DNA of 64,000 nucleotides from Spirochaetales bacterium (GCA_016936555.1 JAFGXR010000003.1:1-64000), one strand, 5' to 3'. Counted from the first letter of the stretch, positions 1 through 64,000 are shown. Numbers and translations are program-made. Notes: a model not told the origin generated them from the sequence alone.

Positions 1-12
1 AACTTTTTTTAA

Positions 13-84
<72 letters not shown>

Positions 85-125
85 ATTTGATATTCAGTTT
101 CAGGCGTTTCCGCCATGCAGAAGTG

Positions 126-154
126 AATATAACAAAGACGATTTTTCTTGTCAA
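126..154 (-). promoter_or_regulatory. Promoter of the tRNA-Gly gene
   Basis: On the minus strand TTGACA (149-154) and TATATT (126-131) are separated by exactly 17 bp, a near-perfect sigma-70 promoter. It points at the tRNA, giving a leader of about 35 nt. Confidence 0.8.
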
Positions 155-331
155 TAAGACCTGAAAAAAACTTATTTTTTTTCTATACAGATTAGCAGGC
201 TGGCTATATTCTTTGTTTATCCACTAGAAATATACTGTCTCGGGATATTGACCGGTCCCCCAGGGTTTTCTTCTTGTCTTTCTTAATATTACATAATTAC
301 TTTTTGTCTGAACATAAGATATTCACTTTTA

Positions 332-361
332 TTGACAATAATGGATTTGACCCCTTAAAAT
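332..361 (+). promoter_or_regulatory. Promoter of the gntR-lacI pair, with predicted leaderless start
   Basis: TTGACA (332-337) and TAAAAT (356-361) are 18 bp apart. The expected transcription start is at or next to the ATG at 367, and no Shine-Dalgarno precedes that ATG, so the message is predicted to be leaderless. Confidence 0.6.
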
Positions 362-366
362 GAACA

Positions 367-1077
367 ATGCCTCTTAAAAAAGTAAAACAGAAAACCGTGG
401 TCGATCAGGTCATGGACCAGATTAAAGAACTCATAGCCTCCGGCGAATACAAGCCGGGAGACAAAATTCCCACGGAAATGGAATTGGCGAAGGATTTCGG
501 TCTGGGCCGCTCCTCCATCCGCGAAGCCATCAAGATTTTCAATTACCTGGGAGTCCTCGAATCCCGCGCCGCCATCGGCACGATTGTCCGGGAAAGATCT
601 CAGATTTCCACGGAAGCCCTCACCTGGTCTCTTCTTCTGGGGGAGGATGAATTTGAGGAAATGGTCGACCTCAGAGGCGCTATTGAGCTACGCTGTATTC
701 TAAAAATCGCGGACTGGGTTCGCGACGGAGATTCCAGGGCACAGGAGATAATATCAGATCTGGAACAGATAGTAGAATCCATGAAGGCATCGGCAGCGAA
801 AAAGGATTACCAGACAATTAGCGAGCTTGATCTCAACTTCCATCATCTCGTCATCGAATCCGGCGAAAACGAGCTCTTCAATTCCCTTTATGAAACCCTT
901 AAAGCTTTTCTGAAAGAGGAAGTGGAAACCACGAACCTGAACTATCAGAATCCCGACGAAATCTGGCAGGAACATGACAAGCTTCTCGATGCCATTAAAA
1001 CGGGAGACAAGCAGGTCGTTCTGATCGAGTACGAAGATCATCTGAAAAACATCCTGCTCCATCTGAATAAAAAATAA
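367..1077 (+). CDS. GntR-family (FadR subfamily) transcriptional regulator
   Basis: A DNA-binding regulator of 236 aa, the usual FadR-subfamily length. The N-terminal winged helix (residues about 10-75) carries the GntR signature KPGDKIPTEMELAKDFGLG followed by SSIREAI. The rest is the all-helical FCD effector domain (about 95-225), with a likely metal-binding set of Asp/His residues (NFHHLVIESG). Subfamily members often bind sugar acids or other carboxylates; the ligand here is unknown. No Shine-Dalgarno precedes the ATG, which sits where transcription should begin. The stop overlaps the next start (TAATG), so a LacI regulator is cotranscribed. No enzyme or transporter is adjacent. Confidence 0.88.
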   Translation: MPLKKVKQKTVVDQVMDQIKELIASGEYKPGDKIPTEMELAKDFGLGRSSIREAIKIFNYLGVLESRAAIGTIVRERSQISTEALTWSLLLGEDEFEEMVDLRGAIELRCILKIADWVRDGDSRAQEIISDLEQIVESMKASAAKKDYQTISELDLNFHHLVIESGENELFNSLYETLKAFLKEEVETTNLNYQNPDEIWQEHDKLLDAIKTGDKQVVLIEYEDHLKNILLHLNKK

Positions 1078-2060
1078 TGGCCGTTACCATTACCGATGTC
1101 GCCAGACTGGCCGGCGTTTCTCATACAACCGTATCATGGGTGATCCATGACGATCCCCGCATTACCGACAAAACCAAAGAAAAGGTCATGAAGGCCATCG
1201 AAGAGCTCGACTATCATCCCAATTACACAGCCCGGAGTCTCGTAAAAGGAAAATCCAACAATATCGCTCTCGTCGCTCCTTTCTTCTCCTCCACCTTTGA
1301 AATGGATGTTCTGAAAGGGATAGAAGACGGCATGGATGAGTCGGGTTATCAGTACAGTGTCAGCATGTATTCAACAAGGGGCGAAGATGCCGCAGTCCTG
1401 AACCAGATAGTGCGCGGCAGAAGAGCCGATGCGGTCATTCTTCTCACAATCAAACCGGATCAGACTATTATCAGCCAGTTTAAAGCAAACGGTATACCTC
1501 TCATTCTCATAGAAGAAGAAGCGGAGGGGTGCCATGTGGTCCGGACAAACAATATCGAAGGGGCTTATCTGGCAGTCACCAGACTCCTTGAAACAGGGAA
1601 AAGGAGAATCGCTCTGGCTGTGGAAACGGAAAATCCCGGATTGAGCCAGTCGGACCGGAAGGAAGGTTACATCCGGGCTCTTAAAGAGAAAGGGATCGCC
1701 TTTGACCGCGATCTTGTTGTTCCCATCAACCGGTTCCGCTTTGAAGAGGGCCAGGAGGTTTTTCCGGAAATCCTTAAAAAAGACGCCGATGCGGTTTTCT
1801 GCGCCGCCGGGGACATGATTGCCATGGGTATGCTTCTGGAAGCAAGGAAACTGCGGATACCCGTTCCGGAGAAACTATCTGTCGTGGGATTTGATGACTC
1901 TCAGATGTGCGAGCTGGTCTATCCCTCTCTCAGCACAGTTCATCAGCCTCTCAACGAGATGGGCCGCAAAGCCTGGGAGCTGGCCACAACGCTGAAGAAA
2001 GACTCGCCACCGGAAAAGGTGGTATTCGAGCCCCGATTTATCGAAAGGGACTCCACATAA
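1077..2060 (+). CDS. LacI-family transcriptional regulator
   Basis: A 327-aa LacI/GalR repressor. Residues 3-55 form the helix-turn-helix and hinge helix (TITDVARLAGVSHTTVSWVI, then YHPNYTARSLVKG). Residues 60-327 are a periplasmic-binding-protein-like sensor domain ending in the family pattern SVVGFDDSQ...YPSLSTVHQP. It overlaps the upstream GntR gene by one base, so the two regulators are translated together. Family members usually bind sugars. The nearest sugar importer is 11 kb away (13.3-16.9 kb), so any link to it is inference. Confidence 0.9.
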   Translation: MAVTITDVARLAGVSHTTVSWVIHDDPRITDKTKEKVMKAIEELDYHPNYTARSLVKGKSNNIALVAPFFSSTFEMDVLKGIEDGMDESGYQYSVSMYSTRGEDAAVLNQIVRGRRADAVILLTIKPDQTIISQFKANGIPLILIEEEAEGCHVVRTNNIEGAYLAVTRLLETGKRRIALAVETENPGLSQSDRKEGYIRALKEKGIAFDRDLVVPINRFRFEEGQEVFPEILKKDADAVFCAAGDMIAMGMLLEARKLRIPVPEKLSVVGFDDSQMCELVYPSLSTVHQPLNEMGRKAWELATTLKKDSPPEKVVFEPRFIERDST

Positions 2061-2062
2061 GA

Positions 2063-2084
2063 AAAGGGGCCATTCAGCCCCTTT
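2063..2084. terminator. Hairpin between convergent genes
   Basis: An 8-bp stem AAAGGGGC/GCCCCTTT with a 6-base loop, in the 27 bases between the stop codons of the LacI gene and the convergent PPC gene. It is T-rich on the plus side and A-rich on the other, so it can serve both directions. Confidence 0.65.
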
Positions 2085-2087
2085 GTA

Positions 2088-3635
2088 TCAGTATTTTTTA
2101 ACAGATAGTGTATAACTGTCCTCGACGTTCCCGTCCCCTTCATATTGGGTTATCTGTATATAGTAGACACCGGCTTCGAGCCTCTGGGAAATAAGAGCGT
2201 TATTCTCGTTTCCACCATCATCATCTTCCGCAAGCAACTCTCCATACTGGTCATAAAGAGACATATAAGTATCGATCGGTCCTGTCGTCCTGATCAGGAA
2301 TTCTTCCGCCTCATCGGCGACAAAGCGCACCCAGTCTTCTTCGCCGGCAGGTATGAATGTTCTGACCTGCTCCGGACCGTTAACCTGAATATCTCCGGCT
2401 TCTTCCATGGAGTCGTCATTTTCGTACTTATCGCGAATGACATCTTTCAGGTAGGCCCTGATGCTGTAGGGCCCGATGTTTTCACTGTCGTAGGGATAGA
2501 CAACGGCGTACCAGGTACCCGATTCCATGGCGGGGAGCATTATCTGGGGGTTGCTGTCCTGTCCGGAATCGTCATTGGTCACAACTTCATTGTCGTATTC
2601 ATCGAGAAGGGTCATAGTCAGATCAAGTCCGCTGTATGTCTCGATGACAAGGGCTTTATCTTCGGAAAGGTTTCTATCGAGAGTTATTTTAAAATAGTCG
2701 TAATCCTCGGCATAATCCATGGTACGGCTGATTTCCTCTCCTTCTATTTCCAGAACCGATGCCTGCCCGATGGAATTATCCGGTTCTCCGGGACCCGCTT
2801 CTCTCATCTCCAGCCCCGCATGGAGGCCGTAATCTCCGGTTTCGTCGGAGGAATATCCCCTGACCTTGATATACCAGCGGCCCGTTTCCGTCAGAGCGTA
2901 TGAAAGGCTGGCATTGCTGTCGGAACCGTCATCGTTTTCCGCAACGGGATAGGATGTATCGGAGGGGGCGTAGAGCTCCAGATAGGTATCCATGGATCCG
3001 GTGGTTCTGACCGAGAGAATAAACATGTCCGTCCCCGATCCCACTTGTTCGACATCGATATAAAACCAGTCCTCATCACCGGAATCACCGATCTGCAGAT
3101 CATCGAGTTCCAGATCGGGTTCGGGGGATAACGGCACAGCCTGGCTGTAGCTGTCGTTGGGCTCATAGATGTCTCCGCCCATGGAAACAGCCATCTGCGA
3201 AGGAGTGAGGAGAGACTCGACTCCCTCGGCGGGCAGAAGGAATTCCCACCCCTTTTTCTGCTGTCCCGCTTTGTCATTCAGATAGAGGCTGAGAAAAAAA
3301 CTGGCCCCTGTTTTATAAAGAGATCCCGAGAGGGTCCAGTCCGCATCGGAAATCCGGGAGATGCCCGGAGAATACCCTTTTACAACTGTCCCCTTAAAGC
3401 GGCTGTTTCCCAGAAGCCTGTTCGCCAGAAGATCGGAAAAGAGATCTCCCAGAACGACAGGCCGGTTCTCAAAAGTGATGGCGCCCGAATAGAGCAGATC
3501 ATCTCCCAGCAGAGAAACCACATCGCCGGAAACCTGATCCGAAGCATCGCGCAGATTGGCCATCAGTTCATCGGCCCCCAGCGCGGAAAGAACCGCAAAC
3601 AGCAAAAGAGCCGGTAATATTTTTTTCATAAGCAA
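2088..3635 (-). CDS. Secreted protein with three PPC-type repeats
   Basis: A 515-aa exported protein of unknown function. Residues 1-22 are a signal peptide ending LSALGAD. Residues about 25-150 form a domain of the kind that assesses a secreted lipoprotein-like system; I cannot name it. Three beta-sandwich repeats follow (about 175-285, 290-400, 410-515), each with the PPC (bacterial pre-peptidase C-terminal) pattern: E-P-N/D-N-S, D-W/Y-F, a Y/T-hydrophobic-L-Y segment, D-D-G/S-G, then G-x-W/Y-Y-x-x-V. A TTG start at 3635 fits the AGAGGAG 7 bases upstream better than the ATG at 3629. No protease domain is present, so the repeats probably mediate binding or stability outside the cell. Confidence 0.8.
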   Translation of the reverse strand: MLMKKILPALLLFAVLSALGADELMANLRDASDQVSGDVVSLLGDDLLYSGAITFENRPVVLGDLFSDLLANRLLGNSRFKGTVVKGYSPGISRISDADWTLSGSLYKTGASFFLSLYLNDKAGQQKKGWEFLLPAEGVESLLTPSQMAVSMGGDIYEPNDSYSQAVPLSPEPDLELDDLQIGDSGDEDWFYIDVEQVGSGTDMFILSVRTTGSMDTYLELYAPSDTSYPVAENDDGSDSNASLSYALTETGRWYIKVRGYSSDETGDYGLHAGLEMREAGPGEPDNSIGQASVLEIEGEEISRTMDYAEDYDYFKITLDRNLSEDKALVIETYSGLDLTMTLLDEYDNEVVTNDDSGQDSNPQIMLPAMESGTWYAVVYPYDSENIGPYSIRAYLKDVIRDKYENDDSMEEAGDIQVNGPEQVRTFIPAGEEDWVRFVADEAEEFLIRTTGPIDTYMSLYDQYGELLAEDDDGGNENNALISQRLEAGVYYIQITQYEGDGNVEDSYTLSVKKY

Positions 3636-3675
3636 CTTAACACTCCTCTTTTATGTTAATTATAGGGGAACCCTG

Positions 3676-4239
3676 TCAGATTGTCCCGACAATAAGGGTA
3701 TCGGCGGTCAGTTTGGGCACTATATGAACACCCTCTTCCTTATAGTAGGAGGTATCCCCGCCTTCCAGATCTACCGTTCTGACCTCCTGATCGGACTTTC
3801 CTACTGCGATGACTGACACGGCTTTATATTCTCCATCCAGAGAAATGAGTTCGCCGAGCTTTTCCATATTGGTGCTGAGAAGGGTGACACAGCTGTACCC
3901 TCTGGACGATGCCGATAAAGTCAGATTGGCCGTGGCAATGCCCAGATTATAATAGAGAAAAGAATCGGGAAGATTGATTTCTCTCTTTGTAATCATGACG
4001 ATAAAGGCCCCGGGCCGGTTCTCCTCATCGACTTTATGAGTCGTGGAAAGGTTTGTGATGCGGAATATCTTCCGGCACATCTGATCATCGTTTACAAGAA
4101 TATAGCGGATTTCCTGCCTGTTCACCGTTGAGGCTGAAAAACGGGCATCTTCAATAAGTTCTTTCAGGAGCGACAATGAAACATCGGACCTGTTGTAAAT
4201 TCGTTTCGTGCGGTTTTTTCTAACCAGTTCTCCAAACAT
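3676..4239 (-). CDS. Nitroreductase-family flavoprotein
   Basis: A 187-aa single-domain member of the nitroreductase (FMN-dependent NAD(P)H oxidoreductase) superfamily. The N-terminal R-x-K/T-R-x-Y motif (residues 8-15, RKNRTKRIY) and SASTVNRQEIRYILV (about 37-52) match the FMN-phosphate binding region. LGIATANLTLSASSRGYSC (about 94-112) is the helix of the dimeric core. A strong AAGAGGAG lies 7 bases upstream of the ATG. The substrate cannot be predicted; such proteins reduce nitroaromatics, quinones or enones. It follows the PPC gene's promoter region in the opposite sense of flow and is probably its own unit. Confidence 0.85.
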   Translation of the reverse strand: MFGELVRKNRTKRIYNRSDVSLSLLKELIEDARFSASTVNRQEIRYILVNDDQMCRKIFRITNLSTTHKVDEENRPGAFIVMITKREINLPDSFLYYNLGIATANLTLSASSRGYSCVTLLSTNMEKLGELISLDGEYKAVSVIAVGKSDQEVRTVDLEGGDTSYYKEEGVHIVPKLTADTLIVGTI

Positions 4240-4347
4240 AGAAGTCTCCTCTTCTGGTTCATTATAGAGAACCGGTTAAAATTTATACAACCATTTTCCT
4301 ATTTATTTCTTTGTCAGGGCAACATTTCCCGAATCGTCAAGAGATAA

Positions 4348-4376
4348 TTGGCGCTTTTCCCTGAAAAAGATATACT
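4348..4376 (+). promoter_or_regulatory. Promoter of the TrmH-like gene, with leaderless geometry
   Basis: TTGGCG (4348-4353) and TATACT (4371-4376) are separated by 17 bp. The ATG follows 8 bases after the -10 element, so transcription should begin at or just before the start codon. No Shine-Dalgarno is visible. Confidence 0.55.
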
Positions 4377-4384
4377 TCTCTGTG

Positions 4385-5083
4385 ATGATTGATCAAAACC
4401 TTTACGAAAACATGCAGAAACACATATCCGATGCCCGTCTGGAGAAGATTTTTTCGGTCTCCGAAGAGAGAACCCGCTATCTGACTCTTGTCCTGAGCGG
4501 CATTTTCTACACACAGAATATCAGCGCCGTGGTCCGCAGCTGCGACTGCTTCGGCATCCAGGACCTCTACATAACCGGGAACAGCCCTTCCACTCATATA
4601 AACAAACATGTCGCCCAGGGAGCCTATAACTGGGTGGATATACACAGGCTGACGGAGAAACCGGAGGAAGAAGTTCTGGATGATCTGAAAAAGAAAGGGT
4701 ACCGCATTGTCGTAACCCTTCCCGATTCCGACGCGGTGTCCCTTCCCGATTTCGATCTGGCCGCGGGAAAAACGGCCATTGTCATGGGCAACGAGAGAGA
4801 CGGTATCAGCGATGCGGTCCGCGAAGCGGCCGACGGCCATCTGACAATCCCCATGACGGGATTTTCCCAGTCCCTGAACATATCCGTATCGGCAGCGGTG
4901 ATCATTTCGGAATTATCGATGAAGCTGCGAAACTCCGGTCTGGACTGGCGTCTCGACGGGGAGGATCTGCAGGATCTGAGATACCGGTGGATGAAGAACT
5001 CCGTGAAACGGGGCCGCCGGATCGAAGAGGAATACCTGGTCCGCCTCAAACACCCCAACGACCAGTCGAGTTCCCCTTACTGA
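4385..5083 (+). CDS. SpoU/TrmH-family RNA 2'-O-methyltransferase
   Basis: A SAM-dependent ribose methyltransferase of the SPOUT (trefoil-knot) class, about 232 aa, close to tRNA Gm18 methylase TrmH in length and layout. The three family motifs are present: motif 1 NISAVVRSCDCFG (about 46-58), motif 2 IVMGNERDGIS (about 131-141) and motif 3 IPMTGFSQSLNISVSAAV (about 156-173). A basic C-terminal extension (about 190-230) resembles the TrmH RNA-binding tail. The ATG at 4385 is chosen over the in-frame GTG at 4382. The stop overlaps the convergent MFS-HEAT gene by 7 bases. tRNA specificity is inferred; 23S rRNA cannot be excluded. Confidence 0.85.
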   Translation: MIDQNLYENMQKHISDARLEKIFSVSEERTRYLTLVLSGIFYTQNISAVVRSCDCFGIQDLYITGNSPSTHINKHVAQGAYNWVDIHRLTEKPEEEVLDDLKKKGYRIVVTLPDSDAVSLPDFDLAAGKTAIVMGNERDGISDAVREAADGHLTIPMTGFSQSLNISVSAAVIISELSMKLRNSGLDWRLDGEDLQDLRYRWMKNSVKRGRRIEEEYLVRLKHPNDQSSSPY

Positions 5084-7431
5084 TCGGACTCCGGCTTGCC
5101 GGCCAGAAAAAACAGAATGATGAGAATATCATTTTTAACCACTTCCTCCGTGGCTTCATCGATCAGGTGGGATGCCTCCTGGACAAACCACCACCAGAGA
5201 GCGGTTTTCCTGTCGAGCAGATAGAGCTTGCGGAAATAGTCCCCCACCTCCGTCTCCCCTTCGGCGAGGAATCGGGCGATCATCGAGACAGCTTCCCTGA
5301 GAATGGCAAAGGAGGACAGATATTCTTCTTCATCAAAATACCTCTTGACCGATTTCAGCTTTCTGCTGATTTCCCCTTTCAGATCGGGATCGACGGCCCT
5401 GCCGCCGATCCGCTTCAGCATCTGGGGAAAGCGGCGCGATGCGCTGGCGAAGAGAGAGCTGATATTGCTCTCCCTCTGGCTGCTTTTCCCCGTTACAAGT
5501 CTGTAAAAGCGTCCCGGTTCTCCCAGCAGATTGGCCAGCGCGATGGAGAGTTGTCCGGTCAGAACGGGATTGAGGCTGCTGTGGAGCCTGGGAACGATTT
5601 CCCATACCGCTTCAATGGCGCCCAGCTTCCCCGCCGCATCGGCTCCCGACGCGGCCAGCCGGTCCGATCCCATGTTGCGGATAATGGAGAGAAGACGCCT
5701 GACCGATTCCTCATCCCCCATGTACCCGAGGGCCAGCGTGCAGGCGTTCTGAACATCTTCCGAGGGATCGTTAATCCCCTCCAGAAGATAGGGCAGCGCA
5801 TCCCTGTTTCCTATTTTTCCGAGAGCTCTCGCCGCCTGGGTCCTGATGGTCGATTCGCTGTCCCGGAGCTGGTCCACCAGAGCCTCCACCGCTTCATTTG
5901 AACCGATCCGCCCCAGGGCTCTCGCCGCTTCTTCACGGACATCGGGATCGGGATCGTAAAGGCGGTCCATGACATCGTCCAGAACCAGATCCTGCGAGGA
6001 GTCGTCTATGGATCTCAGCGCCCGGGCTACGGAGCGGGAGCTGCCGGTACCGGCGAGAGTGCCCATACTGGCGAATGTCCGGAAGATCCCGGGCCTGGCG
6101 ATCCTGTTGACCACAAACCCCAGCTCCTTCCCTCTGGTCTCTTTGACAAAGCTGAAAAGAATCATCGTAACTATAAGAAGAAAAACGCAGATAAAGAGAA
6201 TGAAATGAATGCTCGTGAGGGAAAAATTCTCAGTCAGGGGGTAGCTTATACGGGCCGTTCTGTCCTTGATCGTTCCGCCCAGCACGGCTCCGCCCGACGA
6301 CACCAATCCGATAATGGCGAAATTCCAGGAGACATAGGCCGTCCGGTTCTTCGAAGGAGTGAGCGAAAGCATCAGCTGATTGAGCCCCTCCCAGAAGGCC
6401 GGGGCGAAAAGCCCCACCGACAGAGCTATGACGGGAAGCAGGAATATATAATTCCCCGGCCCCAGAGCGACGTAACCGAGATAGCCGATAAAAACCAGAC
6501 AGCCCATCATTACGACGGGTTTTCTTCCGAAGCGGTCCATGACGATCCCCCAGAAGGGAACAGTGAGGATCCACATCATCTGGGATATGACGAACATGAT
6601 CCCGAGCCAGGTGTTCGGGGCCCCCACGGCATCGGGGGACGTGATATAGGGAGAGGTAAAGGGCGCGAAGACGTTTATGGCGAAAACGCCGAGCCCCGAT
6701 GTAACGGCGCTGAGAAGGAAATTGCGGTTTCCCAGAGGCTCGAAAAAATCGCTGATGCTGATTTTCTCCGTATCCTCCGATGGCGGTTCGGGAACAAAGA
6801 TAAACAGGACGATATCGAGAATACCGGCTGCGGCGCCGAAGAGAAAAATCACCCCGTAGACATTGAACAGATTAAATGACGTCAGGGTGTCGAGAAGTAT
6901 GGAGACCCCCATGAACCAGATGATATTCACGATCTGCATGATCGAGGAGCGCCTTCCGAAGAATGTCCCTCTCATTCTTTCGGGAATCAGATCGGCCATC
7001 CAGCTCCACCAACCGGCGGCGCTGCTGTTCGAAAAAACCCAGCTGAGAGAGACGGAAATAATGATCAGAGTGATGTAAGAGGGCTGGACACCCTTTCTTC
7101 CGGCCATAAAGGCCACGAAAGCCAGTATGAGCGCAAACACACGGTGAATCAGGTGCATGATGATAAAATAGGTTTTCCGTGTCCGCAGAGATCCGTAAAC
7201 AAATATGGCCATGAGATGGAATACGGCCGAAAGCTGGATCAGGCTGACCAGGAGACCGAGCTGCGCCGATGTGGCGCCGAAGACATTGGTGAAGAAAACG
7301 TTGAAGATAGGCTGGGTTGACGCAACTGAAAACCAGAGGGTGAAACCGGTACCGGCGATTATGCTCAGGTTCATGGAACGGTTCAGCACCCTGCTGGAAA
7401 TTTTCACGTCTTTCACATTGGAGTTGTTCAT
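5077..7431 (-). CDS. MFS transporter fused to a C-terminal HEAT-repeat domain
   Basis: A 784-aa protein. Residues about 20-430 are a 12-helix major facilitator with the family loop motif GIVMDRFGRKPVVMMG between helices. Residues about 455-600 are cytoplasmic HEAT/armadillo-type repeats of about 31 aa: LYDPDPDVREEAARALGRIG, then REDS-like QLRDSESTIRTQAARALGKIG, then INDPSEDVQNACTLALGYMG. A helical C-terminal domain of unknown type ends the protein (about 600-784). The usual MFS length is 400-450 aa, so the second half is an added module, probably for protein contacts. It lies 46 bp downstream of a TlpA-like gene on the same strand, so the two are likely cotranscribed. The substrate is unknown. 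Confidence 0.85.
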   Translation of the reverse strand: MNNSNVKDVKISSRVLNRSMNLSIIAGTGFTLWFSVASTQPIFNVFFTNVFGATSAQLGLLVSLIQLSAVFHLMAIFVYGSLRTRKTYFIIMHLIHRVFALILAFVAFMAGRKGVQPSYITLIIISVSLSWVFSNSSAAGWWSWMADLIPERMRGTFFGRRSSIMQIVNIIWFMGVSILLDTLTSFNLFNVYGVIFLFGAAAGILDIVLFIFVPEPPSEDTEKISISDFFEPLGNRNFLLSAVTSGLGVFAINVFAPFTSPYITSPDAVGAPNTWLGIMFVISQMMWILTVPFWGIVMDRFGRKPVVMMGCLVFIGYLGYVALGPGNYIFLLPVIALSVGLFAPAFWEGLNQLMLSLTPSKNRTAYVSWNFAIIGLVSSGGAVLGGTIKDRTARISYPLTENFSLTSIHFILFICVFLLIVTMILFSFVKETRGKELGFVVNRIARPGIFRTFASMGTLAGTGSSRSVARALRSIDDSSQDLVLDDVMDRLYDPDPDVREEAARALGRIGSNEAVEALVDQLRDSESTIRTQAARALGKIGNRDALPYLLEGINDPSEDVQNACTLALGYMGDEESVRRLLSIIRNMGSDRLAASGADAAGKLGAIEAVWEIVPRLHSSLNPVLTGQLSIALANLLGEPGRFYRLVTGKSSQRESNISSLFASASRRFPQMLKRIGGRAVDPDLKGEISRKLKSVKRYFDEEEYLSSFAILREAVSMIARFLAEGETEVGDYFRKLYLLDRKTALWWWFVQEASHLIDEATEEVVKNDILIILFFLAGKPESDQ

Positions 7432-7477
7432 ACCTTCTGTTTAATACGGTATGAACTTTTATTCAACATGCGCAGGC

Positions 7478-8095
7478 TTATAACTTCAGGATCTGCCGGA
7501 AGAGAGACATAAATGCATCATCCTCCCAGGGTCGCACGCCTACGGCCCGGCCCAGAATGCTGCCTTCCCGGTCAATGAGATAGGTCGTGGGTATGGAGCG
7601 GGCTTCATAAATCGCACCGATCTGTCCCGAAGTATCGAGCAGCACGGGGAATGTCAGGTTTCTCTCATCGATAAAAGCCTGAACCGTATCTTTGTCTTCG
7701 GCCAGATCAACAGCCAGAATCACCAGCCCATCGTCTTTCAGCTCATTGTAGACATTCTCCATGGCAGGCATTTCGCTCTGACAGGGGCCGCACCAGGTGG
7801 CCCAGAAATTAAGGAAAACGACTTTTCCTCTGTAATCACTGAGCGCTTCGAGGCCGCCCTTGAGATTCATCAGCTCAAAATCGACCGAGGGAAGAGTGTC
7901 CGCGGGGATATCAAAACCCGCCCGGTTCAGGGAGAGCTCGATATCGCTCAGCTTAACCGGTTCTCCACCGGAATCCTGCGGTCGACTCTCTTCTGCGGTC
8001 TCAGTATCAACGCTTTTTCCCGAAGCATCCTTTCCTGTACAGGACGCGAAGACCAGAATGGTCAGAACGGGCAATATCCATAATGCTTTTTTCAT
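7478..8095 (-). CDS. TlpA/ResA-like thioredoxin-fold lipoprotein
   Basis: A 205-aa extracytoplasmic thiol-disulfide oxidoreductase. MKKALWILPVLTILVFASC is a lipoprotein signal with lipobox FASC; a linker of about 40 aa follows. The thioredoxin fold (about 65-200) contains WATWCGPCQSE, so the redox CxxC pair is intact, and a later cis-proline site SIPTTY. The ATG at 8095 is chosen because GGAG lies 6 bases upstream and the lipoprotein signal starts there; a longer frame upstream gives no signal peptide. It probably keeps envelope cysteines reduced, or matures cytochromes as ResA does, though no cytochrome gene is nearby. It precedes the MFS-HEAT gene. Confidence 0.88.
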   Translation of the reverse strand: MKKALWILPVLTILVFASCTGKDASGKSVDTETAEESRPQDSGGEPVKLSDIELSLNRAGFDIPADTLPSVDFELMNLKGGLEALSDYRGKVVFLNFWATWCGPCQSEMPAMENVYNELKDDGLVILAVDLAEDKDTVQAFIDERNLTFPVLLDTSGQIGAIYEARSIPTTYLIDREGSILGRAVGVRPWEDDAFMSLFRQILKL

Positions 8096-8228
8096 GTACA
8101 ACTCCAGTAGATCAAATGTATATACCGTTTTTCCATCAGTCAATATGTTTTGCACCGCAGGGCCGAGGGCAATCCATTATCGACAGCCGATCCCCCGTAA
8201 TGCTATAATTCAATCCGGTTGTATATTT

Positions 8229-9062
8229 ATGAAAATCCGAACCCTGTTTCTGTTCTTCATGATGACCTTCTCCTCCATAATGTATGCGGAAGAGATCCGG
8301 GTCCTGTACAACAGCAATTACTACCCCTTTGAATTCACAAATACCCAGGGGAACGCCGAGGGATTTGTCATCGATCTGTTCTACGCCCTGGCCAGAGAAT
8401 CGGCTTTGGAAATCTCATTTATCCCGGGAAACTGGAAGCATAGAGATGAGGACATGTACAATGGAGACGGTTTTTTTTCCACGGGCTACCAGTCTGAGTC
8501 CGCCGGAGAATCCATTATTCACTCGAAGATACTGTTTTCCGTCCCCTTTTCGCTTATTTTCAGAACGGTTCTGAGGCCCCACGAACTGAAGGACCTGAAT
8601 GATAAAACACCTCTTTTCTCCTCGGGTGATTCATCGGAAGATCTTCTTTTCAGACAGTTGGAACCGGAAAACGCGATCCGCACGAAAAGCTGGTCCGATG
8701 CCCTGAAAGCCCTGGATAAGGGGTACGGTGATTACACCATAATCAGCACGGCTCAGAAAGATCTTCTTATGGGGGACTTCTCTGAAACTCTGTCTGTTAT
8801 GGATGGCTTTTCTCTGGTTCTCCCTTACGTGATTTATACGACCCGATGGGATAAGAAAAAACTGGAGAAACTGGATAACGGATTATCGATTATCAGGGCA
8901 TCAGGAGAGTTTGACAGAATAGTCGGAAAATGGTTCGGAGACAAACCGCCCCTGATAAGGGCATCTTCAAAAGAAAAAAGAACCCTTTTCTATCTGATTC
9001 CCGCCATAATTGCATGTATTTTTTTAATGATTATAAATAAAAAGAGGAAGGTACGTTTATGA
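8229..9062 (+). CDS. SBP family 3 periplasmic domain with C-terminal membrane anchor
   Basis: A 277-aa protein. Signal peptide 1-20 (LFLFFMMTFSSIMYAEE) is followed by a periplasmic binding-protein family 3 domain (about 22-240: VLYNSNYYPFEF...GFVIDLFYALA at the start, and IVGKWFGDKPP at the end, typical of amino-acid binding proteins and sensor PBPb domains). A single transmembrane helix (about 252-270) and a basic tail KKRKVRL follow. The tail is too short to signal alone. The start at 8229 is the first Met before the signal peptide; a -10 TATAAT at 8204-8209 precedes it. The stop overlaps the next start (ATGA), so it is translationally coupled to an HU-fusion protein. It may be a membrane-tethered ligand sensor; this is inference. 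Confidence 0.75.
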   Translation: MKIRTLFLFFMMTFSSIMYAEEIRVLYNSNYYPFEFTNTQGNAEGFVIDLFYALARESALEISFIPGNWKHRDEDMYNGDGFFSTGYQSESAGESIIHSKILFSVPFSLIFRTVLRPHELKDLNDKTPLFSSGDSSEDLLFRQLEPENAIRTKSWSDALKALDKGYGDYTIISTAQKDLLMGDFSETLSVMDGFSLVLPYVIYTTRWDKKKLEKLDNGLSIIRASGEFDRIVGKWFGDKPPLIRASSKEKRTLFYLIPAIIACIFLMIINKKRKVRL

Positions 9063-9889
9063 GCACTCCCATTCCCGTCGATGTGGAACAACACTTGAAG
9101 AGCCTGGTTACGGAAAATATCACTCTGGATATGATGAAAGATCTCTGGATAAAGAAGGACCGGCTCTTCAGCGACCAGATAGCCCTTCTGGCCATGGATG
9201 AAGTGGATCAGCTGGATATGTCGGAAGAGAGAGGGATACTCCTGCTCACCTATTCGGGATCGCTGATCAGCCTGGGATGCGGAGCGAAGCGTACCATGGA
9301 ATACGCCAGCATTAAATTGAGGAGCGATGTTCCCCATATTATAAAATCTGATAATGTATCCCTCAGCTCACCTCTGAAAAAGGGGGCGGCTGCCACTTTC
9401 GAGGGGGGGCAGGTGCAGAATACCTCTTCCATCTACAAGATAGTTGTCTGCCGGGAGGGAGTCTCCGGGGAGGAGCAGGAGAAGAGGATCCGCGAAGCGA
9501 CCGTTTTTATCACCAGTTCCTTTGTCCATCTGAACCGGGACCTGACCATCACCGAAGGGCAGAGCGCCGTCGATATGTTCAACAAGAAGGAGATGGTCCG
9601 CTATGTCGCCGGGAAAAACGGCCTTTCCATGAAACAGACCAGGGAAATCATCGACGATTTTCTGGTTATGGCTGAAACGGGACTTCTTCTGGGAAAATCC
9701 GTATCGCTGGGAAATCTGGGAAAACTGGCCCTGAAAGGGAAGCCGGAGAGAAAAGCCAGAATCGGACGGAACCCCGCAACGGGAGAGGAAATTACCATTC
9801 CCGCCAAAGAAGCTCATTACGCCCCCTCATTCCGCTTCTCCTCGTCAATAAAGGAAAGGTGCGGGATGGTGGAGTATAAAGAGGATTAG
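9059..9889 (+). CDS. HU/IHF-type DNA-binding domain fused to an uncharacterised N-terminal domain
   Basis: A 276-aa protein. Residues about 1-170 form a domain I do not recognise, with beta-rich segments such as ILLLTYSGSLISLG and an extended Ser/Lys/Gly-rich stretch. Residues about 180-270 match bacterial HU/IHF: KKEMVRYVAGKNGLSMKQT, a beta-strand region SVSLGNLGKLAL, and the arm signature IGRNPATGEEITIPA with Pro for minor-groove intercalation. Standard HU is about 90 aa, so this is a fusion. It is cytoplasmic by composition. Its start overlaps the stop of the membrane-anchored binding protein, so the two are expected to be made in fixed proportion. The role is unknown. Confidence 0.75.
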   Translation: MSTPIPVDVEQHLKSLVTENITLDMMKDLWIKKDRLFSDQIALLAMDEVDQLDMSEERGILLLTYSGSLISLGCGAKRTMEYASIKLRSDVPHIIKSDNVSLSSPLKKGAAATFEGGQVQNTSSIYKIVVCREGVSGEEQEKRIREATVFITSSFVHLNRDLTITEGQSAVDMFNKKEMVRYVAGKNGLSMKQTREIIDDFLVMAETGLLLGKSVSLGNLGKLALKGKPERKARIGRNPATGEEITIPAKEAHYAPSFRFSSSIKERCGMVEYKED

Positions 9890-9899
9890 AGCCAGAGGG

Positions 9900-10898
9900 T
9901 CACAGCGGCAGGGTTACAATGACACGGCATCCCTGCCCGGGCCGGCTGATGACAGAAAGGCTGCCTTTGTGAATCTCCGAAATAATAAAATTCGCAATAG
10001 TCAGCCCCATCCCCTTCGCTCCGGTTTTTGTTGTAAAGAAAGGGTCGTAGATACGGGCTTTAACCTTATCGCTCATGCCTTCCCCTCTGTCAGAGATCGA
10101 TATCTCGAGAGATTTCCCCAGATTTTTCATTTGAATCTCGGCAATGGGCTCGATTCCCGGTTCTGTCGCCGCTTCCATGGCGTTGGACAGAATATGAAAA
10201 AAAGCATGTTTGATTTTCTGGGAGTCGCAGCGGACCGGAAGGGCATCCCCGAATTCCCTGCGAACCTCAACGGAACTGAACCGGCTGTCCTGTTTCAGAA
10301 GATCTATTGTGGCATCGAGAAGAGCGGCCGGGTCTTTCCTCTCCATCACGCTGCTTCCCTCTCTTGAAAATGCCAGCATATTATCAATGATTTCCGAAGC
10401 GTTTTTCCCCGATTGGACTATGGAATTGAGAATCCGGACAATTTCCCTTTTCTCCGTATATTCGATGATTTTCTCAAGAGCGACCCCCACCTCATCGGCG
10501 GCTTTCCTGTTGGAAGTCCCCGTCTCCGTCAAGCGGTTGCGGATAATCTGGGCATTCTGAACAATGCCCGCTAGAGGATTGTTGATCTGATTGGCCATTC
10601 CCGTTGCCAGATGGCTGATACTGAGCATTTTCTCACTCTGTATCATCGCATCCTCCATTTTTTTTACTTCGCTTATCTCCTTTTTAAGAAGATAAAATAT
10701 GAGAAGAGTCGTCACAGCAATAAAAAGCCACCCTTTCAGGGTCTGGACCGTCGTCATCAATTCAATATCATCGATCAGTGCGAGAAGAATCCGGTCGCTG
10801 AATACTATCCACATGGTGGAGAAGAAGGCGTAAACAAGAGCGACCCTGATCGGAATATTGCCTCTTCGCTTTAGAAGTAATGACTGCATATGGCTCAT
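9900..10898 (-). CDS. Sensor histidine kinase-like protein with substituted phosphoacceptor
   Basis: A 332-aa protein. Two transmembrane helices (about 20-36 and 52-68) flank a short extracytoplasmic loop; a coiled linker, a HisKA-like dimerisation domain (about 90-165) and a HATPase domain (about 195-332) follow. ATP-binding boxes are good: N-box ILSNAMEAA, G1 DRGEGM, F-box DPFFTTK and G2 GAKGMGLTIA. The H-box, however, reads GMANQINNPLAG where the family has AHEINNPL, so the histidine is Asn (codon AAT) and the Glu is Gln. It may be a pseudo-kinase, a phosphatase-type partner, or use another histidine. AGGTGA precedes the ATG. No response regulator is adjacent. Confidence 0.8.
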   Translation of the reverse strand: MSHMQSLLLKRRGNIPIRVALVYAFFSTMWIVFSDRILLALIDDIELMTTVQTLKGWLFIAVTTLLIFYLLKKEISEVKKMEDAMIQSEKMLSISHLATGMANQINNPLAGIVQNAQIIRNRLTETGTSNRKAADEVGVALEKIIEYTEKREIVRILNSIVQSGKNASEIIDNMLAFSREGSSVMERKDPAALLDATIDLLKQDSRFSSVEVRREFGDALPVRCDSQKIKHAFFHILSNAMEAATEPGIEPIAEIQMKNLGKSLEISISDRGEGMSDKVKARIYDPFFTTKTGAKGMGLTIANFIISEIHKGSLSVISRPGQGCRVIVTLPL

Positions 10899-10996
10899 AT
10901 TGTCACCTCATCGGATATTTCTTAATTATAAGGCATTTTCTGTTTAGTTTTCTTTTCATCTTTGCTTTATACTGTTGAAAACGGAGGTTTCTTCTA

Positions 10997-12151
10997 TTGA
11001 ATCACGACTTTGAGAAGATCCGCGCCTACAAAGATGAAGATATTCCCGTAGTTATGGACCGTCTGCTGAAAAGCCGGTGGTTCATCCGCAACTGCCGGAT
11101 GCTCCTTTTTCCCGGTCTTCCCGGCTGGCTCAACAAACCTTTTGACGGCGGTATGAAACTCTTTCTCACCTGGCGCCTGAAGCCTATAAAAACAACACTG
11201 GAGCTCCACAGAAAAATAATCATCGACAAAGTCGTCAGCAAAGTTATTTTTAAAACGAGTGACGGTATTTCCTTCAGCGGTCTGGAAAAGCTGGACAGAA
11301 GCAAACCCTATCTGTTCGTCAGTAATCACAGGGATATCGCGCTGGATCCTCTTCTGCTCAATTACATACTCTGCACCAACAATTTTCACCCTGCCGAAAT
11401 AGGGTTCGGGAATAACCTCATGTTCAACGAACCCCTGACCGACCTGATACGGATTTACGGCTCCTATATTATCCAGAGAGACCTTCCCAAAAGGGAGAAA
11501 ATCCAGGCTGTCGCCAATCTTTCGGCCTATATCCGCTTCCGCCTGAGCCAGGGGCACTCCATCTGGATCGCCCAGCGCAAGGGACGGGCCAAGGACGGAT
11601 TCGACAAGACGAACCCCTCTGTCCTGAAGATGCTTTCCTACAGCGCCCGGAAGGAGGGTATGAGTTTCAGGGCCTTTCTCGATTCGGTCAATCTTATTCC
11701 CGTCTCCATCTCCTACGAGCTTGACCCCCTCGACCGGCTGAAGGCCTGGGAAGTCTTTGAAATACAGAACAGGGGCTGCCACAGAAAATGGAAGATGGAG
11801 GATATGACCAGCGTCATTTACGGGATGAGAGGCGATAAAGGAAGGATCAACTGCAGTTTCGGCGAAAGGATAAAGGGATACGAAACCCCTGCTGAAGCGG
11901 CACAGGCTATCGATAATGAGATTTACCGGACCTATCGCTTATGGCCGACCAATTACATAGCCTTCGATGTTCTCGACAAGGGAAACCGGTATGCCGACCG
12001 TTATTCATCATGGGAGAAAGTCTTTTTTCTCCGCCGCTTCAGAAAGATGAAAAAAGAGGTCCGCACCATAGCGATGCAGACCTATGCCAATCCTGTTATG
12101 AATCAGACTTCCACAATCCAGCCCTCCGGTGCTTCCACATCGCCGAGCTGA
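10997..12151 (+). CDS. Lysophosphatidate acyltransferase-like protein (PlsC superfamily)
   Basis: A 384-aa protein that probably transfers an acyl chain to a lysophospholipid or related acceptor at the membrane. The catalytic motif is [13 protein letters not shown] (about 108-120): the His and second Asp are 5 residues apart instead of 4, a variant seen in the longer HRDI-type members of the family. A second motif with Arg and Gly is [13 protein letters not shown] (about 190-202), corresponding to the acceptor-binding P-E-G block. The start is TTG at 10997, supported by GGAGG about 10 bases upstream. The last 49 bases overlap the 3' end of the convergent ilvE. The substrate is uncertain. Confidence 0.78.
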
Positions 12152-13125
12152 ATCCCCACGAGAGTATCGTATAATTTTCTGGTTACGGGTCCGACCTCAC
12201 TTTCGCTGTGGAAAACATGGAATTTTCCTTTATGTTCGATTCCGCCGATGGGCGTGATGACAGCGGCGGTACCGCAGGCCCCCGCTTCGGAAAAGATATC
12301 CAGATTATCGATATACACATCAGTCTCTTCGGTTTCCATTCCCAGATATTCCTTTGCCACATGAAGCAGGGAATACTTTGTGATACTGGGAAGAATAGAG
12401 TCGGATTTAGGGGTTATGAATTTATTGTCTTTTGTAATTCCGAAAAAGTTGGCCGCCCCGACTTCTTCAATTTTGGTATGGGTCGTCGGATCGAGATAGA
12501 TACAGTCGGCATAGCCTTTTTTTGCCGCTTCCTCATGGGGCAGTAGACTGGCCGCATAGTTTCCACCGACCTTGGCCATTCCCGTTCCGGCGGGTGCCGC
12601 TCTGTCAAATCCCGTCGTGGCAAAGTTTACCGGAGCCATCCCTCCCTTGAAATAGGGACCGACCGGCATACAGAATACGGAAAAAATGTATTTCGGGGCC
12701 GGTTTTACACCGATCGTATCGCCGCAGCCGAAAATAAAAGGTCTCAGGTAAAGTGTCGCCCCGGAACCATAGGGGGGAACCCAGGACTGGTTGGCCTTAA
12801 CGACCTGCCTGCAGGCGTCGATAAACTTTTCAACCGATGGGGCGGGCATTTTTATTCTATCGCAGGACTCCTGCATTCTCAAAGCGTTGCGGTCAGGACG
12901 GAAGAGCTGGATTTTCCCCTCTTTCGTCCTGTAGGCTTTAAGACCTTCAAAACACTGCTGACCGTAATGAAGTCCCGTAGAGGCTTCGCTGATGTGGAGC
13001 TGATTGTCTTCCACCAATTTCCCGTCGTCCCATTTTCCATCCTCCCAGACGGAAATATAGCGGAGATCCGTTTTTATATAGGAAAATCCCAGTTCCGACC
13101 AATTGATGTTCTGCAACTCTGACAT
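12103..13125 (-). CDS. ilvE: Branched-chain amino acid aminotransferase
   Basis: A 340-aa fold-type IV PLP aminotransferase, the length of the BCAT group II enzymes, catalysing the last step of Leu, Ile and Val synthesis and the first step of their breakdown. The catalytic Lys is in [14 protein letters not shown] (about 200). [19 protein letters not shown] (about 49-67) forms the substrate pocket, and [15 protein letters not shown] (about 284-298) is the phosphate-binding turn. It has its own GAGAGG Shine-Dalgarno. The tail overlaps the acyltransferase gene by 49 bases in convergent orientation, an unusually long overlap. No other ilv or leu genes are present. Confidence 0.95.
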
Positions 13126-13195
13126 ATTAAAACCTCTCGAATACTTGATATGGAACCATTATTAATCAATTCAGGGAAAATCTCAACCGGAAACT

Positions 13196-13246
13196 AAAAA
13201 AAGCGGGGGTTTTCCTCTCTTCTGACAGAAGAAAGGAAAACCCCCG
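13196..13246 (-). terminator. Strong intrinsic terminator of the sugar ABC operon
   Basis: Read on the minus strand, a near-perfect hairpin pairs 13204-13215 with 13235-13246 (CGGGGGTTTTCC and its complement), with a second stem TCTTCTG/CAGAAGA inside. A T-run (positions 13202-13196) follows. It lies 28 bases past the stop of the permease gene and upstream of ilvE. Confidence 0.92.
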
Positions 13247-13274
13247 TAACAAAAAGGAGCAATAGAAAAATAAC

Positions 13275-14390
13275 TTATTCTTTTACAGCGCCGGCAACGA
13301 CCCCGTTGGTCAGCCGCTGATTGAAAGTGAAATAAACGATCATGGCGGGAAGAGTCGCAATAACCAGCGCGGCGAGCTGCCATCCGAGCTGCGTTCCCGT
13401 CAGGCTGGAGAAGGAGTAAACCCCAACCGGCAGAGATTTTGTGAACTCGGAACTGGCCAGTACCAGAACCAGCAGGAACTCGTTCCAGATCCCCAGTGCG
13501 CTGAGAATACTGATGGTTATGATAACGGGCGTCGTCATGGGGAGAATGATACTCCAGAATGTCCGGAAAACAGATGCGCCGTCAATATAAGCCGATTCGA
13601 CGAGACTGCTCGGCAGCCCCTGCATAAACTGGGAGGAAAGAAGAACCGCCAGGGGCATTCCGAAAGCAACATAGACCAGGATCAATCCCAGATGGGTGTC
13701 GATCAGTCCCACTTTGGTCATCATGAGGAAAAGGGGAATTATCAGCGAAGGTATACTGATAAGATAACCCAGTCCGTAAACGATCATAAGAACTCTGGAC
13801 AGTCTGGCGAACTGCATCTTGCTGATGGCGAAAGCGGTCATCGATCCGAGCAGAATGATCAGGAAGGTGGAAACCGAAGCGTAAATAATGCTGTTCGCGA
13901 ATTTTCCCGTCAGTCCGCCCCGGATAAATGCCGACTCATAATTGAACCGCATGGTTTTCCGGTTGATGTATCTTCTGATACTCCCGGGCAGGTCCCGGAC
14001 TGTAACAGTGTCCCCGATCTTCAGGTTCTGAATCTCGGGAGGCATGTCCTCTTTGACCAGAAAGAAAACCATAAGTCTCCGACCCGGTGCGATTGTGTTT
14101 GATTCAATACAGATTCTCTCTCTCTTATCCACTTTGGGATCGTAGTCGCGAATAGTATTGAGGTCCGGTCTGATGACCGTATACTCGTCGTCCATGTTAT
14201 CGAACAATTCATAGGGAAATGCGTAAATATCTCTTGTCAGCTCTTCGTTTGACTTGAGAGAGCTGTAGGACATCCAGATAAGGGGGACGATAGTTATAAG
14301 CGTCCAGGAGACAAATACAACATAAGATACGATTTTTCCGATTCTCCCCCAGACCAGGGATGATTTGCTGTTGTTGACAATATCACTCAT
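13275..14390 (-). CDS. Sugar ABC transporter permease, MalG/AraQ type
   Basis: A 371-aa inner-membrane permease. TM1 is about 20-42; five further helices follow from about 165. The family EAA loop is SLVESAYIDGASVFRTFWSIILP (quoted in part: EAA loop core AYIDGASVFRTF, about 265). Typical members have 270-300 aa; the extra length is a periplasmic loop of about 120 residues between TM1 and TM2, rich in charged residues, that I cannot assign to a known domain. The C-terminus LTNGVVAGAVKE is standard for MalG-type subunits. The gene lies 2 bases from the upstream permease, in a unit with the binding protein. No ATPase gene is in the operon, so a shared MsmK-like ATPase encoded elsewhere is likely. 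Confidence 0.9.
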   Translation of the reverse strand: MSDIVNNSKSSLVWGRIGKIVSYVVFVSWTLITIVPLIWMSYSSLKSNEELTRDIYAFPYELFDNMDDEYTVIRPDLNTIRDYDPKVDKRERICIESNTIAPGRRLMVFFLVKEDMPPEIQNLKIGDTVTVRDLPGSIRRYINRKTMRFNYESAFIRGGLTGKFANSIIYASVSTFLIILLGSMTAFAISKMQFARLSRVLMIVYGLGYLISIPSLIIPLFLMMTKVGLIDTHLGLILVYVAFGMPLAVLLSSQFMQGLPSSLVESAYIDGASVFRTFWSIILPMTTPVIITISILSALGIWNEFLLVLVLASSEFTKSLPVGVYSFSSLTGTQLGWQLAALVIATLPAMIVYFTFNQRLTNGVVAGAVKE

Positions 14391-14391
14391 A

Positions 14392-15306
14392 TCAGTATAC
14401 CTCGTCCTGGCTCATGTGTTTTCCGATCCAGTTGCTTATACCGATCATAACGATGCTTATGGCAACGATGGCGTTGGAAATGGCAGCCCCGTAAGCGAAC
14501 CTCATGGGGTTGGAATAATCCCGGAATGCCGTTTCGTACATGTAAATGGGAAGAACCGAAGCGTTGTCCCTCTGAAGTCCCTGTGTAGTCATAGCGAATA
14601 TCAGGTCAAATCCTTTCAGCGATCCGGCGATAGCCAGAACCGATGAAACAATGATAGTTCCGGTAAGAAGGGGAAGAATGATTCTTCCGAAGATCTGCGG
14701 CTCCGTGGCACCGTCGATTTTAGCCGCTTCGATCATATTGACATTCATTTTCTGGAGGTTGGCCAGGAAGATGACCATATAAAAGCCCGTGTACATCCAG
14801 ATGAGAGCGATACCTATGGGTATCATAACGGTTTCGGGCCTGAGCATGAGATCGAACTGAGCCGAAGGGTCACCGGTCGCGAGCTGCATAATGGTGGAAA
14901 CGGGGCCGTCGGCAACGAAAAGCCGTTTCCAGAGAATACCGATGACAATTGTGGAAAGGAACTGAGGGAGAAAAACCATTGACTGAAAAAACTTCTCCGC
15001 CCTTACCATCTTTCTGTAGAGAATATAAGCCAGAATAAACCCTATGGGGATCTGGCCGAACACCGACACAGCGACGACGATCATGTTGTTCTTCAGTGAA
15101 TGCCAGAATTCGGGATTTTCCAACATGGCTTTATAGTGGAAGAATCCCATGAAATTTCCCACGCCGCCTGCGTTGGGATTGAAATCCGTAAAGCTGAGCC
15201 ATACGGAATAAAAAACGGGATAGGCTACAATAGACAAGTAGATTGCAAGGCCGGGGGCGACCATCCCAATATAAAACACTAACGCCTTACGATCACGCTG
15301 TTTCAA
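14392..15306 (-). CDS. Sugar ABC transporter permease, MalF/UgpA type
   Basis: A 304-aa inner-membrane permease with six predicted helices, of normal length. The EAA loop is IEAAKIDGATEPQIFGRI (about 210-227). It pairs with the 13275-14390 subunit to form the translocation channel for the binding protein encoded upstream. A terminator-like hairpin and a small repeat lie between it and the binding-protein gene, so its expression is probably lower than that of the binding protein. Substrate class (di- or oligosaccharide, or glycerol phosphate) is inferred only from family. Confidence 0.92.
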   Translation of the reverse strand: MKQRDRKALVFYIGMVAPGLAIYLSIVAYPVFYSVWLSFTDFNPNAGGVGNFMGFFHYKAMLENPEFWHSLKNNMIVVAVSVFGQIPIGFILAYILYRKMVRAEKFFQSMVFLPQFLSTIVIGILWKRLFVADGPVSTIMQLATGDPSAQFDLMLRPETVMIPIGIALIWMYTGFYMVIFLANLQKMNVNMIEAAKIDGATEPQIFGRIILPLLTGTIIVSSVLAIAGSLKGFDLIFAMTTQGLQRDNASVLPIYMYETAFRDYSNPMRFAYGAAISNAIVAISIVMIGISNWIGKHMSQDEVY

Positions 15307-15316
15307 AACTGCACTC

Positions 15317-15422
15317 CAATTGATATTTTTCGGGGGCTGGTCGTAAGCTTACGCTTACTGCTCGCCCATGCATCCTCAGACGCGAAGCGTCGGATCCGAA
15401 AACATAGTCAACAATTGATATT
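15317..15422. repeat. Small palindromic element flanked by 11-bp direct repeats
   Basis: CAATTGATATT occurs at 15317-15327 and again at 15412-15422. Between them lie the perfect hairpins GTAAGC-TTAC-GCTTAC (15343-15358) and GACGC-GAA-GCGTC (15379-15391), with TTTTCGG/CCGAAAA inverted ends near the borders. The layout resembles a miniature insertion with target duplication. The segment GACGC..AGCGTCGGATC recurs at 42611-42629. Confidence 0.45.
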
Positions 15423-15437
15423 ATATAAAAATATCCG

Positions 15438-15466
15438 AAAAAAAACGGGGGAAGTTGCCTCCCCCC
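15438..15466 (-). terminator. Intrinsic terminator or attenuator after the binding-protein gene
   Basis: On the minus strand a GGGGGA/TCCCCC stem with a 7-base loop is followed by eight Ts. It lies about 100 bases past the binding-protein stop and before the permease genes, so it should lower permease expression relative to the binding protein. Confidence 0.8.
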
Positions 15467-15564
15467 TTAATCATAAGCTATCAGGGACATTTCGGCGAAC
15501 TTTGATTCAATAATTGAACAAAGTCAGTGGATTACGAATCGGCCCGCCGAAAATAATCCTTGTA

Positions 15565-16851
15565 TTATTTTCTTGCCAGAGCTTCAACTTCAGCAGCAAC
15601 TTCTGCAGGAGTAGCCAGTCCGGAAGCGATTTTCTGCATTCCTGTGTTAAGAGCGTCGTTGGGATCTCCTGTGAGGAAAGCGTCGATAACTTCACATTCA
15701 ACTGCGTTCTGAGCCAGAAGAACTTTCTGAGTTACAGCATTGGGAAGATCAGAAGGAGTCACATATCCTTTGAGGATAGGAGCGACGATGGCACCGTCTC
15801 TCAGTCTCTGCTCAACTTCAGCTTCGCTGTTGAAAAAGTTGATGAACTTGACAGCGGCATCAAGAACGGCGGCGTCGGAAGCACCGGCTTTGGTCACACC
15901 GTATCCAACCTGCCATGCGGCAGCAACTGTGTTGTTTGCAGCAGCTTTTTCACCGGGCATTTTGGGCCATGCCATAAGAACCATGTCGTCTTTGACATTG
16001 GGGTTTTCAATAGAACCGGCAGCCCACTGTCCCTGAACCATAAACAGAGCTTTTTCGTTGTTGAAGTTCGATGTGTTAGTACCGTAGTCAACAAGAACGG
16101 ATTTTTCGGAGATAACGCCGTCTTTAACCATTCTTTCGATCAGAGCCAGAGCCGCTACGAAACCTTCGTCTGTAAAAGATTTTGTACCTGCTACAGCTTT
16201 GGATACGAAGTTGAGATCGCCGGTAGTTCTGGCTACGAGAGCTGACATGAGGCAGGATCCCCACGCCCAACCGTCGGCACCGTCGATGGAAACGACTTCA
16301 ATTCCGGCAGCTTTTGCAGCGGGAACCATGGCTACCAGGTCTTCATAAGTCCTGGGCTGAGAAAATCCCATGGATTCAACAAGATTTTTGTTCATGTAGA
16401 GAACAGTTGTCATGTTGGAAGTTCCCATAGGAATGTAGTATCTCTCACCTTTGGGTCCCATTTTGGGGATGAGGTTGATGTCGTACTGAGCCGTATCGAT
16501 ATCTTTGGTCATATCATACTGCTGTCCGGCTTCTTTCCAGGGAGCGCCCCATCTTGCATCCGCACCCATGTAAGCTACGTGGGGAACATCGCCGGAAGCG
16601 AGTCTTGCTGTAACTTTCTGATGATAAGCTTCATCGTAGAGGAGCTCGTCCTGGATGTCGATATTGGGATTTTCCGCTTCGAAAGTCTCAACGATTCTCT
16701 TCCAGCTGATTCCTTCCTGGTTGGAGTTGTCTCCATAACCCATAACTTTGAGTACAATAGTTTCATCGGCAGCTGCTTCCTGCTGTCCGTTGGCAAAGAG
16801 AGATCCAGCAACGAGAGCTGAAATCATAAGTAACATTACCGCTTTTTTCAT
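15565..16851 (-). CDS. Extracellular sugar-binding protein (SBP family 1)
   Basis: A 428-aa periplasmic receptor of the sugar ABC importer. The signal peptide (1-20) ends GSLFA and is followed by NGQQEAAADE; there is no lipobox cysteine. The mature protein has the MalE-like fold: ISWKRIVETFEAENPNI near the N-terminus, then VPHVAYMGADARW, and AAWQVGYGVTKAG in the hinge region. It is the first gene of the operon, with a consensus promoter and a palindromic operator at the transcription start. The ligand cannot be read from sequence. Confidence 0.92.
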   Translation of the reverse strand: MKKAVMLLMISALVAGSLFANGQQEAAADETIVLKVMGYGDNSNQEGISWKRIVETFEAENPNIDIQDELLYDEAYHQKVTARLASGDVPHVAYMGADARWGAPWKEAGQQYDMTKDIDTAQYDINLIPKMGPKGERYYIPMGTSNMTTVLYMNKNLVESMGFSQPRTYEDLVAMVPAAKAAGIEVVSIDGADGWAWGSCLMSALVARTTGDLNFVSKAVAGTKSFTDEGFVAALALIERMVKDGVISEKSVLVDYGTNTSNFNNEKALFMVQGQWAAGSIENPNVKDDMVLMAWPKMPGEKAAANNTVAAAWQVGYGVTKAGASDAAVLDAAVKFINFFNSEAEVEQRLRDGAIVAPILKGYVTPSDLPNAVTQKVLLAQNAVECEVIDAFLTGDPNDALNTGMQKIASGLATPAEVAAEVEALARK

Positions 16852-16929
16852 CTAAAAAAGCCTCCTTTAAATAATACCGGCGGTTTCAAACACAACGCAA
16901 ATCTGAAGTTTTTGACCTCTTCGAATTTG

Positions 16930-16949
16930 AGTTGGTTTTAAAACCAACT
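16930..16949. promoter_or_regulatory. Perfect 20-bp palindromic operator at the transcription start
   Basis: AGTTGGTTTT and its exact complement AAAACCAACT abut with no spacer. The site begins at the predicted transcription start of the sugar ABC operon, covering +1 to +20, a classic repressor position. A further half-site AAAACCAACC lies at about 17010-17019. The half-site TTGGT..ACCAA is like those of UxuR-type GntR regulators; the LacI and GntR genes at 0.4-2.1 kb are candidates, by inference only. Confidence 0.7.
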
Positions 16950-16955
16950 AAGAAT

Positions 16956-16983
16956 AGTATAAACGGCTTTCAACAAACGTCAA
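16956..16983 (-). promoter_or_regulatory. Promoter of the sugar ABC operon
   Basis: On the minus strand TTGACG (16978-16983) and TATACT (16956-16961) are separated by 16 bp. The start is expected near 16949, giving a leader of about 98 nt to the ATG at 16851. The rest of the 16852-17199 gap is AT-rich and holds only this promoter, the operator and the promoter for the divergent kinase. Confidence 0.7.
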
Positions 16984-17161
16984 GCAAAATCTACAGTTAT
17001 TTGAAAAATAAAACCAACCGCTAAATTTCGGACTCTTTACTTTGTTGATTTAATCCACAATGAAGATTTTAGCGTGAAAATGTTTTATTGGCAAGTTTGA
17101 AACAGGGCTTTTGTGAGAATTCATCATTTCCCCGATTCACCGTTTTTTCTTATAAGAAAAA

Positions 17162-17190
17162 TTGAAAGCCTGTATATATCAACTTACAAT
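17162..17190 (+). promoter_or_regulatory. Promoter of the PAS kinase gene, with leaderless geometry
   Basis: TTGAAA (17162-17167) and TACAAT (17185-17190) are 17 bp apart. Transcription should begin at about 17197-17200, at or within three bases of the ATG at 17200. No Shine-Dalgarno is present. Confidence 0.5.
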
Positions 17191-17199
17191 TGATAATGT

Positions 17200-19392
17200 A
17201 TGAACAGAACGGAGGAGAAACTTCTATTCCTGACAGGTAAGGACACTTCTATAACAGAAGAAATTGAAGCTTTGGAACAAGCCGGCTTTCCCGTAGAGGT
17301 CTGCTATTCCGTTGAAGAAGCTTCTGAAAAGCTGCATCAGGAAAATTACCGGTGTTCAATTCTTCTGGTTTGTCTTTTCGGAGAAGAATTCTCTCACTGG
17401 ACCGGTACATCCCGTTACATTCATTCCACCAATGATATTTCCATTCTCTATTACACAAAAAAAATGGATCCAGATTATTACCGCAAACTGGAAGAGGGAC
17501 ATCCCGACGGCATTATCCCCCGGGAAGCCGGTCTCCCCTTCCTCGTCTACTCCCTGGAGCATCTCTGCAGAAAAAAGAAAGCTTCACCCATGACAAGATT
17601 TCTCAATATTGTCGATGAGACAAATCTGTCGTCCCGAAGTTATCAGTACGGGCACCTCATCGCGGAACTGGTTGATGCAATTATCGTTGACGATAAAGAG
17701 GGAAAGATCACCAAGGTCAACAAAAAAGCCTGCGAGATTCTCGAACTATCGCAAGAAAAGATGATACAGGGTGAAATATACAAAAGCGGCTGGACTTTTA
17801 TCCGCGAAGACCTGACTCCTTTTCCCGTTGGAGAACATCCTCATCTGATAGCAAAAAAAACGAAACGACCTGTAAAAGATGTGATTATGGGGATCAATAG
17901 ACCCGGCAGAGAGACGCTGTGGATTTCATCATCATCCTTCCCCGTATTTGAACGGAACAGCGATGAGCTGGAGGGTGTGGTTACCGCCTTTTCCGATATC
18001 AGCGAATATGTTTCCATAAGAAAAAACAATCTCCGCATGGCCGCGATTTTTTCCCATGCCGACTGGGGCGTCGCTCTTGGAAACGCCGACACGGATAGGA
18101 TAGACAAGGTCAATCCGGCTTACGCCCGCATGCACGGCTATGGGGAAAAAGAGATGAACGGCTGGAACATCCTGTCTGTTTTTGCACCGGAAGAGAGGGC
18201 CGATATCCCCAGGCATATTCAAATTGCCTGCAGAATGGGGCATCACCGCTTTGAAGCGAATCATATAAGAAAAGACGGAACAGTATTTCCAACTGTCAAT
18301 GCCGTTACAATTATCTACGACCACGAAGGCAATCCCCTGTTCAGAGCTGTAAACGTAGTGGATATGACAGAGATTAAACGAAAGGAAAATCAATTAAAGG
18401 AAGCAAAAGAGTATTCGGAGATTCTCTTCAACAAGAGTCCCATTGCCATCTACTCCGTGGACAAAGAGAAAAAAATTGTCAATTTCAATCAAAAGGCCGA
18501 GGAAATAACCGGGTTTAAAAGAGAAGAAGTGATCGGAAGAGATCTGGAACTGGTGAGAGAAGAGCTTCAAAGCGAAACGGCTATTGCCTCGGAATTCAGA
18601 ATAGTAACCAGAAACAAGGAAGAGAAAATTATTGAAAGATACAGTTCGGAACTATGCGATGCCAATGGCTCCGCTATCGGAGTCGTGAACAGCTTTATCG
18701 ATATAACGGAATGGAAAAAGCTCCAGGAATACAAGAGCGATATAGAGCGAATCATCCGCCATGACCTGAAAACACCGCTGAACTCCATCATCGGGTTCCC
18801 GAAACTGATGCTGACCGATGAGAATCTTTCCGATGAATACCGGGAGTACCTGATGATTATTCTTCTGGCAGGCCAGAATATGCTCAATCTTATTAATTCA
18901 TCCCTTAATCTCTACAAACTGGAACAGGGAAACTTCAAATTCACTCTTGAGAAAATCGAACTTGTTACCATATTAAAGCAGATAAGAAAGACTCTCAAAG
19001 ACGAATGTTTCAAGCGCAGGAATACCATCGAGCTAAGACTTAACAGCAATCCGCTGGAGAGAGATTTTGAAATCTCCCTGATGTCGGAAAAGAGCTTTCT
19101 TTTCATGATACTCCTCAATCTGATAAAAAATGCCGTGGAGGCCTCCCCGAAAGGAGAAGATGTCGTCGTCTCCATCGAAAAAGGGGATAAGCTGGAAATC
19201 AGAATACACAACATGGGAGCTGTTCCCGAATCGGTCCGGGAGCACTTCTTCGAGAAAAACTTCACGTTCGGAAAAAAACACGGCAACGGCCTTGGAACAT
19301 ACAGCGCCAAACTGATGGCCAATGCCATCGGAGCCGATCTGACATTCACGACTGATGAGAAGGAAGGCACGACCCTTTTTCTCAAATTATAA
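17200..19392 (+). CDS. Multi-PAS sensor histidine kinase with degenerate receiver-like N-terminus
   Basis: A 730-aa cytoplasmic kinase with no membrane helix. Residues 1-125 resemble a receiver domain, but the phosphoacceptor Asp position reads LLVCLFGEE, so it cannot be phosphorylated in the normal way. Three PAS domains follow (about 160-280, 285-400 and 405-510; the second contains HIRKDGTVFPTVNAV, the third NQKAEEITGFKREEVIG). HisKA is at about 515-580 with H-box IIRHDLKTPLNSIIGF and an intact His. HATPase is at about 620-730 with N-box LNLIKNAVEAS and G2 NGLGTYSAKLM. The ACT-domain gene lies 35 bases downstream and is probably cotranscribed. No partner regulator is adjacent. Confidence 0.88.
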   Translation: MNRTEEKLLFLTGKDTSITEEIEALEQAGFPVEVCYSVEEASEKLHQENYRCSILLVCLFGEEFSHWTGTSRYIHSTNDISILYYTKKMDPDYYRKLEEGHPDGIIPREAGLPFLVYSLEHLCRKKKASPMTRFLNIVDETNLSSRSYQYGHLIAELVDAIIVDDKEGKITKVNKKACEILELSQEKMIQGEIYKSGWTFIREDLTPFPVGEHPHLIAKKTKRPVKDVIMGINRPGRETLWISSSSFPVFERNSDELEGVVTAFSDISEYVSIRKNNLRMAAIFSHADWGVALGNADTDRIDKVNPAYARMHGYGEKEMNGWNILSVFAPEERADIPRHIQIACRMGHHRFEANHIRKDGTVFPTVNAVTIIYDHEGNPLFRAVNVVDMTEIKRKENQLKEAKEYSEILFNKSPIAIYSVDKEKKIVNFNQKAEEITGFKREEVIGRDLELVREELQSETAIASEFRIVTRNKEEKIIERYSSELCDANGSAIGVVNSFIDITEWKKLQEYKSDIERIIRHDLKTPLNSIIGFPKLMLTDENLSDEYREYLMIILLAGQNMLNLINSSLNLYKLEQGNFKFTLEKIELVTILKQIRKTLKDECFKRRNTIELRLNSNPLERDFEISLMSEKSFLFMILLNLIKNAVEASPKGEDVVVSIEKGDKLEIRIHNMGAVPESVREHFFEKNFTFGKKHGNGLGTYSAKLMANAIGADLTFTTDEKEGTTLFLKL

Positions 19393-19427
19393 TGGACAGC
19401 CCAAAAACTAAAGACTAGAATGGAAAA

Positions 19428-19964
19428 ATGAAAGAAGAATACGCTGTATTATCCACTGTCGGCCCTGATCGCAAAGGGATGGCCGATGACATCGCCAATA
19501 TCGCCATTGATTACAACTGCAATATCGAAGACAGTAAAATGGCTGTCCTCGGGGGCGAATTCGCCGTTATAATGCTTCTCTCGGGGGAAGAGTCCTCTAT
19601 TGAAAAACTCATCTCCATGGCTGGTGAGCTGGGCGAACGCTTTCAAATGACATTCAATATAAAAAAGACCTCGGCTCCCCTGACGGTTTCCCAGGGCATT
19701 CCCTATATTCTGGAATCGGTTTCCATGGATACTCCCGGTATCGTTCACGCCATAACCAGATATCTCAGAGAACTGTCCATAAACATCGAAGACCTTGAGA
19801 CAGAGAAGAGCGCTGCGCCTCTTTCCGGTACCCCCATGTTTCATATGCGCGCCTATATCGTCATCCCCGCATCGGTCAATCTATCGGATTTCAGGGAGAA
19901 ACTGGCCGACATAGAACATGAGAAAAACCTCGACATACATTTGAAGGCACTGAGAAACGAGTAA
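19428..19964 (+). CDS. Tandem ACT-domain protein, GcvR-like
   Basis: A 178-aa protein made of two ACT domains (about 3-80 and 90-175), with the ligand-loop motif VGPDRKGMADDIA in the first and VSMDTPGIVHAITRYL in the second. This is the layout of the glycine cleavage regulator GcvR and relatives. Such domains bind amino acids and act as sensors through protein contacts rather than DNA binding. It is downstream of the PAS kinase on the same strand and convergent with the TauE gene 3 bases away. The regulated pathway is not known here. Confidence 0.8.
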   Translation: MKEEYAVLSTVGPDRKGMADDIANIAIDYNCNIEDSKMAVLGGEFAVIMLLSGEESSIEKLISMAGELGERFQMTFNIKKTSAPLTVSQGIPYILESVSMDTPGIVHAITRYLRELSINIEDLETEKSAAPLSGTPMFHMRAYIVIPASVNLSDFREKLADIEHEKNLDIHLKALRNE

Positions 19965-19967
19965 TCC

Positions 19968-20747
19968 TCAAAATACAGCACGGGAAAAATTATAAAGATT
20001 CAAGAGAATAAGCAGAGCCACGACGATCCTGAAAAGGATCTGAATAGCTCTGCTTTTTAATTTGTGATTAAGCCAGGCTCCGATCAGGCCGCCCCCCACT
20101 CCGCCGGGGATCATAAAAATAAGGGCGGACAGATCATACCCTCCGAATCCTCCGCTCACCAGAACAGCGGCAAGTTTGGCGCTTTGGCTGAAGAGAATGA
20201 TAAGGACGGAATGGACAGCGGCGGTCCGGCTGTCCATGGAAAAAAGCAGGGTTAGCAGAACCACGTTGAAAGGCCCCCCTCCGACACCGAGAAATGCGGC
20301 AATCAGGCCGAGAAGAAAACCGGCAGAGGTAATAATAAAACCGTTGTTAATATGAAGACTGCTATGCCTTTCCTGCAGGAGATACAGGAAAACGAGACCC
20401 AGCAGAGAGGCAAGAAGCAACGATTGAACAGCCGTAATCCGGGAGGAATTACCCAGAGCATCAGCGGCAGAAGTAAAAAGGAACTTTCCGGCAATTCCCC
20501 CGGTAATGGACCCGGCAACGATAAAGGAACTCTTCTTCCCCTCGAAGCGGATACCCGACATATACTGGCGGACAGTCGAAACCATGGCCATGGAGAATAC
20601 GGTAAAGGAAGAGATAAGCCCGATCGTCGCTGCATCGTATGGAGCCACGGCATCGAGAACCGGCTTGATGATGACACCTCCGCCGAGGCCCGAGAGAGCA
20701 CCTATTGTCGTGGAAAAGAGAGCTATGGCCAGATAAAGAAATTCCAT
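19968..20747 (-). CDS. TauE/SafE-family membrane transporter
   Basis: A 259-aa membrane protein with about eight helices arranged as two halves, each with the family glycine-rich motif: GALSGLGGGVIIKPVL near residue 17 and LGVGGGPFNVVLLTLLF near 155. Family members are linked to export or uptake of sulfite, sulfonates or other small organosulfur anions; the ion here is unknown. It lies downstream of tdh and a small ORF on the same strand, likely one transcript. Confidence 0.88.
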   Translation of the reverse strand: MEFLYLAIALFSTTIGALSGLGGGVIIKPVLDAVAPYDAATIGLISSFTVFSMAMVSTVRQYMSGIRFEGKKSSFIVAGSITGGIAGKFLFTSAADALGNSSRITAVQSLLLASLLGLVFLYLLQERHSSLHINNGFIITSAGFLLGLIAAFLGVGGGPFNVVLLTLLFSMDSRTAAVHSVLIILFSQSAKLAAVLVSGGFGGYDLSALIFMIPGGVGGGLIGAWLNHKLKSRAIQILFRIVVALLILLNLYNFSRAVF

Positions 20748-20779
20748 AGGGTGATATTACATCGTATGGATTCTTTTAA

Positions 20780-20965
20780 TCAAACGATCTGCTGGAGAAA
20801 TACATCTCCCTGATGCAGATCTTTTTCTGCTTCGATAGAAGCGGCCAGCGTATCGAGAGCCGCCATATACCCCGCTTTGAAATCGGGAGAAATACGGGCG
20901 GCGTTCTGGATGGTCCGCTTCTGATAAGCGATCATTTTTTCAACATCGTCAAAACATTTTTGCAT
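20780..20965 (-). CDS. Small uncharacterised protein (61 aa)
   Basis: A short helical protein, MQKCFDDVEKMIAYQKRTIQ at the start, with no signal peptide or membrane helix and no family I recognise. TAGGAT lies 8 bases upstream of the ATG. It sits between tdh (64 bases away) and the TauE gene (32 bases away) on the same strand. The amphipathic pattern and lack of overlap with neighbours favour a real gene. Confidence 0.55.
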   Translation of the reverse strand: MQKCFDDVEKMIAYQKRTIQNAARISPDFKAGYMAALDTLAASIEAEKDLHQGDVFLQQIV

Positions 20966-21029
20966 AGAAATAATCCTATATACAGACTACAACCGCAAAG
21001 ACGTTCTGACAATGGAAAGTTTTATCGAT

Positions 21030-22064
21030 TTACTTCTCATCCTCCCAGTAGAGCAGAACTTTACCGGCCTGCCCGCTGGCCATGATTTCAAAACCTTTTC
21101 TGTATTCATCGATGGGAAGCCGGTGAGTGATGATCCGGCTGATATCGAGACCGGAGCGGATCATGGAAGCCATTTTGTACCAGGTTTCATACATCTCCCT
21201 GCCGTAAATCCCCTTCAGGTGCAGCCCTTTGAAAATAATGTCATTCCATTCGACCGCGACCTCACCAGATGGTATTCCCAGGAGGGACACTTTCCCTCCG
21301 TTGTTCATCAGTTTGAAAAGCTGTTTCTGAGCCGCGGCGCTTCCCGACATTTCCATTCCCACATCAAATCCCTCGAGCATATGAAGTTCGCTCATGACAT
21401 CTTCCAGCTTGTCTTTCGCGATATTGACGGCTCTGGTCACACCCATTTTCCGGGCGAGATTGAGACGGTATTCGTTAACGTCGGTGATAATGACATACCG
21501 GGCTCCCGCGTGCCGTGCCACGGCGGCGGCCATAATCCCTATCGGACCGGCTCCGGTTATAAGGACATCCTCACCGACCATATCGAAGGATAAGGCCGTA
21601 TGGACGGCGTTTCCGAAGGGATCGAAAATCGAGGCGATTTCATCGGTAATGAAATCATCGAGCTTAAAGGCGTTGGAAGCCGGAATGACCAGGTACTCGG
21701 CGAAACATCCCTGCCTGTTGACCCCGACGCCCTGTGTGTTCCGGCAGAGGTGCTGTTTCCCCGCCCGGCAGTTGCGGCAGTGACCGCAGGTCAGGTGTCC
21801 TTCACCGGAAACCCGGTCGCCCACAGCGAAGCCGTTCACCTCATCGCCGACAGCTTCGACGGTACCCACGAATTCATGTCCTGTTATCATGGGGACGGGA
21901 ATCGTGTCCTGGGACCACTTGTCCCAGTTATAGATATGAATATCGGTGCCGCAGATCGCGGTAATTTTAATCTTGATCAGAAGGTCATTGGGACCGTACT
22001 CCGGCACGGGAGCCTCGATCATCCAGATACCCTTTTCCCTTTTGGTTTTAGCCAGTGCTTTCAT
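21030..22064 (-). CDS. tdh: L-threonine 3-dehydrogenase
   Basis: A 344-aa zinc-dependent medium-chain dehydrogenase that oxidises L-threonine to 2-amino-3-ketobutyrate with NAD+. The catalytic zinc site is [12 protein letters not shown] (Cys38, about) with GHEFVGTVE. The structural zinc site has four cysteines in [19 protein letters not shown]. The Rossmann motif is [12 protein letters not shown] (about 170). Length and motifs match E. coli Tdh throughout. A strong GGAGG lies 6 bases upstream. The usual partner kbl (ketobutyrate CoA ligase) is not next to it. Confidence 0.95.
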
Positions 22065-22172
22065 GTTTTTCCTCCATGTTTTTTTAAATTCTCACTTAAC
22101 TCTGATAGTAATGGAATATCGGCGATTTATCATCAAGATTCTTCAAAAAAGAGGCGCCCTTTACAGAGAGGA

Positions 22173-22200
22173 GAATATATTGTAAAATACGAATATATTC
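22173..22200. promoter_or_regulatory. Repeated GAATATATT motif between tdh and the radical SAM gene
   Basis: GAATATATTG (22173-22182) and the palindrome GAATATATTC (22191-22200) are 18 bp apart, about 110 bases upstream of the tdh start. It could be a regulator site. The rest of the 300-base gap (22065-22364) shows a possible -10 TATATT near 22281 for the plus-strand gene and nothing else I can assign. Confidence 0.3.
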
Positions 22201-22364
22201 AAATCCAAAACACTTTTTTAAGAATCACATAAACCCGACCGGGTGCAGGTATTCTTTTCGGAAATATCGCGGGAAATCCGTTATATTCGCCAGGCTAAAA
22301 CGCGGGATATCAACCCCTAAACAGCCGTATACACATTTATAACCAAGGGAAGGGAAAGATACGC

Positions 22365-23675
22365 ATGAAATTCAAAGCAATCGGTATCAATCAGCTGGAT
22401 TCTATTGAGCAGTTAAAAGACCTGCCGGCTGAATACACAAAAGTATTAAAAGCAGTTTCGATGGTTCTTCCTTTCCGGGCAAACAACTATATAGTTGATG
22501 AATTAATAGACTGGAATAACATTCCTGAAGACCCCATATTTCAACTGACATTCCCTCAGCCTGGAATGTTGAAAAAGGAATACCTGGACCGGATTCTCGA
22601 TCTGATTGATTCAAATGCACCGGAATCGGAACTGAACAGACTGATAAACAGAATCCGGGAGGAAATGAACCCCCACCCCGCCATGCAGGTGGAGATGAAT
22701 GTTCCCCGGGAAAGGGGAAAAGAACACCGGGGGATGCAGCACAAATACCCCGAAACGGTGCTTCTGTTTCCCAAACAGGGGCAGATCTGCTCGGCATACT
22801 GCACATACTGTTTCAGATGGGCCCAGTTCTCCGGTATGGAGGACCTCCATTTCTCCGCATCGGATCCCTTTGAACTGGTCAGATATCTGGAGTCCCACCC
22901 TCTTGTGACCGATGTCCTGATAACAGGCGGCGATCCCCTGACCATGTCGACGCGGCTTCTCCGCCAGTATATTGAACCGCTCCTGAGAAAACCGGGCAAT
23001 CTGCGCTCGATCAGAATCGGTACGAAATTTCTCTCTTTCTGGCCCTACCGCTTTACCGCAGACAGGGATGCGGAAGATCTTCTGGATCTTTTCAGGGAGA
23101 TTATCGATGGGGGAATCCACCTGGCCATTATGGGACACTTCACCCACTACAGAGAGCTGGAGACGGAGGCGGTAAGCGAAGCCGTCAAAGCCATAAGGGA
23201 AACCGGCGCGGAAATCAGAAGCCAGTCTCCGGTCGTCAAACACATCAACGACAGCGCCGACGTCTGGTCCTCCATGTGGCAGAAGCAGGTTGAAATGGGA
23301 ATCATCCCCTACTATATGTTTATGGCCCGGAATACCGGAGCGAAGGAGTACTTCAGCGTCACCGCCGCCGATGCCTATGATATCTACAGCGAAGCCATCA
23401 GCCGGGTTTCCGGTCTGGGAAGAACGGTCCGGGGACCGGTCATGTCCTGCAGCCCCGGAAAGGTGCTGATCGACGGCGTTGCGGAAATCGGCGGTGACCA
23501 GGTCTTTGCCCTCAAATTCCTCCAGGGAAGGAATCCCGACTGGGTCAACCGCCTGTTCTTTGCCGAATACGACAAGGAAGCCGACTGGATGAACCAGCTC
23601 CAGCCCTTCAGAAAAGATGAGTTCTTCTACGAAGAGGAGTATGAGGAGATGAAGCAGCAGGCGCTGAAGAATTAA
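22365..23675 (+). CDS. KamA-family radical SAM protein, divergent from lysine 2,3-aminomutase
   Basis: A 436-aa iron-sulfur/SAM enzyme. The cluster motif CSAYCTYC (Cys142, 146, 149) is followed by FRW, and ITGGDPLTMSTRLL is the SAM-binding GGDP motif. The sequence aligns with lysine 2,3-aminomutase through the barrel (SQSPVVKHINDSADVWSSMW). Beyond that, the canonical CDL segment reads ARNTG, and the D-A-P-G-G-G-G-K loop that carries the PLP lysine and a substrate Asp is absent: VSGLGRTVRGPVMSCSPGK takes its place. It is probably not a standard lysine aminomutase; the reaction is unknown. GGAAGGGAAAG precedes the ATG. The stop overlaps the convergent response regulator by 4 bases. Confidence 0.8.
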   Translation: MKFKAIGINQLDSIEQLKDLPAEYTKVLKAVSMVLPFRANNYIVDELIDWNNIPEDPIFQLTFPQPGMLKKEYLDRILDLIDSNAPESELNRLINRIREEMNPHPAMQVEMNVPRERGKEHRGMQHKYPETVLLFPKQGQICSAYCTYCFRWAQFSGMEDLHFSASDPFELVRYLESHPLVTDVLITGGDPLTMSTRLLRQYIEPLLRKPGNLRSIRIGTKFLSFWPYRFTADRDAEDLLDLFREIIDGGIHLAIMGHFTHYRELETEAVSEAVKAIRETGAEIRSQSPVVKHINDSADVWSSMWQKQVEMGIIPYYMFMARNTGAKEYFSVTAADAYDIYSEAISRVSGLGRTVRGPVMSCSPGKVLIDGVAEIGGDQVFALKFLQGRNPDWVNRLFFAEYDKEADWMNQLQPFRKDEFFYEEEYEEMKQQALKN

Positions 23676-24292
23676 ATTGTAATGATGCGGAGTTTTACCG
23701 CCTGTTTGATAAGCTCGGTCTGATGGTCGAGCTTCATTTTTCTCATGATGTTGTCGCGGTGTACCGAAACCGTTTTGGGGCTGACATTGAGTTTATAGGC
23801 GATTTCCTTGTATCCCACCCCTTCGGCGAGGAGGCGGAAGATCTGCTGCTCCCGGGCCGTGAGGTTTTCATAATGGGAATATTCATCGTCTACGTAATCG
23901 TTCAGCATTTTTTCCACTTCGTCGGACATCCAGAATTGTCTGTCCGCCGGTTCCGTTACGGCGCGGATAAGCAGATCCAGAGAGTCGTCTTTCAGAAAAT
24001 ACCCCCGGTATCCCTCATTCATGGCTTTCCGGACGTAATAAGGTGTTTTGTGCATGGAGAGAAAGAACAATTCGGAAACCAGAACCTCCCGTCTCAGTTC
24101 TTCGGCCAGATCGAAACCGTTTTCATCCCCCAGAGAGATATCGATGATGGCCGCATCGAAACGATTCCTGCAGGCCAGATCGAGGGCGACCCGGCTGTCG
24201 GCGGCGTAGAACAGCGAGTAATCGTCGGAGATTTCCCCCTTCAATCCGCTGAAAATGAGTTTGTGGTCGTCGACGATCAGGATATTTCGCAT
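23672..24292 (-). CDS. NarL/FixJ-type response regulator
   Basis: A 206-aa two-component regulator. The receiver (1-120) has the acidic pair DDH near residue 8, the phosphoacceptor Asp in AAIIDISLGDENG (about 51) and FFLSMHKT with Ser/Lys at the switch. The LuxR-type helix-turn-helix (about 140-200) reads LTAREQQIFRLLAEGVGYKE followed by IAYKLNVSPKTVSVHRDNIM. The start overlaps the kinase gene by 16 bases, so the pair is one unit. Targets are unknown; the divergent membrane protein at 25.4 kb is an obvious candidate. Confidence 0.93.
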   Translation of the reverse strand: MRNILIVDDHKLIFSGLKGEISDDYSLFYAADSRVALDLACRNRFDAAIIDISLGDENGFDLAEELRREVLVSELFFLSMHKTPYYVRKAMNEGYRGYFLKDDSLDLLIRAVTEPADRQFWMSDEVEKMLNDYVDDEYSHYENLTAREQQIFRLLAEGVGYKEIAYKLNVSPKTVSVHRDNIMRKMKLDHQTELIKQAVKLRIITI

Positions 24293-25428
24293 AATTCCAC
24301 GGGGATATCGATAGAGATATCCGTCCCTTCCCCCTCTGCCGAGCTGAGCTTATATTTCCCTTTCAGGAGATCCAGCCGGTATTTGATGCTGTCCAGTCCG
24401 ATCCCTTTTTTGTAGATCATGTAGGGATCAAATCCCTTGCCGTTGTCTTTATATTTTATCGTAAGAGTCGGGTGGCTGTATACAATTAACAGGTCAATCT
24501 CGGTAGCCTCTGAATGAATTCTGGAATTGGTCAGAACTTCCTGGATAATCCTGTAGATATGAAGAGCGGCAATGGGCGTCAATCTGAGAGCCCCGAGCCC
24601 GACCATTTTCCGGTTCAGCCTGTAGTCCGACAGAACATTGTAGTCGGAGAAAAGCGTCTCGAGGTAATCTTTGAAGGAGATATCCGGGTTGTCCGGGGCT
24701 TTGAGCATTCGCGACAGATAGCGGACTCTTCTGATGACATCAGACGCGTAGTGCTCCATAAGATTCGTATGCTCGTCGATGGAATTGCGCCCGTTGAAAT
24801 ATCTTTTGATGACAGCCATTTTCTGGGCGATGTCATCGTGGAGTTCGAAGGCCAGAAGGCTTCTCTCCTTCTCCAGCTGGTCGTAAAGTTTACTGTTGGT
24901 CTCATTTCTCTCCTGCTCGAGCTGAATGAGCCTGAAATTTTCAAACTGGTTGATTCCCAGAAGGAGAAACATGGCTATGACGACCACCAGAATGAGCACA
25001 TAGAGAACGCGGAAGGTTTCTTCTCTGGCAACAGAGTGTTCCCCTATCTTATCCTTCAAAGCGGAAATACTGTTGTAGAGAGAGATAATATCGCCTTTCG
25101 AGGCCAGGGGGATCTCCGGTGAAAAAGCAAGAGAATCGCTGTAGAGAGAGAGAATCACATCCATTCCCGGGAAATTATATAACTGCTCTACCGATCTCTT
25201 CAGGACCGCGAGCGAACTGTCATGTGCGGGAAACTCTCCCAGCGATTTGACAATCAGGTTATCGACTTCAGCAATCTTCCCATTAATCTCACCTGTCCTG
25301 TGAACTGCGGAAATATGAAGATAGAGAAAAAAAGCCAGAATGATAAGGATCAGCAGAACACCGGTCGCGAAAACCACAGAGGGTCTCATTATTTTGTCGA
25401 ACAGCAGTTTACCCTTCATAAACACCAT
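24277..25428 (-). CDS. NarX/DegS-type sensor histidine kinase
   Basis: A 383-aa kinase paired with the overlapping response regulator. TM1 (about 17-37), an extracytoplasmic sensor of about 95 aa, TM2 (about 138-158), a coiled coil, HisKA_3 (about 190-255) with phosphoacceptor in FELHDDIAQKMAVIKRY, and HATPase (about 290-380) with YKDNGKGFD and a short GIGLDSIKYRL. Starts at 25428 (ATG) or 25419 (ATG) are possible; neither has a Shine-Dalgarno. The start region abuts the divergent ECF-S-like gene. Confidence 0.9.
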   Translation of the reverse strand: MVFMKGKLLFDKIMRPSVVFATGVLLILIILAFFLYLHISAVHRTGEINGKIAEVDNLIVKSLGEFPAHDSSLAVLKRSVEQLYNFPGMDVILSLYSDSLAFSPEIPLASKGDIISLYNSISALKDKIGEHSVAREETFRVLYVLILVVVIAMFLLLGINQFENFRLIQLEQERNETNSKLYDQLEKERSLLAFELHDDIAQKMAVIKRYFNGRNSIDEHTNLMEHYASDVIRRVRYLSRMLKAPDNPDISFKDYLETLFSDYNVLSDYRLNRKMVGLGALRLTPIAALHIYRIIQEVLTNSRIHSEATEIDLLIVYSHPTLTIKYKDNGKGFDPYMIYKKGIGLDSIKYRLDLLKGKYKLSSAEGEGTDISIDIPVELCEIS

Positions 25429-25441
25429 GATACCATTAAAT

Positions 25442-26023
25442 ATGGTTTTATTTTACCTGATTGACCGAAAAAAGAGGATTCTTGTAACAATCGCGGCCGT
25501 TGTTCTTGCTGTTGTTCTCAACGGGATTTTCAGTTTTCTGAACGATCTGGCTCATCTTCCGATTTTTCTGGACTCCCTCTTCACGGTTATCACCACAGCG
25601 CTTTTCGGACTCTGGCCGGGGCTCGCCGTCGGCCTGCTCAGCAATTCCTTTATCGAATTTCTGAACGGTTTTCCGGGTATTTATCTGCCCTTCACAGTCG
25701 TCAACATGCTGACAGCCCTGGTTACGGCTGGATTCGTCTATTCGAAGAGGTTTGAAACGGCCACAAATGCGTTCTGGCTTATCATTATTCTGGCGGTAGT
25801 GAATTCCTTAAGCGGCGCTTTGATCGTTACGGTTCTCTTCGGCGGCTATACCGATCTGTCCATGGACAGTATGGTCAAGGGAATAGCCGTTACCGGCCAG
25901 TCGGTTCTCTCTTCCGCCTTTATGGTCCGGATCGTTGTCAATATCGTCGATAAAGGTCTGGCGGTGCTGCCGACCTTTTTTCTCTACAAAAGAATCCAGG
26001 CCCGTTCCCTCTCGGAAAAATGA
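25442..26023 (+). CDS. ECF transporter S component-like membrane protein
   Basis: A protein of about 193 aa with five to six hydrophobic helices and few charged loops, similar to the substrate-binding S components of energy-coupling-factor vitamin transporters (ALFGLWPGLAVGLLSNSFIE is the typical glycine-rich segment). No A or T components are in the window; S components often share them from elsewhere. The start is uncertain: ATG at 25442 or 25427, neither with a Shine-Dalgarno; the latter would overlap the divergent kinase start. Because it faces the kinase across almost no intergenic space, it may be the target of, or partner to, that two-component system. Confidence 0.65.
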   Translation: MVLFYLIDRKKRILVTIAAVVLAVVLNGIFSFLNDLAHLPIFLDSLFTVITTALFGLWPGLAVGLLSNSFIEFLNGFPGIYLPFTVVNMLTALVTAGFVYSKRFETATNAFWLIIILAVVNSLSGALIVTVLFGGYTDLSMDSMVKGIAVTGQSVLSSAFMVRIVVNIVDKGLAVLPTFFLYKRIQARSLSEK

Positions 26024-26029
26024 GAAATT

Positions 26030-26608
26030 TCAGGCATCGCCCTTCAGTCCGATCTCTTCTGCTGCGGTCCGCATCCCCATTATGGTCAGTTCAATGACTT
26101 CCGATAGCTCCAGCCCCAGAATGGCCGCCCCTTTTTCGATGATCGAGCGGTCGACCCCTGCGGCGAATCTTTTGTCCTTCCATTTTTTCTTAACAGATTT
26201 GGGAGTCATATCGAGAACGCTCTTCGACGGGCGGACAAGAGCCGTCGTATTGACAAGGCCGGTGAGTTCATCGATGGTAAACAGATATTTTTCCATCAGG
26301 CTCTGCGGTTCCACATCGGAGCAGATCCCCCAGCCGTGGCTGGCGACAGCGCGGCTTATCTCTTCGGGCCATCCCGCTTCTTCAAAGATTTCCGTTGATT
26401 TACGGCAGTGCTGATCGGGGTACATCTCGTAGTCGATATCGTGGACCAGACCGACAAGGCCCCACTTTTCAACATCTTCGCCGAGTTTTCCCGCTATATA
26501 GCGCATAACCGCCTCCACGGAAAGCGCGTGTTTGTAAAGAGCGTCCGATTGATTGTATTTTCTGAACAGTTCGAGAGCGTCTTCTTTTGATGGTATCGTT
26601 GAGGTCAT
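26030..26608 (-). CDS. HD-domain phosphohydrolase-like protein
   Basis: A 192-aa cytoplasmic HD-superfamily protein. The metal-binding set is visible: His in LYKHALSVE (about 26), HD in GLVHDIDYEMYP (about 53), His in VASHGWG (about 91) and a later Asp in FTIDELTGLV. Members hydrolyse phosphate esters, often of nucleotides; the substrate is unknown. GGGAG lies 8 bases upstream of the ATG. It is convergent with the ECF-S-like gene (6 bases) and follows the terminator of the DUF3798 operon. Confidence 0.85.
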   Translation of the reverse strand: MTSTIPSKEDALELFRKYNQSDALYKHALSVEAVMRYIAGKLGEDVEKWGLVGLVHDIDYEMYPDQHCRKSTEIFEEAGWPEEISRAVASHGWGICSDVEPQSLMEKYLFTIDELTGLVNTTALVRPSKSVLDMTPKSVKKKWKDKRFAAGVDRSIIEKGAAILGLELSEVIELTIMGMRTAAEEIGLKGDA

Positions 26609-26627
26609 AGTTATCTCCCATATATAT

Positions 26628-26663
26628 AAAAAAAAAGATCTGCCTCATATTCTGAAGCAGATC
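26628..26663 (-). terminator. Terminator of the DUF3798 ABC operon
   Basis: GATCTGC (26637-26643) pairs with GCAGATC (26657-26663). On the minus strand ten Ts follow directly, a good intrinsic terminator 23 bases past the DUF6672 stop. Confidence 0.88.
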
Positions 26664-26685
26664 CTTTTATTTGACCAGATTTTTT

Positions 26686-27069
26686 TTACGGTTCGACATC
26701 GAAGGGTTCGATCCAGCCCTCGGCCCCGCCGATCAAGCCCGGAAGGCTGATCAGGTACATAGCCTGCCCGGTTTTAATGCGGAACTTCTCTTCAACCACC
26801 TTCTCCACCCCTTTATCGAGGTAGGTTACGGTGATTTTATGCCCCTGTCCGACCACATCCTCCTTGATGCGGTCGCGCTTGAGCACTTCCCGCTCCTCTC
26901 CCCGGTCGACTCTGACTTCCAGCATATTGACAGCTGCGTACTCTGTACCACCCAGGGTCACGGTTTTGTTATCGAGCAGGATGGTGTGCCCCTTTCCGGT
27001 ATAGAAGAAAAAAAGCGCCAGTAATAACAGTAGAAGAAGTGCTGCCGATCTTATAATGATGCGTTTCAT
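26686..27069 (-). CDS. DUF6672-type membrane-anchored protein
   Basis: A 127-aa protein with one N-terminal helix (about 7-25, ALLLLLLALFFFYTG) and an extracytoplasmic beta-rich domain (KTVTLGGTEYAAVNMLEVRV). It is the last gene of the DUF3798 ABC operon; its start abuts the stop of the preceding permease. In my recollection DUF6672 is found with this type of transporter in spirochaetes and fusobacteria, so it is probably an accessory subunit. Function is unknown. Confidence 0.7.
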   Translation of the reverse strand: MKRIIIRSAALLLLLLLALFFFYTGKGHTILLDNKTVTLGGTEYAAVNMLEVRVDRGEEREVLKRDRIKEDVVGQGHKITVTYLDKGVEKVVEEKFRIKTGQAMYLISLPGLIGGAEGWIEPFDVEP

Positions 27070-28176
27070 CTATTTTTCCTCCTGCGCTTCCGCCAGAGCC
27101 GTTCCGGCCCGTTCTTTCTCTTTGAGCTTCCGGTAGGCGTAGAGAACCAGAGCGATGGAGATGACGCCGTAGGAGACGAAAACCCGGAAGTACTCGCCGA
27201 GCTGCGCCTGTCCGATCAGGTTTTTCCCCGCCATGGGAGAGATGACGAACATAAGATGGAAAAGAGTAACCCCGAGGAAGGCGTGACTGATTTTCCCCTT
27301 GTTGACCGAAGCTCCCCCGACCAGCAGCGCTGCGATGGAGAACATACCCACCTGCTCGTGTGAGTTGTAGGTATTGAGCGTTCCGATATTCTGGAGATAG
27401 AGAATCATGCCGAATCCCGCCAGAACGGTGGAGATGATAATGGCGATGATTCTGGTTCTTTCCACATTGATACCGGCTGATTCTGCCACGTGCATATCCT
27501 GTCCGATGGCCCTCATATCCTGTCCCAGCTTGGTTTTCCGGAACCAGACGATAAAGAGGCAGACAAGAGCGATGACCATGAAAGTGGCCACGGGAATCTG
27601 TATATTGCCGATTTTCAGAGGAATGAGCGAATCGAGAGTCTGTCTGATATTGATCAGGTTGACCGTGTTTCTGATCCCGTACCCTCTGGAGAGCACCATG
27701 GAGGGATTGCCGATGGGAATGATGCTTCCCATGCCGTAGAGGACCACGAGCTGATAGACCCCGTTCATAAAGAAGGCCAGGATAAATCCCGTGACCATCT
27801 CCCGGCCCTTGGCCATATTGAGAATCTTGCCGCTCATCCATCCCAGCAGAATGGAAAGGGGGATGGAGAGAATCATGGCGAGCCCGATCCCCTGGAGCCC
27901 GACGATATTCCAGTTGGTCACGAAAATGAGGCCTATCTGTCCGGCCATAGCCCCGAGTACCATCCCGAAGTTCAATCCCATTCCGGCCATGATGGGCACC
28001 AGAAGAGAGAGAACCAGAAAGCTGTTGCGGGACAGGCGGATGATAATCTCCTGCACCAGATAATCGACGGAGAATCCCGAATAGGGAACGCCGATGGAAA
28101 TTATAATGAGAAACAATATGGGAACGGCATTGCTTTCGAGAAAGAAAATAACCGATTTTCTATCGGGCTTCTTCAT
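27070..28176 (-). CDS. ABC transporter permease (branched-chain/ribose type), second subunit
   Basis: A 368-aa integral membrane permease of the BPD_transp_2 family with about nine helices. VPIMAGMGLNFGMVLGAMAGQIGL (helix region near 60-83; key part GMGLNFGMVLGAMAGQ) and MRAIGQDMHVAESAGINVER, the cytoplasmic coupling loop, are typical. It overlaps or abuts both neighbours and works with the 28176-29216 subunit, the double-length ATPase and the DUF3798 binding protein. Two unlike permeases with one RbsA-type ATPase is the arrangement of nucleoside/BMP-type importers. Confidence 0.9.
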   Translation of the reverse strand: MKKPDRKSVIFFLESNAVPILFLIIISIGVPYSGFSVDYLVQEIIIRLSRNSFLVLSLLVPIMAGMGLNFGMVLGAMAGQIGLIFVTNWNIVGLQGIGLAMILSIPLSILLGWMSGKILNMAKGREMVTGFILAFFMNGVYQLVVLYGMGSIIPIGNPSMVLSRGYGIRNTVNLINIRQTLDSLIPLKIGNIQIPVATFMVIALVCLFIVWFRKTKLGQDMRAIGQDMHVAESAGINVERTRIIAIIISTVLAGFGMILYLQNIGTLNTYNSHEQVGMFSIAALLVGGASVNKGKISHAFLGVTLFHLMFVISPMAGKNLIGQAQLGEYFRVFVSYGVISIALVLYAYRKLKEKERAGTALAEAQEEK

Positions 28177-29216
28177 TATTTAGCCCCCTTTTTCACTCTT
28201 GTGAGAGCGTAGATAATCATACCGTTGGAAACGATAATCCTGATAACTTCCGACATATCGGTCTGGATCAGGGAGTTCATGACTGAAGGCGTCATCGTCA
28301 GGATTCCCTGGAAGAGGAATGCCCCGATCAGCACGTTCAGAATGGAAGCCTTATTGACCGAGGCGCCCCCGATCAGAATCGCCGCCACGGCGGGAAACGC
28401 CATATAGAAGGGTCCCATGTAGAGCTGGATAAAACCGAAACTCTGTTGATAAACCAGGATTCCAATCGCGCCCAGCCATGTGGACAGGATAACGGAAATG
28501 GTTCTGGTTCTGTCGATGTTGACGCCGGAAGCTTTGGCGAAGACGGGGTTGGAACCGACAGCCGTCATAGCCGTTCCCGTTCTGGTTCTCATGAAGACCC
28601 AGACCAGGAAGTTGAGCAGCAGAACGAAGAGAATCATCCCCGTGGGGAACACGAAATCTCCGATCCGGATGGCCAGGAAATCGCTCAGAGCGTGGAGGTA
28701 GTACCCTTCGACGGAAATGGTGGTTCTCAGACCGGTGCCGCCGTATCCCCAGATCATGGTCGGATTGTTATAGGGGAGCAGGAGCCACATGATGCACATG
28801 AAGGCGACCGATGAAAATCCCACATAGGTGGCAATCATCATCTCTCCGCCTTTGACCCGGTTCAGAAGAGCGCCGTATCCCCAGCCGAAAATCACGGCGA
28901 AGGGCGTGGCCAGTAAAATGGCGATAAAAAAGGACATGGGTCCCGTGGCGCCGAGCTGCATGCTCAGCGTTCCGCCGAGAAGCCCGGCGATGATTCCCAG
29001 GGGTAGCCCGAAATTGAGCCCGCATCCCGAATGGATCATGGGGACCATGGCCAGGACAAGGATGCCGTTCATGCCGAAGCGGACCAGCGTATCGTTGAGC
29101 GATGTGCTGATTTTGACTCCGGCGAAGGGCGCTATGATAAATAAACTTAAAAGGAAAAGTCCGATGATGAGCCTGGGCCATCCGGTTTTTTCCACGACTT
29201 TCTGCAATGGATTCAT
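28176..29216 (-). CDS. ABC transporter permease (branched-chain/ribose type), first subunit
   Basis: A 346-aa membrane permease paralogous to the next gene, with the same helix pattern and coupling loop MTAVGSNPVFAKASGVNID. HSGCGLNFGLPLGIIAGLLG aligns with GMGLNFGMVLGAMAGQ of its partner, and both end with an LIGGASVNKA segment near the C-terminal helices, which identifies the pair as heterodimer halves. ATGA-type overlaps with the ATPase gene (4 bases) and a one-base contact with the next permease show tight coupling. Confidence 0.9.
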   Translation of the reverse strand: MNPLQKVVEKTGWPRLIIGLFLLSLFIIAPFAGVKISTSLNDTLVRFGMNGILVLAMVPMIHSGCGLNFGLPLGIIAGLLGGTLSMQLGATGPMSFFIAILLATPFAVIFGWGYGALLNRVKGGEMMIATYVGFSSVAFMCIMWLLLPYNNPTMIWGYGGTGLRTTISVEGYYLHALSDFLAIRIGDFVFPTGMILFVLLLNFLVWVFMRTRTGTAMTAVGSNPVFAKASGVNIDRTRTISVILSTWLGAIGILVYQQSFGFIQLYMGPFYMAFPAVAAILIGGASVNKASILNVLIGAFLFQGILTMTPSVMNSLIQTDMSEVIRIIVSNGMIIYALTRVKKGAK

Positions 29217-30814
29217 TTGCTGTCCCCTTTGGAATCGACTTTACCGAGCATAAGCAGACCGAAAGCTTTGGACGGCTCGCTTGCGGGAAGGATGCCGGAA
29301 ATACGCCCCTCATCGACAATAGCGATGCGGTCGCTGATGGATCTCAGCTCTTCCAGTTCCGAAGAAATGATAATAATGGTGGTTCCCTTCTCCCGGTTGT
29401 ATTCCTTCAGGGTATCGAGGACGATTTTCTTCGCTCCCACGTCGATACCCCGTGTCGGTTCAGACACGAAGAGAATATCCGGCTCGACCACAAAGGCTTT
29501 GGCCAGACAGACCTTCTGCTGATTCCCGCCCGAGAGCTCTTTGGCTTTCTGGCGGGGACTCATGCACTTGATCTCCAGCGCTTCGATATAGTGATTGGCA
29601 ATGTCCTCGATGGCTTTATCATCGCGCAGACGGAAGAGGCCGCCGAGAACGGGTTTGAGGAAGCGCTTCTGCATCTGCATGCCCGTAAAGGAGATGTTCC
29701 AGTCGATCGGTTCATCGAGAAGAAGCCCCACATCGCGGCGGTCCTCCGATACGAAGGCCATGGACGCATCGAGCGCTTCCCGTGGATTGTTGAGGGGAAT
29801 GGTTTTTCCGTCGATCCGGACCTCTCCCCCTGCGGGATAAAGCCCCATGATGCCGTTGGGGATTCCCAGTTTCCCCTGGCCGGCCAGTCCGCCGATCCCG
29901 AAAATCTCGCCCTTGTTTATTTCAAGAGAGATATTTCTGACCGTTTCCCCGGGCATATCGACCCAGAGATTATTCACAATAAGATGAGGTGCATTAAAAG
30001 TTCGGACCTCCGCCCTGTCTCCTTCGGCATGGATCTCCCGGCCGACCATGGCCTGGGCGATCTCCTCGATATCGGTCTGATCAGTCGGCGTCTCCTGTAT
30101 GATCCGTCCATCCCGGAGAACCAGTGTTTTGTCCGTAATTTCTATTATTTCCTGCAGCCTGTGGGAGATGAAGATAATAGCTATCCCCTCCTCCGACAGC
30201 TTGCGCATTGATTTCAGAAGAATTTCCGCTTCCGATTCGGTGAGAACCGCCGTCGGTTCATCGAGAACCAGAAGCTTGACATTTTCTTTTTCCAGCTCGC
30301 GGGCAATTTCCGTAAACTGCTTGTGCCCTACGGGCATCTCGCTTACCGGAGTATTCTCATCTAATTTGACACCGACCTTTTCAATGGCCTTTTCCGCCCG
30401 GGTTTTCATCTCCGCCCGGTCGAGAGTTCTCATCCGGTCGCCGAAAAGCTCGGTCATAAAATTGTAATTTGTCGATTCCCTGTTCAGAAGGATATTTTCG
30501 GTTGCCGTAAAGCCGGGCAGAAGGGAGAACTCCTGATGGACCATACCGATCCCGTCGTCAAGAGCTTCAAGGGGACTTTTATAGGATACGGGTTTTCCCT
30601 CGAGGAGGATTTCTCCACCGTAGCCACCTGTATCCTGAATGACAGTCATACCGAAAAGAATTTTCATCAGCGTCGTTTTTCCCGCGCCATTTTCGCCGAC
30701 GAGACCGAGGATTTCTCCCCTTTCAATGGAAAAACTGACATCTTTTAATACGACATTGCCGAAAAAGTCCTTGGTTACATTCCGCATTTCCAGCAGAGGT
30801 GCATTCTGACTCAT
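29213..30814 (-). CDS. Double-length ABC ATPase (RbsA/nucleoside-importer type)
   Basis: A 533-aa ATPase with two nucleotide-binding domains. The first (about 7-250) is complete: Walker A GENGAGKTTLMKIL, signature MPVGHKQFTEIAREL (degenerate for LSGGQ), Walker B LLVLDEPTAVL. The second (about 265-525) has a degenerate Walker A (GLAGQGKLGIPNG), a full signature LSGGNQQKVCLAKA, and Walker B LFVSEPTRGID, in which the Asp is Ser. One active and one defective site is common in this ATPase class. It energises uptake through the two downstream permeases. Confidence 0.93.
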   Translation of the reverse strand: MSQNAPLLEMRNVTKDFFGNVVLKDVSFSIERGEILGLVGENGAGKTTLMKILFGMTVIQDTGGYGGEILLEGKPVSYKSPLEALDDGIGMVHQEFSLLPGFTATENILLNRESTNYNFMTELFGDRMRTLDRAEMKTRAEKAIEKVGVKLDENTPVSEMPVGHKQFTEIARELEKENVKLLVLDEPTAVLTESEAEILLKSMRKLSEEGIAIIFISHRLQEIIEITDKTLVLRDGRIIQETPTDQTDIEEIAQAMVGREIHAEGDRAEVRTFNAPHLIVNNLWVDMPGETVRNISLEINKGEIFGIGGLAGQGKLGIPNGIMGLYPAGGEVRIDGKTIPLNNPREALDASMAFVSEDRRDVGLLLDEPIDWNISFTGMQMQKRFLKPVLGGLFRLRDDKAIEDIANHYIEALEIKCMSPRQKAKELSGGNQQKVCLAKAFVVEPDILFVSEPTRGIDVGAKKIVLDTLKEYNREKGTTIIIISSELEELRSISDRIAIVDEGRISGILPASEPSKAFGLLMLGKVDSKGDSK

Positions 30815-30850
30815 TTATTACCTCTATTTTTAAAGGAACAGAAATAAGAA

Positions 30851-30878
30851 GGGCGGAGAAGCGCCTGCTTCCCCGCCC
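30851..30878 (-). terminator. Attenuator hairpin between binding-protein and ATPase genes
   Basis: GGGCGGAGAAGC (30851-30862) pairs with GCTTCCCCGCCC (30867-30878) around a 4-base loop, followed on the minus strand by TTCTTATTTC. It lies 14 bases past the DUF3798 stop; partial termination would give excess binding protein. Confidence 0.75.
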
Positions 30879-30891
30879 CAATCCAGCGATT

Positions 30892-32106
30892 TTATTTTAC
30901 TGTGAAGTATTTTTCAGGAACTTCAACCTCGGGAGTTCCCATGTATCCTTTGCCCATGATGTAAGTATCCTGGTAGATAAGGATGTGGTTGTCGGCTCTG
31001 ACTCCGGTACCGGCATCTGTGTAGAAACTTCCGTTCCACTCGGCGCCCGGTGTGAATTTGGCGTAGGCTTTCATCAGGTCTGACATTTTCAGAAGCTCCG
31101 ATTCGCCTTTGATAACGTTCATGGCGTGCTGCCCCAGCCCGGCTGTTGTCGTGTAACCGTAGGAATAAGCCCATGTACCGAATCTTCCGGCTCCGCCTTT
31201 CTCTTTGATCGTGGCTTCAACTTTTTTCAGAATCGCCGGGAAGTCTCCCTGTTCGGCTGAAAGGTCGATTCCCAGAGCTCCGGGATAACCCATGAGCGGT
31301 GAGGGAAGGTCGGCTTCCACAAAGTATCCGCCGTATTCGATAAGCTGCTTGAGCAGAGGTTCTGTATGCGCATCGTTCGTACAGAAGAAAGCTGTGTTCT
31401 GGCCGTATTTGTCAATCCATGCGGGAACTTTTTCCAGGATGAACTGCTGGGCACCGGCTACTCCGACATCGCTTGTGGGGTCGGGTGCGGTTTCAAAAAC
31501 AAACTTCATTCCCATATCCGTGGCAGCCGCTTCGAAGATCGCTCTTCTTCTGGCCAGTGTTTCATAACTCATGTGCCTGGGGAAAGAGATATGAACGAAA
31601 GTGTCCACACCCAGCTTTTTGGCTGTATCGATGATGAGGTAACCTCTGGCAACGAAGTCGTTGTTGATCGCCAGGTCGGCGGCGCTTTCGATTGTTGCGG
31701 GATCTTCATGAGCTTCTCCGGCTATAAGGAGAATATCGGATCTCTTTTCGCGGACCCTTCTGAAGGCTTCAGTCGTACCGGGTATGGCCTGGTTTACAAC
31801 GATAGCTTTCATCATGGGGTCATCGGCGAGACCGACGATCTGGGACATGGTTGTCTCCATTTCCTGCATGAAGTTGTCGGGATAGGTCACGTGCTGGATC
31901 ATTCCTCCGTCTGCGACAGAACCGTATTCCTGGATCAGTCTTTCGGCACCGCGAAGATCATCTTCGGACTGGGATACTGTTCCCGTTACAATACCGATGT
32001 GAAACTGTTCACCTGAATCGGAACCGGCTTCCTGGCTTCCTCCCGCATAGACGGAAGAGGCAAGAAGAGCTGTCATCAGAAGAAAGACAAACAAATTTTT
32101 TTTCAT
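30892..32106 (-). CDS. DUF3798-family ABC substrate-binding protein
   Basis: A 404-aa exported protein. Signal peptide MKKNLFVFLLMTALLASSVY ends A-GGSQEAGSDS with no lipobox cysteine. The mature part has the type-1 periplasmic-binding-protein look: FHIGIVTGTVSQSEDDLRG with QEYGSVADGG, MKAIVVNQAIPGTTEAFRRV, and ILLIAGEAHEDPATIESAAD. It matches my memory of DUF3798. It is the first gene of an operon with the ATPase, two permeases and DUF6672, so it is the receptor of that importer. The ligand is unknown; the RbsA-like machinery would suit a nucleoside, sugar or similar solute. AAAGGGGAAAAG precedes the ATG. Confidence 0.85.
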   Translation of the reverse strand: MKKNLFVFLLMTALLASSVYAGGSQEAGSDSGEQFHIGIVTGTVSQSEDDLRGAERLIQEYGSVADGGMIQHVTYPDNFMQEMETTMSQIVGLADDPMMKAIVVNQAIPGTTEAFRRVREKRSDILLIAGEAHEDPATIESAADLAINNDFVARGYLIIDTAKKLGVDTFVHISFPRHMSYETLARRRAIFEAAATDMGMKFVFETAPDPTSDVGVAGAQQFILEKVPAWIDKYGQNTAFFCTNDAHTEPLLKQLIEYGGYFVEADLPSPLMGYPGALGIDLSAEQGDFPAILKKVEATIKEKGGAGRFGTWAYSYGYTTTAGLGQHAMNVIKGESELLKMSDLMKAYAKFTPGAEWNGSFYTDAGTGVRADNHILIYQDTYIMGKGYMGTPEVEVPEKYFTVK

Positions 32107-32598
32107 TCTTTTCCCCTTTTTTTTATTTAGATGAATTTATCTTATTCCGGATAATTCGGGCTGACAAGCTATTTCGGGCAAATTCTACTATATGCGAATT
32201 TCAAACATATTTATTTTACTATGTTCATATTTTTCATCTTATCTTTTTCGCATTTCGTTTATTTATTTCGTTTTTCGTATACAATTGAGAACAGTGATTC
32301 AGTATCACACCGGGAGAGTGACAGAGACCTGCCAAAAGGGGTCGGGATACGTATTACGTATGGCAAAGCCGGAAATAAAACGCAAAAACGATTCAGAGTT
32401 TATTATTTTACTCCAAAAGACTCCGCCATGACTATTTCGGTATTTTTTTTACGATTTAATACATTAAAGCTTTATGCATTTCGATTTTCAGGTGTATCAT
32501 AAGGGTTTTCGAAATCTGCAAAGTCCATTTTACTTAAACCATATTTACATATTCATGTTACTAATCCATAATATTGAAAAATATAAGGAGTTTTACTA
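32107..32598. other. 492-base intergenic region between divergent importers
   Basis: AT-rich (T tracts and repeated TTTCG motifs at about 32240-32280) and without a credible gene. A hairpin-forming stretch at 32328-32343 (GACC..CC-AAAA-GG..GGTC) and an inverted ATACGTA-TTACGTAT at about 32346-32361 could be part of a leader or regulatory site. It must hold promoters for the DUF3798 operon and for the dpp-type operon; I cannot place them with confidence. I recognise no riboswitch class. Confidence 0.5.
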
Positions 32599-34203
32599 AT
32601 GAAAAAAGTACTATTACTGTTACTTGCCTTGACTACGATTTCCGTTTCCGGCTTCGCCAAAGGACAGCAGAGTGCCGGCGGAGACGACATGAGCGCTTCC
32701 GACAGCAAAGCCGGAGGAGTACTGGTTTTCGCCCATTCGGGAGATGCTGTAGGCCTGGACCCCGCCAGAGAGACAGATGGCGAATCTTTCATGATCGCTG
32801 ACAACATTTACAACTGCCTCGTCGAATTCAAACCCGGAACAACTGAAGTCATGCCCGCACTGGCAAAAAGCTGGGATGTATCGGCTGACGGACTGGAATA
32901 CGTTTTTCACCTGAGAGAGGGTGTAAAATTCCATGACGGAACTGATTTCAACGCTGACGCCATTGTTTTCTCCCATATGAGACAGCTCGATGAGAGTCAT
33001 CCGTATTTCGAATACGGACCCTGGAAATACTGGGGATACATGGACATGAGCGCCATCGTTAAAGATATTGAAGCTGTAGATACCTATACTGTAAAATACA
33101 CGCTGCTGAAACCTGAAGCACCCTTCATCGCCAACCTGGCCATGAACTTCGCCGTTATCGTTTCCCCCGCGGCTGTGGAAATGTACAAAGAGGACTATAC
33201 CAACCATCCCGTTGGAACCGGTCCTTTCAAATTCGTGTCCTGGACAAAAGACGACAACATCGTAGTCGAAAGAAATCCGGATTACTGGGGCCAGAAAACC
33301 TACCTGGACAGAGTTATCTTCAAAGTTATCCCCGATGCAACGGCGAGAACTCTGGCTCTCAAGAAAGGCGAAGTTGATATCGTTGACTTCCCCTCTCCCG
33401 AAGATATCCCCGGAATCAAAGCAACCGAAGGTCTTAAAGTTGTCGAGCAGGCCGGTCTTAACGTAGGTTACCTGGCACTCAACTGTGAAAAAGAGCCTTT
33501 CGATAACAAACTGGTTCGCCAGGCTGTCAACTACGCCATCAACAAGCAGGACATCATCGACGGAGTGTACGGCGGAATGGGACAGGCTGCTAAAAACCCC
33601 CTTCCTCCCGGAATGTGGTCCTATAACGATGAAATCGAAGATTATCCCTACGATCCCGCCAAAGCCAAAGCTCTTCTCGCCGAAGCCGGATACGCTGACG
33701 GATTCTCTACGACTCTCTGGGCCATGCCCGTTTCCAGACCTTACAACCCTAACGGTAAAAAAGTTGCCGAAATCATGCAGGCAAACCTGGCTGACGTTGG
33801 AATCGACGCCGCGATCACCTCCTATGACTGGGGTACCTACCTCGACAAAACCGACCAGGGCGAGCACGACATGGCTCTTCTGGGATGGACCGGTGACAAC
33901 GGCGACCCCGACAACTTCCTCTGGGTTCTCCTTTCCGCTCCCGCCGCTGTGAAACCGGCCGGAAACATCGCGTTCTGGAAGAACGAAGAGTTTACATCCA
34001 TCATCAAGGAAGCGAAAGAGACGGCTGATCAGGCCAAAAGAACAGCACTTTACGAAGAAGCACAGGTTATCTTCAAAGAGGAAGCTCCCTGGGTAACTCT
34101 GGCACATTCTCTCGTCGTGGAACCCATGAAAGAAGAAGTTATGGGATTTGTCCTCTACCCCACAGGAAAGAGAGTTTTCTCTGAAGTTTGGCTTCAGAAG
34201 TAA
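32599..34203 (+). CDS. Peptide/solute-binding protein (SBP family 5, DppA/OppA type)
   Basis: A 534-aa periplasmic receptor of a peptide-type ABC importer. The signal peptide ends VSGFAKGQQSAGG, with no cysteine. Family 5 hallmarks follow: GVLVFAHSGDAVGLDPA at the N-terminus, LAKSWDVSADGLEYVFHLRE, VKFHDGTDFNADAI and GTGPFKFVSWTKDDNIVVER. AAGGAG precedes the ATG. It is the first gene of a unit with two permeases and two ATPases, separated from them by a palindromic repeat. Ligand could be di- or oligopeptides, or nickel or other solutes carried by this family. Confidence 0.92.
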   Translation: MKKVLLLLLALTTISVSGFAKGQQSAGGDDMSASDSKAGGVLVFAHSGDAVGLDPARETDGESFMIADNIYNCLVEFKPGTTEVMPALAKSWDVSADGLEYVFHLREGVKFHDGTDFNADAIVFSHMRQLDESHPYFEYGPWKYWGYMDMSAIVKDIEAVDTYTVKYTLLKPEAPFIANLAMNFAVIVSPAAVEMYKEDYTNHPVGTGPFKFVSWTKDDNIVVERNPDYWGQKTYLDRVIFKVIPDATARTLALKKGEVDIVDFPSPEDIPGIKATEGLKVVEQAGLNVGYLALNCEKEPFDNKLVRQAVNYAINKQDIIDGVYGGMGQAAKNPLPPGMWSYNDEIEDYPYDPAKAKALLAEAGYADGFSTTLWAMPVSRPYNPNGKKVAEIMQANLADVGIDAAITSYDWGTYLDKTDQGEHDMALLGWTGDNGDPDNFLWVLLSAPAAVKPAGNIAFWKNEEFTSIIKEAKETADQAKRTALYEEAQVIFKEEAPWVTLAHSLVVEPMKEEVMGFVLYPTGKRVFSEVWLQK

Positions 34204-34224
34204 TTTATTAAGAAATAAAACCCG

Positions 34225-34378
34225 GGGCTGTTGCAAAAGTCTCTGATCCGCCCCTCACCCTGTCCCTCTCCCATCGGGAGAGGGGGATTGTTCTGAACAG
34301 ACACCCCTTCGTCCTGTGGGAGAAGAGGCCGGGGAGTGAGGGAAAGACAGAGAAGTCGATCTTCTTTTGCAGCAGCCC
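34225..34378. repeat. 154-bp palindromic MITE-like repeat, copy 1
   Basis: The ends GGGCTGTTGCAAAAG (34225-34239) and CTTTTGCAGCAGCCC (34364-34378) are inverted copies with one mismatch. The interior is also a long imperfect palindrome with CCCTCACC...GAGTGAGGG arms and CCTCTCCCATCGGGAGAGG hairpin. A second, degenerate copy is at 52855-52986. It lies between binding-protein and permease genes and could lower read-through. Confidence 0.7.
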
Positions 34379-34397
34379 TTTCAATTGGAAAAACAGA

Positions 34398-35414
34398 ATG
34401 CTTAAATACATCTTAAAAAGACTGGCTCTTCTTCTTCCAACCCTTTTCGGCGTCATCACACTGGTATTTTTTATGATAGCCCTGGCACCGGGAGATCCGG
34501 CGCGGGTTATGCTGGGAGAGAGAGCGACAGCCGATAGCGTGGAACAGCTGCGCCACGATCTGGGGCTGGACAAACCTCTTTACGTGCAGTACGGACTCTA
34601 CCTCCAGAGAGTCGTTAAACTCGATCTGGGGAAATCCATTAAATCGGGTCAGAAAGTCTCGGAAGAGATCTGGGATCATTTCCCGGCGACCATCGAACTG
34701 ACCATATGGGCCATGATCTTCTCCACGGTAGTGGGGATTATAATCGGAGTCCTTTCAGCCACAAGAAAAAACGGATGGATCGATTTCGCCTCCATGGGAG
34801 GGGCGCTGATGGGAGTGTCCATGCCTGTATTCTGGCTGGCTCTGGTACTCATCATGATCTTTTCAGTCAAGCTCGATATGTTCCCCACGGGCGGACGGAT
34901 GAACATCCGCTACTACTTCACTCCCATTACGGGCCTTTATGTCCTCGACGGGATCCTGATCTTCTTTAAATCGGGAGATATTAAAGTCTTTATCTCGGCG
35001 CTCCACCATCTGGTGCTGCCCGCTGTCGCTCTGGGAACCATTCCCCTTGCCATCATTGCCAGAATCACCCGAAGCTCCATGCTCGAAGTGCTCAATCAGG
35101 ACTATATAAAAACAGCGAGAAGCGCCGGTATCAAAGAGAGTAAGGTCATCTACCGCTACGCCTTGAAGAACGCACTGCTTCCTATTATAACTGTCATCGG
35201 GCTCCAGTTCGGGCTGCTCCTTTCGGGTGCCATTCTGACCGAGACGGTTTTTGCCTGGCCTGGTATCGGAAAATGGATATACCATGCCATTGAAGCCAGG
35301 GACTATCCTGCCGTTCAGGGCGGCATCATCGTTATTTCGACTACATTCGTATTGATAAACCTGGTCGTGGATATTCTCTACTCCATTGTCAATCCGAAAA
35401 TCAGGCTCAGCTAG
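34398..35414 (+). CDS. dppB: Peptide-type ABC transporter permease, DppB
   Basis: A 338-aa membrane permease of the DppB/OppB family: N-terminal RLALLLPTLFGVITLVFFM with PGDPA, then six helices, and the coupling loop DYIKTARSAGIKESKVIYRY (about 235-254) with family Asp-Tyr-hydrophobic-Thr-Ala-Arg-Ala/Ser-Gly. It follows the MITE-like repeat and is 14 bases ahead of the DppC gene. A typical length for the family. Confidence 0.93.
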   Translation: MLKYILKRLALLLPTLFGVITLVFFMIALAPGDPARVMLGERATADSVEQLRHDLGLDKPLYVQYGLYLQRVVKLDLGKSIKSGQKVSEEIWDHFPATIELTIWAMIFSTVVGIIIGVLSATRKNGWIDFASMGGALMGVSMPVFWLALVLIMIFSVKLDMFPTGGRMNIRYYFTPITGLYVLDGILIFFKSGDIKVFISALHHLVLPAVALGTIPLAIIARITRSSMLEVLNQDYIKTARSAGIKESKVIYRYALKNALLPIITVIGLQFGLLLSGAILTETVFAWPGIGKWIYHAIEARDYPAVQGGIIVISTTFVLINLVVDILYSIVNPKIRLS

Positions 35415-35428
35415 GTGGAGAAATAGAG

Positions 35429-36304
35429 ATGGAAAATACAGAACAGAATAAACTGGAAAAAAACAGCCTATTGAAGGAAGCTCTGTTTCAGCTCAAAGGA
35501 AACAAGCCGGCTATCATAGGTTTCATAATAATTGCGGCCTTTATCATAATGGCCATTTTCGCGCCCTACCTGACTCCCTTCTCTCCGACGGATCAGGATA
35601 TTTCCATAAGGAAAACAGCTCCTTTTGTAACGGAACATCTGCTGGGAACAGACGACCTCGGCAGAGACCTTCTGACAAGAATCATCTTCGGATCGAGGAT
35701 ATCTCTTATAATTGGAACAATTTCCGTAGGCATATCCCTTACATTCGGAATTCTTATCGGGTTGCTCAGCGGCTATATCGGCGGCTGGTTTGACAATATT
35801 GTTCAGCGGCTTGTCGATATCATGCTGGCCTTCCCCTATATACTGCTGACGATTGTTATCGTCGCCCTGCTGGGGCCGTCACTGGTCAACGCGATGATCG
35901 CCATAGGAATTTCTCAGATTCCAAGCTACATAAGAGTTGTCCGCGCCTCGGTTCTGGCGGAAAAGGAAAATGATTACGTTACGGCCGAAAGGTCTCTGGG
36001 AGCTTCCGACCGGGAGCTGATGTTCAAATCGATTCTTCCCAACTGCATCGCGCCTATTTTCGTCCAGGCGACACTGGGCATCGGGAATGCCATTCTCAGC
36101 TCGGCCGCCCTGTCCTTTCTCGGACTCGGCGCCCAGCCGCCCACACCGGAATGGGGGCTCATGATCGCCAGTTCGCGGGAATTCGTCACTTCGGCCTGGT
36201 GGATCGTCACCTTCCCCGGCATTGCCGTATTCCTCACCGTTCTGGGATTCAACCTCCTGGCCGACGGTTTGCGAGATGTTTTAGACCCAAGGATGAAAAG
36301 CTGA
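35429..36304 (+). CDS. dppC: Peptide-type ABC transporter permease, DppC
   Basis: A 291-aa permease that pairs with DppB. It has the family N-terminal extension, one helix (NKPAIIGFIIIAAFIIMAIF), then HLLGTDDLGRDLLTRIIFGS, the signature of OppC/DppC, and the coupling loop DYVTAERSLGASDRELMFK. GGTGGAGAAATAGAG precedes the ATG. The next start overlaps its last codons by 1-2 bases. Confidence 0.93.
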   Translation: MENTEQNKLEKNSLLKEALFQLKGNKPAIIGFIIIAAFIIMAIFAPYLTPFSPTDQDISIRKTAPFVTEHLLGTDDLGRDLLTRIIFGSRISLIIGTISVGISLTFGILIGLLSGYIGGWFDNIVQRLVDIMLAFPYILLTIVIVALLGPSLVNAMIAIGISQIPSYIRVVRASVLAEKENDYVTAERSLGASDRELMFKSILPNCIAPIFVQATLGIGNAILSSAALSFLGLGAQPPTPEWGLMIASSREFVTSAWWIVTFPGIAVFLTVLGFNLLADGLRDVLDPRMKS

Positions 36305-36305
36305 T

Positions 36306-37316
36306 ATGAAAGATACAAATACAAGAGAAACTCTCCTTTCCATGGAGAACGTCAATGTCAGTTTCAAAACCCACAGAGGAACTGTCCGGGCTGTGAGAAA
36401 CCTGAACCTGAAGATAAATAAAGGGGACACCCTGGCTCTGGTCGGCGAATCGGGCTGCGGAAAATCCGTTACAGCCCACACCATCAATCAGCTGATCCCC
36501 ATGCCTCCCGGTGTCATCGAAAGCGGTAAGGTCATTTTCGAAGGACGGGACCTTCTGAAACTGAATATAAAAGAAGTCGCCAAATTGCGGGGGGAGAAAA
36601 TCTCCATGATTTTTCAGGAACCCATGACTTCGCTCAATCCGGTTTTCAAGATCGGAGACCAGATCGCTGAAGTTTTTATGACCCACCGGCAAATCTCCAG
36701 AAAGGAAGCTCTGAAGAGAACGGTCGATCTTCTCAACCTGGTAAAAATTCCGGCAGCAGAAAAGAGAATCAACGATTATCCCCATCAGCTGTCGGGAGGA
36801 ATGAGACAGCGCGCCATGATCGCCATGGCCCTGGCATCCCCAGAACCGGGACTGCTCATCGCCGACGAACCGACAACGGCTCTGGACGTGACCATTCAGG
36901 CACAGATTCTCCGGCTCATTTCCGATCTGAAAAAAGATGTGAATATGTCCGTTCTTCTCATTACCCATGATATGGGTGTCGTAGCGGAAACAGCGGACCG
37001 GGTCGTCGTCATGTATGCCGGCAGAAAAGTCGAGGAAGCCGATGTTTACTCTCTGTTCGATAATCCGAAACACCCCTATACACTGGGACTGCTCAACTCT
37101 CTTCCTTCCAACGAGAAGTATCACAATGCGGAACGACTCGAGGCGATAAAGGGAACCATTCCCGACCTGCTGACAATCGGCGATGGCTGTCCCTTTGAAA
37201 ACCGGTGCCCCGATGCCGGCCCCAAATGTTCCGGAACCTTCCCCGAAGAGACAAAAATCGGGGAAGACCATTCGGTCTGGTGCCACTACCTTGAGAATCA
37301 GGAGCCTTCAAAATGA
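36306..37316 (+). CDS. dppD: Peptide-type ABC transporter ATPase, DppD
   Basis: A 336-aa ATPase: Walker A GESGCGKSVTAHTI (about 47), Q-loop FQEPMTSLNP, signature LSGGMRQRAMIAMALA, Walker B LLIADEPTTALD, H-loop THDMG. The C-terminal extension contains the cysteine cluster typical of DppD/DppF, CPFENRCPDAGPKCSG (with a fourth Cys in SVWCHYLE), which in relatives binds a 4Fe-4S cluster. The stop overlaps the next start by 4 bases. Confidence 0.94.
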   Translation: MKDTNTRETLLSMENVNVSFKTHRGTVRAVRNLNLKINKGDTLALVGESGCGKSVTAHTINQLIPMPPGVIESGKVIFEGRDLLKLNIKEVAKLRGEKISMIFQEPMTSLNPVFKIGDQIAEVFMTHRQISRKEALKRTVDLLNLVKIPAAEKRINDYPHQLSGGMRQRAMIAMALASPEPGLLIADEPTTALDVTIQAQILRLISDLKKDVNMSVLLITHDMGVVAETADRVVVMYAGRKVEEADVYSLFDNPKHPYTLGLLNSLPSNEKYHNAERLEAIKGTIPDLLTIGDGCPFENRCPDAGPKCSGTFPEETKIGEDHSVWCHYLENQEPSK

Positions 37317-38284
37317 AAGAGAATGTACTGGAAGTTAAAAACCTGAAAACCTATTTCACTTTGAAGAGCGAAAGAATCGGTTCCGAACCGGAAGTGGTCA
37401 AAGCTGTCAATGATCTGTCCTTTGAAGTGAAAAAAGGGGAAATCCTCGGCATAGTCGGCGAATCGGGCTGCGGAAAGTCGACGCTGGGCAAAACCATTAT
37501 GCGTTTGAACCATAAAACCGAGGGAACCATTAGCTATAAAGGTTCGGAAATTTTCGATCTGGATAAAAATGAACTGAAGGATTTCCGGAAAGAGATGCAG
37601 ATGGTCTTTCAGGATCCTTTTTCCTCTCTCAATCCGAGAAAGAAAGTCGGCGACCTTCTGGCTCAGCCCCTGAAGATTCACGGCATGACCGATAAAAAAG
37701 AGATTGATGAGAAAATCAACGCCATTATGAGAGAGGTCGGAATCAACCCCGCTTACAAAGGACGGTTCCCCCATCAGTTTTCCGGAGGCCAGAGACAGAG
37801 AATCGGAATCGCCCGGGCTCTGATGCTCAATCCCGAGTTTATAATCTGCGACGAAGCAGTTTCAGCGCTGGACGTTTCCATTCAGGCCCAGGTGATTAAC
37901 CTGCTCCTGGATCTTCACGACAAATACGGCTTCACCTATATTTTTATCGCCCATGATCTGGCCGTCGTCGAGTTTATCTCCACGCGGATTCTTGTCATGT
38001 ATCTGGGCAAGATCGTTGAAACGGCCGACAAGGATGTTCTGGTTAAAACCCATATGCATCCCTATACGAAGGCGCTGTTCAACGCGTTCCCCGCGACCGA
38101 TCCCCAGGGGCGGGAGAATAAAGAACAGGTGGTGATGGGGGATGTCCCCTCTCCGATCAAACCGCCGTCGGGCTGCCATTTCCACCCCCGCTGCCCCCAT
38201 GCGAAGGACATCTGCCGGGAGAAATACCCGGAACTGAAGGAAGTGGAACCGGGCCATAAAGTGGCCTGCTGGCTTTACGAATAA
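37313..38284 (+). CDS. dppF: Peptide-type ABC transporter ATPase, DppF
   Basis: A 323-aa ATPase: Walker A GESGCGKSTLGKTI, Q-loop FQDPFSSLNPRKKVGD, signature FSGGQRQRIGIARAL, Walker B FIICDEAVSALD (the usual DEPVSALD has Pro; here Ala), H-loop AHDLAVVE. The C-terminal cysteine cluster is CHFHPRCPHAKDICREKYPE plus a later CWLYE, as in DppF. It is last in the operon and is followed by a terminator. Confidence 0.93.
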   Translation: MKENVLEVKNLKTYFTLKSERIGSEPEVVKAVNDLSFEVKKGEILGIVGESGCGKSTLGKTIMRLNHKTEGTISYKGSEIFDLDKNELKDFRKEMQMVFQDPFSSLNPRKKVGDLLAQPLKIHGMTDKKEIDEKINAIMREVGINPAYKGRFPHQFSGGQRQRIGIARALMLNPEFIICDEAVSALDVSIQAQVINLLLDLHDKYGFTYIFIAHDLAVVEFISTRILVMYLGKIVETADKDVLVKTHMHPYTKALFNAFPATDPQGRENKEQVVMGDVPSPIKPPSGCHFHPRCPHAKDICREKYPELKEVEPGHKVACWLYE

Positions 38285-38304
38285 AAAAGATTTTCTTGAA
38301 TGCA

Positions 38305-38347
38305 AGCTGCTGAAAAAGCCTGAACGGCCGGATCGGCAGCTTTTTTT
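38305..38347 (+). terminator. Intrinsic terminator of the dpp-type operon
   Basis: AGCTGC (38305-38310) pairs with GCAGCT (38336-38341), with an inner GCC/GGC stem; seven Ts follow at 38341-38347. Confidence 0.85.
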
Positions 38348-38350
38348 ACA

Positions 38351-38383
38351 ATTAACTGATTCTTAACATAACCCTAATCTTTT
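38351..38383 (+). promoter_or_regulatory. Pho box-like array upstream of pstS
   Basis: Three 11-bp units, ATTAACTGATT, CTTAACATAAC and CCTAATCTTTT, place TTAAC-like cores at 38352, 38363 and 38374. The 11-bp spacing and core match PhoP/PhoB boxes of the Bacillus type. The site ends about 75 bases before the pstS ATG, and the same pattern precedes pstC and the chemoreceptor gene. Confidence 0.7.
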
Positions 38384-38457
38384 CCAAAAATAGCTCCCCT
38401 ATCTTGTGTTCAACAAAAGAGAATAATTTGCAATGCAAATATAAAGGAGTTTTTACG

Positions 38458-39450
38458 ATGAAAAAAGCACTGACAATGGTACTGGCCGCTCTTGTAGCCG
38501 CAACTGTATTCGCCGGCGGACAGCAGGAAGGCACAAAGGCTGATGATGGAAAATTCGCATGGATTACCGAATCTGAAGACGGAGTTCTTCCCGGAGTCAA
38601 TCCCCTTGAAGTCAGCGGAGATATCATCACCGCGGGATCTTCCACAGTATTCCCCCTTTCCGAAGCTATGGCTGAAAGATTCGCCGATGAAGGATACGCC
38701 TTCAACATAACCGTAGACTCTATCGGTTCAGGTGGCGGATTTGAAAGATTCTGTGTAGCCGGAGAAACAGATATCGCCAATGCATCCAGACCAATCAAAG
38801 ATAAAGAGAGAACAGCTGCTGCTGAAATCGGAAGAGAGCCCATCGAGTTCAGAGTCGGAACCGACGCACTGGCAGTAACTGTTTCCAGTAACAATACCTT
38901 TGTTAAAGATGTAACCATGGAAGAGCTGGCAAAAATCTTTACGTCCGAAAAATGGAGCGATGTAAGATCCAGCTGGCCCAACGAAAAAATCCTGAAGTTT
39001 ATCCCCGGAACGGACTCGGGTACTTTCGACTACTTCGTTGAAGAAGTATATGACAAGGATCCTTCTGCTCTTCTCGGAACCTCTGACCTGCAGATGTCGG
39101 AAGATGACAACATCCTGGTTCAGGGAATCTCCGAGTCGCCCTACGGTATCGGCTTTTTCGGATACGCCTACTATGTTGAGAACCAGAGTATCCTCTCCGT
39201 TCTCAATATCGACGGTGTCGAACCCAACAAGGCCAACGTCGATGCAGCGGCTTACCCCCTGGCGAGACCCCTGTTCATCTACTCCGATGCAAAAATCATG
39301 AAATCCAAGCCCCAGGTTGCCGCCTTCATTGCCTTCTACCTGACTTATGTCAATGAAGAAATTACTAGAGTCGGTTACTTCCCTGCCAATGAAAGCGTTC
39401 TTGCCGGCGGAAAACAGGCCTGGCTGAAAGCTGTTGAAGGCATGTACTGA
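38458..39450 (+). CDS. pstS: Phosphate-binding protein PstS
   Basis: A 330-aa exported receptor of the high-affinity phosphate importer. The signal peptide (MKKALTMVLAALVAATVFA) is followed by GGQQEGTKAD, with no cysteine. Phosphate-contact segments are AGSSTVFPLSEAMAERFADE, VDSIGSGGGFERF, DIANASRP, and PGTDSGTFDYFVEEV. The ATG at 38458 is chosen because AAAGGAGT lies 8 bases upstream and the signal peptide begins there. A Pho box-like array precedes it, and a terminator follows before pstC. Confidence 0.94.
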   Translation: MKKALTMVLAALVAATVFAGGQQEGTKADDGKFAWITESEDGVLPGVNPLEVSGDIITAGSSTVFPLSEAMAERFADEGYAFNITVDSIGSGGGFERFCVAGETDIANASRPIKDKERTAAAEIGREPIEFRVGTDALAVTVSSNNTFVKDVTMEELAKIFTSEKWSDVRSSWPNEKILKFIPGTDSGTFDYFVEEVYDKDPSALLGTSDLQMSEDDNILVQGISESPYGIGFFGYAYYVENQSILSVLNIDGVEPNKANVDAAAYPLARPLFIYSDAKIMKSKPQVAAFIAFYLTYVNEEITRVGYFPANESVLAGGKQAWLKAVEGMY

Positions 39451-39485
39451 TTCATTACCTTAAAAAGGATTAACTGAAATTATGT

Positions 39486-39517
39486 AAGAGGCTGTATTCC
39501 CGCAGCCTCTTTTTTTA
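39486..39517 (+). terminator. Intrinsic terminator between pstS and pstC
   Basis: AAGAGGCTG (39486-39494) pairs with CAGCCTCTT (39503-39511) across an 8-base loop, with a T-run to 39517. Confidence 0.9.
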
Positions 39518-39539
39518 TTCCAATTCTTCAGCAGGACGA

Positions 39540-39572
39540 TTTAACACAATCCTAACAATACATTAACCAATT
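39540..39572 (+). promoter_or_regulatory. Pho box-like array upstream of pstC
   Basis: TTTAACACAAT, CCTAACAATAC and ATTAACCAATT run end to end at an exact 11-bp period, the clearest array in the window. It lies 60 bases before the pstC start and just after the pstS terminator, so pstCAB-phoU has its own phosphate-controlled promoter. Confidence 0.75.
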
Positions 39573-39631
39573 ACCAAAACTCAGCTGATATTTTCACAAG
39601 AGACAATCAAAGATCTGTTAAAGGATATCAA

Positions 39632-40543
39632 ATGGCAGAAATAGACATGAACTGGTACAAGCCCAAGCCGAAGTATCATGAGAAATTCATCCAATGGTTT
39701 CTCCTCTTCTGTGCGGCCATCAGTATTTTTATTACATTGGGGATTATTATAATCCTCGGGCAGGAATCTCTGCTCTTTTTCAAGGAGGTCAGTATTGTCG
39801 AGTTTCTGACTTCGACAAGATGGCAGCCCATGATCGATGAATTCGGCGTATGGCCTCTTCTGAACTCCACATTGATAACAAGCTTTATCGCCATGGCAGT
39901 GGCAGCCCCTCTCGGGTTGTTTGTTGCTATTTACCTGAGTGAATACGCAACAGACAAAGTTAGGGGAATCCTGAAACCGATTCTGGAAATTCTAGCAGGA
40001 ATTCCCACAGTAGTTTACGGATATTTCGCCCTTACATTTATGACACCGTTGCTCAGACTGATCTTCGGTGCCGATACAGTGGATATCTACAACACAGCCT
40101 CTGCCGGCCTGGTTATGGGAATTCTCATTCTCCCTCTGGTCACTTCCGTTACAGAGGACGCCTTGAAGGCCGTGCCCTACTCGCTCAGGGAAGCCTCTTT
40201 CGGACTGGGCGCGACAAAACTGGAAACAAGTCTCAGCGTCGTCGTTCCCGCCGCATTCAGCGGCATAGCCGCCGCCTTCATTCTCGGGCTCAGCCGCGCC
40301 GTCGGAGAGACGATGATTGTGGCTCTGGCGGCCGGTGCGGGGCCGAACTTCACCTTTAATCCATTTAAAGCGGCGGAAACACTGACCGGCTATATCGTCC
40401 GCATATCAGGAGGGGACATCAGCTACAACACGGTTGACTACAACAGCATTTTCGCCCTTGGTCTCCTTCTGTTTCTCATTACGCTGACTCTGAACATAAT
40501 CAGCCGCAGACTGGTCCGCAAATATCAGGAGGTTTACGATTAA
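39632..40543 (+). CDS. pstC: Phosphate ABC transporter permease PstC
   Basis: A 303-aa membrane permease with six helices. The coupling loop is VPYSLREASFGLGATKLETS (about 180-199), and RAVGETMIVALAAGAGPNF is the PstC signature (about 226-244). It forms the channel with PstA, whose gene starts on its last base (TAATG overlap). AAAGGATATC precedes the ATG. Confidence 0.95.
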   Translation: MAEIDMNWYKPKPKYHEKFIQWFLLFCAAISIFITLGIIIILGQESLLFFKEVSIVEFLTSTRWQPMIDEFGVWPLLNSTLITSFIAMAVAAPLGLFVAIYLSEYATDKVRGILKPILEILAGIPTVVYGYFALTFMTPLLRLIFGADTVDIYNTASAGLVMGILILPLVTSVTEDALKAVPYSLREASFGLGATKLETSLSVVVPAAFSGIAAAFILGLSRAVGETMIVALAAGAGPNFTFNPFKAAETLTGYIVRISGGDISYNTVDYNSIFALGLLLFLITLTLNIISRRLVRKYQEVYD

Positions 40544-41772
40544 TGTCCGATTTTACCGACAACGTTAAACGCCGCATGAAGATAAGCAGCGGCTGGAATA
40601 TGGTTTTCACAATTTCAACTGTCATCGGCATCATCATGCTGATTATGCTGCTTCTCAATATCATCAATGGAGCTTTCGGCTATGTGGTTATTGAAAACAC
40701 CATAGAACCGACAGAGCTTGTCAGTTCGGGAAACCTGGACGAACTTCAGAAAGAAGATCTGATCGGGATACTGGAAGCGAACCTCTCGAAAGGCCTGATA
40801 CGCCGCTTCGAGAATGAAAAGGCCCTTGCCGACCGCTCGAAAACAGAGATCATGTCTCTTGTTTTCGAAAGAATCATTGAGCCGAGAGTCATAGAAAGCT
40901 GGACTCTGTCGGAATCCATCCTCGGGAAGAATGCCATTATTTCCCATTGCGAAGAAGAATACCCGGGAGCCCATATTCAGTTCCGGTTCTGGCTGAACGG
41001 AAATTTTCTGACAAAACAGCAGTCGAGCATTCCCGAGTTTGCAGGAATCAGAACAGCCATTCTCGGCAGTTTCATGATAATAATCATAACGGTTCTCTTC
41101 GCCTTCCCCGTCGGGGTGAGCGCGGCTATTTATCTGGAAGAATACGCGATGGATAACAGATTCACCCGGTTTATCCAGGTGAACATCTACAACCTGTCCG
41201 GCGTCCCCTCCATCATTTACGGCCTGCTGGGACTGACGGTTTTCGTACGCTGGATGGGGCCGTTGACAAGCGGTATTATTTTCGGTTTGAACGATCCTTC
41301 GACTTCCAACGGAAGAACCATTCTATCGGCCGGATTGACGCTGGGAATTCTCATCCTGCCGATTATCATCATCAATGCTCAGGAAGCCATCAGGGCCGTC
41401 CCCCAGTCACTCCGCCAGGCGGGATACGGAGTCGGTGCTACAAAATGGCAGACCATATGGTCCCATGTTCTGCCGATTTCAATGGACAGGATCCTGACCG
41501 GAACCATTCTGGCCGTTTCGAGAGCCATCGGGGAAACAGCCCCGATCGTTGTAATCGGTGCCTCGACTTTCCTATCGGTCGATCCTTCCAATATTTTCTC
41601 GAAGTTTACAACCCTGCCTATACAGATATATCAGTGGACTGCAAGGCCGCAGCCCGAATTCAGACATATCGCTGCCGCCGCGATCCTGGTCCTGCTGGCC
41701 ATGCTGCTGACAATGAACGGCTTTGCGATTTTCACCAGAAACAGACTAAACAGGAAAAGGAGTGCCAACTGA
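40543..41772 (+). CDS. pstA: Phosphate ABC transporter permease PstA, with enlarged periplasmic loop
   Basis: A 409-aa permease; typical PstA is 280-300 aa. The core is standard: coupling loop [20 protein letters not shown] (about 285-304) and [19 protein letters not shown] (about 326-344). The extra residues form a loop of about 120 aa between the first two helices (about 45-165), charged and partly helical ([20 protein letters not shown]), with no domain I recognise. It overlaps pstC and pstB by one base each. Confidence 0.93.
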
Positions 41773-42596
41773 TGAGCTCTCTAATGGAAGAAAACAGAGA
41801 AATGAAAAACAGGGATAACAATGCTGCCGAAAAGGATTATGTAGTCTCGCTTAAGGACCTGAATGTATTTTACGGCGATTTTCACGCAGTGGACAACGTC
41901 AACCTCAACCTCGAAAAAAACAAAGTTACAGCCCTGATCGGACCTTCGGGCTGCGGAAAGAGCACGGTTCTCCGCTCTATAAACAGAATGAATGAACTCC
42001 TGCCTGAAACAAGGGTTGAAGGCGAAATACTCTTCGACGGCATCAATATAAATCAGGCTAAAGTGGATGCCGTAGCCGTACGGAGACGAATCGGCATGGT
42101 TTTTCAGAAGCCCAACCCTTTCCCCAAGAGCATCTATGAAAACATTGCCTGGGGGGCCAAAATCAACGGCTACAAAGGCGATATGGATGAGCTGGTGGAA
42201 AAATCTCTGAAAAAAGCTGCTCTCTGGAAAGAGGTGAAAGACAAACTGAAGCAAAGCGCCATGAGGCTTTCGGGCGGACAGCAGCAGAGGCTCTGTATAG
42301 CCAGAACTATCGCCGTTGAGCCTGAAGTGATTCTGATGGACGAACCGGCTTCGGCTCTGGACCCCATTGCGACCGGACGGATCGAAGAATTGATCTTCGA
42401 ATTGAAGGAAAACTTTACCATAGCTATCGTGACCCACAATATGCATCAGGCGGGACGCATCAGCGACTACACGGCTTTTTTCCTGGTCAACAATGAAAGG
42501 AAGGGGCATCTGGTCGAATACGGCGTAACAAACGACCTGTTCCTCAATCCGAAAGACAAAAGAACCGAAGAATATATCAGCGGTAAGTTTGGCTAA
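41772..42596 (+). CDS. pstB: Phosphate ABC transporter ATPase PstB
   Basis: A 274-aa ATPase. Walker [20 protein letters not shown]-loop [15 protein letters not shown], signature [17 protein letters not shown], Walker [21 protein letters not shown] and H-loop [17 protein letters not shown] all match PstB closely. The ATG at 41772 overlaps the pstA stop (TGATG). A short N-terminal extension of about 20 aa precedes the ABC domain. A hairpin element and phoU follow. Confidence 0.96.
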
Positions 42597-42602
42597 AGAT
42601 AA

Positions 42603-42635
42603 TGCGCGGGGACGCGGTAGCGTCGGATCTGCGCA
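42603..42635. repeat. Hairpin element between pstB and phoU
   Basis: TGCGC (42603-42607) pairs with GCGCA (42631-42635), and inside it GACGC (42611-42615) pairs with GCGTC (42620-42624). GACGCGGTAGCGTCGGATC is nearly identical to the hairpin at 15379-15396. Confidence 0.5.
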
Positions 42636-42701
42636 CTTAGTCTGCCCGCTGATATCCAGAGAGATCTGATGCGGAAAATTAATAAGGAGCTTTATAAAAA
42701 C

Positions 42702-43358
42702 ATGGAAGTCAGAACCCATTTTCACAATGAATTAAACAGAGTCTTCCGGGACGTTATCACCATGGGGGATATGGTCCGGGATTTATTGAATAAAGGTCTG
42801 GACAGTCTGCTCAATGCCAATGAGATTCTGGCCAGGGAAGTTATAGAAGAAGACCAGAAAATCGACGATATGCAGATGAAGATCGAGGACGAGTGTACTC
42901 TGATCATAGCCAAGGAGACGCCGGTCGCTACGGAACTGAGGGAAGTCCTGACGGTGATAAAAATCGCCAATGAGCTGGAGCGTCTGGGAGATCATGCCAA
43001 ACACATGGCCAAAAGAGCCGGAAAGGTGAGCACGGAAGGATTGAAAATAGCCGGTCCGACTCTGAAGGAAATGAATGATTTCGGCATTCAGATGGTCAAA
43101 GAGGCCCTCGAGTCTTTTCTTGAGCTCGATTCGTCGTGGGCCAGGGAAATTGCCGAAAGGGATAATTTCATCGATCAGAAGTATTATGCCCTCTATGACA
43201 AACTGATAAACATTATAAAAGAGAAACCCTATAAAGCCGAAAACCTGGTACCCCTTCTCTTCCTCAACCGCTATCTTGAGCGGATCGGAGACAGGGTGAC
43301 CAATATCTGCGAATGTATCGTCTATTCGAAAACGAATAAACATGTCGAATTAAACTAA
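42702..43358 (+). CDS. phoU: Phosphate-signalling protein PhoU
   Basis: A 218-aa all-helical protein of two three-helix bundles that links Pst to the PhoR-type kinase and dampens the Pho response. Repeated metal-binding motifs are visible as EL..VLTVIKIANELERLGDH (about 75-95) and LLFLNRYLERIGDRVTNICE (about 185-205), the E/DxxxD pattern of PhoU. The ATG at 42702 is preferred to the in-frame ATG at 42669 because AAGGAG lies about 12 bases upstream and MEVRTHFHNEL fits the family N-terminus. Confidence 0.93.
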   Translation: MEVRTHFHNELNRVFRDVITMGDMVRDLLNKGLDSLLNANEILAREVIEEDQKIDDMQMKIEDECTLIIAKETPVATELREVLTVIKIANELERLGDHAKHMAKRAGKVSTEGLKIAGPTLKEMNDFGIQMVKEALESFLELDSSWAREIAERDNFIDQKYYALYDKLINIIKEKPYKAENLVPLLFLNRYLERIGDRVTNICECIVYSKTNKHVELN

Positions 43359-43364
43359 AAAATC

Positions 43365-43449
43365 ACCGCCCTGCCGTCGAGACTGGAAGCCCGACGCCCT
43401 GTTAGGGATCCGGTTTTCAGGATATCCTTTTTCAGATTCGCAGGGCGGT
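43365..43449 (+). terminator. Long-range hairpin after phoU
   Basis: ACCGCCCTGC (43365-43374) is the exact complement of GCAGGGCGGT (43440-43449), followed by TTTTCAATT. The 65-base loop is long, so it may be a weak terminator. Confidence 0.55.
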
Positions 43450-43476
43450 TTTCAATTAATAAGAATCCAACGGAAA

Positions 43477-43509
43477 ACTAACCGATTCCTAACCGGATAA
43501 TCATAGGAT
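43477..43509 (+). promoter_or_regulatory. Pho box-like array upstream of the chemoreceptor gene
   Basis: ACTAACCGATT and CCTAACCGGAT are consecutive 11-bp units, with a weaker AATCATAGGAT third unit. The array ends 47 bases before the start of the chemoreceptor gene and resembles those of pstS and pstC. Confidence 0.65.
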
Positions 43510-43555
43510 AGGCCTATCTCAAAAAGTATCAACTTGATTAAGAAAGGATTATCTC

Positions 43556-45373
43556 ATGGCTTTACGTCTCAGAACGAAACTGCTTCTCGGACCGACCATT
43601 CTGGCAGGCGCGATTCTGCTACTCGGACTGGTTGGGACAAGTACATCCAGAAAGCAGGCGGAACAGTTCACCACCTATGGAGAAATTGTCCCCTATATTG
43701 TCGAACTGGAAAACCTCAGGTACAGCCAGCAGAAGCTGATAAGCGGTCTCAACCAGCTTCTCAATCCCTCCAACGAACAGGAGGACTACGATATTATATT
43801 CAAAGATCTGGCAGGTGCCGAAAAGCTCTACACCTGGTCCCTCAGAAGTATTGAAGATTATCCCAAATCGGAAGAAGAGGAATTCCTCTATCAGGCTTTT
43901 CAGAAGAGCAATGAAGACTTCTACATTATTATAAACAGAGTTATTCCCAATGCCAAAGGGCGGCTGAAAGCCGGCCTGCCCAGGGAAATTGTCATAAATC
44001 AGATCAGTTTTCAGATCAGGGATGAGGGAACGGGAGATGTCTACAGAGAAACGGAAAAGAGGCTGTCCGAACTGCTTGATTTCTCAATCAACCACTATAC
44101 GGTTGACGTCCTGAATGAACATATCGACAGATCCATAGCGATAGGCTACCGCTTCCTCATATATGCGGCAGCTGTTTTTGTCTCAGGCCTGATATTCGCC
44201 TGGATCTATTCAATCAGGCTGAGCCGTCCCATCAGCAAAACGATTACGGGTCTCCAACCCCTTTCAACCGGTGATCTGAGGGGAGAAATCACAGTCGTCA
44301 GAAAAGACGAGCTCGGAGACATCAATAGAGGGATCAACACCTTAATCATCAATCTGCGCACTCTTCTCAATGATCTCTGGTCCAAGATGAGCCGACTTAG
44401 CTCCATTGATGACACAGTCGATAAAATCGCCCAGAGTACGGGAGCCGCGCTGACCCAGATAAACAGCAACATACAATCGACAGAAAACAGAATGAATGCC
44501 CAGATTTCCCATGTTGAAGAAACGGTACGGGTCCTCACAATCATGCAGGAAGGCGTTTTAAAGCTCAAAGAGGATATTTTCAGCCAGACCGGCTCTGTGG
44601 AGGAAAGCGCTTCGGCCATCGAACAGATGATGGTTTCATCGGCCTCCATCCGGAAAATGACTTTCAGCGCTGAAGAGAAAGTCAGCCATCTGGTCAGCGA
44701 TACGAACAGCGGGAAAGAAAAAATAGACTCGGTTATCGGCACGGCAATAAAGATGGCGGAAAACTCCGGTTATCTTATGGAAGCGAACAAAGTCATCAAC
44801 AACATTGCTTCACAGACCAACCTTCTGGCTATGAATGCCGCCATCGAGGCGGCCCATGCGGGAAATGCCGGGCGGGGATTTGCCGTGGTAGCCGATGAAA
44901 TACGGAAGCTGGCGGAACAGTCCTCCAGCCAGTCGAAGGAAATGGCGACCCGCTTGAAGGAAATTAAATCTTTTATTGACCAGGTGACCGAATCAAGCAG
45001 CCGCGCCGGTACGGTCTTCACGGAAATTCACGATTCGGTAGACCATGTCAGCGGAATCGTTGAACATATCTCCAACGCCATGAAGGAACAGGAAAACGGG
45101 TCGGAACAGATCAGCCGGTCGATGATACATCTGAGGGAAATCAGCGATTCGGTCAATATAAGCCGGGAGAATCTGGAACAGGGTAACAGGACCGTTTCAC
45201 AGACCTTTATGGAACTGAAGGATATCAGCCTGAAAGTGAAGGAAGCTCTGGTTGAAGTCTATGAGGGAAACCGGGAGATAGAAGAAAATTTCTCACAGAT
45301 GCGGGAAACCCTCCGGATCAGCCGGTCCGAATTGAACCAGCTGATAGAGGGAAGCCACTGGTTTAAGGTGTAG
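43556..45373 (+). CDS. Methyl-accepting chemotaxis protein in the phosphate cluster
   Basis: A 605-aa chemoreceptor. TM1 (about 8-27), a periplasmic helical domain of about 165 aa (30-195), TM2 (about 198-218), HAMP (about 219-275), then the signalling domain. The kinase-control hairpin [20 protein letters not shown] (about 420-439) and [18 protein letters not shown] are fully conserved. It follows phoU and has its own Pho box-like array, so its expression probably rises when phosphate falls. A role in taxis to phosphate or phosphorylated compounds is inference; the ligand domain is not one I can assign. GAAAGGA precedes the ATG. Confidence 0.93.
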
Positions 45374-45383
45374 AAATCATTTT

Positions 45384-45405
45384 CTTAACCGTATTTTAAA
45401 AGATT
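45384..45405 (+). promoter_or_regulatory. Weak Pho box-like pair upstream of ugd
   Basis: CTTAACC (45384-45390) and TTTAAAA (45395-45401) are 11 bp apart. The second is degenerate, so this is weaker than the other three arrays. It lies about 60 bases before ugd. Confidence 0.35.
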
Positions 45406-45465
45406 CCGAATATCCCGTTCACAATTCTGTAATGTAATTTCCCCAGTAACTCAGAGGAGAAGTTC

Positions 45466-46812
45466 ATGTCAAAAAATATCTGTGTCGTCGGGACAGGTTA
45501 TGTCGGCCTCATAGCGGCTGTCGGTCTGGCTGATTTTGGAAATCAGGTAATTGCCGTCGATAAAAACGCAGGCAAAATTAAAATGCTCCAGGCCGGAAAG
45601 TCCCCCATTTATGAACCGGGTCTCAGCGACTATCTTCAGCGGAATCTTGAGGCAGGACGTCTGGCCTTTACGACTGATACGGCCCTGGCTATCAGAGAAT
45701 CCGATGTTGTTTTCATAGCCGTGGGAACTCCTGAAGGTTTTGACGGACAGCCCAATATGAATCATGTGACGGAAGTGGTCCATTCCATTGCTGATAATCT
45801 CGATTCTTATAAAGTCATTGTCATAAAATCAACCGTTCCGGTCGGTACGAACCGGAGAATAGAAAAGTATCTGAAAACCCGATGTTCCGAACAGGAGTTC
45901 GATGTCGTCAGTAATCCGGAATTTCTGAGGGAAGGCAGCTCAGTTCAGGATTTCTTTCACCCGGACAGGACTGTTATCGGCCACAGTTCTGAAAGAGCGA
46001 AACAGGTTATGTTCGAAGTTTACAGAGCTTTGAATCTGATCTCCGTTCCTTTCCTCTGGTGTTCCCTCGAGACCGCAGAGCTCATCAAGTATGCGTCCAA
46101 TGCCTTTCTGGCTACAAAAATCACTTATATCAATCAGATGGCCAACCTGGCGGAGGAAGTCGGAGCCGATATTCATCAGGTAGCCGGAGCCATGGGTATG
46201 GATGGAAGGATCAGTGCGAAGTTTCTTCATCCCGGTCCCGGATACGGCGGGAGCTGTTTCCCGAAAGACACGAAAGCGATTGTCGCTACGGGAGATCAGT
46301 ACGGTGTGGACATGTCTCTTATCCGAGAAGTAGTCGAAGCCAATGAGAAGCAGAAGAAAAGGGTTGTCAGCCGGCTGGAAGAGAAGCTTGACAGTCTGGC
46401 GGGGAAAACAGTTGCCATACTCGGTCTGGCCTTCAAACAGAGAACCGATGATGTGAGGGAAAGCCCGTCCATTACCATTGTAAACGAATTGATTTTCAGG
46501 GACGCGCAGGTAAAAGCCCACGATCCGGAAGCCATGGACAATTTTAAAAAGCATTTTCCCTATATAGATTATTGCGAGAACTGGGAAGAGGCTGTGAAGG
46601 ACGCGCATGTGCTTATTATTGCCACAGAGTGGAATGAATACAGAAGCCTCGACCCCCGGAAAATGAGAGAGACAATGAAAGGCAATCTCATCTGCGACAC
46701 GAGAAATCTTCTCGATCCCCGGCCATTCATGGATATGGGATTTGATTATATGGGAACAGGACGCCCCTTTATAAATAGTAAACAACTATCGGAAATCCGG
46801 ACAGTTGTATGA
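45466..46812 (+). CDS. ugd: UDP-glucose 6-dehydrogenase
   Basis: A 448-aa NAD-dependent enzyme that makes UDP-glucuronate by two oxidations. Rossmann motif VVGTGYVGLIAAVGLADFG (6-24), KSTVPVGT, SNPEFLREGSS (about 147-157), and the catalytic Cys in GPGYGGSCFPKDTKA (about 263) are all present, as is the C-terminal LGLAFKQRTDDVRESP. CAGAGGAG precedes the ATG. It is 16 bases ahead of the PHP-glycosyltransferase, so its product is likely the donor, or a precursor of the donor, for that enzyme. Confidence 0.96.
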   Translation: MSKNICVVGTGYVGLIAAVGLADFGNQVIAVDKNAGKIKMLQAGKSPIYEPGLSDYLQRNLEAGRLAFTTDTALAIRESDVVFIAVGTPEGFDGQPNMNHVTEVVHSIADNLDSYKVIVIKSTVPVGTNRRIEKYLKTRCSEQEFDVVSNPEFLREGSSVQDFFHPDRTVIGHSSERAKQVMFEVYRALNLISVPFLWCSLETAELIKYASNAFLATKITYINQMANLAEEVGADIHQVAGAMGMDGRISAKFLHPGPGYGGSCFPKDTKAIVATGDQYGVDMSLIREVVEANEKQKKRVVSRLEEKLDSLAGKTVAILGLAFKQRTDDVRESPSITIVNELIFRDAQVKAHDPEAMDNFKKHFPYIDYCENWEEAVKDAHVLIIATEWNEYRSLDPRKMRETMKGNLICDTRNLLDPRPFMDMGFDYMGTGRPFINSKQLSEIRTVV

Positions 46813-46828
46813 TTGAGAGGTATTTCGG

Positions 46829-49501
46829 ATGAATAAAGAAGGATCTTTCCGCGACTATATCCGGACCGAGCTGGACAGCTTTCTTCTGGCCCGGCAGAAA
46901 GAGATAGAAATTGACAGCGATACGTTGAAAATAGACCTGCACTGCCATGATAAAAACAGCGACCAGCCGGGGGAACGGCTGGGACGGATTCTGGGGATTC
47001 CCGAAACTTGGCTTAAAACCGGTAAACTTATTGAATGTCTGGAGAATAACCGGACATCGGCGCTGACCATCACAAATCACAATAATGCCAGAAGCTGCTG
47101 GAATCTGCTCGACAAAGGATATGATATACTTCCAGGAGCCGAGTTTACCTGTACTCTTCCCGGTTCAGGATGCACCATACATGTCCTCACCTACGGTTTC
47201 AATCCCCTTCAGGAGGCGAAGCTGAACTCGCTCCGGGACAATTTGTACAGATTCCTGGAATACTGCCGGACAAAGGACATTCTGACCATATGGGCCCATC
47301 CGCTTTACTTTTACCCGAACAGGTTTTCCCCTCAGGCCATTGATGACCTGGAACATATGGCAACTCTTTTTTCCCATTTCGAAGTGATAAACGGACAGAG
47401 AAACTCCTGGCAGAACCTCATCACCATTAAATGGCTCAAATCCTTTGATGAAGAGAAAATCGACAGGATTTCCCGAAAGTATCCTGTAAACATCAGAAAT
47501 CTCTGCGCCGATCCCGGGGCGATGATTATGGTCGGGGGCTCCGATGACCATATGGGGCTGTTCGCCGGCAGCACGGGAACCTATGTAAAAATTCCCGATC
47601 TGAAAGAAAGGCTGAAAACATCGACAAGGGCCGATCTCATCCTCGACGGATTGAGAATGGGCGATGTGGCGCCATACGGCTTTTTTACGGAAGAGGATAA
47701 AATGTCCATAACCTTTCTCGAACTTTTCTACGGGATCGTAACCCAGATGGAAGATCCGGGGCTCATACGGATGATGCTCCATCAGGGGACCAAAAACGAG
47801 AAGCTTCTCGCTTTTCTGATCACCAATGGAATAAATGAGCTGAGACGCCACAAATTTACCATGCAGTTTCTCAAGACTTTCCACAAATCGCTCCATGGGG
47901 TCGGCCCGGAAAAGTGGAAAAAAAGCTTTGTGAAGAAATCAACAAAACCGCTTCTCGGGGAAATAGAGAATATCGCCCGTGCCAAAAAGCTCGATACAGA
48001 GATCTATGTCCGGGAAACAAGGCACACCCTCGATCATCTTTTCAACCGCCTGACAAAGCAGATAATAAGCCGGGGAGGAGAAAACATAAGCGAGCTGAGC
48101 CGGAAAAATCAGATTGGGGAAATCAAACTTCAGGAATTTCTGGAAAAGATAGAACTTCCCGCATCATTGAGGCACCTTTTCGGCGAAGAAGCGGAGTCGA
48201 AGGCCGGAACCATCAATGCGGGGAAAATTTTCGACAGGCTATCTTTTCCCGCTCTGGCTTCTTTCATAATCGGAGCCGTCAATTTTACCAGCACCAAAGT
48301 GCTTCACGACAACAGGCCGTTTCTCGATCACTTCGCCCGGGAGAACGGACTGAAAACTCCCGCGAAGAGGATGCTGTGGCTGACAGATACCTTTACGGAT
48401 AAAAACGGTATAGCGATAAGCCTCAATAACTATTACGATGAGGTCTGCCGTCGGAATCTTCCCGTCGATTTTCTGGTCTGCCATGAAACTCTGGAATCAG
48501 CCGGCCATCTCATCGTGACCAGGCCTCTGGGATCTTTTCCGATTCCTCTCTATAAGGAACAGTCTATTCGCATTCCCGATATCATGGCGATTCAGGATAT
48601 TTTCAAGAAAGGCGATTACGACAGGATTATCTGTTCCACCGAATTGCTTATGGGCGCAGCGGGAATCTATCTGAAGCAGAGTTTCAATGTTCAGGCTTTC
48701 TTTTTCCTTCATACGGACTGGCTCGAATTCGCTTCTGCCAAACTGGAGCTCGATGAACAGAACCTGAACAGACTGACCCGCTTTGCCAGGAGTTTCTACC
48801 AATCATTCGATAAGCTGATAGTACTGAACCGTGATCATGCCGACTGGCTGGCTGGACCGAAAATGAATATCCCCCGGGAAAAAATTTTTGCGACCAGGCA
48901 CTGGCTCAATAAGGACTTTACCAGAGGCCTTGAAGAAACGGACAGCCCCTGCTACATCAGGAAGAAAAATGAGAAAGTGCTGCTTTTCGTCGGACGGCTC
49001 AGTGAAGAAAAAGGGCTGCTCGATTTTCCGGAGATCGCAACGGTTGTGGCCGATCAGGCCGGTCCGGTCAAGGTTATTTTCTGCGGAAGCGGGCCGGCAA
49101 GGGCAAAAATGGAAACACTGCTGCCCGACGCTCTGTTTATAGACTGGGTGGATCAGTCCGAACTGGGATCGGTTTACGCTTCTGCTGACTTTCTGGTTTT
49201 TCCCTCCCGGTTCGACACATTCGGCCGGGTGGTTCTGGAAGCCCTCTACTGCGGCTGTCCCGTCGCGGCCTATAACGAGAAGGGACCGAAAGACATAGTG
49301 GAAGACGGTGTCAGCGGAATCCTCAGAAATAATCGCTACGATCTGGCGGAAGCAATAGCCGCGGTTCTGAAAGATGAGGTGGCACACAGACAGATGCGTA
49401 ATGAGGCGATAAAACGGTCAGCTCAGTTTGACAGCGAAAAAATACTCAAACAGTTTCTCGGCAATACAGGTCTGTATGAGGAAGTAGAGGTACCGGTCTG
49501 A
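46829..49501 (+). CDS. Fusion of a PHP metal-dependent phosphoesterase domain and a GT4 glycosyltransferase
   Basis: An 890-aa protein. Residues about 30-270 form a PHP domain with metal ligands in order: HxH in DLHCHDK (38, 40), His84 (TNHNN), Glu105 (PGAEF), His118, His157 (WAHP) and DDH 239-241. A helical linker follows (about 290-520). Residues about 525-885 are a GT-B glycosyltransferase of family 4: WLTDTFTDKNGIAISL resembles the N-terminus of the SqdX/MgtA/Agt lipid-glycosyltransferases, then LFVGRLSEEKGLLDFPEI and the donor-site FPSRFDTFGRVVLEALYCG (a D-x7-E variant). It overlaps the next gene by one base. Both activities appear intact. A role in glycolipid synthesis is inference from the ugd and Pho context. 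Confidence 0.8.
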   Translation: MNKEGSFRDYIRTELDSFLLARQKEIEIDSDTLKIDLHCHDKNSDQPGERLGRILGIPETWLKTGKLIECLENNRTSALTITNHNNARSCWNLLDKGYDILPGAEFTCTLPGSGCTIHVLTYGFNPLQEAKLNSLRDNLYRFLEYCRTKDILTIWAHPLYFYPNRFSPQAIDDLEHMATLFSHFEVINGQRNSWQNLITIKWLKSFDEEKIDRISRKYPVNIRNLCADPGAMIMVGGSDDHMGLFAGSTGTYVKIPDLKERLKTSTRADLILDGLRMGDVAPYGFFTEEDKMSITFLELFYGIVTQMEDPGLIRMMLHQGTKNEKLLAFLITNGINELRRHKFTMQFLKTFHKSLHGVGPEKWKKSFVKKSTKPLLGEIENIARAKKLDTEIYVRETRHTLDHLFNRLTKQIISRGGENISELSRKNQIGEIKLQEFLEKIELPASLRHLFGEEAESKAGTINAGKIFDRLSFPALASFIIGAVNFTSTKVLHDNRPFLDHFARENGLKTPAKRMLWLTDTFTDKNGIAISLNNYYDEVCRRNLPVDFLVCHETLESAGHLIVTRPLGSFPIPLYKEQSIRIPDIMAIQDIFKKGDYDRIICSTELLMGAAGIYLKQSFNVQAFFFLHTDWLEFASAKLELDEQNLNRLTRFARSFYQSFDKLIVLNRDHADWLAGPKMNIPREKIFATRHWLNKDFTRGLEETDSPCYIRKKNEKVLLFVGRLSEEKGLLDFPEIATVVADQAGPVKVIFCGSGPARAKMETLLPDALFIDWVDQSELGSVYASADFLVFPSRFDTFGRVVLEALYCGCPVAAYNEKGPKDIVEDGVSGILRNNRYDLAEAIAAVLKDEVAHRQMRNEAIKRSAQFDSEKILKQFLGNTGLYEEVEVPV

Positions 49502-51225
49502 TGGATCTTTTCCTAATCGACACCCTTTCGCCTTTCTTCGCCCCCCTGCCGGACGGTGAAGAGTACAACTGGTCAAAAGTTCCCTTTACGCTGCTTGAAG
49601 GGCCCGACGGTTTGGATGTCGATAAGGAAATACAGATTATCGATGCGTTCGGTCATTACGTCAGGAAAGTCAGCGGCCTGGGGTACAATGCCGTTACCAT
49701 TGATGAATTATGCCGCATGGTCGATTTCGACTTTTACAACGCCGCCCTGCGGAGGAAGCTGGAAGGGTACAGGAGTTTCTATAAAAAGATATTCTCCATA
49801 GCCGCAGAGAATAATCTGAAAATATACGTCACGACAGACATCATGTTTTTCAATAGGGATATCGAGGAGTACCTTGGGAAGCGCCGGAAAAAGGAATCGA
49901 TCAAACAGCTACTTCGTGTCTCGATAGAAAAACTCTTCCGCGAATACCCCGGGATATCCGGCGTTGTCTTCCGGCTGGGCGAATCGGACGGTATGGATGT
50001 GGAGGGGGATTTCATTTCACGCTTATTCATAAAAAAACCGGAACAGTGCCGGAAAGTTGTCCACGACCTCATCCCTCTTTTTGAAGAGAAGGATAAGACG
50101 ATGATCGTTCGGACCTGGACACTCGGGGCTTATCCCATCGGCGACCTGATCTGGAACAGAGCGACGCTCGACAAAGTCTTCCGCAATATGGACAGCGAGA
50201 ACCTCATTATTTCCCATAAGTTCGGAGAGGGGGATTTTTTCCGGTATATGAATCTCAATCCCCATTTTTACGATGAGGGTACTTACCGGAAAATCATTGA
50301 GCTGCAGGCGAAAAGAGAATACGAGGGATTCGGAGAGTTCCCCTCCTATGTGGGCAGGGAGTATGAGAAATTCAGCCGTTATCTTAAACAGGCGGAAAAT
50401 ATGCAGGGAATCATGGTCTGGGCGCAGACCGGGGGATGGTCGCATTTCAATCGCCTGACATACGGCCGGCGATCATCTCTCTGGGTGGAAATCAATATCG
50501 AAGTCATAATCGCTCTGTTCAGAGATGAGCTGAAATCCGAAGAGGCTGTGTACAGATTCGCTGAGAGAAATCCCGATTTACAGGACGGAGAAAAGCTGCT
50601 GGAGCTTCTGAAACTGTCGGACAGAGTCGTACGGAATCTCTGGTATCTGCCCGAGTTCTCTTCCCGCAGAATGTATTTCCGCCGAAACCGTATTCCGCCG
50701 CTGCTCTGGAATGTCTGGGACAATATTCTGATAAGCCATTCCCTGAGGAGCGTCATCCGCCTTTTCGTTCTGGAAAAAAAGGAAGCCGTTTTGGACGGTT
50801 ACAGGTTCCTGAGAAAAATAAAGAGAATGAAGAAACTGGCCTGTGAACTGGGAATCGATACGGAACAGTTCGATTTTATGTACGACACTTTCCGTATCGT
50901 TGCACTCGGAAGAGAGTATTATCTGAGCCGATGGAATCCGGGGTTTCAGGAGAAGCTGTCCGGACTCAGTGCGAAATACAGAAAAAAATACCCCGGGGGA
51001 TTCCACATTATCGAGGGATATGCCCTTGTTCAGCCGAAAAAATGGATAATCAGGACATTATTCGTTCTGGCTATCAGAAATTACCCCCAATACAGGCTAA
51101 TCGATAAACTGGTACTCATCCGCTTCTCTTCTCTCATATATTTACTAGTGAGTCTTTTTAACCGGAAGAAGCTTCCCGCTTTTCTGGAGGAGAAAGCCAT
51201 GGGCGTTCAGACTCTCCTCAAGTAA
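49501..51225 (+). CDS. Uncharacterised TIM-barrel protein, GH67-like
   Basis: A 574-aa protein I cannot name from sequence identity. Its middle part (about 100-340) resembles the TIM barrel of alpha-glucuronidases (GH67): YVTTDIMFFN, an acidic FRLGESDGMDVEGDF site, RTWTLGAYPIGD, HKFGEGDFFRYMNLNP, and IELQAKREYEGFGEFPSY parallels the GH67 segment with a conserved ELQITQEY block. No signal peptide is visible, and the C-terminus ends in hydrophobic and basic stretches (about 515-550, LFVLAIRNYPQYRL and SSLIYLLVSLF) that may touch the membrane. It is translationally coupled (TGATG) to the PHP-glycosyltransferase. A glucuronide-processing role is inference. Confidence 0.65.
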   Translation: MDLFLIDTLSPFFAPLPDGEEYNWSKVPFTLLEGPDGLDVDKEIQIIDAFGHYVRKVSGLGYNAVTIDELCRMVDFDFYNAALRRKLEGYRSFYKKIFSIAAENNLKIYVTTDIMFFNRDIEEYLGKRRKKESIKQLLRVSIEKLFREYPGISGVVFRLGESDGMDVEGDFISRLFIKKPEQCRKVVHDLIPLFEEKDKTMIVRTWTLGAYPIGDLIWNRATLDKVFRNMDSENLIISHKFGEGDFFRYMNLNPHFYDEGTYRKIIELQAKREYEGFGEFPSYVGREYEKFSRYLKQAENMQGIMVWAQTGGWSHFNRLTYGRRSSLWVEINIEVIIALFRDELKSEEAVYRFAERNPDLQDGEKLLELLKLSDRVVRNLWYLPEFSSRRMYFRRNRIPPLLWNVWDNILISHSLRSVIRLFVLEKKEAVLDGYRFLRKIKRMKKLACELGIDTEQFDFMYDTFRIVALGREYYLSRWNPGFQEKLSGLSAKYRKKYPGGFHIIEGYALVQPKKWIIRTLFVLAIRNYPQYRLIDKLVLIRFSSLIYLLVSLFNRKKLPAFLEEKAMGVQTLLK

Positions 51226-51358
51226 CCTGGATGAAAAGTTCACAGCTTCAGTGTACAATGGTTTTAAATCAAACAAATTAATAATTCTCTCATGAACTCC
51301 TTATACAGATTGAACAGAGACTGTCAAAAATCAAGGCATCACTTCTAAAAGGAGAATT

Positions 51359-52813
51359 ATGGTGAAAATGAAAATGAAGCAGATGGCTGCTGCCCTGCTG
51401 GCTCTTCTTGTCAGCATCAATCTATACGGGGAAGGACAGAAGGACACGATCGGTTCCGCTGATTCATCCGCCGACACTCAGGCGAAATACGTATTTCTGT
51501 TTATCGGCGACGGCATGTCCCTGACTCAGATCAACGCGGCCGAAGCCTATCTCAAAGCCGGCAAGTCCGGTGAAATCGGAGTTGAGAAACTCGCCTTTAC
51601 CCAGTTTCCCGCTCAGGGGCTGACAACCACTTACGATGCCGGTTCTTTTATTACGGACTCCGCTTCCGCCGGCACGGCCATCGCCTCGGGAAACAAAACT
51701 CTTTCCGGTGTCATCAACATGGATGTGACAAAAACTCAGAAGTTCACAACTATTGCCGAATTGGCTAAAGATGCGGGAATGAAAGTCGGAATTCTCTCAA
51801 GCGTCAACCTGGACCATGCGACGCCGGCCAGCTTCTACGCCAAAGAAGAAACCCGGAACAATTACTACAACATCGGCGTGCAGATGGCCAACAGCGATTT
51901 CGACTACTACGCCGGCGGACTGATCAGAACGACGAAAACTCCCGACGGACAGACTCCCGTTCTCGATATCATGAAGAATAACGGCTGGTCTATCGCCACG
52001 ACAAGAGATGAACTGAACAGTCTGAAGCCCTCTTCGAACCAGGTTTACGCCTACTACAACACCAGTCTGACAACAAACTCTCTCGACTACGCCCTGGATA
52101 TGGAAGCCGATGATATCACACTCGCCGAGTACACGAAAAAGGGAATCGAGCTTCTGGACAACGAGAACGGTTTCTTCATGATGGTAGAAGGGGGAAAAAT
52201 AGACTGGGCCTGCCACGCCAATGACGCCGCGGCCTCCATCAGCAATACCATAGCTTTCGACAAAGCGATCCAGGAGGCCATGGCATTCTACAATCAGCAT
52301 CCCGAAGAGACTCTGATCATCGTTACGGGAGACCATGAAACCGGCGGACTGTCTCTCGGTTTCGCCGGTACAGGTTACGATTCGGCTTTCACAGAAATCT
52401 CCAAACAGAAGATGAGTTATGAAGCTTTCGACAAGTATGTCGCCGGGCCTTTCAAATCGGAGAATCCCGAGGGGACACTGGCCCAGCTGATGCCCGCCAT
52501 CGAAGAGAACTTCGGTCTTACCGATTTTTCAGATTATGAATCGGGACTGCTGAACAAAGCCTTCAATGCCATGATGAATGGTGCGGGACAGGATGAGGAA
52601 TCCTATATTCTCTATGGCGGATACAATCCCCTGTCCGTCACGCTGACTCACATTCTGAACAACCGCGCGGGACTGGCCTGGACATCCTACTCCCACACCG
52701 GAGTGCCTGTCGCGACTTTTGCCATGGGTGTCGGTTCGGATATGTATAACGGTTACTACGACAACACGGATATTTTCAAAAAGACCTCCGCCCTTATGGC
52801 CGTAGCTCCCTGA
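51359..52813 (+). CDS. phoA: Alkaline phosphatase
   Basis: A 484-aa exported phosphomonoesterase that releases phosphate outside the cytoplasm. The signal peptide (MKQMAAALLALLVSINLYG region) is followed by EGQKDT. The metal site FIGDGMSL (about 46-53), the nucleophile Ser in ITDSASAGTAIASG (about 101) and the later ligands VEGGKIDWACHANDA (about 277-291) and GDHETGGLS (about 323-331) are all there. AAAGGAGAA precedes the ATG. It follows the GH67-like gene after 133 bases and belongs functionally to the phosphate cluster, although I see no clear Pho box directly upstream. Confidence 0.95.
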   Translation: MVKMKMKQMAAALLALLVSINLYGEGQKDTIGSADSSADTQAKYVFLFIGDGMSLTQINAAEAYLKAGKSGEIGVEKLAFTQFPAQGLTTTYDAGSFITDSASAGTAIASGNKTLSGVINMDVTKTQKFTTIAELAKDAGMKVGILSSVNLDHATPASFYAKEETRNNYYNIGVQMANSDFDYYAGGLIRTTKTPDGQTPVLDIMKNNGWSIATTRDELNSLKPSSNQVYAYYNTSLTTNSLDYALDMEADDITLAEYTKKGIELLDNENGFFMMVEGGKIDWACHANDAAASISNTIAFDKAIQEAMAFYNQHPEETLIIVTGDHETGGLSLGFAGTGYDSAFTEISKQKMSYEAFDKYVAGPFKSENPEGTLAQLMPAIEENFGLTDFSDYESGLLNKAFNAMMNGAGQDEESYILYGGYNPLSVTLTHILNNRAGLAWTSYSHTGVPVATFAMGVGSDMYNGYYDNTDIFKKTSALMAVAP

Positions 52814-52854
52814 TTCGAAGGTATTAATAGAATAAAAAAGGGGTTGTGTTATCA

Positions 52855-52986
52855 GGGATATTGCAAAAGTTAAAAAATTGACTCTGATTACCCTCATCCC
52901 CCGACCTATATAAAACTATCTTTGCTCCCTCTCCTTTGGGAGAGGGCCGGGGTGAGGGTTGGGAAGAACGATCTCAAATGCAGCCT
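52855..52986. repeat. MITE-like palindromic repeat, copy 2 (degenerate)
   Basis: It begins GGGATATTGCAAAAG and contains CCCTCATCC and CCCTCTCCTTTGGGAGAGGG with GGGTGAGGG, ending AAATGCAGCCTG. The order of motifs is the same as in the copy at 34225-34378, but the terminal inverted repeats have diverged. It lies between phoA and the YibE/F gene. Confidence 0.6.
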
Positions 52987-53018
52987 GAAGAATTAAAAAA
53001 AATTTTGTTGAGGTAATT

Positions 53019-54179
53019 ATGTTAACGACATTTAAAAACCGGGACCGGAATCTCACTATCGTTCTGGCCCTGATTACGGCGGCGCTTTTTTTTATTCCCG
53101 ACTATTTCGGCAAACCGCCCTCTCTCCCTGTGGAACGGGTCAGGGCTGAAGTCCTGGCGGTGGATAATTTCGGAGTCGAACAGTTCGGAATCGTCAAGAC
53201 CGGCGATCAGGCTCTGACCTTAAAGGTCCTGAGCGGATCTTTCCGGGGAGAGATCATAGAGGGGACAAATCTGCTGATGGGCAAGCTGGAAATGGATAAG
53301 TTTTTCGCACCGGGAGACAAAGCCCTCGTGACCATCAATCTCAACAGGGAAAAGACCCGGATCCTTTCCAATCAGGTTGTCGATCACTTCCGGATCCGCA
53401 TAGAGCTGTTCCTATTTCTTCTCTTTCTGGCTCTGCTGATCGCCTACGCAGGCTGGACGGGCATTAAAGCGGTTATTTCCTTTATCTTTACAGCTGCTAT
53501 CATCTGGAAAGTCATGATTCCCGGATTTCTTACGGGACTGCCTCCCGTTCCGCTGGCTCTGGGAGTTGTTGTCGCCATGACCTTCGTTATCATCTTTCTG
53601 ATCGGCGGGATTTCCAGGATGGGTGTGACGGCATTTCTCGGCGCCATATCCGGTGTGGGAGTCACCGCTCTGCTGTCTCTGATCTTCGGTTCGGCTTTTA
53701 AAGTGCACGGAGCCGTGAAACCCTTCGCGGAAACACTGTTGTATTCGGGGTATCCCGAACTGGATCTTACGGCGATCTTTCTCTCCGGTATTTTCCTGGC
53801 CTCTTCTGGGGCTGTTATGGATATCGCCATGGACATTTCCGCTTCCATGAGAGAGGTCCTGATAAAACATCCCCGTATGCACAGAAAAGAATTGATCCTT
53901 TCAGGACTGCGCGTCGGACGGGCCGTCGTCGGAACCATGACCACGACTCTTCTCCTCGCCTATTCGGGAGGGTATACGTTTATCCTGATGGTATTTATGG
54001 CCCAGGGAACGCCGTTGACCAATGTATTCAACCTCGTTTACGTCAGCTCGGAAATTCTCCACACTCTGGTAGGCAGTTTCGGACTGATTCTGGTAGCGCC
54101 CTTAACAGCCCTGATCGGCAGCTTTGTCCTCACCTCTCCGTCTCCTGCTTCTCTGCTCGCATCAGCACAGGCAGACTGA
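53019..54179 (+). CDS. YibE/F-family membrane protein
   Basis: A 386-aa integral membrane protein. One helix (about 13-28) is followed by an extracytoplasmic beta-rich domain of about 100 aa (RAEVLAVDNFGVEQFGIVKT), then seven to eight helices with the family segments FVIIFLIGGISRMGVTAFLG, SGAVMDIAMDISASMREV and GRAVVGTMTTTLLLAYSGG. Its function is not known in any organism as far as I recall. GAGGTAATT precedes the ATG. No partner gene is apparent. Confidence 0.88.
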   Translation: MLTTFKNRDRNLTIVLALITAALFFIPDYFGKPPSLPVERVRAEVLAVDNFGVEQFGIVKTGDQALTLKVLSGSFRGEIIEGTNLLMGKLEMDKFFAPGDKALVTINLNREKTRILSNQVVDHFRIRIELFLFLLFLALLIAYAGWTGIKAVISFIFTAAIIWKVMIPGFLTGLPPVPLALGVVVAMTFVIIFLIGGISRMGVTAFLGAISGVGVTALLSLIFGSAFKVHGAVKPFAETLLYSGYPELDLTAIFLSGIFLASSGAVMDIAMDISASMREVLIKHPRMHRKELILSGLRVGRAVVGTMTTTLLLAYSGGYTFILMVFMAQGTPLTNVFNLVYVSSEILHTLVGSFGLILVAPLTALIGSFVLTSPSPASLLASAQAD

Positions 54180-54272
54180 GTCATCCGATGATCAGGGTAA
54201 AGCCCATGCCGAAAGGGCGACGGGGCCCCATGTGCCAAATTTATCGTAATCTGAAGAAACATAAAGGAAAAA

Positions 54273-55290
54273 CTATTTCAGAAAGAACATGCTCATCTGC
54301 CCTTTCCCCTTGACCATGACCGGTTCCCTTTCCTCGAAATCAAAGCGGTTCTTAACCAGCTCGTATGTGGTTTCGGAAATATTGATCCGCCCCGGTTCGG
54401 AGTTCGATTCCATTCTGGACGCCGTATTCACCGAATCGCCGAATACATCGTAGATATATTTTTTCGTGCCGACGATCGCTCCCACGGCGCTGCCGCTGTG
54501 AATGCCGATGCGTACCTGCCACTGCCGACCCGTTTCCTTCCGGTACGAATCGAGATAGGCGAGAATCTCCATGGCCGCCCTGATCATTTTTTCACCGTGG
54601 TTTGCATCGGCTTCGGGAATTCCGCAGACCGCCAGATAGGCATCGCCGATGGTCTTGATACGCTCGCAGTTATTCTTCTCCATAATCGTGTCGAATTCCG
54701 TAAAGAGCTCATTGAGCTGCTCGATCAGATCTTCCGGTTCCACTTCCGCCGACATACCGGTAAAGCCGACGAAATCGGAGAAGAAAAACGTGACATTGTC
54801 AAAGCGCTGGGGCTTGCTGACGCCCGTATCCTTCAATTCCCGGGCCACCGATTCGGGCAGTATATTGAGCAGGAGCTTCTCCGATTTTTCCCGTTCGATC
54901 TCCACATTGCGCAAGGCCTGGCGCAGACTGAGGTGTGTCCCGACGCGGGCGATCACTTCCTCTTTCTGGAAGGGTTTGGACACGTAATCGACCGCGCCGG
55001 CTGTAAAGCCCTTCACTTTATCTTCAATCTGATTGAGCGCCGATATAAAGATGACGGGAATCGGAGCCGTATCGGGATCACTTTTCAGTCTGGCGATAGT
55101 CTCGTAGCCATCCATACCGGGCATTTTGATATCAAGGAGAATCAGATCGGGCCGGGCTTTTTTCGCAATGGCTATGGCTCTCTCGCCGCTTTTGGCCTGC
55201 AGAGGATAAAAGTCTTCCTCGGTAAGCGTTTCGGTCAGAACCCGCAGGTTTTCCTCGATATCATCGACGATAAGGATGCGCGATTTCTCT

Positions 55291-55298
<8 letters not shown>
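54273..55298 (-). CDS. Response regulator with class III adenylate cyclase output
   Basis: A 341-aa cytoplasmic protein. The receiver (about 7-125) has acidic DD in IVDDIEEN, phosphoacceptor Asp in LILLDIKMPGMDG (about 56) and Lys in YVSKPF. A coiled linker is followed by a cyclase domain (about 165-335): metal Asp in FFFSDFVGFT and GDAY, the adenine-selecting Lys in RIKTIGD and Asp in YDVFGDSVNTASRME, the transition-state Asn and Arg in the same block. These residues favour ATP, so cAMP is the likely product. It overlaps the upstream hybrid kinase by 8 bases and is its probable partner. Confidence 0.92.
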
Positions 55299-58089
<2,791 letters not shown>

Positions 58090-58234
58090 CCTCTCCGGAG
58101 CAAGTTTATGTATTGAAATATACTATTAACTCGGAAAAAAGCAAAAACATAGACATTACGATATATGCAGGTTCCAATATTTTGTTTTTTTCATCATTAT
58201 CTCTTATGAATATACATAGAAGGAAGTAATCATT

Positions 58235-60106
58235 GTGAACAAAAAACAATTGACAATATTCCGATGGCTCTGGATCGGATTTATGGTTCCACCGGTCGTC
58301 TGGCTGTCGGCAGGGCTCTATTTTGAAATCTGGTCTCCTCCGGAACTCCTGAGGATTATGTTATCGCCCAATATCTGGATTTACGTGCTACTGATAATCG
58401 GAGCGGTAACCTGGATTATGTTCAGGGAAATCCGCTATGTGGATCAGTACCTGGACGAAAATAAAGAAAAAGCTAGAGCCCAGAAAGCCGTTTACCGCAT
58501 GCCTTTTATCTTTCTTTTCTCCATGACTTTTTACTGTATTGTCGGTCCCAACATAGCCCTGCTTGGCCAGACACTCAGTAATCCTTTTCTGGACAGCTTT
58601 GAATATGTTCTCGCCGAACTGCTCGGGATTCCCCTGATCCTGCTGTTTTCCATCCCTTTCTTTCTCCTCTATCTGAGAACAGTGGAGGAATACAGCGCCG
58701 GACTCCCTCTTCCGTCGGAAAAATACCGCTTCATGCCCTTGAGTTCGAAACTCTTCATAACTTTTCTGCTCAATCTTTTCGGAGGTATGCTGACGCTCCT
58801 TATTGCAGGCATGAGCCTGGTCTACAAAGTTCGACCGGAATCTATTGTGGAAGTATTTCTTTTCAAATCGTCTCTGGCGGCCCTGCTGATTTTTTCCATA
58901 TCTCTGGTTAATCTTATTCTCACCGTCAAAGCAGTCGTAAATCCCATCAAGTCGATGATTCAGGCTTTGTCTCAGCTTTTTAACAGCATTTCAATCGGCA
59001 AGGGCAGCCTTAAGGTCGATTTTAATGTATACGTCAGAGATGAAATCGGTTACGTCTTCGAGCAGTTCAATCACTTCCTGGAAGGCTTTTCCGATCTGGT
59101 AAAAAAAATACAGGTTACCGGAGAAAACTCTGAAAAAATGAACAGGGAACTGATCGGGGTTATCGAAAAAAACAGCAAACACCTCGGACAGGTAGCCGGA
59201 CTGACAGACTCTGTTGAACAGGATACGGACAGCCTGGAGGAATCCCTGGAGAAGATATCCCGGAGCAGCCGTGATACAACGGACTTTTTCGGCAAGCTCG
59301 AAGACCAGCTCAAGGACCAGCAGAAAGTTTACGGAGAGCTGAACAGTGAGAATGAGAAAATCGCCGGCGGCATAAAGGAGGAGCTGAATAAGCTCTCCCA
59401 TCTTATCTCCCAGTTCGAGAATATACAGAGTTCAGCACTGGAAGCGGAAAAATCCATGATAAGCACAATAGCCAATGTGGAATCGCTTAATAAAACAACA
59501 CAGATCATCGAATCGACCACAGGTTTGATAGACGATGTAGCCCAGAAGACCAATCTTCTGGCTATGAATGCCTCGATCGAAGCCGCTCATGCCGGCCAGT
59601 CCGGACGGGGTTTTGCCGTCGTCGCGGGAGAAATCCGTAAACTGGCCGAAGAGACTCAGAAGAACTCCAATAATATCAATGTTTCACTGAAGGATATGAC
59701 CGAAGCCATCAGCGCGACGACCGAATCATCGACCCGGACGGAAAAAAGCCTGAAATCCATGATTGAAAAGATCTCCGATCTCTCTGTTCTATCGGCTCAT
59801 CTCGGTGAATTTCTCAATGCCCTTCAGTCCAGCTTCAGCGGCTTGAACCGCAGTATGGAACAGATGGACAGAAATATGAGCGGACTGACGGGGCGATCCT
59901 CCGATGTCAAAACAAACCTGGATCAGTTCGTCCAGATATTCGGACAGTTTTCAGAGAGTTTCGGAAAAACCAGAAAAGCTGTACAATCCGTTAAGAACAA
60001 TCTCGATGAAGTTAATGAATCTATGGACCGGATGAGCCGGCTGGGAAGCCAGACATCGGGTTCCGTACAATCGCTTCATCGGGTCATCGAAGGATACGAG
60101 GTATAG
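58235..60106 (+). CDS. Methyl-accepting chemotaxis protein with polytopic membrane sensor
   Basis: A 623-aa chemoreceptor. Instead of a periplasmic ligand domain it has five to six helices within residues 8-235 with short loops, then HAMP-like and signalling regions; the conserved tip is [20 protein letters not shown] followed by [19 protein letters not shown]. The start is GTG at 58235, with AGAAGGAAG about 9 bases upstream. It lies 3 bases ahead of an orphan PTS IIC gene, so the two are cotranscribed; the IIC protein could provide the sensory input. This link is inference. Confidence 0.92.
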
Positions 60107-60109
60107 CAA

Positions 60110-61459
60110 ATGGAAACCCTTAACAATGTAATCGACTCTTTTTTTCAGTTCAAAGCCTATGTGATGCTGCCGGTTTTCATATTGATCATCGGATTGATTA
60201 TCAGGATGAAAACCGGCCCCCTTCTCCGGTCAGCCCTTCAGCTGGGAACAGGATTCGCCGGGGTTTTTATCGTGTTCTCCTTCTTTGTGGAGAATATACA
60301 GCCGGCGGTTCAGATGATCATGGTGGAAAGGGGACTCGACTTCCCCGTGCTCGATGTGGGATGGCCCCCTCTCGCAGCCATAACCTGGAGCTCATCCATA
60401 GCGCCCCTGACCATACCCCTTGTCATTGCCATCAACATCATTCTTCTCGCGACAAAGCTGAGCCGGACCATATACATCGATATATGGAATTTCTGGCATA
60501 TGGCACTGATCGGCGCGATTCTCCTGGCTGTTTCGGACAGTTATCTGATCGCTTTTGCCGCCATAATACTCCTGACGGTTTACACTATAAAAACAGCCGA
60601 CTGGGCGGCACCCTATGTAAAGAGGGAAACGGGGATCGACGGCGTGACCATCTCGCCCATATCGGTCATCGGACTTCTCCCCTTCGCCGAACTGATGGAC
60701 AGGCTCTACGACAGGATCCCCGGCCTGAAGAAATGGAATTTCAATCCCCAGGACAGCGAATCCCGCTGGAAAGACATGGCCGACCCGACGGTAATCGGCT
60801 TCATCATGGGAATACTCCTGGGCGCGGCGGCCCGATACAGCATAAAAGATATTCTGGAGCTGGGAATCCACATCGCGGCGGTTATGTTTCTCCTGCCCAA
60901 GTGCGGGGGGCTGATCGGCGAGGGAATCACGCCGGTTTCCAACGCCATGAAAGAGAAGATTCAGGCACGCTTCTCCGGAAGATCGGAACTCTATGTGGCC
61001 GTTGATACGGGAATCCTGATGAACAACCGCTCGGTCATTGTTTCCGGTCTCATCCTCATGCCCCTGGCTCTGGCCATAGCCCTGGTTCTCCCGGGGAACC
61101 GGATCCTCCCGCTGGGGGATCTGCCCAATCTGCTGTCGGTTATTTCCGTAACGGTCCTGATCAGCAGGGGGAATGTTATCAGGAGTGTTCTGACGGGAAT
61201 TCCCATCATAACCACCTATATACTCATATCCGATTATATGGCGGAACTTTATACCGGACTGGCGGCGGGAACAGGGATGACCTTCGGAGAGGACCAGCTT
61301 ATCTCGGCATTTACCGACGGGGGGCACCATGCCCGCTTCTTCCTCTATGAACTTTTCACCGGGAATATTATCGCTATCGCATCCATACCGGTTCTTGGAT
61401 TTCTGCTTTTTCTATCACACAGAAGATATAGAAAAAACCAGGAAGCTCTTTATAAATAA
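60110..61459 (+). CDS. PTS IIC component-like protein, galactitol (GatC) family
   Basis: A 449-aa integral membrane protein. FFQFKAYVMLPVFILIIGLI (about 10-29), PVLDVGWPPLAAITWSSSIAPLT (core LDVGWPPLAAITWSS) and TIYIDIWNFWHMALIGA match the GatC family, including the Asp and Trp-Pro-Pro block that is invariant there. PTS IIA and IIB genes and domains are absent from the window, so transport would need distant partners or the protein has another role. It is 3 bases downstream of a chemoreceptor with an unusual polytopic sensor. Confidence 0.85.
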   Translation: METLNNVIDSFFQFKAYVMLPVFILIIGLIIRMKTGPLLRSALQLGTGFAGVFIVFSFFVENIQPAVQMIMVERGLDFPVLDVGWPPLAAITWSSSIAPLTIPLVIAINIILLATKLSRTIYIDIWNFWHMALIGAILLAVSDSYLIAFAAIILLTVYTIKTADWAAPYVKRETGIDGVTISPISVIGLLPFAELMDRLYDRIPGLKKWNFNPQDSESRWKDMADPTVIGFIMGILLGAAARYSIKDILELGIHIAAVMFLLPKCGGLIGEGITPVSNAMKEKIQARFSGRSELYVAVDTGILMNNRSVIVSGLILMPLALAIALVLPGNRILPLGDLPNLLSVISVTVLISRGNVIRSVLTGIPIITTYILISDYMAELYTGLAAGTGMTFGEDQLISAFTDGGHHARFFLYELFTGNIIAIASIPVLGFLLFLSHRRYRKNQEALYK

Positions 61460-61460
61460 C

Positions 61461-61486
61461 AGGAGCCGGCTGGATAACCGGCACCT
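61461..61486. terminator. Hairpin between convergent genes
   Basis: AGGAGCCGG (61461-61469) pairs with CCGGCACCT (61478-61486) with one mismatch. A weak T-run comes 15 bases later on the plus strand. It is between the stops of the IIC and rubrerythrin genes. Confidence 0.6.
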
Positions 61487-61506
61487 GATTGATATGACTC
61501 TTTTTC

Positions 61507-62079
61507 CTACCAGTTTTCGGCCAGAAGCTCGAAATGGGCCTGGGGATGGGCACAGGCGGGACAGGCTTTTGGCGCCTCGACTGCTTCCATAATGTATCCG
61601 CAGTTCCGGCAGCGCCACCAGACTGCTTCGGGTTTCTTGAACACAGTACCGTCTTCAACGTTTTTGAGAAGGCCGAGATAGCGTTTTTCATGCTGTTTCT
61701 CCGCTACGGAAACAGCTTCGAAAACCTTGGCGACATTTTCAAAACCCTCTTCTCTGGCTTTTGCGGCGAATGCGGGATAGAGATCGGTCCACTCTTCGTG
61801 CTCGCCACCGGCGGCAGCTTTCAGGTTTTCCGCTGTGGTTCCGATAACTCCGGCGGGAAAAGCCGCCGTTATCTCAGTCATGCCGCCTTCAAGAAATTTA
61901 AAGAATCTCTTGGCGTGCTCTTTCTCCTGATCAGCCGTTTCTTCGAAGATATCGGCAATCTGAACCAGCCCTTCTTTTCTTGCAGCCCCTGCGTAATAGG
62001 TGTAGCGGTTTCTAGCCTGCGATTCACCGGCGAAAGCTTTAAGCAGATTTTTTTCCGTTTCTGTTCCTCTAATAGACAT
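61507..62079 (-). CDS. Rubrerythrin
   Basis: A 190-aa non-heme iron peroxidase of anaerobes, reducing H2O2 in the cytoplasm. The diiron site is in FAGESQARNRYTYYA (about 16-30), DQEKEHAKRFFKFL (about 50-63) and VSVAEKQHEKRYL (about 125-137). The C-terminal rubredoxin-like iron site has CxxC pairs: WRCRNCGYI and ACPACAHPQAHFE. The ATG at 62079 is chosen because AGGAGAG lies 5 bases upstream; a longer frame upstream has no family match. It is a single-gene unit convergent with the IIC gene. Confidence 0.95.
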   Translation of the reverse strand: MSIRGTETEKNLLKAFAGESQARNRYTYYAGAARKEGLVQIADIFEETADQEKEHAKRFFKFLEGGMTEITAAFPAGVIGTTAENLKAAAGGEHEEWTDLYPAFAAKAREEGFENVAKVFEAVSVAEKQHEKRYLGLLKNVEDGTVFKKPEAVWWRCRNCGYIMEAVEAPKACPACAHPQAHFELLAENW

Positions 62080-62211
62080 TGCACTCTCCTTGTATATATC
62101 ATTGAATTTAATTGATAACTGACAATATAGTTTAATAATAGTATAGAATAAAAAAAAAGGGGGTATCAAACGAAAAAAAGTGTCCATTTTTCCGACCGGG
62201 ACAACCGGAAA

Positions 62212-64000
62212 ATGCAGGAGCAGCGCTTGGACCTTCTCTTCAGTCAGCTGCCCCTGGTCATTCACGCCGCGCTGCTTGTCGGAACGCTGAATATTCTCTT
62301 TCTCAAAGATATTGTCCCCTTGAAATCGCTCCTGCTCTGGTATGGGATGCTCGCGACCGTAACCGCTTTGAGACAGATCTACTATTTGTTGTACAAGCGT
62401 GACGCATACAGGCATCTCAAGCAGTATTACTTAGTAAATTTCACAGGCATGGTACTCTCATCCTCCGTTTGGGGAAGTACCGGATTCATAATATTCGGCT
62501 CCGAACCCCTGAACAATTTCCTTATAATAATTACAATACTGGGGATTATCATCGCAGGCATAACCTCTCTGGCAAGCGATAGGAGAATGCTCTTCTCTTT
62601 CATTTCCATAATCATCCTGCCTCTGATGCTGAAAGTATTTCTCTTCAATCAGAAAGAGTACAATCTGATAGGTGTATTTCTTTTAATTTTTTTCCTTCTC
62701 ATGGTTACCGTCGCTATCAGAATCAACAAACTGATTGTGAGCAACCTCTCATTCGAAGAATCCCAGATGAAGATTATCGAAAAGCTGACATACAGCGAAG
62801 AGAGGTTCCGCTCCATATTTGAAAAAGCCCCGAGCGGAATCTTTTACTACAATCAATCGTTGATTATTTCGGAATGCAATGAAGTCTTCGCCGCGATTCT
62901 CGATGCACCGAGAGAAAAATTCCTGAATCTGGATATGAATCTGCTCCATGACAAAAGGATCATTCCATTTTTGGAAAAGCCGTTTTCCGGGGGAATGGGA
63001 ACCTATGAAGGGTACTATAATTCAACCATATCGGGAAAAGGACTCTGGATCAGTATGATCTGCTCCCCTCTGTTCAATAAAGAGGGAGACATAAAAGGGG
63101 CTGTCGGTATTGTCCAGAACAGAAGCGAATTTCATAAAATCGAAGAAAAAATGACCTTTATGGCCTATCACGATAATCTGACAGGGCTGCCTAACCGCCT
63201 TCTTCTGAAAGACAGACTCGGCCAGGCTGTCATGCAGGCGGGAAGAGGACGTTATCACGGAGCTCTTCTTTTTCTCGATCTGGATAATTTCAAGACCATC
63301 AACGATTCTCTGGGGCATGAAACAGGCGATATGCTTCTGATCGAAACAGGAGAGCGGATCCGGTCTCTTCTCCGCGAAGAGGATACGGTATCGAGAATCG
63401 GCGGCGATGAGTTCGTCATAATTCTCAACAGGCTGAGAGAATCGGAAGGGGCGAGCATCTCGGCTGCGGGCCTCGTTGCCGACAAGATCCATCAGAAACT
63501 TACAGAACCGTTCCATCTGGACAACAAGAGTCTCTACACATCGACCAGCATCGGAATTGTCCTTTTCTCCCATAAAGATGAAGATATTGAAACACTGCTG
63601 AAAAATGCCGATGCGGCTATGTATGAAGCCAAGAAAGAGGGCCGCAGCTCCACTCATTATTTCAATGAGGAAATCAATCAATCCATGAAGAAACGGGTTG
63701 CTCTGGAAAACAGTCTCCGTCAGGCCGTGAGAAATTCCGAACTCGCTCCCTATTTCCAGCCCATCGTCCTCATCGGTGACAGGGGGAACCGTATCTGCGG
63801 AGCCGAAGCGCTTATCCGCTGGTTCCACCCCTCGCTCGGCAATATCTCTCCGGCGGAGTTCATACCTCTGGCAGAAGAGACCGGACAGATTCTCGATATC
63901 GGGGAATGGCTGATCGGCGAAGTCTGCCGGATTTACGGGGAATGGCTGAAAATCGGCTCGGTAAGCCTCGATTACGTATCCATTAACCTGAGCGTTCTGC
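62212..64000 (+). CDS. Diguanylate cyclase/phosphodiesterase (GGDEF-EAL) with membrane sensor and PAS domain, 3' truncated by the window
   Basis: At least 596 aa are visible and the frame runs off the end. Residues about 12-180 hold about six helices; a PAS domain (about 205-310; FEKAPSGIFYYNQSLIISEC) is followed by GGDEF (about 320-485) with YHDNLTGLPNRLLLKDRL and active site RIGGDEFVIIL, and an EAL domain that begins YFQPIV and GAEALIRWFHP, so the EAL motif is intact as far as it goes. Both synthesis and breakdown of c-di-GMP are possible. The start is uncertain: the frame is open from 62152 and ATG 62212 has no good Shine-Dalgarno, though AAAGGGGG lies at 62156-62163. Confidence 0.88.
   Translation, partial: MQEQRLDLLFSQLPLVIHAALLVGTLNILFLKDIVPLKSLLLWYGMLATVTALRQIYYLLYKRDAYRHLKQYYLVNFTGMVLSSSVWGSTGFIIFGSEPLNNFLIIITILGIIIAGITSLASDRRMLFSFISIIILPLMLKVFLFNQKEYNLIGVFLLIFFLLMVTVAIRINKLIVSNLSFEESQMKIIEKLTYSEERFRSIFEKAPSGIFYYNQSLIISECNEVFAAILDAPREKFLNLDMNLLHDKRIIPFLEKPFSGGMGTYEGYYNSTISGKGLWISMICSPLFNKEGDIKGAVGIVQNRSEFHKIEEKMTFMAYHDNLTGLPNRLLLKDRLGQAVMQAGRGRYHGALLFLDLDNFKTINDSLGHETGDMLLIETGERIRSLLREEDTVSRIGGDEFVIILNRLRESEGASISAAGLVADKIHQKLTEPFHLDNKSLYTSTSIGIVLFSHKDEDIETLLKNADAAMYEAKKEGRSSTHYFNEEINQSMKKRVALENSLRQAVRNSELAPYFQPIVLIGDRGNRICGAEALIRWFHPSLGNISPAEFIPLAEETGQILDIGEWLIGEVCRIYGEWLKIGSVSLDYVSINLSVL

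Follow-up and report, generated by a model that had tools for sequence, protein, structure and literature searches.

What is known of membrane lipid renovation under phosphate stress comes mainly from bacteria with the phosphoesterase PlcP, and a genome lacking it tends to count as negative. A different way of sparing phosphate is used in Bacillus, where the Pho-regulated Ugd of the teichuronic acid operon (tuaA-H) lets glucuronate replace phosphate. PlcP-Agt lipid renovation has been described in Phaeobacter, SAR11, and Pseudomonas aeruginosa (PMC4796936, PMC8231724, PMC8528852), and Agt2 of P. aeruginosa makes glucuronosyl-diacylglycerol (PMC8528852). The PlcP of Flavobacterium johnsoniae is phosphate-induced and listed under PF12850 (PMC8115612).

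We analyzed a 64-kb stretch of DNA from a member of the Spirochaetota (the window), whose closest relative locus is a Spirochaetaceae MAG contig (L035). The ORF map shows three genes in tandem on the + strand: ugd, predicted to encode UDP-glucose 6-dehydrogenase (45466..46812, 448 aa), a gene for a PHP-GT4 fusion protein (46829..49501, 890 aa), and gene 3, which encodes a GH67-like (beta/alpha)8 protein (49501..51225, 574 aa). The first two genes are separated by a gap of 16 bp, and the second and third overlap in TGATG; the ORFs, including this coupling, lie where the earlier note had put them. The phosphate neighborhood proved wider than stated. The cassette sits between pstS-pstC-pstA-pstB-phoU, for phosphate uptake and signaling (38404..43358, + strand; assigned by sequence recognition and by matches to the PstS/PstC/PstA/PstB/PhoU regions of related loci), which lies upstream together with a chemoreceptor (MCP) gene, and the alkaline phosphatase gene phoA (51359..52813, + strand; PF00245, 5.3e-64), the next gene 3' of gene 3. 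We found no convincing terminator in the gap between gene 3 and phoA, and promoter-like matches were at chance level.

Like the PlcP-Agt systems, the cassette combines a phosphoesterase with a GT4 glycosyltransferase, putative Pho boxes, and a setting among phosphate genes. In contrast to those systems, its phosphoesterase has the unrelated PHP fold and is fused to the GT4 domain, ugd stands in the operon and is followed by a GH67-like partner gene (elsewhere GH13), the GT4 is not specifically Agt-like by models or folds, and the system is known from genes alone. We regard the cassette as a predicted variant of PlcP-Agt lipid renovation in which phosphoesterase and GT4 reside in one protein. 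The cassette probably serves a Pho-regulated renovation of membrane lipids, in which the fused enzyme would swap phospholipids for glucuronosyl lipids. The interpretation as a phosphate-saving glycolipid system, first made from sequence reading alone, appears largely right in direction and better supported than before, and is upheld in part.

Phosphate control is supported by repeats upstream of the genes concerned. TTAAC repeats 11 bp apart were first noticed in the intergenic DNA before pstS and ugd, and this 11-bp direct-repeat geometry is that of Pho boxes of the TTAACA type. When the whole window was scanned for TTAACA-N5-TTAACA, the three best sites preceded pstC (TTAACACAATC-CTAACAATACA-TTAACCAATTA, 39541..39573, + strand), pstS (TTAACTGATTC-TTAACATAACC-CTAATCTTTTC, 38352..38384, + strand), and ugd, the last ranking third (TTAACCGTATT-TTAAAAGATTC, 45385..45406, + strand, about 60-80 bp before the start). 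Among the related loci, in upstream regions that are AT-rich, the repeat was found before 22 of 35 PHP-GT4 homologues and before 21 of 151 unrelated genes in these loci (p=1.3e-8). Since the motif was chosen after viewing these sequences, the spacing test and its controls bear the weight: an excess was seen at spacings of 11 (16/35) and 22 (17/35), other spacings from 7 to 23 gave 1-10 of 35, and the 151 control genes had no peaks at 11 and 22. These data support control of the cassette by phosphate through putative Pho boxes common to pstS, pstC, and ugd. A proteobacterial Pho box of the CTGTCAT type was also considered for the Neptunomonas homologue and rejected, the only match being at chance level and elsewhere in the locus.

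The fusion protein comprises a PHP domain (about residues 30-270), a helical linker (271-510), and a GT4 domain (511-885). From its sequence, the GT4 assignment of the C-terminal half is certain: PF00534 matches at 8.6e-28 (97.4 bits against a cut-off of 26.4), the predicted model matches GT-B folds, and the donor-site residues R723, K728, and E804 are kept. PF02811 matched neither the window protein nor 13 subfamily A relatives, and a subfamily B homologue (L073) scored marginally under the cut-off (1.9e-5, 25.5 bits against 26.4). Profile comparison of the N-terminal half with a genuine PHP protein of the same genome nevertheless gave a probability of 92.5 (hhalign), and in 28 homologues the metal ligands H38, H40, H84, E105, H118, H157, D239, and H241 show 96-100% conservation, bearing out the earlier claim of a PHP domain with its ligands in place. 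This ligand pattern and the fold-level profile are common to the fusion and to PHP phosphoesterases such as histidinol phosphatase, polymerase PHP domains, and CpsB/Wzb-type capsule phosphatases; the window protein differs in its fusion to GT4 through a long helical linker, the lack of capsule genes, and a presumed lipid substrate. Within the helical region, a conserved hydrophobic helix (472-493) might touch the membrane. Searches of the open-access literature turned up no report linking a PHP-GT4 fusion to lipid metabolism.

Among 296 genomes sampled from the phylum, 46 matched the PHP-plus-linker half. Fusion proteins fall into subfamily A (mostly 875-940 aa, 40-67% identity), present also in Neptunomonas, Achromatium, one Desulfobacteraceae, one Acidobacteriota, and Bacteroidales genomes, and subfamily B (about 600-920 aa, about 30% identity); plasmids yielded no homologue at E<=1e-40. 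Within 6 kb of the fusion, phosphate genes are present in five subfamily A loci (L038, L039, L051, L060, L063) and five subfamily B loci (L070, L073, L076, L077, L085), and in L137 the fusion is accompanied by a full pstSCAB-phoU set and a PhoB-type response regulator. Many other loci have no phosphate gene within this distance; a rough estimate of the chance expectation of pst linkage, taking one or two pst loci per 4-Mb genome, is about one in a hundred. A check across spirochaetes for co-occurrence of the PHP and GT4 domains with ugd and pst had been proposed: linkage to pst, phoU, or phoA recurs, whereas an adjacent ugd is mostly missing.

In the window, gene 1 is by its model matches a nucleotide-sugar dehydrogenase, with Ugd unambiguous. 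It contains all three UDPG_MGDP_dh Pfam domains (PF03721/PF00984/PF03720), scores above the TIGR03026 cut-off with TuaD as best named model (484.9 bits), and is the sole match at E<=1e-50 in its own genome.

Gene 3 had been read as a glucuronidase barrel. Given that the single sequence scores below the curated cut-off of the GH67 family model PF07488 (E=0.16, 11.5 bits against 23.5), its product is classed by sequence as GH67-like, not as a GH67 member. The model matched 3 of 12 members of the gene 3 family, the best at 0.0064. Aligned to four true GH67 alpha-glucuronidases, a profile of these 12 members gave a probability of 89 (hhalign, P=2e-6) over 237 columns of the barrel core, and the GH67 motifs I-K-x-G-x-x-D-F and E-x-Q-x-x-x-E-Y-x-G map to D245 and E273, both invariant in 12/12 members and aligned to the Asp and Glu that we take to be catalytic in GH67. 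In contrast to GH67, gene 3 has an altered acid motif (GESDG versus KADSEG), a different C-terminal half, and a phosphate-linked setting instead of xylan use; the host genome encodes a true GH67 separately (L122). The predicted model of gene 3, built from a two-sequence alignment, is poor (pLDDT 46), with eight strand-helix repeats visible; because of this, we relied on the profile comparison and give little weight to the weak fold matches, which were to assorted TIM-barrel glycosidases. A PDB sequence search with gene 3 returned nothing useful.

The partner genes of the fusion bear on which sugar is transferred. A GH13 alpha-glucosidase-like gene lies directly or closely 3' of the fusion in 19 of 30 subfamily A loci. 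In the window, L035, and three subfamily B loci (L073, L077, L081), this position is taken by gene 3. Only the window and L035, where the 3' end of an ugd precedes the fusion, have ugd and the GH67-like partner together; each occurs singly in part of subfamily B, ugd adjoining the fusion in L069 and L071. The GT4 domains of the window and L035 also form a long separate branch in a quick tree. Given the cassette's own ugd, the GH67-like partner instead of GH13, and this branch, glucuronate is the predicted sugar in the window/L035 lineage, with moderate confidence only, since ugd is frequent also in genomes with the GH13-type system. Most relatives have a GH13 partner and lack an ugd next to the fusion, which makes glucose their likelier sugar, and the proposal of UDP-glucuronate as donor has moderate backing in the window and L035 and none from this majority. 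A strict rule that gene 3 implies ugd was also considered and ruled out by two genomes that carry gene 3 without an ugd match (G053, 77% complete, and G077). The search likewise returned no ugd from the genome of L035 (G399), though L035 itself holds an ugd 3' end.

The same fused enzyme could instead transfer glucose in the window as well, with ugd serving another purpose and some other glycoside as the substrate of the gene 3 product. The prevalence of GH13 partners without adjacent ugd is consistent with this, as is the presence of ugd elsewhere in many of those genomes, and some known Agt enzymes take both donors, glucose and glucuronate (PMC8231724). We nonetheless consider glucose unlikely here, given ugd in the operon, the exchange of GH13 for a GH67-like partner, and the long GT4 branch that set the window and L035 apart.

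The role of the PHP domain is illuminated by a split system in two Bacteroidales (L048 and L049). Like the window, these loci contain a homologous GT4 (41-42% identical to the fused domain) close to phosphate transport genes (Pit or pst-phoU); in contrast to the window, this GT4 stands alone without PHP, is followed by GH13 instead of a GH67-like gene, and is adjoined by a second GT4 and a phosphoesterase of the LpxH/PlcP group. The best model of the second GT4 in L049 is monoglucosyl-diacylglycerol synthase, and PF12850 matches the PlcP-like protein of the same locus, with which a PDB sequence search gave nothing useful. Each split genome has, at another place, an LpxH-like gene with a better score (91-108 bits) in addition to the extra, more distant PlcP-like one (51-53 bits), whereas six fused Bacteroidales genomes have one LpxH-like gene each by the same model, and a close relative of the extra gene is absent from all seven fused Bacteroidales examined. 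In the quick tree, the split GT4 pair nests inside the fused subfamily A clade (97% node). Read most simply, the split lineage would have lost PHP and a PlcP-like enzyme taken over, the two doing equivalent work. Given the extra PlcP-like neighbor of the split GT4, the position of that GT4 among fused proteins in the tree, and the absence of the extra gene from fused Bacteroidales, PHP probably does the job of PlcP. PlcP-like proteins are nearly absent from Spirochaetota, where the LpxH model gave weak, mostly partial matches; in the host genome, neither the L049 protein nor this model, which was positive in E. coli, Caulobacter, and Bacteroides controls, found a PlcP. The suggestion that one fused enzyme combines phosphoesterase and glycosyltransferase is thus supported by the PlcP-like neighbor in place of PHP, and its main weakness is that the argument comes from two split genomes.

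Within the same lipid pathway, PHP might act on another phosphate, such as that of a lipid head group phosphorylated after transfer or a regulatory phosphate, with diacylglycerol coming from other enzymes. We know of no PHP phospholipase or other PHP enzyme acting on lipids, and the PlcP-like replacement is seen in just those two genomes. The metal ligands are, however, kept in essentially all homologues, and PHP was lost exactly where an extra PlcP-like gene adjoins the GT4, which makes this alternative quite improbable.

The GT4 half had been thought to resemble SqdX/MgtA/Agt lipid glycosyltransferases. Judged by NCBIfam models and fold matches, the likeness is not specific: the best model is BshA, far below its cut-off, and the best folds are MshA/BshA. 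BshA and MshA are expectable as best models for many GT4 enzymes. Sucrose-phosphate synthase-like folds were also among the fold matches, in keeping with a soluble-sugar pathway in which GT4 would make a phosphorylated glycoside (compare sucrose-phosphate or glucosylglycerol-phosphate), PHP would dephosphorylate it, and the GH13 or GH67-like enzyme would degrade the product. For sucrose, fusions of GT4 and phosphatase that work in this way are known; the usual substrates of PHP enzymes are small phosphate esters, and GH13 enzymes typically go with soluble alpha-glucosides. Phosphate-starvation control and linkage are unsuited to an osmolyte, however, and the split form has an enzyme of the PlcP/LpxH group and a diacylglycerol-glucosyltransferase-like GT4 alongside; on balance, a soluble product is very unlikely.

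Gene 3 also occurs without the fusion. In L101 it stands between pstSCAB-phoU, which precedes it, and a diacylglycerol kinase-family gene, an arrangement that we count in favor of a lipid role; in L104 it follows polyphosphate kinase. Relatives lie inside a mur/fts cluster (L103) and in L105-L108, of which L105 is near a Bac_transf polyprenyl-phosphate sugar transferase, and these settings point to other uses of the gene 3 family. The earlier note held that polysaccharide or cell-wall neighbors elsewhere would refute its interpretation; such neighbors appeared for gene 3 (L103, L105), and no polysaccharide cluster was recognized beside PHP-GT4. A phosphate-sparing glucuronate surface polysaccharide, like the teichuronic acid of Bacillus, fits the TuaD match of Ugd, the feature shared with tuaA-H, and these gene 3 neighbors, but is highly improbable because the cassette has a single glycosyltransferase and, unlike tuaA-H, no polymer assembly or export genes, with no polymerase, flippase, export genes, or several glycosyltransferases present in it or recognized beside fusion homologues.

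Renovation of membrane lipids by the fused enzyme, our preferred reading, would proceed as follows. At low phosphate, a Pho regulator would act at the TTAACA-type repeat before ugd, as the shared site suggests, and Ugd, judging from its family, would make UDP-glucuronate. The PHP domain may convert a phospholipid to diacylglycerol by taking off the head group with its phosphate or, from phosphatidic acid, the phosphate itself, as the replacement of this domain in the split form suggests. To this diacylglycerol, the fused GT4 would add a sugar, most likely glucuronate, giving a phosphate-free acidic glycolipid; since GT4 enzymes retain configuration, the linkage would be alpha. In the weakest step, the GH67-like protein, which holds the place of the GH13 alpha-glucosidase-like enzyme of the presumably glucose-type relatives, may remove or turn over alpha-glucuronosyl groups of the glycolipid or its breakdown product.

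More broadly, we tentatively suggest, as something short of an even bet, that PHP-GT4 renovates lipids as a single-chain enzyme in at least five phyla. PHP, replacing PlcP without being homologous to it, would act on phospholipids and pass diacylglycerol to the GT4 domain of the same chain. The head group would switch between glucose and glucuronate in modular fashion, along with ugd and the glycosidase that suits it, GH13 or GH67-like. Lipids would then, as part of that same tentative proposal, be a new substrate class for PHP, and the enzyme would be, to our knowledge, the first PHP enzyme acting on them. The matched glycosidase partner makes the undoing of the glycolipid upon return of phosphate testable. 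If PHP-GT4 does the job of PlcP and Agt, many anaerobic and sediment bacteria would gain lipid renovation, among them about one in six sampled spirochaete genomes as well as Desulfobacteraceae, Achromatium, Neptunomonas, Acidobacteriota, and Bacteroidales, and surveys based on plcP counts would put its prevalence too low.

A methyl-accepting chemotaxis protein gene (43556-45373) lies within the phosphate cluster of the window, with phoU on one side and the Pho-box-like repeat of ugd on the other, and could encode a phosphate-related chemoreceptor. The minus strand has a fourth, weaker repeat of the TTAACA type at position 53036, where a membrane-protein gene (53019-54179) starts.

Among related loci, a metallo-beta-lactamase-fold protein recurs near the PHP-GT4/GH13 gene pair. 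Pfam confirms the assignment only in L061 (11592-12646), where the gene sits between PHP-GT4 and GH13; in L060 (3141-4218) and L064 (4018-4746) it is putative. A short protein neighbours it in L060 and L061.

Relatives of the GH67-like third cassette gene (gene 3) also occur without the PHP-GT4 fusion. One (L101, 8248-10939) is preceded by pstSCAB-phoU and followed by a diacylglycerol kinase-family gene; another (L104, 7184-10902) comes immediately after polyphosphate kinase. The window's own genome carries a genuine GH67 alpha-glucuronidase gene away from the cassette (L122, contig C127), adjoined by a GH3-type glycosidase-like gene, indicating that the true GH67 family is separate from gene 3. 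Finally, more distant gene-3 relatives (L103 and L105-L108; 31-39% identity) include one housed in a mur/fts cluster (L103, 8539-10389) and one near a polyprenyl-phosphate sugar transferase (L105), settings which indicate that the gene-3 family has other uses.
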